A DNA stretch of 64,000 nt from Dioscorea cayenensis subsp. rotundata. Taxonomy: Eukaryota > Streptophyta > Magnoliopsida > Dioscoreales > Dioscoreaceae. The notes beneath the pieces were generated by a model. That model was not told the DNA's origin. It searched no databases and worked only from the letters and a program-made list of their open reading frames with translations. The stretch covers positions 23,754,137-23,818,136 of the forward strand of contig NC_052486.1 of assembly GCF_009730915.1 (NCBI RefSeq), read 5' to 3'. Positions 1 to 64,000 of the stretch are shown here, piece after piece. Both the position numbers and the translations under genes were made by a program. Positions within the stretch are counted from its first letter, which is position 1. Every line of letters starts with the position of its first letter.

Positions 1-3000
1 AGAAGAGTCCATTCCCATACCCCTTGCACTCCCAGATGCTTCAGAAAAGAAACTATGCTCATCAACATCAGGTTTCAGTACTCCCTGGAGGTACCTGTAT
101 CAATTGGTATTGTCAAAGAGATCATAGTTAGCATAGAAAAGGAATTTTCTTAAAAAAGGAAGACAACGTGTTCTCACTGGATGTAACAGTTACAAAATGA
201 TTTTGCATGAAGCCAAATTATTCCTTTGGCATCAGACAATTCTTAAAAATAGTCTCCACATGGACCCAATTTATGCCACTTAGCACACAAGTACAAAGCG
301 CCAACAGGTTCTATCAAGTTTGTTGTTTCATGAATCTGAGTGGTAAGACTTAGGACATCAAATACATAGGTCAGAGCTACATGCAAGAGAAGAGTTCTCA
401 ACCAGAACTCAGTAACCTCTTCCTTGAAAGAATTATTTTATGAAGATACCTTGCATGCACTTTCTTGAGTTCAAGGAATCATGATCATGTGTTGTCATGG
501 CTCACAAAGAAATTTTGGTCGTAAAAATTAACGAATCATGATTCATGATTGTTAAACAGCCGCAAAAAAAAACTTACCAAAATCATTATCACTGAGGAGA
601 AAATAAGACAGTGATAATCGAGATGCATTCATGGGCTAACTAAACATCAAGAAAAAAGAATGACTAATGGATAATTTTGCTCAGAATGCTAAAAAGGTTA
701 AAGAAGGATCAGAGACTAATATGGCATTGTTTCTTGTTAAAAATGGCAGGAAATATTTTGAGTAATACAGACTTACCATAGCTGCAGGATGAACAAATAT
801 AAAGTTTGATTAGTTTTAAAACAAAAGAAATATTATAGTTCACATGTTATTCTCTTAAAACAAATTATACATGCATTATAGATGTCAGATAAACACCTTT
901 TGAGTGTCAGCATTGAAGATGAGGAAACAAAAGATGGAATCCTATGATAATGTTGGGAAAAAGGCATATAATTCATCTAGACCACACGGCACCACACTAA
1001 TAGGCCGAGGGTATCTAACTAAACTCTCACATGTAATCATTCCCTTCATAAGCACTAGTGAATATTTTCTATGACTGAGTCACTGACATGAGAGTGTTAT
1101 ATTATGCCTTTTAGTTTTCTTGAATCAAATAAACCAGCAAATAAAATTCCATTAGATAAGAGTGCTGAATAAGTTGATGCTGATATAAATACACTTAGAA
1201 AATTGTACCTTGCTAGATATCAAAACCATAATAGGAACATGAGAAGTTCACTCACAACTTAACGACAGAACTCCCTTTCTTTTCATTATTCTTGCATAAA
1301 AAGCCTAATTCGATCAAAATATAATATGGACCAATTTGGTAAGACCCCCAAGATGAAACACAAGTTCCATCAAATAGTTTCAATAATCAAATCAACCACC
1401 TGTAAGGTCACAAAACAGGTGCAGAAAGACAAAGAAACATGTGTGAGAAATGTTCTAGCAGTAGTTTGCCGATCACCCTGAATGTTGTTAAGTCTATCCA
1501 TCTTTACAATAATACTGGTGGAAACCTACACTAGACCAGAGCTGAGAGCTCATAACCTCTGGGAACTGGGAGAAACTTGTCAGACAGGTGTAGCTAATTA
1601 ACCAGACAAAGACCCTGAATGTTGTTAAGTCTATCCATCTTTACAATAATACTGGTGGAAACCTACACTAGACCAGAGCTGAGAGCTCATAACCTCTGGG
1701 AACTGGGAGAAACTTGTCAGACAGGTGTAGCTAATTAACCAGACAAAGACCATGAAGGCAGGAAGCGAAAAGTTTTTCCAAACTGCCAAGTCTCTGCAAT
1801 GTACCATAGAAATGAATCAATCTCTGACAGCAAACGGTCAAAGATTTTAATATTTCACCTCCAACAAAGTTCTACTTCCAAAACCATAAATTGAGATCAT
1901 TCTCATGCGCCTCTGGTTTAAATTAGATCTATGTTCTTTAGAGGGAAGAAATCAACAAAATGTGGATTAGTATGAGTGCAAATGAAGTAGAAAGAGCAAA
2001 CCAAGAGACCTGTAATCTTTACTGGCCATGCCGTAAGAACCAGGATCAACATGAAGCCTGGAGGAACTGCCACCACTGCTGCCAACACTGAACGAGCCCT
2101 GTGGATTGTTGCCGGTACCAGTGACAGCATGCAGAGGAGTAGCACTCTGGAAGCTGCTGCTGCTCCCAGAGGGAGCGAGAGACGTCACCGTTGATGAAGA
2201 TGACTGAGACTGGGAGATGGTTTGAGTTTCCACAGGCTTTCTTGAACGGTTGCGGCCCCTGTGCATATGGCGCTCGCAGTACTTAGAGTCAGGGTAGGCG
2301 TCTTTCGAGCACCGCCATTTCTTTCCATCAGTCCTCCTGCACCTCCCTGGTTCTGGGTCTAGCTTCTTACCATAATAACAGTACCCCACTGATCATTAAA
2401 GAACAACAAAAACTCAAGTAGTCATTTTAGCATCATTGATTAGCTGAAGATCAGTGCAAATATAAACAACACTGCACATTGCATTAGATTGCAATAAAGC
2501 AAGATCAACAACCACAAGGAAGATGCATACTAAATAATAAGATTCATATATTTTTCAAGAGCAAAGAAAGAATACTTAAACCACTGGAATGAAGACAAAC
2601 ATTGAACTCATACACAGCCATAAATCAGCAATATATTATAAGAAGAAAGACAACAGCAACATCACAAAGCTTGCAAAGATTATATATAGCAAGAAAGACA
2701 CCAGCAACATCACTCCAAAATGCCTTCATTATTTAACACCGGAAAGCATTGAAAGAAATCAACTTTGGTTTCGTCAAAACCTAAAAAATACAAAATCTTT
2801 CAGTGAGCACTCATAGATTAAGAAACCCGAGATACAAATGCATTAAAATAGTCAATAAAATATACATAATAAAAAAAAAAGGGTAGAGATTAAAATAAAA
2901 AACCTCACCATTGATCAAAACATGGCACTTCCGATGCAACCACGACATGATCTATTTTTCTTCAAAACCGAAGACCAACAAACATCAACATAATAATGCC

Positions 3001-3417
3001 CGCACCGATCGAAAAATCCCAACCAAACCCACCAGAAATAACACTAAACACATAAAATCAAAACTTTTCACACAAAGTGACCAAAAACATTCACTTCAAA
3101 CGACGCAAAACGAAGCAAGATCGAAGCTTTACACCCAAAAAAGAACAGAAAACCCTAGCCCATTGGATAAGACTAGAAACCCAACTCATTTAGAAACCAA
3201 AAATAAAAATAAATATAAAAACAAAAAAGCAGCAAAACTTACAGGCAGGATGCTGATAGTAACGAGATGAGAGGGCCTCAAAGCTCCTCCGTATTGGGAT
3301 AAGGAGCTCCTGAGGCACCGGCACCCCCGCCATCATGTATTTAAAGATTAGTGCCTGGTGCTCCAGCTCCTGCCACTGCGCCGCCGTGAACGGCGGCCTC
3401 CATCCACCAGTATTCAT
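1..3417 (-). CDS. GRF: Growth-regulating factor (GRF) transcription factor, 3' end cut by window edge
   Basis: Plant transcription factor with GIF co-activator partner, promoting cell proliferation in growing organs (family knowledge). Three coding exons are visible: 3243-3417, 2010-2388 and 1-94; the last continues past the window. Exon 1 starts at [19 protein letters not shown] and holds the QLQ domain (GIF binding) at about residues 9-45. Exon 2 holds the WRC domain, with a [20 protein letters not shown] core, a basic stretch and Cys/His zinc ligands, then a Ser/Gly-rich linker. Exon 3 carries the conserved [13 protein letters not shown] block. All junctions keep frame; the exon 2 donor (GTCTCT) is weak, yet the joined residues DYRYLQG fit the family. 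Intron 2 is 1.9 kb. The exon 2 miR396 site implies microRNA control. The leader is rich in GA repeats. Which GRF this is cannot be told without the C-terminus. Confidence 0.93.
1476..1749. repeat. Perfect 137-bp tandem duplication in GRF intron 2
   Basis: Two head-to-tail copies, 1476-1612 and 1613-1749, read identical base for base. Each begins CCCTGAATGTTGTTAAG and ends AACCAGACAAAGA. There are no coding or transposon signs. Perfect identity in intron sequence points to a recent duplication or an assembly artefact. Confidence 0.95.
2228..2248 (-). promoter_or_regulatory. miR396 target site in GRF mRNA
   Basis: The mRNA-sense bases over the end of the WRC-coding region run CGTTCAAGAAAGCCTGTGG plus two further bases. 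This is the conserved GRF complement to miR396, with the usual single-base bulge (established for this family). It encodes the RSRKPVE stretch, so the site is fixed by both protein and RNA constraint. Confidence 0.9.
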
Positions 3418-3487
3418 CTACTCTCTAGACAGATAGCGAGGGGAAAAAAGAGAAAGAGAAAGAGAAAGAGCAAGAGAAACCCAACTC

Positions 3488-3674
3488 TAGAGAGAGAGAG
3501 AGAGAGAGAGAAGGAGAAAAGCTGGCGCAGTGACAGTAGTGTTGTAGGCTTCCCCCAGCTCAGACAAAACCCAGAGCGCAGCAGAGATACCCGGTCTGCT
3601 CACCCGCGGATGAACCCTCCTCTCCGTAGCCCCTCGCCATTATCAAAGCTTGAGAGAGAGAGAGAGAGAGAGAA
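3488..3674. repeat. GA/CT microsatellites in the GRF leader
   Basis: Two pure (AG)n runs, near 3489-3511 and 3652-3672, lie just upstream of the GRF start. In mRNA sense they are CT-rich, a common feature of plant 5' leaders. They may sit in the 5' UTR or core promoter; I cannot place the transcription start. Confidence 0.7.
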
Positions 3675-3699
3675 GTAGAAGAGAGAAATGGGGCTGTGT

Positions 3700-5369
3700 G
3701 GTTTTTATAGGTTGGAACTTCAAAGGCGAGATTTTTAACTAAAATAAAAATAAAAAATAAAAAAATAAAAAAATAAAAATAATTGGCTGGTTGAGGCTTT
3801 CGATGCTACTGTTATTTATAGAGATGTGTGAGAATTTATTTCTCACTTCCCTATTTATTCTAATTAATAATTATTAATAAAATTGAAAATTTATTTGTAT
3901 TTAAATAAGAAATTTTAAAAACAAATAATTAGGTGAGTAGTAGGGAGAGTGCTAGGTCTCTATTGCTTTGTCTCCATCTGATGGCTCTTTTGGGTTTCGC
4001 TCTGTGTATTGGGAAAAGCGTCAGTATCTCTTCTTCTTTTATTTTTTTTTATCCAGAGATATTTTTGTTGAAATTAATTAAATAATGAAATCAATTATTT
4101 ATTTAATCATGTTTCATTGGGTCTTAAAAGAATCCATTATTTTAATATATTATATATTTTTTAATTTTAATAAATATTTATATAGCTTATTAAAATGAAA
4201 AAAAAGAGTTCAGATATTTTTACACAAATAAAATTACTCTTAGAAAGAATAATTAACTCACTATAAAATTTATGTATTTATTTTATAAAAAAAATTATGT
4301 ATTTAAATGTCTACAATTATTGAATATTGATAAATTAATCATAGATCATAGCAAACAAATTAAAAAATAATAAAATTATTGTTAGAGAAAGAGACAATGC
4401 ATACGAACTCAGGATATACATGGAAGTATATATTTTTAAGAGATGTATTCAATAAAATACTAACTATTGAAGTGTACGCAATAAATCTTTTATTCAGTTT
4501 GATATATATATATAAGACATTAGCTTTTTTTTAAATTATTTTATAAATATATATATATATTTTTGAGTAGTAATTGTTTTGTCTTTTATTTCTTTTTGGG
4601 TAATTAATTGATTGTTTTAAAAATTCGAGGATATCGTTTTGTGACCCTATGACCGAGGGCACATTTTAAACGGAGAATCACGGAAAGGACATGGGGAGGG
4701 GATTCGCTGAGCGAGATGGGACAGGGTTGGACGTTGTCTAGCCAATGCTTTGTTGACACGTGTCTTTGATGGGACAGCAGTATCATGTAAGTTGGTAACG
4801 AAACCCCGCCATCGTTTACAACGAAAAACTCACCATTTGGGTCCTTTTTGCAAATTGGGAAATTTATTTCACAGTTACTTATGAACGGTCCAAACTCAAT
4901 ATTATATAAATATATTTATATATATATTTTTTATGATTAAAAGTTAAAATAATGAACAAAAAAAATGAGTGAAGATATAAATATATATATACATGGTGCA
5001 TTGAAATATAAGTTTTTAGTTTTTTTTTTCTTTATATTTATATCTTTAAATGGAATCAAACAATGACTTAAAGATGCTAATTGTCTACAGTTTGTGTATG
5101 TGCATTCTTTGCACTTTCTAAAGTTGATAATACAGTGATTGATTATAAGACCAGACCAAAAGAAAAACACAGAAAAGAGAAAGAGAATGGAAGGAAGGAG
5201 GGGCACAAGCTTGAATAATATAGATGCCAGAATGAATGAATTGGAAACCTTTTCACAAGCAGCAAGCAACGTTTTGTTCACTTTGATTGAATTAGTCCCC
5301 CACCATTACTCCTTTTCTTTTGTTTTTTTCTTTTCTTTTTTTAAAATTTTTTTTTTTTACAAAACAAAG

Positions 5370-5405
<36 letters not shown>

Positions 5406-7513
5406 CGGCCATTTACAAGAAGGAGTAGGAGAAGAAGGGGAAGAGGGGGAATAAATTGTTGGGAGGGAGAGTGGGAAGAGAGTAAGAGGTTGATTTGGAG
5501 ACAAGAGCAATCATTTGTGTTCAGTTTGATATCAAATGAGGCTTCTTTTGCTCACATGTGATGCCTTTGTTAAACATACTAGCACAGAGACTTTGCCTGC
5601 TTGCTTGCCATCATTCAAACAAACTAGTCCATTTACTCTCTCTTCTCTCTCTCTCTCTCTCTGTGTCAACAACTGTGAGAGTTAACTGTCATATTTATTA
5701 GAGATAGATATTATGGTGTTTCCTGTTTTATGTGTGTGTATATATATATATATGATTGGGTGGGAGGGGGTACGTGTAGCTTTGTTTGGAATTGAATGAG
5801 GGGTGGGTGGGGGTGGGGTCAAGTGTGGGGTGTGGTGGATATAAAACCTCATGATCATCAAGTGGAAATGTGTTTATGTTTGAGCTTGTGTTTTGATAGT
5901 ATATGTGGTTGGTAGTAGGCTTAAGATGCACTCATGCTTTTATGAGAGATACATACATACACACACACACACACAGAGAAAGAAAGAGGAGAATGGGAGA
6001 GGATATATGGATGGGCCCGGCCCAAGAGAGGAAAGAGATGAAGCACGTGAGGTGGGGAGGCCCACAGCTAGCTGTTGTTGCTATGGCCGACAGCAGGCGC
6101 ACGTGATGCCCGGGATTGAGGCCGTCCCAAAGCCGCCTACATCGCCCCTTCTCCAATGGACCCCACCTTCCTGTCCGTTGTTATGAAGCCACATAACATT
6201 TCACTATATTAGTCTCTCTCTTTTTCTTCTTTTTTGTTAATAATCCTCCCCCACCCTAGGCATCACCTACACTCTCATTCTTCACATGTTTTTGAATTAT
6301 CATATAGTGTATGATTTCAAGTTAATAACAATGTGGATTGGAAATCTAAATTAAGAGAAAAATAAATAAATAAATAGTGATGAATGAGTGGGGTCCAAAT
6401 CCAATGGATGGTGGAGAGAGGGATTATATAGCTGTCTTCCATATCTAGCAGTTCTCTGAATTCTTGTAACCAGATGAAATGGGGGGGATGTATGTGGATC
6501 ATGCATGACCATAAATGAATGAGACTTGATGATGTTGGCTTGTGGGGGGAGACACTTGTATCATGCATTCAAGTTCAACTCTCTCTTTTGTTTTGTTTTG
6601 TTTTGTTTTACAACGGTGGGTGTGTGTGTGTGTGTGTGTGTGACCACTGCTATTATTTTACAAAGACCATTCAATTCATTCCATGATAATAGTGGGCACC
6701 ATGTCTTTGCCGTACATTGCATTTACTCACATTCACATTAGTGTTTTTGGTCACAAGTTAGAATTGAAGAACTGTCTGACTAGTGACTACTAACAAAGTC
6801 ACTAACAACTCTATCCTTTCAAACTGAACTGTCTCTTCAAACCAGTTGTAACTTGCTTCTTCTTCACTTTATCATACATAACATACTGCCTCCCAAACCC
6901 ATTGCTCCAATAAAAGTCAATTTTCAAAATTTCTCTTTAGACTCTATTCTAAAATAAACATATAAATCTAAAGAGACAAAAACTAAATAGTAAATTAACA
7001 GTTATGGCAGTAAAATATCTGCATGAAGTCCAGACGAAAGCAAATATCAGGTCTGTTTAAACTCAAAAAAAAATTGGGCCATGGGCCACTTGCCTCCAAT
7101 TGAGACATCAACAATTTCTTTACTGTAGGCACACAAGACCAAGCAAAGTATATCCTCAATGAACTGTCTGACAACATAATGTAGAGTATATTAAATGATG
7201 TATTTTATTTGGAAAACTATAGAAACAAATTGGCTATTATGGTAAAACAAATGATTACAAAAAACTTTTGCAAGTTCCAGACAGTAGTTATCTTGCAAGC
7301 TGCAATCCTTCATGGAAGATGTGCACCAAGCAATGCTGTATCCTTCACTTTAACTGTTAACTACACATCTTGATTCGGATGCGGTGACATGTTGGCGAGC
7401 TCCAGAAGTCTTTAACATTGTGGGCATGCACATGTACAGTATTCCGGGGAAGCCATCAGAGGAAGATCTTTACTAAAAACATGGTCATGGATGGGCACCG
7501 CTGTACTTCTGAA
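3700..7513. other. Intergenic, AT-rich, many microsatellites, no gene seen
   Basis: No exon chain or recognisable protein was found on either strand. Simple repeats include (TA)n near 5370-5398, (CT)n near 5640-5662, (AC)n near 5957-5974 and (GT)n near 6619-6642. The stretch includes the GRF promoter side and, at the right end, the 3' flank of the SNARE gene. Short open frames here are made of repeat peptides (YIYI, HTHT) and are not credible genes. Confidence 0.6.
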
Positions 7514-10293
7514 TCAAAACAATATTGTCTTGAGAACCAAAAGGACCAGCATGACAAAGCACATGATCACAAGAACGGTAGCGCACATCACCATCCCTCC
7601 TTTCCGTTGGGTTCGCTCTGCCTGCAATATCAATTCAATAGGAAAACCAAAGAGTACATATTCAGCATAAGGAAGTGGGGTTTAAAGTTTAAACTCAAGG
7701 GACGAGGAGGGTGCAAGAGAACAAACCCTTTGTAACTGCTTATAACCTTCTTCAACAGAGGCTGCGACATTCTGAATATTATAATCGATCCGGTCTATGA
7801 TAGTTCCCTGCTCATAGATTAAAGTTTCATAAGATGTTTGCCATTTCTGATGCCAAGAAAAGTTATTTATAATGGGAAGTGAGCCTCACCTGGTCTATTA
7901 CAAGAACTGATAAATCCTTCATAATTTGAGCAAGCTCATTAACTGATTCTACAACCTATACAATCACATTGGTTATTAATTAAAAATAAAGATTGGCTCA
8001 ATTTTCTGAATGGCAGGTTGCTATAAAAGAAAGAAAAATATTTATCATCAGAACGCACAGTCATACCTGAGCAATCTCTCTCTCCCTTTCTCTAGTGAAA
8101 GCTTCACTTTTTTTCAGCTTGGACATCTGAAGCTCATCAAATCCCTAAAACAACAACAGCACAGATATTAGCAGCTAGATTTATTAGATTTGGCAGACAC
8201 AGGCTTGAATATTTTCTCTAACTTAAGCTCAGGCAATCAGTTTCCAGCCTCAGCAACAAAGCATTAACTATGTTTATCTTCTTATATCTATCATTCAAAT
8301 AAAAGATTCCCACTTTCAACAAGTCACATGGCTGGAGTTAAAACTATTGAATCAGACTTCCGTTTTGCAACACCAAATGTTCCAATTTAACTGCTTACTA
8401 ACAAAAATGAATATCATTTGCTATGTGTGGTATGTCCAAAGTAATCGAGATTCAAATCTCTAAGCCGCCAATTATCATATTGGATTAACCTGAGAGTTGG
8501 CCAGGTTGACTACCCTACTCCTGTTTTAAAGACGAGGTCCTTGTAGGAATACTAAATTGGAAATCAATTTACTGGAATAATATTGTCATTGTACATGTTG
8601 CTTTAGCTCAATACATCTCACTTGGATGCTATATATTTTCTTATGATGAATTATAAACAAGTGTGAAATCTAAGTTTTTCCTGGCCTCATGTTACAAATC
8701 AGAAATGTAGTGAAAGATGAATCCAGTTGATACACCAACTCTAGTAAGAATGACCACGCTAGGTCCATTTAAGTATAGATATGAACTACTGCAAAGAAGA
8801 TAACAACTTACGATATCACCAAAGTCTTCATCTTCATATCTAGAACTGCTCCCATTTAGGTTCATTTCCAAATCAACACCATCAGGACCCTGAGTATCAG
8901 TGCAATACATGTTTTTTGCTGGTATATAATTAGAAGCAATGATCACAATAATTGGAAATTCAACAAACCTCCTTTTGTTGTTGAAGGCGTTTTAGGTATG
9001 CAGATTGTTTCTTACGGAGATCCATGGAGAGATTTTGAAGATTAGTCGCAAGTGATATCTACACAAAACCCATTCATAATAACACCATTAGTGGTGACGT
9101 CGAATAGGCTTGAGATATATAGCAATATGTAAATAAGAAAACCTTATAAGCCCACCCATCTCATTTTTTTAATGAAGTAAAACCAGATAATATAAACAAA
9201 TCTCTGCTGTGACAAGAACCGGTTAAATGAATAAGAAGTTAACAAATAAGTGCTGCATACATTTAGATTGCCGGTTATTCACCAAAAACACAAAAAATCT
9301 TGCTCTGAAATAATAAACAAAAACATACCTGCACATTTTTTCGAACATTTACATCTTCGGAAGGTCCACTCGTGGAAAACCTTTTTAATTGCTTCTCAGA
9401 TTTTTTCAACAAGCCTGTGATCTCTTGAGTAAGAACCTCAATAGCATGTTGATCTTCTTTGCCATCTCCAAAAGAAGGCATCAAAGCCTTAGCATGAGCC
9501 TTCATTAACTCTGACATTTTTGTTCGGACAAGTTGAATGTTTCCTGATATTTCCTCAGATAAATCTACCCAAGCCGGAGGCAAACCGACAACAGCTGTGC
9601 CTCTACAACATCAGGAAAACAAATTCTCACTTGCAAGCACATCCTAACAACCTCTAGCATGAGAATGAATGTGCCCTAAAAATCAACTTTTTAACAATTA
9701 ATATTTGAAAACTTATCATGATTTGCTATTAAGAAATTGCTACTGAAACCCATTGATATAACAATAACGTCTAAAATTAAGATAAGAACAACAACAACTT
9801 TCACAGTTTTTCAGATGTTTTTTTTCTTAAAAATCATAGCAAAAGTTATGGATATAGGTCAGCCTATCAAAAAAACTAAGTATTGCAAACTAGGGCATCA
9901 TATACAGCGAATCAAAATTCACCCCTGAGCTTCGTCCGTGAAGTGATCTTAACCATTATATCTAAAAGCTGGATAATTTAGCTATTGACAACAGACGAGA
10001 AATAAAGGAACCAAAAAAAAAAATAAAAATGAAAATAAAAATAATCTTAGAATGGATTGGAATTGGGAACGAAGGAAGTAAAACCTGGAATTCGACGGGT
10101 CTTCGGTGCTGAGAGGGGTATACGATCGATTGGGGCGCAACAACGAAGTGGTAGCCATCTCGATCACCGGCCCATTTCTAGAAGAAGATGAAGCGGATGC
10201 ATATGAAGAAGGAGACGGCACCGATGGGATCCGGACACTCCGAAGGGCGTCGCGGTACTTCCTGTAAAGCGGAGTCCGATTCCTCGTCGCCAT
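7514..10293 (-). CDS. SYP4: SYP4-type syntaxin, trans-Golgi network Qa-SNARE (SYP41/42/43 class)
   Basis: Tlg2/syntaxin-16 type Qa-SNARE that drives vesicle fusion at the trans-Golgi network (family knowledge). Eight exons: 10085-10293, 9329-9602, 8969-9058, 8812-8889, 8067-8144, 7890-7955, 7727-7807 and 7514-7621. They total 984 nt, 327 residues, close to Arabidopsis SYP4 proteins, and all sites are GT-AG. The N-terminus MATRNRTPLYRKYRDALRSV and the GPVIEMA segment are diagnostic of SYP4. Next come the Habc-region signature GLPPAWVDLSEEI, the linker DLEMN, and the SNARE motif with its central Gln in DLSVLVIDQGTIIDRIDYN. A C-terminal membrane anchor (about 20 hydrophobic residues, ending LKTILF) completes it. 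No defect seen. The start is fixed by conservation of the MATRNR motif. Confidence 0.96.
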
Positions 10294-10996
10294 TCTCCAA
10301 ATCTAAAAGCAGCGCCCGGAGATTCAACAAACAAGGAGGCGATCAAAGGCTATACGAAGGATACCGACGGCATGCGACCCGCCGGCGCATCACCTGAGGG
10401 GAAAGAGAGAAGCCGTCGGCGGCGAGGTGATCGGAGATCTTGTCACGATGCGCCGGCGAAGCAGCGAGACGAGAGAAGAGAGGAAGCGGGTCGGATCTGG
10501 CGAAGAAGAACAAGCGCGTCGGAACAAACTCGTACTAAATCCTCGAGCTAATTAAAATGGGAAGTTGTTAAACTATTAAAACTTCATTTTTTTTCCTTTA
10601 AATTTTATTTATCTATATATATTTTTATTAAATTAATTTTGTAAACATTATTATTCTTATTTTGAGAAAGACGACAAAATTTATCTTGGCAATGAGTTAA
10701 AAAAAAAAATGCAAACTTTACAAATTAATTGTAAAATGAAGGTATACAACAAGACATGAGAAGCATTTATTTAATAGTTTATTGTAATAATAAAATGGAA
10801 CTTTCATGGTTGGACTTGATCAACTAACATGAGCCATGATGGTAAGATGTGACCATTAGGTGTGAGTGATGGACGGTTTAGATTTCATTATAACGTCGGT
10901 TAGATTTGTGTAACCGCCCAAACATTGGAACAAACACACACACCCCTGCTTTGTCTATCAGTTCAGACATATTGTTTTATTAAAAAGTACTGAGGG

Positions 10997-12512
10997 ATGG
11001 AGAGTTCTTCTGTATCTGGGAACAAAGATGGTGAGTTTGCAATTGAATTTTCCTTTTTTTTTTTTTAAGTTATAAAGAAGAATGTTTAATGCTGAATTGC
11101 TTGAAGGGATTGAAGTACTTGAGGATGTATGGTCAGATCTTCATACATTGAAGAGACTTTATGGGCTTCTTCAGAGGACTGATGGTTTGATGACCCCTCA
11201 GCAAGAATGCCTTAACATTGTAAGTTCATTTCACTTGATTGAGAGTGATGTGTGAAGGAAAAGTATATGGTTTTTTATTTCTTCTTTTTTTTTTTCTCAG
11301 TTTATTTTTTTATAATGAAACAAAGAAGAGAGTTGTTTTCTATGTTACCATTGCACTGGATTTGATAATAATAATAATAATGTTACTACTGATTTTCAAT
11401 TTCTCAGATGGATGAGAAATCAAGACAATTGTTGAAGAAGCTGTTGGACGTGGCTACCCAAGAAGCTATTCAATGTCACTCCAAGGTAAATAATTACATG
11501 CAATTAGACCTTTTATTTTATTTTATTTATTTGTTGTGAGTGATGAGAAAAAAACAACAAATTGAATTATGATATATTCTTGAATGAATACTCAGATGAT
11601 TTCAAAACCCCTTGAACTTGTAAATCCGCCAGAAAAAACTCAAGAAGAGGCCAACACCAATACATCAATTAATACTTTGGAGGGAAGGATCCAAGAAGCA
11701 GAGAAACAAGGAAAAACAGAGGCAAAGGAGGCATGCAAACGGGCTGAACTAAAACAACACCAAAGATCCGGTAAGACGATGAAAACGGGTTCGGATCTCA
11801 AACCGCGCAAAAGATCCGAACACCCGCTTCCTGATGTTCGTCGCCATCGAGCCCGAAACCAACCTTCATCATCCGGGGACCCAAACCGATTAAGACCAAG
11901 TGGGTCCTCCTCTTCCTTGATGCGAAATATTAGCCAACTCGGGAGGAGCTCAAAGCGTACCCGAGTTGACGCGCCGGTTCGGACTCGTCAAGTGCTCCGC
12001 CCTGTTGACGAGTTGACTCGACATCGCCGAGTTGGGAAGACCAACTCTGTTCAGAGTCAACTGAGTCACCGGAGAGATCGTGGAAGAAAGCTGAGTGGAA
12101 CCAGCCCGAGTCTTGTGAGTAAGAGGCTTGCTCTATTCCAGCCAAAAACCGAGAAGAAGGACTCGTCGTCCAGATACCAAATAAAACGGGTGAAGCCAAT
12201 GAGGCAGTACTACTCGTCTAGATCCGAGTCAACGTTCACTGGAACTCGGAGCACCTCCGAGTCGGACGACACTGTTAGTCGGAGAAGAGTTCCAATGCTT
12301 GTTCATGGTGAAAAGCAGAGGCCACGTAGGACATTGAGTCAGCACAAGAGGGTGAGTCCAACTCGGAGGAGCACTAGCAAAGAGAAGAAGAAGGGAGGAC
12401 GATTGAAGAGATTCAAAGACAAGCTTGCTGTGATATTTCACCACCATCATCACCACCATCACTACCACCACAACCACCGTGATGAAGAGGTTGAGGTTCA
12501 TCGGAATAATAC

Positions 12513-12552
<40 letters not shown>

Positions 12553-12918
12553 CATGCCTCGACGTGGAGATATCTACGGCGGATGGTGCGTCGGAGGAGC
12601 AAGGAAGACAAGAGAAAGGTGACAACGAGGACCAGAAGGGAACGTGTGGCTGAGAGGATGCCAGGTCAGCAGCAGCGGCTGGGTTTTTTGCACGTGCTTC
12701 TGGATGCGCTTTTGCGGCACGTGTGGGGGACGCAGCAGCGGAGGATGGCCCAGACCAAGTGGAGGCGATTGGGGAACGCCGGCAAGAAGCCTCACTGGTG
12801 GCAGTTGTTCAAAAGAAGAGCGGTTGGTCTAAAGCTGGCCAATCGTAACAAGCCACGTCTCAAATTGGGCTTCCGTAGGTCCCACACTCGGAGAAAACTA
12901 ACAAATATTAGTACTTAA
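10997..12918 (+). CDS. Basic Arg/Ser-rich plant protein of unknown function with His and Asn runs
   Basis: I do not recognise a named domain. Four exons, 10997-11030, 11107-11219, 11408-11485 and 11596-12918, with GT-AG sites and phase kept, give about 515 residues. The small first exons encode MESSSVSGNKDG and a Leu-rich stretch (VWSDLHTLKRLYGLLQR) followed by another helix-like segment, DEKSRQLLKKLLDVATQEA. The large last exon is strongly basic and low in complexity, with many RRR/KKK clusters that could act as nuclear signals. Near residues 350-385 lie an eight-His run (HHHHHHHHYHHNHRDEE) and, after it, a run of about 13 Asn made by an AAT repeat. The tail (RRSKEDKRK through GWRR-like blocks, ending in RRSHTRRKLTNIST) looks more ordered, with conserved-looking Trp and Leu. 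Likely nuclear or nucleic-acid bound, by inference only. Confidence 0.75.
12500..12552. repeat. Coding (AAT)n microsatellite
   Basis: An AAT run of more than a dozen units lies inside the preceding gene and encodes poly-Asn directly after the poly-His tract. Length variation between individuals would keep frame, so the tract is a likely site of allelic variation. Confidence 0.9.
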
Positions 12919-13039
12919 TATAAATAGAGGAAAAACAAGGAATTACTTGTGTAAATATACTTTTTTTTTTAATTTTTTTGGGTAATTAATAAATAAAAGA
13001 AAAAGCTTGAAAAAACATATTTCTTTTTTCTTTTTTTAA

Positions 13040-14413
13040 TTAGTACTTAGTACTAGTAGTGAGGAAATTAACAAAAACATCTAGAGAAGCAGAGGAGCTC
13101 TTGGGAAATCCTTGGGAGAAGATGGATCTGATGGAAGCTGTCCGTTTCTTGACCTCGTCGTCGGCCATCAGCTTCTTGATGCCATTCGCCACGTCAGCAC
13201 GTGTCACCACCGCGTCGGCTTCGGCTTTGATCGGTAATCCCACCTTTAAACGGTTCGTCATCAGTTTGGCGTTGAGTATCTGATCCCCACGCACTGGCCA
13301 CGTCAGCACTGGGACCCCACAACCGAGTGCTTCCAGCGTGGAGTTCCAGCCACAGTGGCACACGTAGCCTCCGGTCGCCACGTGGCTTAAGATCAGGAGC
13401 TGCGGGGCCCACCCATTGATCACCAGCCCTTTTCCTTTAGTCCGGTGTGCGAACTCATCCCGAGAGAAGAAGCCATTTTTCACGATCTCGGTCCCAGCCT
13501 GGACGGCCCAAATGAAAGGCTGGTTCGAGTCCTCAAGCCCCGCAGCCAGCTCGATCAACTCCTCCTCCGTGGGGGCCACCAGGGACCCGAATGACACGTA
13601 GATCACCGACCCACGTGGCTTCCCATCCAACCACTCGATCACGTCCTTCTCACTGACGCTTGACTCGAGCTTGGCACGCACCTCCCCATCTCGAACCAAA
13701 CCAGACCCCGTCGTCTCCCAGAACCGGACCGGAAGCAAAGGACCCACGCACCAGACCGGCTTCCCGGCCTCCGCCGCCAAATAATCCAAAAACACACGCT
13801 CGAGCTCGTCGCACGTGTTCATAAGGAAAGCCACCGTGCTGCTTGAGGCCACTAAGCCCCTCTTCCTCGGCCCATGATTACGGGACGGCCCATCCGGTCC
13901 ACCGGGCCCAGTGTTTCTCTGAAAACGTGGTGGCGGGCCCAGGTGAGTCATATCGGATGCGGTCAAGACCATATCATCTGGCAGACCCGGAATAGTGAGA
14001 AGCCGACTAGGGTTAACCTCGTCCTTGGGAAACCTCGACGTGGCGTGTTCCAATGCGGCGGAGCAGGCGCTGGAGGTGAAGAAACTAACGGTTGGGATTT
14101 TGAGTTCTTGGCATGTGTCAAAAATCCAGCCCATCATCTCGTCAACGATGGCACAAAGAGGACGAGAAGAAGAAGAAAGCTTAGTGAGAAGGGGGATGAT
14201 GATCTCTTCTAGAAGGCCAGGACGGAAGCGGATTAGAGAGGGAACAGAGAACTCATGTATGCGGATCAGAGGGTGGAGAGAGACGGAAGAAGAGGTGGAT
14301 GGTAGGAGGAGGGTTATACGGAGATTACGTCCGGCGAGGTGGTTGGCCAGCTCAGTCGCCGGGAAGATATGGCCGGGATGAGGGAACGGGATGATAAGGA
14401 TTTCAGCTTCCAT
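13040..14413 (-). CDS. UDP-glycosyltransferase (plant family 1 UGT)
   Basis: Transfers sugar from a UDP-sugar to a small acceptor such as a flavonoid, hormone or other metabolite, in the cytosol (family knowledge). Single exon, 457 residues, the usual UGT length. The N-terminal FPHPGHIFPATELA carries the catalytic His. The C-terminal PSPG box begins GWAPQLLILSHVATGGYV, continues CHCGWNSTLEALGCGVPVLT and ends in a DQ pair; a final Gln in this box usually goes with UDP-glucose use. The acceptor cannot be predicted and I do not assign a UGT subfamily. GC content is clearly higher than in the flanks. The start at 14413 (MEAEILII) puts the first beta strand at the very N-terminus, as is normal. 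Confidence 0.95.
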   Translation of the reverse strand: MEAEILIIPFPHPGHIFPATELANHLAGRNLRITLLLPSTSSSVSLHPLIRIHEFSVPSLIRFRPGLLEEIIIPLLTKLSSSSRPLCAIVDEMMGWIFDTCQELKIPTVSFFTSSACSAALEHATSRFPKDEVNPSRLLTIPGLPDDMVLTASDMTHLGPPPRFQRNTGPGGPDGPSRNHGPRKRGLVASSSTVAFLMNTCDELERVFLDYLAAEAGKPVWCVGPLLPVRFWETTGSGLVRDGEVRAKLESSVSEKDVIEWLDGKPRGSVIYVSFGSLVAPTEEELIELAAGLEDSNQPFIWAVQAGTEIVKNGFFSRDEFAHRTKGKGLVINGWAPQLLILSHVATGGYVCHCGWNSTLEALGCGVPVLTWPVRGDQILNAKLMTNRLKVGLPIKAEADAVVTRADVANGIKKLMADDEVKKRTASIRSIFSQGFPKSSSASLDVFVNFLTTSTKY

Positions 14414-14472
14414 GTTTGCTAGTTTTTTGGTTAATAATTTGTCAATGCTTGGACTTTTTGGATCATGCCTGT

Positions 14473-14526
14473 ATACATTAATATTAATATTAATATTAAT
14501 ATTAATATTAATAATATTAATATATA
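14473..14526. repeat. (TAATAT)n microsatellite upstream of the UGT gene
   Basis: A run of ATTAATATT units lies about 60 bp upstream of the UGT start codon, in the probable promoter. The rest of 14414-14871 shows no gene; it is the gap between the 3' end of the subtilase and the 5' end of the UGT gene. Confidence 0.85.
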
Positions 14527-14871
14527 GATAGGGATGATGGATTGGCGAGCAAGTAACAAAGAGGAAAGTTCTTAATACTTAATCCGAAACCCTTGCTAAA
14601 GTGCTGAGCCGACCAGTCATGACTCATGAGAGTCCAAACGCTTAGTGATGCATGTTTGAGTTTGAATGATGTGGCAGAACGTGATTGGTTAGCAGAGGAC
14701 GTGGAGGAGAAGGCATTGCATGATAATGTAAGCAGTCACGTAATCGTCCACTCTGATTAGTGATTAGTAGTCATGTAATAATAATTTGAATAAATAGCAG
14801 ATGGGGCACACACTGGTTTTATTATATGACCTTTATAGTAACTTCAATAACACATGTTTGACTTTAATGAA

Positions 14872-17154
14872 TCAACTGAGGCCTACCATGACAGGACTTC
14901 TCACTGTTATACTCTTATCAGAAGAAACCCAGGTCAATAGTGTTTCAAAGAATGACAACCCTCCAGTGTTGTTGTTTGTGCTGCTGAATGTCACTGAGAA
15001 CTGAAGCTCTTGCTTGGCCTTTGTAAATTTCAAACTCTTTGGATTTACAATCATTGAAACACCAATTGGTGGTGGTGTAATCTCTAGTGTGTATGTTGAT
15101 TTTGGAAGTCCAACATTTGTCACTGTCCTGTGTACCACTGTTGTGTAGTTATTTGATGCAGTTAGGAACACCATAAATGAAGGGTAATTCAGTTCAGAAC
15201 CAGAGATACTCTGTATTGTTGAGCATATGATAGGACGGCGTGTGATAGCACTGACTTGCTTGTCCGTGTAATTCAATCCACAGAGATAACTAACATAACT
15301 AATTGGCTTGATGTCATAGACCAGACCAGGGTAGTTGGCCTTAGAAGGATTAACATGACCAGCGCCAACAGTGAAGAAATCAGCAGTGTTCAGTGTATGA
15401 TCAAGGATTACATTCCCATCATTATCTGTTATTTCTGAAGATGTCATGATCGCCGATTTGATCGCAGCCGGAGACCAATCCGGATGTGAATGTTTTAGCA
15501 ATGCCGCAATCCCGGTAAGATGAGGAGTAGCCATGGATGTTCCGGATATCATGTTGAATCTTGATTTTGCTCCGACTAAAAATGGCCATGCAGCTAAAAT
15601 GTTCACACCGGGGCCAATGATATCTGGCTTCAGAATGCTAGGGTCTGCTTGATTTGGTCCTCTAGATGTGAAATACCCCGTGACCGGAGCCGGAGTCACG
15701 CCGAGCAGAGTACCTTGGAAGAAGATGGATGCCATTGGTTTTGGATTAGAAGATATGTATGTTTTGATCTCCAATCCATCTTCATAGCTAACATGCGAGG
15801 CTGGTAGCACATTGACTGAGGCCAATGTTGTGTATCCTTCGACGGCTTGATTAGCTAAAATCATAGCTACTCCTCCGGCTTTCTTGACAACTGATCCTTT
15901 CAACACTCTGTCTACATCACCATCATCACAAATCACAACTTTTCCTCGAACATTAATACCTTTGAGGGAGCCAATTTTGCAAGTTGCCGCACTTGAATTG
16001 ATCGAACCAGGATACACCAAAGGTCGAGGGATGGACCGGAAGCCTTGTGGCTGATAAGCCGACTCTCCGTTGAACTGTTGGCCATTGCCAAGCTTCACAG
16101 TTGTGCGAAGAACTCTGTTTATCGTGCTTGCACCGACTGTGAGAATCCATGGAGCTTCATTCGACAATGTACCGTAGGATGGGCCACTGTTTCCAGCAGC
16201 ACAGCTAACAATAACACCTTTCTCGACTGCCCCGAATGCACCGATGGCTATACTGTCACTGTAGAAAGGACGAGAAGAACCACCGAGGGAGAGTGAGAGA
16301 ATATCGACACCATCACTAACAGCTGCATCCATTCCAGCTAGAATGTCCGAATCATAGCAGCCAATATCAGTGCAAACTTTGTACATGGCAAGGTGAGCAT
16401 ACGGAGCCATGCCTGCTGCTGTGCCGGTTGCTTGTCCAATTATGTCTGAATTTTTCACAAACATGCCGCCTGCCGTGCTGGCTGTGTGCGTGCCATGGCC
16501 GACATTATCAAATGGTGCTTTGCTCGATTGTCCTTGCACATAGTTTCTGGCTCCGATGAGCTTGTTGTTGCAGTTCTTGAACTGGCACACCCCTTTCCAT
16601 TTTGCCGGGGGAGGAGGCATGCCTTGATCATTGAATGAGGGGTGTGTCGGTAAGACGCCGGTATCTAGGACACCAATGATGATGCTCTGACCGAAGTTGG
16701 AGCCGTTCCACAAGCTAGATGCACTGCTAATGCCCAAGAAATCAGGTGTGTGTGTTGTTAGCAGCGCCAGAAGACGGTCCGGGTACGCATGAACGAAACC
16801 CGGCTTCGTCTTCATCTCTTCAACGTCTTCATGAGTCAATTTAGCGGCGAAACCACTAACAACATTTGTATAGGAGTAAATGAGTTTTGAATTGGTTGCA
16901 GGCAAGAAAGATTTATACCATTTTTCACAACCATTGGGTGTATTTTCTGATGGTGGATGTACTAAGACAATGTATGTTTGCAGGCCAGATGAATTCTGTT
17001 TCCAGGTTACAGATTGGTGCAGACTCACTGAGGTTTTTTGGGCGGCATTAATGGTGGTGGTGTGCTTCAAGGAAGGTAATGGCTGGTTTAGACTCTTGGC
17101 TAGATGTATGTAGTTTGAAACATAAAGGAATGCTAAGAGGTAGGAGATGAGCAT
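14872..17154 (-). CDS. Subtilisin-like serine protease (plant subtilase, S8)
   Basis: Secreted endopeptidase of the apoplast (family knowledge). Intronless, 760 residues, usual for plant subtilases. In order: hydrophobic signal peptide (MLISYLLAFLYVSNYI); inhibitor I9 prodomain with YIVLVHPP and YSYTNVVSGFAAKLT; catalytic Asp in GVLDTGVLPTHPSF; catalytic His in GHGTHTAST; oxyanion-hole Asn in AAGNSGPSYG; a PA domain insertion around residues 355-480; catalytic Ser in SGTSMATPHLTG; and a C-terminal fibronectin III-like domain with TRTVTNVG-like HRTVTNVGLPKSTY. All catalytic residues are present, so it should be active. N-glycosylation motifs are common. It is next to the UGT gene and on the same strand, but nothing suggests joint function. 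The natural substrate is unknown. Confidence 0.96.
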   Translation of the reverse strand: MLISYLLAFLYVSNYIHLAKSLNQPLPSLKHTTTINAAQKTSVSLHQSVTWKQNSSGLQTYIVLVHPPSENTPNGCEKWYKSFLPATNSKLIYSYTNVVSGFAAKLTHEDVEEMKTKPGFVHAYPDRLLALLTTHTPDFLGISSASSLWNGSNFGQSIIIGVLDTGVLPTHPSFNDQGMPPPPAKWKGVCQFKNCNNKLIGARNYVQGQSSKAPFDNVGHGTHTASTAGGMFVKNSDIIGQATGTAAGMAPYAHLAMYKVCTDIGCYDSDILAGMDAAVSDGVDILSLSLGGSSRPFYSDSIAIGAFGAVEKGVIVSCAAGNSGPSYGTLSNEAPWILTVGASTINRVLRTTVKLGNGQQFNGESAYQPQGFRSIPRPLVYPGSINSSAATCKIGSLKGINVRGKVVICDDGDVDRVLKGSVVKKAGGVAMILANQAVEGYTTLASVNVLPASHVSYEDGLEIKTYISSNPKPMASIFFQGTLLGVTPAPVTGYFTSRGPNQADPSILKPDIIGPGVNILAAWPFLVGAKSRFNMISGTSMATPHLTGIAALLKHSHPDWSPAAIKSAIMTSSEITDNDGNVILDHTLNTADFFTVGAGHVNPSKANYPGLVYDIKPISYVSYLCGLNYTDKQVSAITRRPIICSTIQSISGSELNYPSFMVFLTASNNYTTVVHRTVTNVGLPKSTYTLEITPPPIGVSMIVNPKSLKFTKAKQELQFSVTFSSTNNNTGGLSFFETLLTWVSSDKSITVRSPVMVGLS

Positions 17155-17562
17155 CTTTTCTTTTTGCTATATATATGGAATTGGCTTTATAAGCTAAAAG
17201 CTAGGAGATCGACGATGTTATATATATATAGAGAGAGATGTAAGGCCTCTGGTTTTGCATTCTATGTGAAGTATGTATAACAGGTTGGCCAATTAATTAG
17301 TCAAGGCTAATAATAAATTAATAATTAAAGTAGTGCTTACGACGTTCTCAATTTGAGACTAAATTTAAGCTAAGCACATGAAGCACGACACGGCGGAGTT
17401 CTAATTTATTCATGACTTGTGATGGTTATATCTAGATATCTGACTTCTGGTTGCAGTTATACATGATCTAAATGGTGTGTTACTTGACCTTGGAGCATGT
17501 TGTCACATGATTAGATGCAAGAAATACGGTAAAGAATAATAACATAATAGTAAGCTGAAATG

Positions 17563-17603
<41 letters not shown>

Positions 17604-19104
17604 CCATATTAATTTCCACTTGTTTTGTTTAATAACAAGATAAGATGACCATATATATATATATACAACGAAAGGATGCAGACAAAAAACTAGCTATTGG
17701 TGCTACCAAATGATCAGATATAGAGGAAAATGAATGAAACATAGTGTTTCATTATCAACAACCTTAAAGCGAAAACAATGAGCAAGAAACAGACTAACTA
17801 CAATTATATATAATATCCAAAATGGGGTAAACATGCTTAAAAAGACAGTTGTGGATAACTTACGTCTTGTTTTATCATTTCCTTTCAAGGGTCACAGAAA
17901 AGTGACACCAGTGATCCAGTTAAAGCAAAGCATAAGATAACCGAAAAGTGACACAGATGATCAAGTTAGACCAAAGCATAAGATATTATGGAATGCAGAT
18001 ATCAAATACTGCTATAATAAGCAAGAGTTGGTATCAAAGTGGCCCTAAGTTTTGTCCATGGACTATATAAACTTGTTAATTAATCCAATAATGTGACCTG
18101 AAAATGTGCTGATTACCATGTGGATACACCATTCTTTCTATTCTGACATCTTAATTATAAATAAACAATCTTGGACCACTTTGCTATTTAATCCTTTTCA
18201 TGTAATCCCATTACTAACTAAAAAAGTATCAGAAGAAGTTGCTTCTGATCTTCTTTTAGAATTCAAAGAAAAAAAAAAACAAATTGCTTAATATCCAATA
18301 TACAAGGGCTAAATAATTTATATTCAACTCAATACTTTTGATATCTAATTGGGTTGATTTTCCTATTAAAAAAAAAAAGGGGATAAAATACACTCTGCAT
18401 CTAAAGTTATATGATTAATGCAAGTGAAAAGAGGCACATAAAAGGCTCTTTCCTCTTATATATCTTTGTTTTCTTTATAATTACAGAAGTAGTCCTTTTT
18501 TTTGGCTTTATTTAACTTAATTTTTTTTTTTAACTTATTATTGCTTTTTGAAATTTTTTTAATTTGTTAAAAAAGCATATTTATTTTAAAAATATAATAT
18601 TATTAAAATATAAAGCATTTTTTTCACATTTTTCTAAAACATATTTTTTTGTTCAACTGCTTTGTTTTTAATTTTTTTCAAAATTTACTCAAACATGTAA
18701 ATTTCTCTTCCCCTTCTAATAATTTTGAACAAGAGAGTAAACTGACAAATCAATAATAATTTATTTATTTATTTATGATTCCAAAAAAGATCAAGTAACA
18801 AAAGCTAACAAAACCAGACCACTTTCGTATTTAAAAAAACAAAAAAAAGTTTCACTTTTTTTTAAGTTCATAAAATTGTTCAGTCAGTACCTAGATGCTA
18901 ATTGAACCTGGACAAGATGCAGCCTTAGACAAATAAAATAAACCTAGAGCCATTTAAACAATTAAAAAAAGGACTATTTAAAAGAAGAAAAAAAAACGCA
19001 ACATTTAGAATTTAATTTTAAAAAAAATACAACTATGATCAATATTCCACACCAGGAACAGTAACCCAATGAACCAAAATCATGTAAAGATATGAAATGT
19101 AATG
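17155..19104. other. Intergenic, AT-rich, no gene seen
   Basis: Contains the subtilase promoter, with short TATATA runs around 17170 and 17220, a long (TA)n run at about 17566-17600 and a shorter one near 17653. The remainder is AT-rich with poly-A/T tracts. The right end is the probable 3' UTR of TRAPPC2. No exon chain or mobile element was recognised. Confidence 0.6.
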
Positions 19105-21873
19105 CTACAGATATTTTCTGGCGAGAGCCCGAACTTTTGTGTCAAAGTGCGACGATGTAATGCGAGATCCAGGCAAGTAGAGCGGATTTAACAGAATCTG
19201 TTCAAGTAAAACAGTATAAGAAAAAAACACATGGAGATGCTGTTAAAAATCCTTAAAAAAAATATATTTCTGATTTAGATTATTTATGGGATATTCATTA
19301 TGCAATCAGTGAATAGTAATCCACAAAAGAATACTAATATTATATTTTTCGCAATTACATTTCTTGATGATTATCATGGCACATTAAGAAATTAAATACT
19401 TTGTAAAATATACTGTAAGGAGGCCTTACTGTGTCCTTTAAACACACTGAATTATTTTTTTTTGTTTTCCAGCTCATGTTGTATGTTTACATCTGGTTGA
19501 TTTCCTAGAATCAGGCACTAAAAAATCAATGCGAGTGGTGGGATTTGCTGCAAGATGTAAGCATAGTAAATAAAGGTTAGGAATCTTATGGTTGACCATC
19601 AATATATTAAGTCTTGTGCAAGCTAGTCATGGAGGCCTATAGAGTAGTTTAGCAGATGAGAATCAGGTTGATTATTTAAAACTTCTTTTAGTCAAGTTCA
19701 CTCATAATCTAGTTTAACAACTGAGGTTCTCTAAATAATAATCTAAACTCTAGTCAAGGAAAATGAGATACCCTTTTGATAAGGAAAATCAAGGTACATG
19801 GACCATTCTTGGTGTGAATACAGGAAACATATACAGACCTGGGTAGCTACTAAATACTGCAAATACAGAAAAAAATGTACAGCTGGGCATCTGATTATTT
19901 TATATTCCTTATTGGTTCATCCAATCTCTAGCTTTGTTTTAAAGGCAAAAGCTAAAGGTATCACATCAGTAAATTCAAGGCTTTCAAACTAAGGCGGATT
20001 TAGCGATACATATGTTGAAGAACACAATTTGCACTCGTCATGAAAATATACAAGAAATACTATTTCTAGATAGGAAATTCAAAGTTAACAGTCAAAACTA
20101 TAAGAATGTCTTCTCTTTGAAAATATTGCACTTCCAGATAAGTAAGAACATAAGTGGCATTGCTTCTCTCCTAATGATTTGTGTTGAAAGGACTATAATA
20201 AATTATTACTGTCACAACTGGAAGATCAAAAGGATAGCAGTAACATTACCTTTATATAAAGTTCGTGAACCTCTTGAAAGAAGCTTTTAATCCCGTCTTC
20301 ATTGCGTGAATCATGAAGCAACATTAATCTAGTATGTATGACACTGTTTGTTAAGGAAACAAAGGAGACTCAAACAGAAAAAATAATGCAGCACAAACCA
20401 TACATCAACTAAGAGAAATGTTCCCTACTTCTCAGAAATTGCACTCTTGACTTAATAATGAGTTATAAGAACATGAATAATCAATTCTCATTAAAAAGGT
20501 TATGAATGCTTTGGGGAAAACAAGAATATGTCAAATTACTGGACTCACACACTAGACCTGCTGGATGGAATTGACATATTTTGAAAAGGAAGCATATATA
20601 TTACTTTAGATTCAATAGATCTTACTGTGACATGGGATTCTTGTGGCTTGCGATTCAATTAAAGTTTATTAATCCATGACCAATCAAATAGCTCATTTTG
20701 TGGACTTCAGTTTATGATGATTTAAAACTTAAGCTACAGTCATATAACATGACAACAATAAAAGGAAAAAAATCCAAGCATAGGTGGGATATGACCAGCA
20801 GTAACGTAAACTGACACCACCAAATCATTGAACCTGTCCATTGCCTTCAGAAACCTGCATAATCATGTCATCACTGAAATCATCTTCTTAATATTAAAGA
20901 AAAGTGCAGAGAGTTAATCACATAACCATCAACCCATGAAAATGAACAAGATTGAAACTCACATGGCACTTGTGGTCCATGCAAGGTCTTGAACGATATC
21001 CAAGGCAGCATGCAGTATAAACTGGTGCTGGTGAGCTGCTTCTTCTTTCTGCCATATGTACAAGAATATATAAGTGTGATTTAGGTTGTTACACTACCAT
21101 GTTAAGGGTCACCAACCGCTTTAACACCTGGGCGGCTAACACAATCACATTTAATCATGATAGGATAAAAGAATATTTTTTTAATATATGATGCTGAAGC
21201 TTTCCAAAAATAAAGAAGTTTCATTGAAATCAAATGAAGTAGGTAACTAACATCATCTTCCCCTTCAATCTCCTCAATTCCACTCCATTATTACACACAC
21301 TTTTTTCTCTCCACCTTTATGCCAACCAAATGGTATGTTAGGTTAAAAGTTCTTAGGCCAATCTGCTTTTTTCTGTGCTTCTAGATCCAATTATCAGAAA
21401 TTATCTGATACAAATTTGGTCAGAATACAAATAAGCTCTAAGTCATGGTGAAAAAATAATTAAGCCATTCTGTGACTAGGCCTGTCACATTTTTAATTAC
21501 TATTGAATGTCCTTGAACCTTACTAAAATTGGAAAAAAAAAAAAACAGAAATTAATGAAGGAAAACAACTAGGGTTGGGAAAGAAAGCTGAACATTGTCC
21601 ATATAGAAAGAACTATTGAAATACAGCCGAGAGAAAACTGATTAGTCCATTTGATGGTGCTATGAAGTGGGAGTGGCACGCAACAACAGAACAACAGGAA
21701 ACACATATAAAGAAACAAGATAAAAGATAAACAAGCTAAAAACAAGTATTGAAGCAGTGATAAGATTAATCAAGCTGGGCAAAGAAACCTACTTTAATCG
21801 CAGAGCCAACTTCAGCCTCGTATATGGGGATATCATTCCTGCTAACAATGATGAAACATGCTGTAGTCGCCAT
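19105..21873 (-). CDS. TRAPPC2: TRAPP complex subunit 2 (TRAPPC2, sedlin/Trs20)
   Basis: Core subunit of the TRAPP tethering complexes, which activate Rab/Ypt1 GTPases in ER-Golgi traffic (family knowledge). Five coding exons: 21793-21873, 20963-21048, 20793-20854, 20250-20335 and 19105-19197. They total 408 nt, 135 residues, the family's standard length. The longin fold sequence is highly conserved: MATTACFIIVSRNDIPIYEA at the start, HQFILHAALDIVQDLAW, FLKAMDRFNDLVVSVYVTAG, HTRLMLLHDSRNEDGIKSFF, and the end RITSSHFDTKVRALARKYL. The gene probably has a 5' UTR exon near 22264-22480 and an intron ending just before the ATG. Intron 3 needs AT-AC splice sites (see separate entry); the other coding introns are GT-AG. 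It lies divergently to TL29. Confidence 0.96.
20336..20792 (-). other. Probable U12-type AT-AC intron in TRAPPC2
   Basis: The 457-nt intron begins ATATCC and ends in TCATAC in gene sense. With these sites the join reads GGT CAT ACT AGA (G-H-T-R), exactly the conserved TRAPPC2 residues. The GT and AG dinucleotides nearby (GTCATA, and CAG seven bases further upstream) give a wrong frame with a stop. A TTTCCTTAAC match to the U12 branch consensus lies at 20350-20359, about 14 nt from the 3' end, the right distance for the minor spliceosome. No pyrimidine tract is evident, as expected for this class. Confidence 0.88.
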
Positions 21874-22857
21874 TACCTTGAAAGTGAAAAAACAAACCTT
21901 AATAACCTGATAAACATTAAAACAACAACAACAAGATAAAAACATTTTGCAACAATTCATCTTCAATTGGAAAAAGAAGGAAACAACAACATTAAACAGA
22001 CAGCACATGAATCAGAAACTCGTCCACAGATCACAAAACACATAAATCGCATTTTAATTCCTGCTGATTAAGAACCAAACCTCTGATTCACTACAAATAC
22101 CTCAAATCAATGTAATCAATAGCTCGAGAATAACAATAAAACAATAAACATCATCAAATTCGCTCTAGCAAATGCAAAACTAAGAATAACACAGATAAAG
22201 GGGAAGAACTATGTGCTTAATGGAATCACTATAAGACTAATAAACCGATAGATCTGAACTCACAACGAGAGCAATCTTCTTCTTCTTCTTCTTCTTCTTC
22301 GATAAAAGCGTCGGAGAAACGATCGAAAAAAATTCTCTGCTTTAGATCCGTTGATCTTTGGACTAGATGAGCACCCGGCAAGAGCCTGAAAATGGACCAA
22401 TCGTGAGAGAAATGGGGAGAAACGGAGGAATAAGGAGAGATCGGCGGGGCAAGATGGATACCTGTGGAGATGATCGGCGCTGTGATCGGGGTCCGGGACG
22501 GCGACGGAGGCGGTGGTGATGATGATGGTGATGACCGTGGAGCAGTCGATGGAGGATCAGTTCTCTCTTCTTCAGCCTTATCGGATCCCAAGCTTAGCGG
22601 GTCAGAACCCGATCCGATCACAAATGGTTTCATCAACCGTCCATATTGCTTCGAGATTGGATTTCCAATGACTAGATAGTTTACGATCTCGAAGTAAAAT
22701 GGATGGTCATCATGCCTTCCACCTTATCAGCTATCGAGGCTTTGAGGAGATAAACGTCGCTTTTGAGTCCCATTTCCACCAGAGAGCGCGAGGAGAAGGA
22801 GAAGGAGAAGGAGAAGGAGAAGAGAGAAAGCTAGCAAGAGGAGCTTGAATCACGGTA
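21874..22857. promoter_or_regulatory. Shared head-to-head promoter region of TRAPPC2 and TL29
   Basis: Less than 1 kb separates the two divergent start codons. The interval holds the likely TRAPPC2 5' UTR exon and intron (donor GTGAGT near 22258-22263), a CTT run at 22275-22299, and a GAGAAG repeat at about 22797-22821 in the TL29 leader. The region 22440-22640 is GC-rich compared with its flanks. Open frames inside it have no family match and are treated as leader sequence. Confidence 0.55.
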
Positions 22858-25800
22858 ATGGCTGCTCCAATCTCCTTCATCTCAACCCTTCCATCACTCC
22901 TGGCTTGGCCTCCCCAGCCTTCTTTCCCTCTGCTCCCCCACAAACGCACCAATGTGAGTGTTTACTGGTAATGAATCTTTGCTTACAGTGTTCTTATCTT
23001 GAATTGCTTTGATTGAAAACAGGGTTCATTTGTTTGCCATCAATCAATGGATGAATCCCAAATCTCTAGTGGAGGTTGTCTGATTAAGAGAAGAGATTTG
23101 GTCGGATGCTTTGGTGCCGCTATGACTGTGGTATGTTACATACTTTTTTAAAAAAAAAAAAAAAATTGTCTTTTTTGTTTGGCTAAGTTGTTTGGATGCA
23201 TTCTAAGCTACCTCTGGGTTTCTTCTCTGTTGGTTGGAATGTGTTTGATAATTTGATTATGATCAATGATATGGTGATGAGTTCTTGCCAGTTTTGATTA
23301 TCTTTACAGGAAGTGATATCAAGTTCAGGACCATTTACAGAAAGAGCTATGGCTGCTGATTTGATTCAGCGAAGACAGCGTTCTGAATTCCAGTGTATGT
23401 TTTATATGTTTGATTGGCTTTAAATAAGCCTGTACATTAATTTTAATCGTTTGATGCAGCAAAAGTAAAAGAAACCCTTTTCACAGCTTTAAAGGTATAA
23501 CTCTTGCTAATTACTCTAGTTCATGAAAATTCAATTGGTTGCATTTTTATATTAGAAAATGTATTTAGTCTGATGCTTGATTGGAAACGGTTTCTTATGA
23601 AGGGATACCCAGAGCTCCTTCCATCCATTCTGACTCTTGCGCTGAATGATGCTATGACATATGACAAGGTCAGCACCAAACTTTAGCACATGACCTTCTT
23701 AGTGACCATCATTTGTGCCAATTGATTCTTTCTGAACTAAGTTTGTAGGCTACAAAATCTGGAGGTCCAAATGGATCAATTCGGCTGAGGTACATGTATC
23801 TCTTCATGGATAGTTATTATGGTCTTTTGGGTAGTGCTTCATTTAAGTATTTCTAGAATTGCTTGCATCGGGTAATTTAACTGGTTTCTTTTCCCTTTTT
23901 TTTCGCATCTTGTTGAAGGTCTGAGATTGGAAGGCCTGAAAATAGCGGGCTTTCTCCTGCAATGGATCTCTTGGTGGAAGCGAAAAAGGAAATTGATTCT
24001 TATTCTAAGGGAGGTCCTATATCATTTTCTGACCTTATCCAATATGCAGGTGAGTTAGCTTTTCAATTTCAGAAAATAATTTCAAGCCTACAAATTTATC
24101 ATGGATATTGATACACACAATTTGTTATCCTGTGGTTGTTAATAATCTAAGGGTAAAATCGGGTGAGTAACTTATTTTATGCTCTTGTCATATGACTCAT
24201 GATGCAAGGACCACCACCTTTTCTCATCTCTTTTAGTTTGAAAATAGAATCCTACATCAACTCTCTTTGGAAAAGAATAACATTAAGGCACGATGGTGGG
24301 CTAAATCCATTCATTCTTTATATTTTGGAACCTCTGATGAGCTTCCCCAGTCTTTGCTGAAGGGGATTTGAGAATTGAGCTCTATGTAGGTAAATTGTTG
24401 CCATACACAGCCCCTGCCTTTTCAACCCTTCACTTCCTATTTCCAAGCTTCTTCTTCCCTCTAAGGATTTTTCAATATATAAAAGGAAAAAAAAAACTCA
24501 TTCTAGTGTTTAAATACAGTGTCTCTATGTATAGTATCTTGTCTGTGAGTTCATTTAGAGTAATGTAACAACTAAACACAATTCAATAATTCTGATTCGA
24601 AGTATTATTTTCTGTGAATAGCCCAAGCAGCTGTAAAGAAAACCTTCTTGGATTCTGCTATTAGGAAATGTGGTGGAAATGAAGAGAAAGGAAGATTATT
24701 GTATTCAGCATATGGCTCAAACGGTCAGGTGCTTTTTGAAATTAAACATCTGCAAGTACTTTTTGTTTGTGAGTCTGGGCTGCTTTTTCACCTTATTCTT
24801 AGTCATGCTCTATACTTGTCCAAGTTCATGGGATTCCTCAAGGATTTTAGATTATCATAAAATGTTTTACCCTCCTAGTAGAGAATAAGCTTAGTCGGGG
24901 CACCTAATTATGCTTTTTGTAATACTTTGTTCTTAGTCTTTTCCTATTTCAATCAGTGCAAGCACTTTTTGTTTCCAGTCAACGGTTAACTAATCCTATT
25001 TTGGTTTTGTTAGCCAACTAGTTTTTATTCAAATCTATTTCTGTTGTTTTTTATACTTCCTGTGTAGACTTCCGCTGTTAGTTTTATTAATTTGTTCATA
25101 AGACATTAGAAAGAAGTGTATTTTTGCCTGGAAGCTGGTTATCATGTGCTTTATTTGTTACTTTTCTTTTTTTCTGAATTTGGTGTTATGTTATAAAATT
25201 GTGACTTGGGTTGTTATTTTGTTATTATATGCCATCAGTGGGGCTTATTTGATAGACAATTTGGCCGAAGTGATTCTGAAAATCCTGATCCAGAGGGGAG
25301 GATCCCCCAGTGGGGCAAAGCTACAGTTCAGGAAATGAAAAATAAGTTCTCTGCTATCGGATTTGGTCCCCGCCAGGTACTTCTTGCATTGTTTAGTATC
25401 AGCATTGATTTAGTTGCTAAGGTTACTGAATAAACTTTTGTTTCATTTATCTTGGTCAGTATTATCATTGAAACTGAAAACTTGAATGATGGATATGATT
25501 TGGTCATTCCATCTGATACAGATTGCTAACATCAGATACCTCTACTAAACTTATTGTACTTTCATGCAAACCACGATTGCTGGCTTCTCCCGTTAGCTAG
25601 CCATTCTTAATTAATCGTTATTCTCATCATTTTGTTAATCAGTTTCATTTGGAACTACAAACATAGTACTTTTATGAAATTATATGTGATTTAAATGATG
25701 AAGGATTAAATCATTTACAGTTAGCTGTGATGTCCGCATTCCTTGGTCCTGATCAACTGGCAACAGAGAAACTCTTGGCATCGGATCCACAGGTTCTCCC

Positions 25801-26276
25801 CTGGGTTGATAAATACCAGCGAAGCCGAGAAACTGTGTCACAAACTGATTATGAGGTGATACTTTAGCTAATGGTGCCTTTGCTCTTTTAATATGGCAAA
25901 TTCTGTGATAAGTGGGAATTCTTTCTTATTGATTAAATTCATAGTGGCCAACAAATTCAATGCTAATTTTCTTAGTTGAGAAGTTAATATGCTGGTCTCA
26001 CAAATCATGTAATAAAATAAGATGGTCATATTCAATGGTGTTCTCATCAGAACAGTTTGAACATAGATTAAACACTTGGCAAAAGTCCAGAGCTGCAGCT
26101 TTGAATCCTTCCATTAATGTCAAGCTATTTGATGTTGATTTCTTGTGTTTCTTACTTCCATGCAGGTTGACCTGATAACAACCCTCACAAAGCTAAGCTC
26201 CCTTGGCCAGGAGATAAATTATGAAGCCTACACATATCCTGTTCAAAAACTTGATTTTGGCAAGCTCAAACTATGA
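22858..26276 (+). CDS. TL29: Thylakoid lumenal 29 kDa protein, ascorbate-peroxidase-like (TL29/APX4)
   Basis: Chloroplast lumen protein associated with photosystem II regions; structurally a class I peroxidase but known to lack peroxidase activity. Eleven exons (22858-22953, 23023-23130, 23310-23394, 23460-23494, 23603-23668, 23749-23789, 23919-24049, 24622-24728, 25239-25376, 25721-25855, 26166-26276) total 1053 nt, 350 residues, as in Arabidopsis. A Ser/Pro-rich transit peptide is followed by a twin-arginine lumen signal (KRRDLVGCFGAAM) ending near RAMAADLI, so Tat import is expected. The peroxidase core is recognisable, but the distal-His segment reads LALNDAMTYD, with Asn where active APX has His, and the proximal-His region is also changed (GPRQLAVMSAFLGPD). 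The C-terminus QKLDFGKLKL matches the family. Confidence 0.95.
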
Positions 26277-27437
26277 TGATGAACGCATGGCAGAGAATGC
26301 GGTTTATTCGGCAATTCTTTTCGAATGTATTATGACAGAGTTTTCTCAACATGATGTTATTTTGGCATTCTCGTTTATCACTCTTTGGAAATTCAGAAAT
26401 CAGTCTATTGTAAATGCAACGTTTAGATTGTTAACAAATATAAACTTCCAAATGAGATCTTGCTCCAACGTCATTGAAGCGATTAAATATATTGGCATTG
26501 AACACCAATTTGTCTGTAAGTAGATATGTTACTAGTTTTTCCTTGCAGTTATTTTGACAATTTGGAAATCGCATAAATCAGGTATGGAATTTTTGGTTCT
26601 CTTGACACAATGGCTGTCATATCTTGACCCGGGCAATGGACGAGCTAATTTGTTTGACCTGCGTGATTTAAGTTATCTTAATAAGTGATTAACAGTACTA
26701 ATATATTCTATTGTTTGACGAAAAATTTTACCATATATTTCTTGCTTTGATAAATATAATTTCAAATTCTCAAAAACTACATTAGAAGTTTCTTTGATGG
26801 TCAAAAGGAGTCTTAATTTTATTAGACTTTTGGTTCTGCTCCTGAAGACCAAACAACCCATAGAGTGATTCTCATAATTTAGTTTTTTTGATAGTTATTC
26901 ATTTTGCTTTTTTTATCACTTACTATTACAGTCTGTCTTTATTCATTTTTGTTCGATGTATGGATTTATTTTCTTTTGTAATAAATTATGATTATTTTAT
27001 AAGAGAAAAAAAATAAATAAATTCTCGCCATCATACTCAAATTTTCTCTTGTGCGCTGTTTTCCCTCCAAAATTGACTTGGAACCGTGTTTATTAAGTAA
27101 GAAATTCTCAATGGACCGTGTTTATTAAGTTAGAAATTTTCAATTTCGAAAGTAAAATGTAAAGAAAAATACACGAATTAAGAGGATCTATAGAATTTTC
27201 CAAAGCCACGTGTCATGCTTCTAACCGCATTGCACCATTGCTTCCCGCAACGGTGGCTGTACTCGATCAAGGTCAACGGCCAACCGCTCAGTGAACACTG
27301 AAGTCTAGTGCGGCAGGCGTCGCGCTCTATTAATTCACATTTCACACCCGCGAAAACCATCGATGTTCTCCATCTTCTCCACCGAAACCCTAGATCTCTT
27401 CTCCGCTTTCTCATCGATCTCTTCTCGTCTTCACTCC
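26277..27437. other. Intergenic: TL29 3' flank and TSC10 leader
   Basis: Holds the probable TL29 3' UTR and AT-rich spacer; a short direct repeat (ACCGTGTTTATTAAGT) occurs twice at about 27084 and 27115. The last 80 bases are a CT-rich leader. An in-frame upstream ATG at 27363 would add 25 residues to the next gene. No independent gene seen. Confidence 0.55.
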
Positions 27438-30400
27438 ATGGCTTCCCCTTATCTCCTTCTCCTCCTCTTGATCCCTGTGCTGCCTCTTATATTCCTTCTT
27501 GTTCTCGCCTTCTTGGCGCGGCCACGGCCGGCGAAGGTTCCGGTGAAGGGACGGCATGTCTTCATTACCGGAGGATCGTCGGGGATTGGGCTAGCAATGG
27601 CGCTGCAGGCGGCGTCGGAGGGGGCTCGTGTGTCTATTTTGGCGCGCAACCAGGCCAAGCTTGAAGAGGCCCGCGATACCATTCGGCTCGCCACTGGAAA
27701 GGAGGTCACCATTCTCAGTGCTGATGTGCGGGACGCTGAGTCTGTCGCGAGGGCCATTGAGGAGGCGGGGCCAATTGATATCCTAATTGCCAACCAAGGC
27801 GTTTTCATTCCTCAGGAGCTTGAACTGCAGGACATGAAGGAAATTAGGTTCCAAGTTGAGGTGAATCTCATGGGCACGTTTCATCTCATCAAGGCGGCAC
27901 TTCCTGGGATGAGGCAAAATACTAGGAAGACGGGCCTGCCGGCGTCCATTGCCATCATCTCATCTCAGGCCGGACAGGTATGACCTTCTTTTACGCTTTT
28001 GTTTTGTTTAGCTCTGAGCATTTTTTTGGTGAAATTTCGAGCTTTTCTCTTGCTACTTTGGTGAGCGTACGCTCTGCTGAAATTCTTTTCAAGTTTTGAT
28101 TCCGGTCGATGTCTTGATGATTGATGGATCTTGCAATAATTTGTCTATTGAAGCCTATACAACCGTGAAAATCCTTCTAAAAATTTAAATTTGTTCCTTT
28201 TTTTGAGGGGGTGGAGAATCTGATCTCTTAAGACGGTCTCGATTGCATTGGACCTAGGATTACTAGGAGGTCAAACTTCATGTCCATTGATCATAACCAT
28301 TCAGCATACGGATCAATATAACTTACATTATGTTCTAGCCTCTACCAGGAATCTCTTTTTCCCATGAGCTTCATTTTTTTTTGGGGATGTGGCATGAATT
28401 ATTTGGAAAATTTTCCTAATTGAATCAGTTTCTTGTTATTCATCTTATTGGATTTTGCTGGAAGTAATTGTTTAGTTGTTGAAAAGTTTGGCATAGCACA
28501 CAGCAAGTGAATGCATCTGTTATTGAAAACCATGTTTTGGGATTGGGTTGTTTGAGAATGAAAGTCATTTGTTTGAATCACTCTTGTAGGTGGGTGTTTA
28601 TGGATACACAGCTTATTCCGCAAGTAAATTTGCTCTTCGTGGCTTGGCGGAGGCCTTGCAGCATGAGGTTATCTCAGACAAAATTCATGTCTCCCTTGTG
28701 TTTCCTCCTGATACAGAGACTCCTGGTCTGGCTGAAGGTAAATGGACAGCAGATTTATCAACTGAACCTTATGGTTTATCTAAGTCTCGGGTCTAGTCTG
28801 GGTGTTTCTATTTGGGTTTTCTTAAAGTAGTTTTGTGTTTATGTTTTATGCAAGTGACACTTATCTATATATAGATGTTCTTCCTTGAATTAGTAGCGAT
28901 ATTTTTCATTAGCTTACAACTTCTAATTCGCTAAAGTCTGTTACTAACAAGATCAAAATTTAGTTGTCATTTCTTAGAATGACAATTTTGCCTGTCATTG
29001 GATTTTTCATAGTAGTTTTTCTTGGCATCTATTCAAACTCAAATACATGAGGTGTTCTTGCCAATCACAGTCCCATCTCTATATCAAATATACTGTCTCA
29101 AAATTCTTTCTTTACCTGTTAAATATTATGGGAAGCACCATAAGAAAAAAGGAGTTAGGTTCAATTGGTACCATTGAAGGGAAAGATGAACAGGAATTAA
29201 CTATTCCATTTCACCTGTAATCTAGTCCCATAGGTTTCCTTTAGTCTTCTTGATAAATTATGTTTAGCCTGTATTTTGTTGGTTAAAATCAAGAATCTCT
29301 TTATCTTAAATTTAGCTTTTCTAAATCCTGTGGGTTTCATATGTGAGAGTTAGAAGGCGATTAAACACTATTTTATTAGAGTTCTTTTGTGCTTTATGTA
29401 GATGTAAGTATGTTTTTTCAGTTTAAGCTTGATAAACTAAAGACTGTGGGTTCAAAGATACAACTAAGGAATATTCTTATCATTGTTCATGATGGTTTTC
29501 TTTAAATGAAATAGTTTGCTATCTATCTATTGATTTCCACTCAATTGAATTTGAGTTTCCAAATTCTGTCATCATGGAATTTTATGTTTAATATGTCACA
29601 TGATCTGGGTGTATTCAAGATTTACATATAAATGGTGATGCAGTTGCTGTAATTGATAACTAGAGTTTATATTTCACCTAAACTTAGAACAGCCATTCGG
29701 AAATGGATTTAGCGATGATGCAATTTTGGCCTATTATTGGTTTGTTATACCTTTCTGCTGACGTGTAGCTTGTATCGACTGCAGAGCAGAAGAGAAGACC
29801 AGAGCTTACCAACCTGATTGTTGCATCTTCAGGCGGAATGAAGGCTGATGCTGTTGCTAAGAAGGCCCTTGATGGCATCAAATCTGGAACATTTATTGTT
29901 TCATGCAATTTTGAAGGAGTCATGCTAGCTATAGCAACTGCTGGTTTGTCACCACAGAGTTCTTACCTGACAGCATTTTTTGAGGTGTTTGGTGCAGGTT
30001 TTATGCGCTTTGTAGGTCTGTGCTTCCAGTGGAATTGGTTTACTATCATCGAGAAGTTCAATGCAAAAAACAACAGTAAGTCTGTTATTTATTGATTACA
30101 TTCAAGTTTTCGTGTCAATTACACCAAACAGTCACGTGTTGTTAGTTGTCCGATTGATTCTGTTGAATTAAATACCATTTCTTTCTTTGTGAAATTCAGT
30201 AAAAAAAAAAGTATTGAAACTTGTGCGTTTTACATTTGTGATTACATTGCTGATGCTCATGATTGTCGGTCCTTTTCCTCAAGGAAACCAGATATATATT
30301 AAAAAAAAACTATTTATATATCCATTTGACTATTTCATGTCCATCATATTTGTCTTTGAAAAACCAAAACCCACATGATCCGGTTTTTCTGGGTTTTTTC

Positions 30401-31640
30401 AGCAAAGATAAGTATTGCATTTTGCAAGCTGTTCCCATACCGGGCCTTGATGTATATATTTATATATTTGAACTTGATAGAAGAAGAGGATATGTATTTA
30501 GCCAGCACAACCATAGATGACCTCTTTGGGTCATATTTATAGAACAAATAAATATACAAATATAACTATATGTATGTATATACACATATATATACACAAT
30601 GTACATACATAAAAAATATACATCTAACATATCACTCTAACACGCCCCCTCAAACTCACGGTGGGTCATAAACCGAGAGTTTGTCAATCAGAAACTGAAA
30701 CCTAAAGACTGTATGTGTCTTAGTGAAAATATCAGCAAGCTGCTGTGTAGAGGCAACATATACACAGCAACATAAGGAAGAATAATATTGCTAGCAATAT
30801 AATGATGACGAACAAAGTGAAGAGCGATCTCAAGATGCTTCATACATTCATGAAAGACTGGATTTGCAGCAATTTTAATGGCACTCTGGTTGTCACAGTG
30901 TATAACCATAGATGACCTCTTTGGGTCATATTTATAGAACAAATAAATATATAAATATAACTATATGTATGTATGTACACATATACATACACAATGTACA
31001 TACATAAAAAATATACATCTAACATATCACCCTAACAGAACTCATGACTTCATATTTGTTTTCTATTTAGAATAAATTTTTACTTGTTGAATTACCACAA
31101 ATCATTCACAAGAATCGGTAGTGTGAACCAACTTTTGAAGGTTAAAAGAAAGCATGGGTATTTTGAAGTTGTGCTCAGTACTCTCCCTGGTGTTGTTGGA
31201 ATGTGAGCTCGGCATTTTTTTCCAATGCATAATATTGATTTCAGTATATAAACCTCTCACATTTTCTCGTGTATGAAATTGATTATCTTGTTCTATAGAC
31301 GCATAAGCTTGTTTTACTGCCCGACAAATCCCCTGCATGGATCTAATATATGCACATTTCTCTATTTGTTCATTAGAGGCTTTTGATCATAACCAATTGT
31401 CTTGTTCTCTAATCTACTGATCCTCATTAGCGTCCTTAAGTTGAACCTTGGAATCTAAAACCCTGTTGTAGTTTTTGTTAAACATCATCCTGATTGAAAA
31501 TAATGCTGTTGTTTACTTTGCTGGGTTTATGCATATTGAAAATAAAAAACAGGCGGATCAAAGAATAGAAAAAGTTGGGCTTTGACGCAATAAAACTTTC
31601 CTTTCCACTAATCATTGTCTTTATATCTGCAGGGAGCTAA
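27438..31640 (+). CDS. TSC10: 3-ketodihydrosphinganine reductase (TSC10/KDSR)
   Basis: Second step of sphingolipid synthesis: NADPH-dependent reduction of 3-ketodihydrosphinganine to dihydrosphinganine at the ER (family knowledge). Short-chain dehydrogenase. Four exons: 27438-27977, 28590-28737, 29785-30075 and 31633-31640, 328 residues against about 327 in Arabidopsis. An N-terminal membrane segment (YLLLLLLIPVLPLIFLLVLA) precedes the cofactor motif TGGSSGIG, the DVRD and NQG motifs, catalytic Ser in IISSQAG, and YxxxK in YGYTAYSASKFAL. A C-terminal hydrophobic part follows. I start at 27438 (MASPYLL), which matches the length of homologues; 27363 is an in-frame alternative. The last exon is inferred: GTAAGT at 30076 and CAG at 31632 leave only Arg-Ser before the stop. 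Reading through instead would end at 30095. A Copia remnant sits in this 1.56-kb intron. Confidence 0.93.
30475..31037 (-). mobile_element. Copia LTR-retrotransposon remnant in TSC10 intron 3
   Basis: A fossil of 563 bp bounded by TG...CA and by a 5-bp target duplication, GAACT, at 30470-30474 and 31038-31042. Two LTR-like ends (30475-30642 and 30904-31037) are closely similar, sharing GATGACCTCTTTGGGTCATA. Between them are a purine-rich tract (GAGGGGGCG in element sense) and a short RNase H stretch with IHCDNQSAIKIAANPVFHE. It is a broken, strongly shortened copy. The intact target duplication shows that it entered here as one insertion. The two ends differ at several positions, so it is older than the Copia element at 51526. 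Confidence 0.85.
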
Positions 31641-32454
31641 GTTATTTGCAGTGTGGGGGTTACCTTCTTTGCAAGTTACATGTGTTGTTCAACATCCAAA
31701 GCAACTGTCTGCCTATGTAATTGGGTTATGTAATGCATTGTAAACAAAGTAATAATTTTGTCTTAGTCTATTCAATAATAAGGTTATAGCTTTGTGGGAT
31801 TCTCACTGCAGGCTTAGCTCTGTCTTCATTTTGGACTTGAATGTATATTGTAACGTGATATTATTTTCACTTCCAATAACTTATGTTCTCAGAATCCCTT
31901 TCATTTGGTTTTTACTCAACTGATGAAGATATGTGCCATCTTCATTTTATTGAAACATGCTTCTTGTGAAGATGATCAGTTCCCACTTTACATCAATCTG
32001 ATTCATGTCTGCCATCATTCGTTGTGTTTGTGTTCATGTGTAACATGAGAGTCAAATTTGTTGAAGTTATTTCACGTTCCCATGAGAACAGTTATCTGCT
32101 GGTACATACACTCAAAATAGATCAAGACGGTGGGAACATGGAAAATTTTATTTATTTTTTTTTTTTTGACAAGAGGAACAGACAGCTCGAAGGCTATGCT
32201 AAACCGTCAGGGGCGTGTACAAGCTTCGATGGAGCAAGTGGGGGCAGAGTCGCGCATACATGGGTGCTGAAACCACCCGCACACAACCACTGCTCACATC
32301 TCCCAGAAATGTACCCTCAACCGAGAATCAAACTCTCACCACTTGGTGAAGAGCTCTATCGGCGACCCGTATACCAATAGACCATTTGGTCATTGGTCAG
32401 GAACATGGAATGTTGCATGATCATCATGTACAATGTATGTTAGACCAATAACCA

Positions 32455-32498
<44 letters not shown>

Positions 32499-34087
32499 CT
32501 TAAATTTTAAATGGTAATACAAATAGTTAGACACTAACAAGTAATGGGATTTATTCTATTTTATTTTAGTTTAATTTTTTTTTTCTGTGTAGACAAGTCA
32601 ACTAATTTTAGTCCAACATTTCTGCCAAACTTACTACAGTATCAGAGCCTTGGAATACTACATAATTATCCACCACCCAGCCCTGCACCTGCACATGCAC
32701 ATCTTACAGTGTAGAATGTTTGAACTTTGAACCAATGACAATGGTTAGCAGCTCCATCCATTTGATGCTTCTTGTTGTTGACTTCTTGTCCACCTTAAAC
32801 CGTAGTATAAAAACATTCAAACATCCCAACCGAAGACTTTCATATCTTGGAGACTTGGAGTTAGCACCAAGCACATGCCTCTGAGTCTGAGCATGCTCAC
32901 TCATTCTAATAATGTTCATTTATTTCCACTCAAATCACGCTTATAATTAATTAATTAATTAAATTGTACAAGTCTGATAATTGATTTTATAATTATACAT
33001 AAAACAGTATATTAGGATTTGTTGACTAACTGGCACAATGCATTCACATTCTAAAGTCTTACATCAAAAAGACCTGCTAAACTAAGAAACCATTATTAGA
33101 TGTTAAGACTTCAGACTCGTCTGTGACTTTCCACAAATGTCCTCTTGTTTCACATGCCCACATACTGTTTATCAAAGCATAATTAACTTGAATATTTCCC
33201 AACATCTTTTCAAAAATTAAGGTTCACTATGTATTTATTAAGGTATATATGTTTAACTAATTTTTGAATTTATTGATACTGCTCATGCTGAGCAATATTG
33301 AATGTTGAACTTGGTCACTGATAGACTTAAATAATTTAATTTATTATTGAGCTTTTTGGTGTTGTCATTGGTCCCAATAACTAATACAACAAACCAAATA
33401 ACTATGAATTTAGAAGCCTAAACAACAACCCACTTTTGACGATTTATTCTTTAATAATTTATAATTCTGCTTTGATGACTTGTATTTGAAATTTAAGGCA
33501 AGAATGACAATTTCTTTGACAAGAATAGCAACTTAAAATAATAATTAAAAAAAAAAAAGTTAACAAATTGAGAATCCGCAATCTTACAAACTCTTGTCTC
33601 TGTGTAACACGTCAACTAGTTTTTAATCTAATTCTTTTATTAAAAATTACAGTAATATAAAAGGCAATACATACATGCTTCCATTCAATTTCCAAAAGAT
33701 AGAGATCATTAACTTAATTAATCTAGATTAATATCAACTTACCGTATACGTCCATCAATTAATGAATTTTTCACCGCACAAAATACATGGCCAACTCCAA
33801 TGTATTTGAATTTAATATCATACGATTGACATTTATAATGAATTTAATCATTTTTTTAATGTTTTAATGATATAATTAGGAACAATAAGAAAGTGGCAGT
33901 TTTGCAATTTAATGAAAAAACAGTGGTAAATAGGAAAGAGAGAGACAAGAATATATAAATATAAAATGTCCGTCAGGTGAAATTCCCATCGTCCTCAAAA
34001 GGAGCTCTTTTTTTCCTTCCAATCGGAGCAAAAGCCACGGGAAAACCCTAGAAATCCGAGGGTGAGGGTGCTTGATTGGATGCGAAG
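31641..34087. other. Intergenic: TSC10 3' UTR, SINE, AT-rich spacer
   Basis: The first 200 bases look like the TSC10 3' UTR. A SINE lies at 32144-32399 (own entry), followed by a (TC)n run at about 32455-32480 and a (TA)n run at 32481-32498. The remainder to 34000 is AT-rich with no supportable gene. The right end is the leader of the trihelix gene. Confidence 0.6.
32144..32399 (-). mobile_element. tRNA-derived SINE with 11-bp target duplication
   Basis: Flanked by GGAACATGGAA at 32133-32143 and 32400-32410. In minus-strand sense the element starts TGACCAATGACC, has an A-box-like TGGTCTATTGG (32374-32384) and a B-box-like GTTTGATTCTC (32323-32333) about 40 nt apart, then a GC-rich body, and ends in an A-rich tail (32144-32170). 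This is the layout of a polymerase III tRNA-type SINE of about 230 bp plus tail. The perfect target duplication suggests moderate youth. I do not recognise the family. Confidence 0.85.
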
Positions 34088-36319
34088 ATGATGCTTGGAC
34101 TGGGAGGCGATGGAATAGGGATGCTGATTCCGCTTCAGTTTGACGCTGCGGAAATGGCGGTAGTGGGGACGGCGGCGGACGGCGGAGGGGGATCTCAACA
34201 ACATCAACAACAGAGGGGGAAAGAGGGGGAGAGGGTGCCACAGTGGAGTCATGCGGAGACGAAGGAGTTCATAGCCATAAGAGCGGAGCTCGAGCGGGAT
34301 TTCACTGTTTCCAAGCGGAACAAGACGCTCTGGGAGGTGGTTTCCGCTAGAATGCGTGAGCGAGGGTATCGGCGCAGTCCCGAGCAGTGCAAGTGCAAGT
34401 GGAAGAACCTCGTCAATCGCTACAAGGTTCTTCTCTCTCTCTCTCTCTCTCTCAAGTTTTGCATTTTGGTATTCTTGTTCTTTTGAAGATGAATTTTTGA
34501 TAAGTTGGATGTGGATAGATTGAGCTGCAGATTATTTAATTGTGATTTTTTTTTTTAATTTGTTGGGTATAATCTGTTGGTTGAGTCTTCTTTCTCTGAT
34601 GTTTGATATGCTCCATTGCTTTGTAATTTGTTTAGATTTGAAGATTAATTTTTAAATGCATACATTTCATGCCGATTTCTTCAAGCTCCATAAGCATGCA
34701 TCAGTTCAATCTCTCCGTTTATAATCCCTTTTGCTAAAATTTGCTAAATTGTTAATAACTTTGGTTGTTGTTGATTTCAGAGTCTAGTTTTTATTTCCCT
34801 GAATTTTCTATGGTTTTCTAGTTGAATTTTGAACCCTTTTTTGGGATGTGTTTTGGTGTGTTTATTATGGTATGCTCTTAGAACCTATTAGCCTTCTACG
34901 GATTGTAGCTGAGTAATATTGTAGCTTGCTAGAATAACAAATTAAACCATGCTTGCAGACCTCAATATTATTGGTTCACATTTCTGTCATTTAAATTTAA
35001 TGTTGCTACTTGTTATCAACAATCAAAACAAAGAAATATAAGCCTTCGTCAGTTCATTATTGTTTTTCTTGCTTCTGTGATTTATGATGATCTTAGACGT
35101 TGATCTGAAAGGATTAAGTACTCAAATGATACACAGGGTTGGCTCATTATTGGTGCTTCCTAACTTTATCTAATCAGCTTAAGATTTTAATAGAATCTGG
35201 AACTGGTCCTCCACTATGGCGTATAGTAGGATATTATTTAGTTGACAGGTCCAACAGGCACTAACAGTCTAACATTTAGGTTAATACAGGAACCTTTATT
35301 AATTAAAAATTGTGTGAGTCCTTTAGTTTTACTTGATTTTAATTTTATGGTTGGTTCATGGCACTTGTGAAAATAATATCAGGGTCATTGCTTTGAGTTA
35401 GCATTTGGGACGTTTAGAACAAGTTAGAAGTCTAATTTGTTTCCAAGAAGACTACAGTTTTAAGTCATCAACGGGAAGTCAGTCTAGAACTATGCCATGT
35501 TTACCGTCTTTGCTGTTATTGATCAAAGAGCTTGTTGGCTAGTGACATTAGGAGGAAGCAAATATTATCTCATTAATGTGGGTTTTCAATTTCTGAATAT
35601 TAGTTGAAGTATGAGACTATGCTAGTGGATAATGTTATCTGTTTTATTTTGGTGTTTTAATCCAAAAACAAGTTTAACAATTGTTTGATTATATCCCCCA
35701 TTGAGTTGAACAGTCAGTCTGGCATTTTCCTTGTGAACAGGGCAAAGAGACATCAGACCCTGAAAATGGCAAGCAATGCCCCTTCTTTGAGGAGTTGCAT
35801 GCTGTCTTCCAGGAACGTGCAAGAAGCATGCAGCAGCTCCTCCACGAGTCTGAATCAGGACCACCACAGGCAAAGAAGAGATTGAAAAGGCCTAGTGGAG
35901 ATCGATCATCTGATGAATTGTCTGAGGATGATGAGGATGATGAAGATACTGACGATGAGCGTCTATCCAGAAGCAGAAAGAAGAAGGGAGACAAAGGGCA
36001 ACAACAACAGCAGCAGAGAGCAGCAGACAAGTCCAAGGCATCAAATAGTGTGCATGATATACTGCAAGATTTCCTACAGCAACAACAGCGCATGGAAGCT
36101 CAGTGGAAGGCAATGGTGGATAGGAGAACAAAAGAGCGTCAAATGCTTGAGAACGAGTGGAGGCAGTCAATGCAGACGCTTGAGCGTGAGAGAATGATGC
36201 TGGAGCAGGCATGGCGAGAAAGAGAGGAGCAGAGGAGGATCAGGGAGGAGACCCGAGCCGAGAAGAGGGATGTACTCCTAACCACTCTATTGAACAAACT
36301 CATACAAGAAGGCCTATAG
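34088..36319 (+). CDS. Trihelix transcription factor, GT-3-like
   Basis: DNA-binding nuclear factor of the plant trihelix family; members of this branch bind GT elements and respond to salt or pathogens (family knowledge). Two exons, 34088-34426 and 35741-36319, give 305 residues. The trihelix domain spans about residues 50-125: WSHAETKEFIAIRAELERDF, the second conserved aromatic position in TLWEVVSARM, and CKCKWKNLVNRYKGKE across the intron. A nuclear signal-like KKRLKR, an acidic run (EDDEDDEDTDDE) and a long charged coiled coil with many Gln/Arg/Glu (QQQQRMEAQWKAMVDRRTKE onward) follow. ATG at 34088 is the first in frame; ATG at 34080 reads into a stop at once. The intron starts in a CT repeat after GTTCTT. 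Confidence 0.93.
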
Positions 36320-37186
36320 TAATCAAACAGTCAGTGAAACAGAGTGATAGTTTGCAGACATTGCAAAAATACTTTTAGTATATCTGCTGAGGAGAAACAA
36401 TAATCAGTGAGTTAGATTAGTTTTACACCCAAGCAATTTGTGATAATGTTTTGCTTATGGTCAGATTAGAAACTCTTGCTTGTGTTGTAATTGTTCTTAA
36501 GTATTTTCCAGAGATATGTAAAAGAACACTATAGTTTATGAGAGAGCAAATGTGAAATTCCCTTTTCTTTTGGATGGTCACTTGTGCAATATGATTAACA
36601 GAAAATTATTTTGATTGGTCTTTGTAATGCTTGTTTTATTTGTTTAGAAAGATAAATAGATTATAAAAATGTAAGAAAAGGTGGCTAATAAAGTCACCAT
36701 ACTTTTCATTTTTCTCATTAGTAGTCATGTTTGAAAATTGTTCTGAGACTTGAACTGATGGAAAGCAACACTTCAAAGAAACTGTTTTATCAACACAATG
36801 TGAAAAATAAATGTGATGCTCAAGGCTTGATCACAAGCCATGCTGCCTTGGTGCATTCATACATGACATGGTGCACCACATAGTTATCATGTTCCCATTA
36901 TATTAGCACTACAAAGTATAGATGAGTCGGCAATCTTTTTCATAATGAAGAGAATTGTATAAAAATAAAGAAAGCTTACTAATAAATTTGTAATAGTGTG
37001 GTAGAAAGATGTGTTACTTTCTGGGAAGTTACATTACTTTATCTTAAAAACAAAGAAAAGAAACAGATCTAACTAACAAAGAGAAATGAAGTTATTACAA
37101 CTTAAACAGATACAAGTAGTAACAAAAGTGTGGTATTGTACATAAAACAATCATTAACTCAACATTCATGTGCTACATTTGTGATA
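36320..37186. other. Convergent intergenic region
   Basis: Holds the 3' flanks of the trihelix gene (+) and of the NPYH-repeat gene (-), which converge here. AT-rich, with no gene, repeat family or structured RNA that I can support. Confidence 0.6.
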
Positions 37187-39085
37187 CTAGAAACTGGATG
37201 TATCTATACCTTCTCTTTTGATATCCTCTGATTCTTTGTACTTTATTCTTGCATATGTTTTTCCTTCCGGGAAAACAGCACCAGTGATAATTACATGTGC
37301 TATGTAATATAAAACAGAAATGAGCAACAAACCAAAGTGAAACGGCGAGCATGGCGATGAGATTGCCTTTCTATTCTTATATTGATTATCACTTTTAGGA
37401 AGTTTCTTGAGCAAATTTGGGACACTATTACTGTATGAATTTGGTGCATTTATCTTCATTTGCTGCAGTACTTCCATCTTCACCTCCTCTGTTTTCTTAT
37501 TTTCCTCAGCTTTACTTATCTCTACAAACAGTATGAAGAGCTACTTAGATAAATTAAAGAACATTAAAGCAGAAAACAAACTTATACTAACTGAATTAAT
37601 GAAAATATGCAACTTACTTTGAGAGTGAAAATCAAATGAATCTATTTCTTGAAGGTGTAAATCCCTCTCATAAGATGCCTCTAAATCATGCTCACTTCCA
37701 TTCAAAATGCTGACTGTAATTAACATAAGCAGATTGTTATTAAGATGGCAAGTAATACTAAATAATTAATTCAAAAACAAAGAGTGTTTGTAAATTGTGG
37801 TCCACCTCTCTCTATTAGATCTTCCTCATAAAAACTCCATGAATTCCTCTTGTTGTCATTGTCCATTAACTTTTCATCACCTTCCTTTGTATCTAAAATC
37901 ATTATAACAATTAATAAGATACCTCTCATATATCAAAAGAAGAATCCTAATAATTAGGAAAAAAAAAAAAGGGAGACTAACTTGATTCAATGGCCTTCAC
38001 TTGATTCTTTGGAGGATTAAATGCATCAACACTGCTAGAATGCCCATTCCTCTTCTTCATTTTCTCTATCTCTACAGAAAAGCAACACAAATATGTTAAG
38101 AAAACAGAGAAAAATACATTAAAGTTTTTCCTGAGAACACTACTACAACAATGACCAACCTTTTTTAGGCTGCTGATCATGGTTAGGAGTGTTGAAGCAA
38201 TATTCAGCACATTTATGATATGGATTGGATGCATTTTTGCATTTGGAATTGCCACTGAAATTGATATTAGAATTGGAATTGGAATTTGGATTTGAATTTC
38301 CTCCTTTTATATTCAAATACTTGGATGGTTGTTTTGAGCCAACTGTGACACCCTTGGTTTGTCCTTGATTAGAGGCTTTTGACAAACAATATTCAGCACA
38401 TACATGGTAAGGATTGGAAGCATTTTTGCAATTAGGATTCGCAATCTTCTTGTCTACAATCACTTGTTTAACACCATTAACACCTCCTGCAAGAATTCAA
38501 CTTGATTCAAAATTGGAAAGATGACATTAAATTTTCAGAACATATCATTTGACAAAGGGATGCAAAACCTGGTTCTGCTTTTATGGCTTTTCCTTTTGCT
38601 ATTTCTTTTCTTCTTTGATTTGCAAGGACTTCATTCATATTAGTAACTGAAAAATATTGAATAATTTTAAATAAATAGATAGGTACATAATAAAATTATA
38701 AAAACTGACCTCTAGATTGGGTTGGATGTGAATTATTAGATGGAGAGCAATATGGACCACATGAATGATAAGGATTGGACGCATGTTTGCAGTTTGGATT
38801 AGCATAATGTTCTCTGGTTCCCAGATGCTCACCGTTCTGTTGCTCTAAATAAATTTAATTTAATTTAATTTAATTATGCAGCAAAAGATGAACAAAAACC
38901 ATAAAGAAAGTTCCATTCACAATAATAATTGTAATAATAATAATAATTACAGTTAGAAAAAAACACCAACCCAAACTGTTCTTTTCTTTTGTATTAGGGT
39001 TGTGCTGCTGTTTCTTCTTCTTCTTCTTCTCCATGGTGTCAGTAGAACAACTGGGATCTCCCGGGCTTTCAATCTCGATCTCCAT
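37187..39085 (-). CDS. Membrane-anchored protein with repeated C-x5-NPYHxC-x3-C motif, unknown function
   Basis: I do not recognise a named family. Eight GT-AG exons (38971-39085, 38710-38844, 38569-38646, 38160-38486, 37982-38071, 37806-37892, 37618-37713, 37187-37521) keep frame and total 1263 nt, 420 residues. After a Lys-rich start (MEKKKKKKQQ) come three copies of one motif: ANPNCKHASNPYHSCGPYCS, ANPNCKNASNPYHVCAEYCL and GNSKCKNASNPYHKCAEYCF. The three Cys and one His per copy could bind a metal, but that is inference. Copies 2 and 3 share exon 4 and are joined by an Asn/Ser-rich linker. The rest is charged and looks disordered. Near the C-terminus lies one hydrophobic segment (FGLLLISVLYYIAHVIITGA), followed by about 30 polar residues. 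This suggests a tail-region anchor with the repeats on the other side, probably cytosolic. Confidence 0.8.
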
Positions 39086-40359
39086 GAGCTTTCTTTCCTT
39101 CTTGTTTCTTTGTTTCTTTGTTAAAGAAGAGCATTACATCAAATAGATTATATATATATATATATTTTTTTAAAAATTTGGAAGACTTTGGCTTCGTTTT
39201 TTCTTTGTTTTGAAATTAATTAATCCTACATGCATGATGAGGTTTCCATTTTTTTTGGTTAAAGAAAGGAAAGTCTACATTGTGACAGTTGGTGTTCTAG
39301 ATGCATGATGAGTTGATCAAAATCTGATAGAAAGTCAATAGAGTTGTGATTTGGGGACCTAGTTCAGGAATGAAATCTTCTTCCTTTTGACTTTAAATAA
39401 TTAAATTGGTTAAATGATGGATCAGTTATGAATCCATGTCTAAATAATTCAAGTCGCATGTGGAGTTCTAGATGGGGCCAATTATTTTATTTTATTTTAT
39501 TTTTATATTGATTGGTATTTAAAATGTCTTTATTAATGCTCTTAACTTCTTTCAAAATAAGCGGGCATAGAAATTGAGAATTCTCTGAAACTTCCGCACG
39601 GGCGAGATGAGACCTTAGTTTATTCACATTGTTCTTTAGCAATAAAATACTACAAAAGAAGAATAACTAATTGAAGGTAAATTTGTTCATTCACATTACA
39701 TAATTTTGTAGATTTTTTGAGTTTTGACCATGCCATGCCGCCAGTCATTAAAGATCTACTACGTCAAAATCAAGCGCAACCGGTCACATCCCCATAAAAG
39801 AAGTTTGTTGACCAACGAATACAAACAAAGTTACGTAATTAGTCGTATTTCATTTCTGTTTGCATGAAATTGAAGAGAAGCTTGTTAACACCTCCGTCAG
39901 GCATGATCCAAGCTGAGGGCTGAGGTAACAACATCCCACTACTCTTGATTATTGACTGCAGAAACATTGAAGACAGACAAACTGAAAGACTGGCCTTTTT
40001 TTCCACCTTTTTTAACATCTGATGTGAATCTTGGAATGATCCAAACGTTGGCTTTTTAGCCATACACTTCACCCCCTTCAAATACAAAGCTTTGACAGAT
40101 ATTATCAGATTGAGATTTCCAAGATTTTAAAAGAAAAGTAGAAAAAATATATATATAGAAACAGCTTCCACTGACTAACATATTACATATATCTATGTTG
40201 ATATGGAACAACAACAACAAATGATGGTGGCTAGAAGTAGTTCCATTTACAGAAACAAACAAGAATAATAACAATAATAATTGAACAGGATGCTCCGAAT
40301 AATGGCTTTTGGAACATGCACTGTTACAAAGTCAAAAGAATGCCTACTGGAACTTGGCT
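39086..40359. other. Intergenic, no gene seen
   Basis: Leader and promoter of the NPYH-repeat gene at the left (CTTTG-rich, TATATA near 39150) and the 3' flank of the receptor kinase at the right. The ORF-like stretch at 39839-40087 (-) has no family features. Nothing else supportable. Confidence 0.55.
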
Positions 40360-43300
40360 TCACTCTGAATTTGAGTCATAAAAATCACTTGGGCATGGGG
40401 TCATGACTTCTGACTCTAGTATCTGCACCACCCTGTGCATAGTTGGCCTATCCTCAGGATTGGATGAAACACACTGAATGGCAACCGACAGTAGTGCATC
40501 CAGGCTTTCTAGCTGCACACCCTCACACTGTGGATCAATTATTTCCCTTTGCCGGTTCTCCACAACCAAAAAATTCAGCTGCAACCAAGGTTCCAATTTA
40601 CTTCAAATCACTCCAAATATTGAACAGAATGGATGCAATGGCATGAATAAAACTTAGATTTAGTGCACTACTGTAATAATGAAACATGCAATGTAGGCAT
40701 CCAATTTTAACAACTAAGGCAGACATCATTATCACCCGAGGATCCAAACACAGTTCATGGAAAGTAAAATATATATATATATATATATATATCACAGCAG
40801 ATAACTTAAATAATAAAATAGAGCCATACCCATCCCACTATATTTAAACCCTTCTCAATGAAGGATGAGTCCGTGGGGCGCTTTCCACTTATTACTTCAA
40901 GTACTAGTACTCCAAAGCTGTATACATCAGTCTTTTCTGTAGCTCTACCACTCTGCATGTACTCTGCAAATATAATGATAACAATCATAAGAAACCAACA
41001 TTCCAGAATGAAACAATTGAATATTTCCCCACTGATGCAATCATGCAAGTAGATATTCAAACATCTATATCCCAAAAATGTACACTCAGGAGGAACTAGG
41101 CAGGCCCAGCAACAGCATGTTACAGCTTTCCTAGGCTAATGTTGTTACTAGATTCGGCTGACAAGTACTTAGAACATGAAATATGCAAGTTTCTGGTTCA
41201 ATTGAACTTCTCTAACAAATCATACCAGAAGGCCATGAACACAAGCATTCAAGCAATCACGAGCACTACAAGCTTCAAGATAACATGCTTTGACAAAATA
41301 TAAGAGAAACTCCATTCTTTGGATGTAATTGATTGATCTACTCCTAAACCATACCTGGAGCCAAATAACCAAATGTCCCAGCAACAATTGTAGTGATATG
41401 AGACTCTTCATCCTCCAATAATTTTGCCAGTCCAAAATCAGATACCCGGGCGTCCAAATTGCCATCAAGTAATATGTTGCTTGATTTAATGTCACGATGT
41501 ATGATACGAGGGGAACAATCATGATGTAAATATGCCAAACCTTTTGCAGCTCCCATGATTATATTAAGACGCGCATCCCAGTCAAGTTGCTCAGAACGTT
41601 CTGCACTCACAAAAAATCTAGGCAATTGTTAACTATTGACCAAATTCAACTCAAGTGCATGCTTGACAAAGAAGTTATGAGGAATTTAAAAAATGAGAGA
41701 ATGCATCTGACATTTGTAGTTAAATATCACAGAGTTTGCTTAATCATGTATACACATACACATTAAGTTGAATATGCAAAACCATGAGAATAGCACCATA
41801 AAAATAAAAATAAAAATAAAGGTGTCGATGATCAACAGCACTAAAGCACAACAGGAAGTCGTCTAAGAATTTGATGAATTCAAAACATAAGAAACTAAAA
41901 TTGTTTAATTCTAAAACCTAAACAAAAAAAATTTGCTAATGGAACATACGCATATTTTCTTTAAAAAATAACAGATATTACACTTCATTTTAGAGAATCA
42001 TATGTTTGAGAGAAACAAAAAAAGTAATAACAGGAACATCTCTCACCATGTAAAGCTTCATCCAGACTTCCACCAGCTAAGAAATCATAGAGTAGCAACT
42101 TAGACGAAGGGGAATTACAATAACCACGTAGATTGACCAGATATCGGTGTTTGATGCTTCCCAAAATCTCAAGTTCCCTATCAAAGAATCGGTCTAATCC
42201 TTCATTTGTCTTAATAATTCTTTTCAAAGCAAATACATTGCCATCATCCATAGCAAGCTTGTATACAGTCCCAAAACCCCCAGAACCTATAATGTTCTCA
42301 TCATTTAAAGTTTCCAACTTCTTAAGGATATCCTTTGTTGTATAAGGCAAGTCCCCATGAAACATAACAATGGACGCACCTGAAACAAAAGGCACCGTGA
42401 GGCATCATCCCACTTCTGGAGTACAACAACTTGCATTGGCTTGAAAACTATGGCAAAATTGGTAAAAATTATTACAGAGGCCATGAGGCTGAGATAAAGG
42501 TATTGTACCTCCACTAACATCCATTGCAAGACCTCCAATTTCATTTTTCCCAAATTTCTTGTAGAGAAAGCAGCCCCAGAAACACATCAGCGCCACCAGT
42601 AACAGAGCACATACAGTCGCTACTGCACTTATAACAAGCCTAGTTGAATTTCTTGTAGGCTTCTTATTGCCTGGATTATCTGCGACAGTACAATCCTTCC
42701 AATTATATGAAACAAGAATGAAGGAATATTTATTATGTGTACAGAAAATATAACATGATTGGTGTTACAGGAACTAACTAGAGTTATCATCAAAAGAAAC
42801 TATTTGAAACTATGAAAGATGCAAATCACCCTTCCCGGGTAATACATATTAAAAATTTTGAAATTCGGGAAAAAAAAACTAAAATGAAAATACTTCCAGC
42901 ATGAGATTGCTGATCTGCACTACTCCAATCAAAAGTAGTCCATAGATGTTAAAGAAGTTAAACAATGATAACAGGAAACAGCAAAGCCATGAACCAGCTA
43001 CCTGAGGAGGGTGCTCCACTACCTCCTGGTGCCGAACCAAATTCATCCTTGCAATCAACATGAATTTGCTTCCCGCACAGGCCACGATTTCCAATAAAGC
43101 TGCAGGTATATGCCCAAGTGGGATCAGCAAATATAGCTACAAGTTTTTTTTTTTTCCTTCTTGCTACATTTTAATCATTGTGGAAGCAAATAAATAAAAA
43201 CCTTCAAAAGGTAAATAAGATTGCCGATGTTGGCTAAAGAAAGCAGACTAAAGAAATAACAAATGTAACACAAGGAACTGCAAAAGAAAGGTATTAAAGA

Positions 43301-45903
43301 AAGAAAGAGATGTCCAAAGCCTTGAACTAAATTATTATATGAGATGCAATTCAGACGGAAGGTTAATTTAAAATGGGGTCTCACTTCCAAAGATCCAAAT
43401 CCAAAATGATATTGGGCATTCTAATCAGAGAATGCTCTCACTTTCATAATTATAAATTAAAAGAACAACCTCCGACTATGGGAAACAAGTAGAAAAATAC
43501 CAAGAACAGGTCTTCAATAAGATCAGAATAGTGTCTAGCATCATGATAGTAAATATTCTAGTGGAATGGCAGACAAAAAAAAACTTAGAAAAACACAAAT
43601 AAACCATAAAAAAATTCAGAGGAACACACTCACGAATTTTCAGTAAATTTGGAGAGAGTGCCATCAGTAGGTATTAATCCAGTCAGGAAGTTTGTTGATA
43701 CATTACTGTAAAAATTAAAAATAAAAAAATAAAAGTGAGTTTTGACATCAGCTTAGAAAATATAGTCTACTTGATATTACGATTTAAACTTCAACCAAAA
43801 CTTGCACGCTCACAATTCAGTAAGTTTGGTCAATCTGCCAAGGGAAACAGGAATAGACCCACTCAAAGTATTGCTGGAGAGATCCCTATAAGAAAGAAGA
43901 AATACAATAAGTGATAGCCAAGTTGCTCGAGAATATTGGCTTATGTCAAAGTTATCTAGCATAAAGAAGTTACAAAAACTACTGACAATTCAAGAAAAAT
44001 GATACTATTGTGGTAACGAATTTGTAATAGAAGTCTATAACCCAATAGAAGTTATTGTGGAAATTAAAGATGAATATTGAAATTAATAGTGAAGAATAAA
44101 ACTCACAGTGTCTCAAGTTCCCAAAGGTTACCAAACTCAGGGGGGATAGATTCACTTAGGTAATTTCCTTGCAAATATCTGCAGAAAGGGAAAGCATAAG
44201 ATCTTTGTGCAAACCAAAAGATCATGGATACAATAAAACAAACAAAACATAGGCATAAAGACTAAAGGGACAGAGAAAAGGAGAAATATGAGGAAAGAGG
44301 AGTCAAGAAGTGATGCACTCCAGATGCTACATAGCATCATTTATCAGCACAATAACCGCATAAGACGAACAGAATAAGACAACATAGGCATACAATGAGT
44401 TCATTTTTCATCTTCCAAGAAAATTAAATGTCTTAGAAAAATAGAAACTTCGAAAGGGCTGTTTATGAGAAGTTTTAAATTTGAGATGAACACATTCAGG
44501 CATTAAATGTAAATATTTCAACACAGAGAAGCAGATGTCTAAAGGGAAACAAAAAAAAAAAAATCAATACCCGTCTAGAGTATTGCCCATGGGAAAAGGC
44601 TATACTCATTCTTTAACAAGAACAAGAGCATAATTATACAATGGCTAGTTTACCCAGTAAAAAGTATCTACAATACCAACGATAGATAGACTTACACATG
44701 TTGTAACTCTGTGCAATTTCCGATCTCCGGTGGAATATTTCCATATAAGCTGTTGCCATGCAGAGCTCTAAAATTGATAAAACAAATACAGCTATCAATG
44801 CAGTATCCTTTATGCAAAAGCATAAAGACTACAAATATAAAAATATTAGAAGAAAAATTCCATCTGGCAACCACTCACAGTAGTTTCAGGTTACTTAGCT
44901 TCCCTATATCTGGTGATATAGACCCAATCAACTTGTGGTAGGAAAGATTCCTGAATATGCACAATAGAATATGAGTAAAATATCATGGAGAAAAAACACA
45001 GTCAGAACCAAACAAAGGTCAGATAAGACATAACATACAGAGGTGAATGAAATAGTTCTTTATAAGTCAAATAAAATCTGAAATTATAGCAGCTAACATC
45101 TTGTAATGATCAGGCCACTAAAAAACTTAAAAACAATACCTTAAAATTACAATAAGAAAAAGAATAAAAATCCTAAAATAACAAATTGATTCAACACATA
45201 TACTACATAGAGCAAGGTTCTGTCAAGTGACCTGAGTAAATAGGCAAGTAAGATGATGCAACTTTAAAACACCATAGTTACAAGTGGCTGATAGATAGAA
45301 AAGAACAATCCTGAATATTAAATTTTAAAATGGAAACAACAATTTTTAACTAGTGATTAGGACGATAAAATTATATTACTTGAGGGTTCCAGATATTAAC
45401 TAAGAGGAAGACTTCTAAGAATATCTCATAACCAAGCACTAGCAGTGTTCCAAACACCAGTATCGGTAAAAAAAAAAAACCTCAAGTGTCATAATTACAA
45501 TCCATGCAGTTATAAATATAAAACAGAATTGAGACTAGCATTGCATTGAACTAAGAACACGCACACCATTGTGATAATTTCTTCACTTACAAGCGAATTA
45601 CTCTTCTAGTGTGATTGTCACAAGTGACTCCACTCCAAATACAAGGATCAGAATCTTCTTGTCTCCATTGTTGGAAGATACCATCGGAACCAACAATAGA
45701 AGTTTTAAAACTGAGGAGTGCTTCACCTGTCAGAGAACACAGATTTGTGAAATACGATTAAAAGACATGTTCAAGGATAATTCTCACAAAAAATTTGAAA
45801 CCCTACCATCTGAAGTTATCGCACTGATCTCCTGCATTGCAGCATAAATAAGCAAAGCGGAAAGCAAGAGCAGTCTCTGGCATCTCATCAGACCTGAAGC
45901 CAT
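40360..45903 (-). CDS. FEI: LRR receptor-like kinase, FEI1/FEI2 type (LRR-XIII)
   Basis: Plasma-membrane receptor kinase; Arabidopsis FEI1/FEI2 regulate cell-wall function and ethylene-precursor signalling (family knowledge). Thirteen exons (first 45807-45903, last 40360-40578) total 1794 nt, 597 residues, as in FEI proteins. In order: signal peptide (MASGLMRC then [13 protein letters not shown]); LRR N-cap with [10 protein letters not shown]; five 24-residue LRRs, each in its own 72-nt exon (44879-44950, 44696-44767, 44107-44178, 43814-43885, 43634-43705); Cys-containing spacer; membrane segment around [20 protein letters not shown]. The kinase has P-loop [10 protein letters not shown], Lys in [20 protein letters not shown] and GTFGYLAPE, so all key residues are present. 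The C-terminus [14 protein letters not shown] is typical of FEI. Intron 12 carries a (TA)n run near 40771-40791. Confidence 0.95.
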
Positions 45904-47770
45904 TGAGATGCTCCTCCCACACAAGAATACTAGATATAGCTAATCATACATGCAACAAATTCTCAAAATCCTGAACCAAGCTCATTGTTATCCACCACAA
46001 CTGAGCATCTCCATCTAATCAACACATAACAATGTACTCACTTGATAATTAGCATCTGCAGAGTAAACCAAGCAATAAAAATCAACAAACAGTAAATCTT
46101 GAGTAATAGAACTAACAAATCAGCAAGATCTTTCTTTACCCAAAAACCAAAAATAAAAAAATAAAATAAATAAAATAAAATCTACAAATTCCTTTTAAAT
46201 ACAATATCACACAAGCAAGAAGCACTTGGAAAAGGAAAAAGGAAAGGAAGGGAGTCAATTGGCTCCAAAAGCACTACAACCAATGGAAGAATGGAACAAC
46301 TTTGAATGGCCATTAAAGTTAAGAAAACAGTCATGAAAGTCGGAATTCCAGAGAAACACAGTGAGAATATGGAAAAGAGAGGAGAAAAAGAACCGAAGAA
46401 AAAGAATGATGAACAATACCTAGAAGAATGGATCGATCTATGGAGGGCTTTGGAGTAATTGGAGAGAGAGAAAACCCTAGATTTGTCCGCGAGGAGATAT
46501 CGTCCGGAGGAGGAGCGGGATGGAGAGTGAGAGAAAGAGCAGCAGACAAGAGAGAGAGAGAAATGGGTAGTAGTCAAGAAGAGGCGGTCGGTGGGGGCCC
46601 ACGGGTAAAACCAATAGGAGAAGAGTGAGTGTGTGACGTGTCATTGTCTGGATCTAATGTTAAAGATGATGGGACTCGCGCGTGTGACCGACGCTGGCTT
46701 CCCATTTTCATTTTCTTCAGCACCCACCGGGCCGATATTCTTCTACTCCATGGTTATTACTTATGTATATATATATATTTATGATTCATATGTTGTGAAT
46801 TGACTAAATTACCCATGATAGTTATGTGGTATTGCAATTAAAAATTAAGAGGCTGGGGGTTGGTTCACGTGACTGGGAGCTGGCTTACAGGTTGTCATGA
46901 TGTTGTATAATAATGATTGTTGGCCCATTGGATTTGTATTCGTGTCTGTCAATGGAGGAGAAGAGAAGAGAGAACGGCTCATGATTTGACTGAAGCTGAA
47001 CACCAGTACTATAGTACCACTTCAAAGCCTGGACTGACTGAGTATTTGTATTTTCCCTTTTTATCTTTAATGATGAATGCACTGTAATTTCTTAATTAAT
47101 TGGTTATTAATTTGGAGCATTTTCTTTTGTTTTCTCCATCTCACTCGTTATGTGTACATGTGTGTTTGTGTCATTCAATGGAGTTGGTGTAGATGAAGAG
47201 GCATTATTCCTTTTGGTTTCCCCAACGGAGACGTTGTAGAAGTTAGAGTAAGAGATGGAACCACAACAGAGATTATGATAAGTAGTTATGCATGGAGAAT
47301 CCAAATCCAAATCCAAATCCAAAGGTGGCGTAATCAATAGGATTGCGGTCCTTTACATTCTTAGTTAGAGATGATTTTTTTTTTAAAATAAAAAATATGG
47401 ATAAACCACAGTTTTATTGAAATAGCGAAGAATTTAGTAGAACAGTCCTCTCATCATAGGTGAAGAACAAAACTAAGTACAACAAATATTATTAGAGATG
47501 ATTAATTAGATCATGGGTCTCTTTGGTTTATTTTTTTATTATTATTAAATTTTTATTTTTATTTTGGGGGAAATCAACAAATATTTAGATATACACAGTT
47601 CTAAATTAAATTAAAAAGTTTTATAAAATTAATGTTAAAATATTAAAATTCTAGACAATATTATATGAAACATAATAAATGTATGATTTATCCATATTTA
47701 ACTAAAAAAAATATTATATGAAACAGAAATAAGACAATTAATTTATAGAAACACGGATTAAACAAGGCGG
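45904..47770. other. Intergenic: FEI-type kinase leader and protease 3' flank
   Basis: 45904-46560 is the likely FEI 5' UTR (a UTR intron is possible) and promoter, with GAGA runs near 46549-46560. After 46700 the sequence is AT-rich. A LINE-tail-like stub lies at about 47375-47480 (own entry). No gene seen. Confidence 0.55.
47375..47480 (-). mobile_element. Possible LINE 3'-tail stub
   Basis: In minus sense a T-rich segment with AATAAAACTGTGGTTTATCC is followed by an A-rich tail. The GGTTTATC-A(n) ending recurs at 49740-49780 and 58030-58060. Short, with no coding part; tentative. Confidence 0.4.
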
Positions 47771-49129
47771 CTATAAGTAATTAGAACATTGAGCAGGAGC
47801 AATGGAAAGACGTTTATTGATGAGGTCATAGCCAATATGGAAGTTCTGCTGTGCTACGTTACCGTATATAGAGATTCCCATATCATCGCTAGAAACCATG
47901 CCCAAACAAACAACGTCATCACTTATATGTACGAACGCTTGCAGCGGCGAGAGCACCACCGGCGCATCAGTGAACTTGAACGTGATGTCTGGGAATGCGT
48001 CATCAGAAACCGACGAACCATCGTCTTTGAAGCAAAGGGAGAAGAAACCATCAGGATCATCGACTCTGGTGAGCTTGATTTTATCCAATAAGGTGGTCAC
48101 CAAAGGCTTCAACATGGTGGAAGGTATGAAGGTGATGGTCGTGCCAGAGTCGATTATGATGTTACCTTCAACGTCATCCTTTTTCCGACTTCCGGATGGA
48201 GTAGTAGTAGTAGTCGCAACCACACTATTATTATCATCTTTTCCAACAGTGATCTCCTCCAGACTGAGGAAGTAGAAAGTGTCCTGTGAGCCGGGGATGA
48301 TGGGAGTGGATACAACGCCTGGGCCATTGACAGTTGCGTCCTTGCCGAAGTTGAGAGTTGAAGTAGCGTTCTCACCGTATGGAACCAGACAGTAAGAGAA
48401 CTTTTTACCAATGGATGAGCCTAACTGGGACACCAATGACAAAGAACCACCTCCGAGACCGACCAGCCCGCCGCCATGCTTGTCAAAAGTGCCGTTGCTT
48501 TTATGGGAACAGCCGAAGAAGAGTTTAGGGAGAGAGGAGGAGCCACCACTAGCGTTGGACGAGAAGGTAAGTGTCTCCTGAGCGAGGTCGCCGATGGTGA
48601 AAGACTGGTCGCCGTAGCTGTACTGGTATTGACACAATGAACCCTTGCCGCAGCCTGCAGTGGGGATTGCCTCACAGCTGTCTGTCTTGCAAGAAACAGT
48701 AGAGAAGGTGGACGAGTTTCTGGGATCAAAGATGGGTGGGATTTGATGGTAGCACTGGATGCATGGCTTGCACTGGAGCCATATAAGATCACTGCCGGTG
48801 TCGGCGATGGCAAGGACTTTGAATGGTGGAGTGCCTATCTCGAACTCCATGAGATATTCAAAGGAGTTTGGAATTATCTTTGCTTCTATGGATGAAGGTG
48901 ATGAAGTTGAACTGGAGATGAGGGACGAGAGATAATGAGCACGATAGAGAGAACGGTCAATAATGGCACGGGCACGATCTTTGGACGTTAGAGATGGGTT
49001 GTAGTATGGAGAGCGAGATGAGTCTCTGTGAATGAGATTCATGCTCATCCCTGCAGAACTATCACTGTATGCAATATTAAAAGAGAAGATGGAGAAGAGA
49101 ATTAACAAGGAGAGAAGGAGAGAAGCCAT
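47771..49129 (-). CDS. Aspartic protease, nepenthesin/CDR1-like (A1 family), intact copy
   Basis: Secreted pepsin-type protease; Arabidopsis CDR1 acts in disease-resistance signalling in the apoplast (family knowledge; the role here is inferred). Intronless, 452 residues from the ATG at 49129, which begins a clear signal peptide (MASLLLSLLILFSIFSFNIA). An in-frame upstream ATG at 49174 would place 15 polar residues before it and is less likely. The propeptide has the CDR1-type MNLIHRDSSRSPYYNP motif. The first catalytic Asp is in AIADTGSDLIWLQC, followed by the Cys-rich nepenthesin insert (CKPCIQCYH through CGKGSLCQYQYSYGDQSF). The second catalytic Asp is in IIDSGTTITFIP. The end is SIAPAQCSNYL. 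All key residues are present. It is the tandem paralogue of the broken copy at 50788-57450. Confidence 0.95.
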   Translation of the reverse strand: MASLLLSLLILFSIFSFNIAYSDSSAGMSMNLIHRDSSRSPYYNPSLTSKDRARAIIDRSLYRAHYLSSLISSSTSSPSSIEAKIIPNSFEYLMEFEIGTPPFKVLAIADTGSDLIWLQCKPCIQCYHQIPPIFDPRNSSTFSTVSCKTDSCEAIPTAGCGKGSLCQYQYSYGDQSFTIGDLAQETLTFSSNASGGSSSLPKLFFGCSHKSNGTFDKHGGGLVGLGGGSLSLVSQLGSSIGKKFSYCLVPYGENATSTLNFGKDATVNGPGVVSTPIIPGSQDTFYFLSLEEITVGKDDNNSVVATTTTTPSGSRKKDDVEGNIIIDSGTTITFIPSTMLKPLVTTLLDKIKLTRVDDPDGFFSLCFKDDGSSVSDDAFPDITFKFTDAPVVLSPLQAFVHISDDVVCLGMVSSDDMGISIYGNVAQQNFHIGYDLINKRLSIAPAQCSNYL

Positions 49130-50319
49130 GCTATATGGTTGGAATTGGATTACGTTGTAGTGAGAGATATACATATATAATACAACGGTACGGTGGCGAA
49201 CTATAGGTATATATGTACGTCCTTATATAGAGAAAACATATAGAGGGAGATGAAGGGATAGGAAGGTGAAGAGAATATGGAAACTGAATATATTGGTGGC
49301 TATTTGTTTCTGCTTTTGTGAAGATTCAACGAATGTCTCTCAATGAATCATTAATTGTTAAGGCAATGTTTGTAGTATATACGGATATGGATATCCCAAT
49401 GTGCACGCAACGCATGCATGAATGATTTGCTAGCTTGAAGGCTTCGATTTGGTCATTTGTGGGAATATGAAGAAAAGATCAATGAAAAACAAATAGGTGC
49501 CCCTTGCATGGCAATATTAAAAAATTAACTAATTAATTAATTAACTATTATTAATAGTACGTGTTTGATCAAATGATCCCAACTTCTGCTGATATTGATA
49601 TTCTCAAGTTAACTCGACGTAGAAAAGTGGCGGTGATAACCATGCAGATACAACAACAAAATATGGACGATCAACATGGTTGAATATAGCTTATGTGTTC
49701 ATATTGGTTTGTTTTTTTTTGTTTTTTTTTTGTTTTTTGTTTTTTATTTTTTTGATAAACCTCAGATTTATTGAATTTATATTGGTGTTTGGTTATGAGT
49801 GCATTATTTTTATTTATTTAATTATTTGTTTTGATAAAAATGAATGAGCCTGATTTATTAGAAGAGAACAAACAGGTACAAAAAAAAATACAGGACATTA
49901 TAAGTGCATCTTATATTCTTCTATTTTATTTATCATTTTATTTTGTTAGTGTGGATTTGTACTAAATATTTTGATCCATACTTTAAGATCAAATTTTCTT
50001 AATAAAGCAGGATTAGCTACGTTTTTTTACAATATTTGTAATATTATACAATTAAGATTCCACAATTTTATTAATTGGATTCGCTAATATCCCTATATTT
50101 ATGGTAATTTTGAATAAATGGCATGTATAAATTTTGTTAATTAGATGGATAAATTTAATGATGGGTATTATCCGCATTTCGACTACATGGGGAAACAATT
50201 TTAGTAGATAATTAATAAATGTGAATGGGTATAACCAATCATCCAAAAAAATATTCCAAAAATTTTATTTTGAAAAAGATTGCAAAACAAAATTTCATTT
50301 ATCTCCATTTTTAAATATA

Positions 50320-50380
<61 letters not shown>

Positions 50381-50787
50381 TGAAAGAGTTGGACGTACGT
50401 AGTGGGGTCAAATATGTTAGCCACCTAGTTAGTGGAGAAAAACACAACATTTTCTTTTAATTAATTGATATTTTTGGACATTTTTCTTATTTGTTAAAAT
50501 CATTAGTTTATTATTTTTAAAATTTTTAAAATAAATGAAATTTTAATTAAAATTAAAGATAAATCCAATTATATACATATATTATTATATAACACCATTG
50601 CATTATAAAAACCCAGCACGTAAATTTAGAAGATAAAACAATTAATCCTAACAATTAATTATTATTATTTTTTTTTTAAAAAAAAAGAAAAAGATAAAAG
50701 AAACGTAAGGGCAATTAATTACTATATATTATTATAGTAACTAATTAAATACTAGCAAAGAAGAGGTAGAGTAGTGGTTGTAGCTAG
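49130..50787. other. Upstream region of the intact protease, then 3' flank of the broken one
   Basis: 49385-50455 is similar to 60990-61957 in the same order (see the duplication entry). It also holds poly(A)-type stubs near 49715-49900. A 56-bp pure (TA)n run lies at 50323-50378; the matching spot in the other copy (about 61875) has only a few units. 50456-50787 is AT-rich 3' flank of the broken protease. Confidence 0.6.
49715..49900 (-). mobile_element. Possible LINE 3'-tail stubs (two)
   Basis: In minus sense, one stub reads TCAATAAATCTGAGGTTTATC followed by A-rich DNA (49715-49780). The other reads TTCTAATAAATCAGGCTCAT, then TTTTTATCAAAA (49835-49870). Both resemble plant LINE 3' ends. 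No body remains; tentative. Confidence 0.4.
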
Positions 50788-51525
50788 CTAGAAATTGGAA
50801 CAATTAGCAGGAGCCACAGAAATGACGTTAGTGTGAAGATCAAAGCCAACGTGCAAGTTCTGCTGCGCTATGTTGCCGAAAATGGGAAGGCCATCATCTC
50901 CGACCATGGCCAAGCATATTACATCATCGGAAAAATGGGCGAAGGTCTGCATGGGAGTGAGCACGATGGGCTTTGGATCATAGGGTGCAATATTATCAGA
51001 GAAAATGAAAGTGATGTTGGGGAAGGGATAGGGAGGAGCATTGGCAGAGTGAGAGTAACAAAGTGGAAGGTCGATCTTAGGATCTTTAATCCGGGTAAGA
51101 TTGATGGTTTTGGTTAGGTCGTCGATCAATTTGTTCATCGTGTCGTTTGGTAGGAAGGTCAAGGTCGTACCTGAGTCGAATATGATATCTGTATCTTCAG
51201 CTAGATTGACGGTGTCGTTGTTCCCAAGAGAGATGTTCTGGAGCCTGACATAGTAGAAGGTTTTATGGCGATCCATTTTCATGGTAATCACGCCGGGGTC
51301 ATTCACAACTGCTTTATCTCCGAAGTTGAGCATTGAAGTGGTGTTCTCGGTGTATGGAACCAGACAGTGTGAGAACTTTCCATGGATGGAGGGGTCTAAC
51401 TGACTCACCAGTGATGCAGGTCCACCTCCCAGACCGATCAGCCCATCTCCATTCTGGTCGAAAGTGCCACCGCTGTCATGAGAGCAACCGAAGACGATTC
51501 CGGGGATGGAGGAGGAGGAAGAAGC

Positions 51526-51887
51526 TGTTAGAGATGGGCTTTTAGTTTGCTATTGAGGCCTGATGGTAGCCATGGAGCTTCAGAGATTGATGGAGAGCTT
51601 CTCAATATATTGAATCAGGTTCATAAGAAGGCTGGAGATATGCTAAAAATTCTGTTTCTTTTATTTTCCTAAATTTAGTTAAGATAATTGATTTTTGATG
51701 ACTCAGCAGCCATGTAATAAGCCACGTCACCAAGTTAGTTACAATACTTTTATATATACAGCTGTAATAATTCAATTCAATTCAATGAATGAATGAGTTC
51801 CATTTTCTCTAAAACTGTGAGCTCTTCTTCACTTCCTTCTCTTCAATCCATCCATGGATTAATTGATGTTCCTTTGAAGATCAAACA
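51526..51887 (+). repeat. 5' LTR of the Copia element
   Basis: 362 bp, starts TGTTAGAGATGGG and ends GATCAAACA. It contains a TATATATA box about 215 bp in and a CCATGTAATAAGCCACGTCA stretch. Followed directly by the primer binding site. Confidence 0.95.
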
Positions 51888-54800
51888 TGGTATCAGAGAA
51901 AGGTTAAGGTGATTTCTTCAAGATAATTCATTTTCAGTTTTCGAATTTGTTTTCTAGTTTGCATTGTGTTGTTTTCTTGGATTTCTTGCCATTTGTTCTT
52001 GGAGTAATGGCTGGTTTGGACCGAGAAAACCTAGCATCTAGAAGTTCTGCCATTAGTGATGTAACTAGTCCTCTATACTTGAATGTTTCTGAAAGTCCTG
52101 CTGCTATTCTTGTGTCACAAGTTTTCAAAGGATTTGGATATGTTCCTAGTTTTGGTTCTTGGAAGAGGGCCATGATGATTGCTCTTTCAGCAAAGAATAA
52201 GTTGGGTTTTGTTGATGGTTCTTGTGTGAAACCAGATGAAGGATCTCCTGATCTATATCATTGGGAAAGATGCAATAGTATGGTAATATCTTGGTTGCTA
52301 AATTCTTTAGCAAATGAGATATCTGAAAGTGTTTTGTATTGTAATTCAGCTGCTCAGATTTGGGCTGAATTAGAACAAAGATTTGGACAGACTAATGGGG
52401 CAGAAGTGTATGAGATTCAGAAGCAATTGTCACAGATATCTCAGGGTGCAAGCAGTGTTTCAACCTATTACACAAAGATTAAAAGACTTTGGGATAGGAT
52501 ACAATCTTTGAGAGCAACTCCTGTCTGTTCAACTTGTGGATCAATTGTAACTGTGACAAAGACTGATGAAGAACAGAAATTGATGCAATTTCTGATGGAT
52601 TTGAATGAGCAGTATACTTCCATTAGGGGTAATATACTGATGATGAAGCCTTTACCATCTGTAGATCAAGCTTATTCAATTATGATGCAAGAAGAAAAGC
52701 AAAGGGAAGTTTATTCCAACTCTCACTCGATAGATGATTCTGCTTCTATGAATGTTGGGTATAATAATTCTCAAAGAGGAGGTATCTCTTTTCAAAGAGG
52801 AAGAGGTGATAATAAAAGGAGCATGTTCTGTGATTACTGCAAAAGGCCAGGACATTTGAAGGAAAGATGCTATAAATTGCATGGGTTTCCAGGAGGCTAT
52901 AAAAGTACAAAAGATAGGAAATTTGTGGCACAAGTGCAAGGAGAAATGCCAGAGGGAAATGCTACAGATGGAATTCAGAACACTGCTCAGGTTCCTGACT
53001 TGACAAAAGACTTGTATACAAAGTTTCTCAAATTCTTAAATCATCAAAATGAAGGGGAGTCTAGTATTCGAGCTAATGTGCTCGAAAAATTTTTGTCGGT
53101 ATGATAACTAATTCTTTGTATAATTCCTTTGTTTTTAGTAATATTAGTGAGCAAGATTTTTCAAATCATTTCTGGATTATAGACAGTGGAGCCAGTGACC
53201 ATATTTGCCATGAACGAAATTATTTTCAAACCATTTCACCTATTCTAAAACCTTTTAATATCTTCTTACCAACAGGACACAAAGTAGTTGTTTCCCACAT
53301 TGGCACAGTCCAAATTGCTTCCAATTTTAAACTAGAGAATGTTCTTTTTGTTCCTAGTTTTTGTTACAACCTTTTATCTGTGAGTAAACTTACTCAACAA
53401 AAGCAGTGCAGAATTATTTTCACATCAAATGTTTGCCTTATGCAGGACCCTTCAGTGAAGATGCCACAGGTTCTTGGTAAACTTCACAAGGGATTGTATT
53501 TGCTTCATTCTTCTAAACAAGCTCATGTTCCTCTTAAATTCACTGCAATTTCTAAACATAAGGATTGTATTTCTTTTACCGCACATCCTGAAATTTCTGT
53601 AATAACTTGGCACAATAGACTTGGCCATTTACCTTTCTACAAACTTCGACACTTATCTCTTGTTAATTGTAATGATGAAAAGAGTACTCTTGATTCCTGT
53701 AATATTTGCCCTCAAGCTAGACAACATAGAAAACCTTTTCCCCATAGTCAAATTCATACCAATTCAATTTTTGATTTAATACATGTGGATGTTTGGGGAC
53801 CTTATCATGAACAAACACATCAAGGATATAAATATTTTTTAACTATAGTTGATGACTTTAGTAGAGCAACTTGGACCCATCTATTGAATACAAAAGGGAA
53901 TGCCTTGTCAATTTAAAAAACTTTTGTTCAGATGGTAGAAACTCAATTTGGAATGAAAATTAAGGTTGTTAGATCAGATAATGCTTATGAACTAGGTTCT
54001 AGTCTAGAAGGCAAACAATTTTTTGAAGAGAAGGGCATAATTCACCAAACAACATGTTCATATACCCCACAACAAAATGGGGTTGTAGAAAGAAAGCATA
54101 AGCATTTGTTAGAAACTTCCAGAGCTCTTTTTATTTCGAGTCAAAATTACCTTTGAAATATTGGGGAGAATGTGTATTAACAGCCACCTATTTGATTAAT
54201 AGAATACCTTCTAAAGTCTTACATAATAAAACACCTTATGAAATACTATTTGGGACAAAAACCAGATTATACACACTTGAAAAAGTTTTTGGATGCTTGT
54301 GCTATATGTCTTCTATAAAGAAACCTTTAGATAAATTTCAACCTAGAGCTATTCCTTGTGTTTTTAATTATAGGATACCCATATGGTAAGAAAGGATATT
54401 TAGTTTTTAGATCTTAAAAACTCTTCAAACACACATTTCTAGAAATGTAACTTTTTCAGAATCAGCTTTTTTTCCTTTTTCATCAAAATTCGAAACAGAA
54501 AAAGTCGGGTTTTACCATTGCCTATACTAGATACAAATCCAGATTCAATTTTTTTCCTCTTCTCGAACAACATTTATCTCATGATATTTCTGTTTCAACA
54601 AATGCAACTCCAATTCAACGACAAAAATCCGAGTACAATCATCTTCTCCACATCCTATTACCAATTTCCCCACACAAAGAAGAACTACTAGAGTTCATTC
54701 TAAACCCCGCATATCTACAAGATTATATCCGTAATAATGTCAATTCGGATGTTTCAAATACTTCATCTCTCGACCTGCCCTACACACTCTTACAAATTTT

Positions 54801-56433
54801 TTTGTCGATCCTCAACATTTTTTTGTTTCAATGCCTCGAATTCTAATAGCCGAAATTGCTCACTAATATTCTCGAATTACAAGAACCAAATTCATATGAA
54901 GAAGCGCTCTTCTACCAATTTGGCAAGAAGCTATGAATAAAGAGTTGGAGGCCTTGAAAAATTAATCATACGTGGGATTTGATGAAGTCGCCCAAAGGAA
55001 AGAAACCCATTAGCTGCAAGTGGGTGTATAAAACTAAATACAGAGAAGATGGTTCTGTAGAAATATGTAAAGCAAGGCTAGTTGTGAGGGGCTTTACAGT
55101 AAAAGAAGGTATAGATTATACTGAAAACATTCTCACTGTGGTAAAGATCACAACAATCGGATGTTTGATTCGTTGTCTGTGAAGAAAAAATGGCCTTTAT
55201 ACCAGTTAGATGTCAATAATGCATTTCTACATGGCGATTTACATGAGGAAATATATATGAAAGTTCCACAAGGTTTAACTACAGATAATCCGAGTTATGT
55301 CCGCAAATTACGGAAGTCCCTATATGAGCTGAAACAGAGCTTCAAGACAATGGTTCTCTAAGCTTTTCAGATGCTTTTAAGAACTAGAGGATACATTAGT
55401 TCCAAAAATGACTATTCTTTGTTTACTAAAAAGACAGATGATTTGATGGTTTTTTTAGCAATTTATGTGGATGATATATTGATCACTGGCTCAAATGAAG
55501 AAGAAATTGAATCTTTGAAGATTTTTCTTGATATTCAATTCAAGATTAAAGATCTTGGAAGTCTGCATTACTTTCTGGGAATTGAAGCTATCAGACAATC
55601 CAATGGAATTTTATTAACACAACAAAAGTATGTTGTTGATATGCTAGCAGAATTTAATTGTGCCAAACTCAAATCTATCTTAAGTCCACTACCAGCAGGA
55701 ATTAAGCTACACATTGATGATAGTCCTCCTATCGATGATCCTACAATGTATAGACGCTTGGTTGGTAAGCTCAATTATCTTACACACACTAGACTTGACA
55801 TAGCATTTGCAGTACAATACCTAAGTCAGTTCATGGCTTCTCCAAGACAGAATCATATGGATGCAGCAATTCACACTCTTAGATACATTGGTTCAAATCC
55901 AAGTCAAGGAATTTTTCTGAATGCAGAATTTGATTATACACTCTTGGCTTATTGTGATTCCAATTGGGCTTCCTGCCCAAACACAAGGCAATCAGTGAGT
56001 GGTTATTTCATATCACTTGGAGGTTCTCCTTTATCTTGGAAATCAAAGAAGCAACATGTTGTTGCAATATCTTCAGCAGAAGCAGAATATCTATCTATGA
56101 GAAGAGTCTGTTCTGAATTGGCTTGGTTAAGCAGATTACTCCATGAGTTGACAGTACCTAATGTTACACCAATTGCTCTAAAATGTGACAATCAAGCTGC
56201 AGTATACATAGCCAAAAATCCAGTCTTCCATGAAAGAACCAAACATATAGAAATTGATTGTCATTATGTTAGAGAGCAATTACAAAAAGGTTTAATCTCT
56301 TTACAACATGTACCATCCAAGCAACAACTAGCTGATGTTTTTACAAAAAATTTGTCAGGACCTCAACATCAACATCAAATTTCCAAGTTGGGAGTGTCTC
56401 AAGTTTCTTCACACCCTCCAACTTGAGGGGGGA

Positions 56434-56795
56434 TGTTAGAGATGGGCTTTTAGTTTGCTATTGAGGCCTGATGGTAGCCATGGAGCTTCAGAGATTGATG
56501 GAGAGCTTCTCAATATATTGAATCAGGTTCATAAGAAGGCTGGAGATATGCTAAAAATTCTGTTTCTTTTATTTTCCTAAATTTAGTTAAGATAATTGAT
56601 TGTTGATGACTCAGCAGCCATGTAATAAGCCACGTCACCAAGTTAGTTACAATACTTTTATATATACAGCTGTAATAATTTAATTCAATTCAATGAATGA
56701 ATGAGTTCCATTTTCTCTAAAACTGTGAGCTCTTCTTCACTTCCTTCTCTTCAATCCATCCATGGATTAATTGATGTTCCTTTGAAGATCAAACA
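56434..56795 (+). repeat. 3' LTR of the Copia element
   Basis: 362 bp, same length as the 5' LTR with two substitutions. It follows a polypurine tract and is followed by the target duplication GAAGC, then by the 5' part of the protease pseudogene. Confidence 0.95.
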
Positions 56796-57450
56796 GAAGC
56801 AGCTGATGAAAAGGTGAATGTGTCCTTGATCAGCGTGCCAACCGTGTAAGAATCGTCGCCATATTGGTAATCGTACTCGCATTGGTTGTTTTTGCATCTG
56901 GTGGAGAGGAGTGAACGACAAATGCGACTTTCACATGAAACTGAGTCGTTGAAGGTGGATGATTTGCTGGGATCGAAGATGGGATATGTTTGATTATAGC
57001 ACTCCTTGCATGGTTTGCACTGAACCCATATCAGGTCACTGCCCGTGTCGGCAACGGCCACGATCTTGACAGGTGGTGTCCCGATCTCCAACTCAGTGAG
57101 ATAGTCGCCGCTGGTGCTCCTGATGGTGAAGAAGCAATGCTAGTATATACACCACCACCACCGCTATAACCATGATCACTATCATCATAGCTATAACTAG
57201 TGCCGGAGATGATGGATGAGATTGAACGAGCTCGAGATATAGAACGCTCAATCATGGCCCTGAAGCGATCTTCAGATGTGGCAGATGGTTGGTAGTGTGA
57301 GGAACGAGGTGAGTCTCTGTGAATGAGTTTCATGCTAAACCCCCAAGTACCACCCCCTTGAGAGTGCGAGCTTGCATTGCATGCATTAAAAAACCAGAAA
57401 ACAGACAAGAAAATTAACAATATTGAGGCAAGAAAGGAAGAAGCAGCCAT

Positions 57451-58213
57451 GGCTGGACTACTTGCGTGCGCCTATACGATCGAGGTGGCTAATTAAGTAG
57501 CTAGCTAGTGGTTCTTATATATCTATATATTGTAGTGATGGATGCTGAAATGATTAATTTAAAAATGTATAGAAGTGGAACTTTTTGTTTTTTGTTTTTT
57601 GTTTTCTTTTGTTTTTCCTAAGGACAAAGGCGACAAAAGTGGAACTAAATAACTAGCTAGAGATTATGATTATCTGGTTCTGTTTTGATGGAGATTTCAA
57701 TTTATCTCCCCACCTCAGTGAGTTGTTGAGGCCACGGTTAGAAATATATATATATATATATATCTGGATGCATGGGAAGAAAAAATGGATTTTCTATATT
57801 ATTAAATTAGTCTTTTTGTATGTTTTCTTTGCCACTGCATGCAGTGAGTGTGCACGTGATTTGTTTGAATGACTGAAGGCTTGATTAAGTATATTGCGTT
57901 TGCGTTGATATATACGACGAATTAAAAGTTTCAATGAATAAATTAAAGACGATCAATCCCATTGAACATCTATATATGTTTTAATTTTATTATATATATA
58001 TTTATTTTATTTTATTTTTTTTTTTTTTGACTAAGTGGATAAACCACAATCAACAAGGAACGTTAATAATGAATTTTATCGGTTTTCTTTTGGATTAATG
58101 CAACCTTGTTATCCTCACATTAATTCATAGGTTTATTGATAGATAAATTGTATGCTCTTCTTGTGAAGAAAACAATGGATAAATTATATATAGTTCAAGA
58201 TTTCACTTTCATC
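57451..58213. other. Upstream flank of the protease pseudogene, AT-rich
   Basis: Contains the promoter side of the broken protease (TATATA runs near 57517-57533), a GTTTTTT run at about 57583-57618, (TA)n at 57747-57763 and a LINE-tail-like stub near 58014-58065. No gene seen. Confidence 0.5.
58014..58065 (-). mobile_element. Possible LINE 3'-tail stub
   Basis: Minus sense: CCTTGTTGATTGTGGTTTAT, then CCACTTAGTC and a long A tail. It lies 150 bp from the tail of the larger LINE piece, in the same orientation. Tentative. Confidence 0.4.
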
Positions 58214-60127
58214 TTTTTTTTTTTTTTTGGTCAAACCAAAATGAATTATTATTAAGCTCAAACAAATTCGATACAAACCTAACTACAAATTAATGCATAA
58301 GGAAGTACATAATTGCAACACTAAACCACCACCACTCAAACAGAAACATCAATTCCTCCACAATTCCCATCACTCCAGCAACAAGACATCCACCAAGCAG
58401 CAGCCATACAATCCACTCTAAAATGGACTTCACTAATCAAACTTAACCTCCCACACAAGTAAAAACAACACCAATTAATAGAGTAACTGCCCAAACCTTC
58501 AAAAACAGAGCATCCTACTGAAATCAGACACCCTCTGTCAGAATTACTGCAACCACTTGCTCAAAAGAGGATTATCAAGTGACTTTGAATTTTTTTGACA
58601 GAAAAATTTGAATAAAAACCACCTCCCTAATTTGAGTAAACACCTGATCCACAGTAATACATTTCTGCTGAAAAATCATCAAGTTCCTTGCCCTCCAAAT
58701 CAAATATACAGCAGCAATAAACACACTTCTCCTCATCTTAGCAAGCATAGTCTTTCCCATGGCTTTCTTTTGGAACCAACTGACTTCCCTTTGCCAAGGA
58801 AAAGGTCTCCTTTGAATGTTCACAGCCTTTAACACCCTTACCCACACTTCATGAGAAAAAACACAACTGAAAAAAAGATGAGACACGTCCTCCCTGGCTT
58901 TATTACAGAATCTATAGCTTTCCATGCAAATAACTAGTCCCTTGTCAAAAGCTTATTATGCAGAGCAAGCCAAAAGATGAAAGAATGCCTAGGCATATTA
59001 CAATGAGACCACACCAATTTAGCCCAAGAAATTTCCTGCTCAACAGGCATCAAACTCCTCCAAGTACTCCTAATACTAAATTCACCATACTTGTCCGGCT
59101 TCCACAGAATACAATCCCTCTCATTAATATTAACAGAAAAGTTCCTCTGCAGAAAATCCCAAACCTGAGCTAATGCAGGATATCCAGTCACTGGGAGATG
59201 CCAGCCATCATCCCTCCAAAAATCACAAACATAAGCTCTTTTAGACAAAGTATTCCCCCTCAAAATAATCCATGGAAACAAATCCATAATAGAGCTGCCA
59301 TCACACCATGGATCAAACCAAAAGGAGAACCTTCTCCCATCCCCCAACTTGTAAACAAAAAATTGTTTCACTATACACCTCAGATTGAGTAATTGTTTCC
59401 AACACCAGCTACTATCCACAGTTTTGGTAATGCCCCAAAAACTCAACCTTCTCAATTTATTTTGAATCACCCAAATGGCCCACAATGTTTGCTTCTCCTG
59501 CACAAGATCCCAAACATGTTTAGTGAGGGAAGCCAAGTTCCACAAATGGATAGGCTTCACACCCAACCCACCACTTGATTTACTCTTGCAAACAACAGCC
59601 CACCTTACTAAACCTCTCCTATTACAATCATTAGACCCATGCCAAAGAAATGACCTGCATATTTTCTCTACCTCATGGATCACAACCATAGGGAGCAAGA
59701 AAACTGAACTCCAATACACAAGCGTACTAGTCAACACAGAATTGATCAGCTGAAGCCTACCAGCATATGACAGAGCTTTAGCAGACCAATTCAACACTCT
59801 AGCAGAAATCCGGTCTACTAAATCCCGACAGTGCTCTTTTTTAAGCCTAGTAGAAATCAAGGGAACTCCAAGGTACTTCACTGGCAGTGAACCCAACTTA
59901 AACTTAAGCACAGAAACAATTTGATTTTTAATAGCAGGGGAAACACCTGAACAATATATCAAGCTCTTATGCAAATTGGGATAAAGTCCAGATACATCTT
60001 TGAAGTGCTGAATAATAGGCTGAATGATTTTAATTGATCCCACATCCCCATTAGAAAAGACAAAGAGATCATCAGCAAAACATAGATGATTAAGCTTCAT
60101 CTCAGTACAATGTTTAAATAGAATATA

Positions 60128-60172
<45 letters not shown>
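58214..60172 (-). mobile_element. L1-type LINE, 5'-truncated 3' end with partial reverse transcriptase
   Basis: The poly(A) tail appears as a T run at 58214-58228 and marks the 3' end. Open frame 58934-60172 begins close to the RT catalytic box LCFADDLFVFSNGD and continues through the RT thumb (KYLGVPLISTRL, NWSAKALSYAGRLQLINSVL, FLWHGSNDC) into the LINE C-terminal zinc region, ending HNKLLTRD. The end of that region (CNKAREDVSHLFFSCVFSHE) is in another frame at 58575-58925, so there is a frameshift near 58930. Endonuclease, ORF1 and most of the RT are missing, the normal product of 5' truncation. A (TA)n run (60122-60166) lies at the 5' edge. I found no clear target duplication. The piece lies in the upstream region of the duplicated protease. 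Confidence 0.92.
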
Positions 60173-60174
<2 letters not shown>

Positions 60175-60179
60175 TTATT

Positions 60180-60989
60180 TTTTTTCTTAAAATATTTAAT
60201 GTTTGTTAGACTGTTCCCTACCCCCGGAATGCATAATATACACGTGATATTTTATACCCGTCAAAAACAACATGCAAAATTGTATGCTTAATGTCAAGCT
60301 TCTAATTTGGAAATTAAAAAATAAATAAATAAAATTTTTCATAAAAATTTGAATCTACATCCAAGGTTAAACATAATTTATTTAGATAAATATTTTAGTT
60401 TTTATTTAGCGTTTAAGATAAGATTAGAAGATTTTCTATTGCGGCCGAGTTGAAAAATAGTATTGGATATTCATAAATAACTGACCATAATAGATAATGA
60501 ATTATGTTAGTTATTTTTTATTTTATTGAAAATAATGAATTTAGTTAGCTGTTGGGATTTGATTGATAAACACTTTGTTAAGAATTTTACAGATTTTCTT
60601 TCTCATTAGTGTTTAATTTACAAATAATTCGAAAAAATAACGTCCAAATAAATTCAAACGGATTTATTCAAATAAATAAATAAATAAATATATTCAAACC
60701 AGTAGTTTAGTCAATGGAATTTTGTGAAAAATTTTAATAAAATGAATAAATTATTGATTTATTTTAAAAAAAAAATCAATACATGTGAAACTTTCTTTGC
60801 GTGGTGGATGGATATAAATAATTTATTAGAGTAGACACACATCATTAGAGAATTTATTGGGAAATTGTGCGTATATTGAAAAAATTTCATAACAAAGTGA
60901 TAAACCTAATGAATATATGTAATAAGTTTAGATATAATTTAAAAATTAATTTAAGTTCGTATTCATTATTTGATTACGGATACCTCAAT
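60180..60989. other. AT-rich spacer, nothing recognised
   Basis: Between the LINE piece and the duplicated block. AT-rich with short (AAAT)n runs near 60680-60700. No gene, RNA or element that I can support. Confidence 0.5.
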
Positions 60990-61957
60990 GTGATATGCTG
61001 AATTATGTAACCTTTTGTCTTAATATTGCATTCCTCCACGCATGCACGAATGATTTGCTGGTTTGAGCTCTTAGATTTGGTCATTTGTGGGAATGAGGGA
61101 AATATTAATGAAAATATATACTTCTCTTGCATGGCAGTGGTAACTAATTAATTAATAATTAATAGTGTTTGATCAAATGATCACAACTTCTCATAATATT
61201 GATATACTCAAGGTAGATCGACATATAAATTTGGCAATGAAAATCATGCAGATACAACAAGAAAATTATGCCAATGATTAACGTGCTTTGGTTGAATATA
61301 GTACAATATAGGTATATAGTAAATAATACTGCTACAATACTATTGAATGGAGTATTACTAATATTTATACTATGTACAGTATTGCAATACTGTTATTTGG
61401 TAATTTTTGGTTATGAGTGCATCTTATATTTATTTTATTTTATTTTATTAAATTTTTTAGTGTAGATTTGTACCACACATATATATAAATTAAATATTGA
61501 TGAAAGCTACAAGCACCATTTGTATCATATATTTTGATCTATATTTTAAAAACAATTTTGTTTTAATAAAGTAATAAATTATCTTCTTTTATAAAGAAAT
61601 TTATAATGCTATACAATTAAGATTTCACTTTATGAATGGTTGCTAATATTCTTATATATTGTTAAGGTAATTTTGCTTAAATGACATGTATCTATTTTGT
61701 TAATATGGATAAATTCATATATTGATGGGTATTATCAGTATTAGACAACAAGAAGATACAATTTTAGTACATAATATATATAGATGTGAACAGATATAAA
61801 TATTCTTTTTTTTTTCTTTTTTTTTTGGAAAAAAAACGGCAAACAAATTTCAATTTATCTTCATTTTCAAAAATCAATATATATGGTGATTGAGTTGGAT
61901 GCATGCAGATATTAGGCAACTAGAGCTAGCTAGTGGAGTAAAACATAGTATTTTTCT
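60990..61957. repeat. Duplicated upstream block, paralogous to 49385-50455
   Basis: Shared segments occur in the same order in both blocks: AATGATTTGCT with TTTGGTCATTTGTGGGAAT, GTGTTTGATCAAATGATC, CATGCAGATACAACAA, and GATGGGTATTAT near the end. The copies differ by many substitutions and small indels. This block sits upstream of the broken protease exactly as 49385-50455 sits upstream of the intact one. The duplication therefore covers gene plus about 1.3 kb of upstream DNA. The block stops where the LINE ORF1 begins. Confidence 0.8.
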
Positions 61958-61973
61958 CTGTGAACAAGTGGTC

Positions 61974-64000
61974 ATGAGTCTCCTCCGAGACCTCTGGAGT
62001 GACTCCGGCGGTGGTGATACCTCCGGGAACGGCAGCGAGTTAAAGGACAAGGGTTACAACGGTAGTGACGGTATAGGGAAGGAGACTACTCGGGTGGCTT
62101 CTTCTCACTCTAACCCCCTGAAGATGACGTATGTCCAAGCGGTGAGTTCTTCCTCGTCTTCGGATGCGAGCAAGATGGAGGTGGGTCGTGCTGGACGTGG
62201 TGCGGAGGTGGTTTCCAGCAAAGTGCGGGCCCTAGCGGGTTCAAAAAGACCGCGTTCCCCGAAGGAGTCGACATGCGGTCGCTGTTTCAGAACTTCCCAT
62301 AAGACGGCCGACTGTCGCCACCAGGTGGTTTGTCTGCGGTGTGCAGGGGTGGGGCATATGGTGGCAAGGTGCCCGGTAGAGACGAGACGCAGCCCAAACA
62401 GGAAAAGGATGCATGTGAGAACTAAGCTTCTAAATACCACTCGGGGAACGACGGAGAAGCAAGCTGATGCTGGTATGACTATTCCGGTGGTGGTTCCTCC
62501 CAAGGAAGGGCCTGTGGAGGTGAGATCCAAGGCCTCGATCTCTCTTTCCTTATCGCCGGAGATTGATAAGTTGCGGGAGGAGCTTGCCAATGTGGTGGTG
62601 CTTACTGTGGTGGAGGGACATGCCAATGATTCTAGCATTTTGGAGATTATCCCTTCCATTATCAATTGCTCTCTGGCTGGGCCGATCACTCCGCTCAATG
62701 ATTGCACATTCTTGGTGCCGTTGGCTAGTAGAGAAGAGGTCAAGGAGGTTTGCAAGGTTGGTAAATCTCGGGTGATGACGAAGGACGGACCATGCATTCT
62801 TAACCTTGCCCCGTGGTCTGCAGAGCTGGGGGCGGACGGCAGGGCTTCTGGGGAGGGACAATGGGTCCTAATCTGGAATCTCCCGCTGCATGGATGGTGC
62901 TGGGGGGTCATTGCGGAGGTTTTGCGACCGGTGGGGGAGCTAGTCTCGCTATCGAGAGCCTCCATGCCGCATAAGATGTTCATATCGGCCCTAGTTAGGC
63001 GGAGAAGGAGTGTTGTGCTTCCAATGGAACTGGATTGCAGCTTTGGAATGAGAAGGTATCAAATCCTTTTCACTGCGGACAAAGCAACCTTTCCTATCTA
63101 TCGCCGCGAGCTTGGTCGATATGTTTTGCTAGAGGAAGGGGTTGGGTTGCCAGGGCAACAGTTGCGGTCGTCCAAGTTTACTCATGCCATTCCTACTGAA
63201 CTGAAAGGGAAGCAGAAGATGTTCGAGGTAACGGAGCCGTTAGGTTATAAAGAAGGTGTGAGGTTGGGGGCTAGTTCGCCACCACAGCCGATCGGATTTA
63301 ATAATGGAAGTGATCGTGACTTTCCGGTCGTTACTAATGAGAGAGACAAAGTCGAGAGACTCTCTACTGTTGTGCCGACGGAGGTTGAGCGTCGCTCCCC
63401 CGGTGGTGGTTTGGAGGGTGAGCGTGGCTCCCACCAAGCGCAGGTTAGGGAGGTTGAGCACGGCTCCCACCATGACGGAGGACCGGCGTTTCAGACCGCT
63501 GGTCGCGACGTTCTGCGTAGCAGGACTGGTACGATGAGGTTGGCTCGGTCTCCCGAGCATGGACGAAGAGGCAAAGAAGGGGTTCCGACGGTGCATGGCT
63601 CGAGGGTCAGACGTGTCGAAATCTGGAAGGAACGTGCTGCTAGTTCATGTCTGGGGACAGGTGGCAAGCGACGGATGTCCGAGGTTGTCTCTTCGGAGGT
63701 TGACGTGGCGGTGACTTCGGGTGCAACGCTGGTGAAGAAACAGCCGTCCTTTTCTCAGATTCAGATGAAAAGTGCTGATCTTGAGGAGGTTCTGGATGAT
63801 CCGGTGGCTTCAATAGTTGGGCTGAATGAGGGTTTGGGCTATGGATCAACTGAGTATGATAAGTTGGGCTCTCACTTTGACCCCTTGCTCTTGTGTAATG
63901 AAGTGGGCCAACGTGAAGAATTTGGGGCCCTTGGTGATAAGAAGAAGGCTGATATTGTAACTTCTGGGCCCGATTTGTTAGTTGATGAGCATTTGGAAGA
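61974..64000 (+). CDS. LINE (L1-type) ORF1/Gag-like protein, open to the window edge
   Basis: Reading from ATG at 61974 gives at least 675 codons with no stop up to the right edge, in GC-rich sequence set sharply against AT-rich flanks. Two zinc knuckles of form CX2CX4HX4C stand close together: residues 101-114 (CGRCFRTSHKTADC) and 120-133 (CLRCAGVGHMVARC). A region around residues 190-260 (KLREELANVVVLTVVEGHAN onward) and a further conserved-looking part with WNLPLHGWCWGVIAEVL follow, as in plant LINE ORF1 proteins, which bind RNA and package the element. The C-terminal 300 residues are low in complexity, with repeated EVERRS/GERGSH-like units near 63385-63470. A plant retro-gag-like host gene is the alternative, but the lack of introns and the retroelement setting favour LINE. 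The 5' junction is near 61958, so the true start may be lost. Confidence 0.75.
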   Translation, partial: MSLLRDLWSDSGGGDTSGNGSELKDKGYNGSDGIGKETTRVASSHSNPLKMTYVQAVSSSSSSDASKMEVGRAGRGAEVVSSKVRALAGSKRPRSPKESTCGRCFRTSHKTADCRHQVVCLRCAGVGHMVARCPVETRRSPNRKRMHVRTKLLNTTRGTTEKQADAGMTIPVVVPPKEGPVEVRSKASISLSLSPEIDKLREELANVVVLTVVEGHANDSSILEIIPSIINCSLAGPITPLNDCTFLVPLASREEVKEVCKVGKSRVMTKDGPCILNLAPWSAELGADGRASGEGQWVLIWNLPLHGWCWGVIAEVLRPVGELVSLSRASMPHKMFISALVRRRRSVVLPMELDCSFGMRRYQILFTADKATFPIYRRELGRYVLLEEGVGLPGQQLRSSKFTHAIPTELKGKQKMFEVTEPLGYKEGVRLGASSPPQPIGFNNGSDRDFPVVTNERDKVERLSTVVPTEVERRSPGGGLEGERGSHQAQVREVEHGSHHDGGPAFQTAGRDVLRSRTGTMRLARSPEHGRRGKEGVPTVHGSRVRRVEIWKERAASSCLGTGGKRRMSEVVSSEVDVAVTSGATLVKKQPSFSQIQMKSADLEEVLDDPVASIVGLNEGLGYGSTEYDKLGSHFDPLLLCNEVGQREEFGALGDKKKADIVTSGPDLLVDEHLE

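Follow-up and report, generated by a model that had tools for sequence, protein, structure and literature searches.

A probable U12-type AT-AC intron in the TRAPPC2 (sedlin) gene of yam

The minus strand of the window, the 64-kb stretch of DNA analysed here, carries a TRAPPC2 (sedlin) gene whose third coding intron, at 20792-20336, is very probably a phase-1 U12-type AT-AC intron removed by the minor spliceosome and probably inherited from the ancestor of plants and animals. The gene runs from 21873 to 19105 and contains five coding exons that encode a protein of 135 amino acids. This protein matches Pfam Sedlin_N with an E value of 2.3e-42, and its closest solved structures are sedlin (1h3q, E 8.2e-39) and TRAPPC2 (2j3w), with residues 4-135 covered. 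Coding exon 1 (21793-21873, 81 nt) begins with the ATG at 21873 and ends at the donor AAA/gtaggt, and coding exon 2 (20963-21048, 86 nt) lies between a cag acceptor and a gtgagt donor. Coding exon 3 (20793-20854, 62 nt) ends in GCTGGTC, the last base of which is the first base of the His77 codon. Coding exon 4 (20250-20335, 86 nt) opens with AT ACT AGA, the remainder of His77 followed by Thr and Arg, and coding exon 5 (19105-19197) consists of 90 nt and a TAG stop. The other three introns (1, 2, and 4) are bounded by the usual GT...AG.

Intron 3 (20336-20792, minus strand) is 457 nt long and cuts the His77 codon after its first base (C/AT). Its sequence reads ATATCCCACC...TTTCCTTAACAAACAGTGTCATAC, where the 5' splice site ATATCCCACC (20783-20792) begins with ATATCC, the tail consists of TTTCCTTAAC followed by AAACAGTGTCATAC, and the 3' splice site is TCATAC (20336-20341). 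Reading through the intron leads to a stop after GHIPPMLGFFSFYCCHVI. The AT-AC join predicts an mRNA junction of GGTCATACTAGA / GCTGGTCATACTAGATTA, reading GGT CAT ACT AGA. We infer that this splice takes place, at AT and AC termini, and that the minor spliceosome is its agent: U11 and then U6atac would bind the ATATCC donor, U12 would bind the branch site TTTCCTTAAC, and joining at the AC would restore His77 as C/AT.

Within the 605-nt stretch that opens with exon 3 and closes with exon 4, 60,375 joins were tried, with the first base of the donor at positions 16-140 of that stretch and introns of at least 31 nt. An open frame was kept in 3,470 of these, and only six of the open joins gave the gap-free protein containing GHTR. 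All six are introns of 457 nt shifted relative to each other by single bases, and none of their terminal pairs except AT-AC is a common one. The reference protein for this comparison was itself built with the AT-AC join, so that the independent support comes from sedlin (1h3q), which aligns gap-free across the intron 3 junction, VTAGHTRLMLLHD (GHTR/GHMR). The initial annotation had proposed an AT-AC U12-type intron at 20336-20792 with ATATCC...TCATAC as the pair that yields G-H-T-R exactly, and its boundaries prove right to the base.

It is very improbable that the intron is of the U2 type, with GT-AG or GC-AG ends at slightly shifted borders and a small insertion, deletion, or replacement near the His codon. 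There are 22 GT-AG or GC-AG joins that leave the frame open, for example the GC-AG join 20779/20344, which makes a protein seven residues longer. None of the 22, however, yields a protein that aligns gap-free with sedlin, in agreement with the earlier statement that G-H-T-R is out of reach of GT-AG sites. Among the best 14 of the 22 listed, none gives the conserved protein, and the nearest one keeps the residues on both sides intact but adds seven. A U2-type intron would also make both the ATATCC donor and the perfect branch motif a matter of chance.

The U12-type branch site TTTCCTTAAC (20350-20359, minus strand) is situated 14 nt before the 3' end, the distance that had been estimated beforehand, and matches TTCCTTAAC perfectly. 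Among 20,000 dinucleotide-shuffled versions of the intron, three had a perfect TTCCTTAAC 8-20 nt before the 3' end, and 45 had a copy there with no more than one mismatch. On the two strands of the 64 kb together, the branch 9-mer has a single occurrence. U12-type branch sites are described as TTCCTTRAY lying 10-15 nt ahead of the 3' end (PMC2426677, PMC5932401), with an optimum distance of 11-13 nt (PMC3584512); the 14 nt observed here fall inside the former range and slightly beyond the latter. There is no distinct polypyrimidine tract, as pyrimidines account for 6 of the 14 nt that follow the branch site and for 25 of the last 40 nt of the intron, the branch motif itself included.

The donor matches the ATATCCTT consensus (as given in PMC2426677) at six of eight positions. 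ATATCC at +1 to +6 agrees, and C at +7 and A at +8 differ, just as the initial annotation had the donor leaving the consensus after six bases. Membership in the class of U2-type AT-AC introns was considered and rejected. These introns, known from sodium channel genes such as human SCN4A (intron 21), have AT-AC termini in common with TRAPPC2 intron 3, but they are described as carrying G at +5 (PMC2831892), whereas the yam intron has C at +5 together with a U12 branch site. The same annotation called AT-AC introns rare in plants, which holds only in a relative sense: they are reported to make up 13-26% of the U12-type introns of four plants (PMC7367187) and 4.8% of a larger transcriptome set (PMC5932401). 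The class is already well known; its new member, TRAPPC2 intron 3, is likely to be of ancient origin and has a donor that is mildly unusual. Software that predicts genes with GT-AG introns only would be expected to mis-annotate the TRAPPC2 gene.

The whole genome was also scanned for ATATCC...TTCCTTAAC...AC at two length ranges, with the backward pattern as a control. The scan gave counts similar to this control (12 versus 10 and 8 versus 14). The frame was open across the joined flanks at 4 of 20 loci, and two of these four (L031 and L032) are overlapping matches at one place. As a source of other AT-AC introns the scan was set aside, its counts being close to the control and offering no yardstick. 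This shows that ATATCC, branch, and AC motifs prove little outside their surrounding gene. Since the motifs are no commoner than the control, the evidence for intron 3 rests on their presence at the very place where the protein sequence calls for an intron.

The exact termini deserve separate consideration. Five of the six protein-keeping joins yield one and the same mRNA, since both ends of the intron carry CATA, with the donor-side copy at 20790-20793 and the acceptor-side copy at 20333-20336 (both minus strand); the sixth join (TC-AT) differs by one synonymous base. Because five joins share one mRNA, a cDNA alone cannot prove AT-AC termini: it would exclude the GT-AG joins, but it cannot tell AT-AC from the remaining four. 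An intron of the U12 type with other termini among these equivalent joins (AT-AT, or CA-TA, TA-CA, and TC-TA) would thus produce the same message as AT-AC, but it has very little probability, and AT-AT is reported to be almost wholly missing among conserved plant minor introns (PMC10639083). AT-AC termini, which the mRNA cannot fix, are strongly favored, as no other pair among the five is a common one. In human cells, depletion of CENATAC is reported to affect 92% of the A-type (AT-AN) introns as one class (PMC8280824), so that the difference between AT-AC and AT-AT would be small.

The position of the intron is also that of a minor intron in the human gene. In human TRAPPC2, the variants c.238+1A>G and c.238+4T>C are assigned to intron 4 and c.239A>G (p.H80R) to exon 5 (PMC7260818), and human intron 4 therefore interrupts codon 80 after its first base. 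The human donor is described as the rare AT type of the minor complex, which c.238+1A>G turns into GT (PMC6060985), and the intron is termed U12-type (PMC7644725, PMC3584512). Mutations in this intron are reported to cause a skeletal dysplasia (PMC7644725, PMC6060985, PMC7260818). His77 of the yam protein stands opposite residue 80 of the 1h3q chain, with a 3-residue gap earlier in the alignment. As far as these sources describe the human intron, the two introns thus occupy the same codon of the same gene (His80 in human SEDL, His77 here), and both are in phase 1 with an AT donor, so the codon and phase proposed for the yam intron are those of a human U12-type intron. The yam intron differs in being the third coding intron and has the donor ATATCCCAC; the two were compared on position, phase, and AT donor. 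The human intron ends in AC.

Given the same codon, phase, and AT donor, common descent is the simplest reading, and we infer it here. TRAPPC2 intron 3 is most likely an inherited minor-spliceosome intron. Human intron 4 lies at the same codon base, begins with an AT donor, and is classed as U12-type, and for these reasons the intron probably goes back to the common ancestor of plants and animals. Together, the plant and human introns suggest that a U12-type intron with an AT donor existed before plants and animals diverged. Sources disagree on how common such sharing is. One account names only EXOSC5 and BRCC3 as U12 introns shared between human and Arabidopsis in U12DB, and blames poor tracking over large distances for an undercount (PMC2831892), whereas another gives the position as conserved between human and Arabidopsis for 9% of U12 and 22% of U2 introns (PMC8199999). 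Among the open-licence papers searched, we found none on a U12 intron in plant TRAPPC2. The yam gene would provide a plant counterpart for an intron known mainly through a human gene for skeletal disease.

Three of the five rows of Sedlin_N matches in the genome lie outside TRAPPC2. Read from their sequence, two of these appear to be C-terminal exons of two TRAPPC2L-like genes (L001, G000 C11:6097447, and L003, G000 C14:14234880), and the third (L005) appears to be a TRAPPC4/synbindin-like exon. Stretches of 7.5 and 8.0 kb surrounding the TRAPPC2L-like exons were examined on the gene strand; each has a single U12-like donor, and neither has a branch motif. No second copy of TRAPPC2 intron 3 was found in these 7.5 and 8.0 kb.

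Genes for minor-spliceosome RNAs are present in the same genome. Rfam searches over the 584-Mb assembly revealed a U12 gene (96.1 bits), U6atac at four places (best 87 bits), and U11 (71.8 bits, with E up to 1), the last in a search in which one of 14 control genomes, Synechococcus, matched below the cut-off. U4atac was not found in the assembly by Rfam, but the same search was silent in all 14 control genomes and absence is not implied. The U11 (L013), U12 (L006), and one of the U6atac (L008) genes each have GTCCCACATCG upstream, which we take to be the plant snRNA upstream element. There is also a CENATAC-like gene on C8; CENATAC is reported to promote AT-AN minor splicing in human cells (PMC8280824).

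The CBP20 gene served as a control for an AT-AC intron in this genome. The U12 intron after CBP20 exon 4 is described as AT-AC in ten plants (PMC5932401). In the yam assembly, a 34-nt exon 4 is followed by ATATCCTTTT...TTCCTTAATACAATGCAC, an intron of 1444 nt (C5:22267771-22266328, L038) that ends in GCAC. Like TRAPPC2 intron 3, it has AT-AC termini with a U12-type donor and branch site; unlike it, it carries the full ATATCCTTTT donor, and its branch site TTCCTTAAT is situated 9 nt from the end. At the CBP20 junction, ATATCC...AC/ATAG, the donor and the exon after the acceptor have bases in common, and CBP20 therefore also has more than one equivalent join.

The two donors differ at +7 to +9, where TRAPPC2 has CAC and CBP20 has TTT. 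Pairing was predicted with the snRNAs of the same genome, using the U11 of L013 and the U6atac of L008. In the usual register, U11 is predicted to pair with +3 to +6 only of the TRAPPC2 donor and with +3 to +10 of the CBP20 donor, and the contiguous block predicted for U6atac covers +4 to +6 in TRAPPC2 and +4 to +10 in CBP20. The predicted duplex energies are -4.7 versus -6.6 kcal/mol with U11 and -2.9 versus -6.8 kcal/mol with U6atac, for TRAPPC2 and CBP20 respectively. The difference narrows when a longer piece of U11 is used (-5.2 for TRAPPC2, -6.2 for a consensus donor), because the program then picks another register. The predicted duplex between U12 and the TRAPPC2 branch site is as strong as that of CBP20 (-8.3 versus -7.4). 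By these predictions, CAC at +7 to +9 weakens pairing with both U11 and U6atac; the comparison covers two introns and therefore does not give the rarity of the TRAPPC2 variant.

Slow splicing of TRAPPC2 intron 3 is a conjecture. It is rather unlikely, though conceivable, that the lost pairing at +7 to +9, next to a perfect branch site, makes this a selected slow or retained intron that limits TRAPPC2 output, with recognition leaning on the U12-branch pairing and on the donor-binding proteins U11-48K and CENATAC and not on full U11 and U6atac helices. The shortened donor offers a natural variant for gauging how much trimming of U11 and U6atac pairing can be tolerated.

A divergent reading frame lies on the plus strand of the window (22858-23480), starting roughly 1 kb upstream of the ATG of TRAPPC2. 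It begins with MAAPISFISTLPSLLAWPP and, read by eye, resembles the beginning of a plastid-targeted protein.
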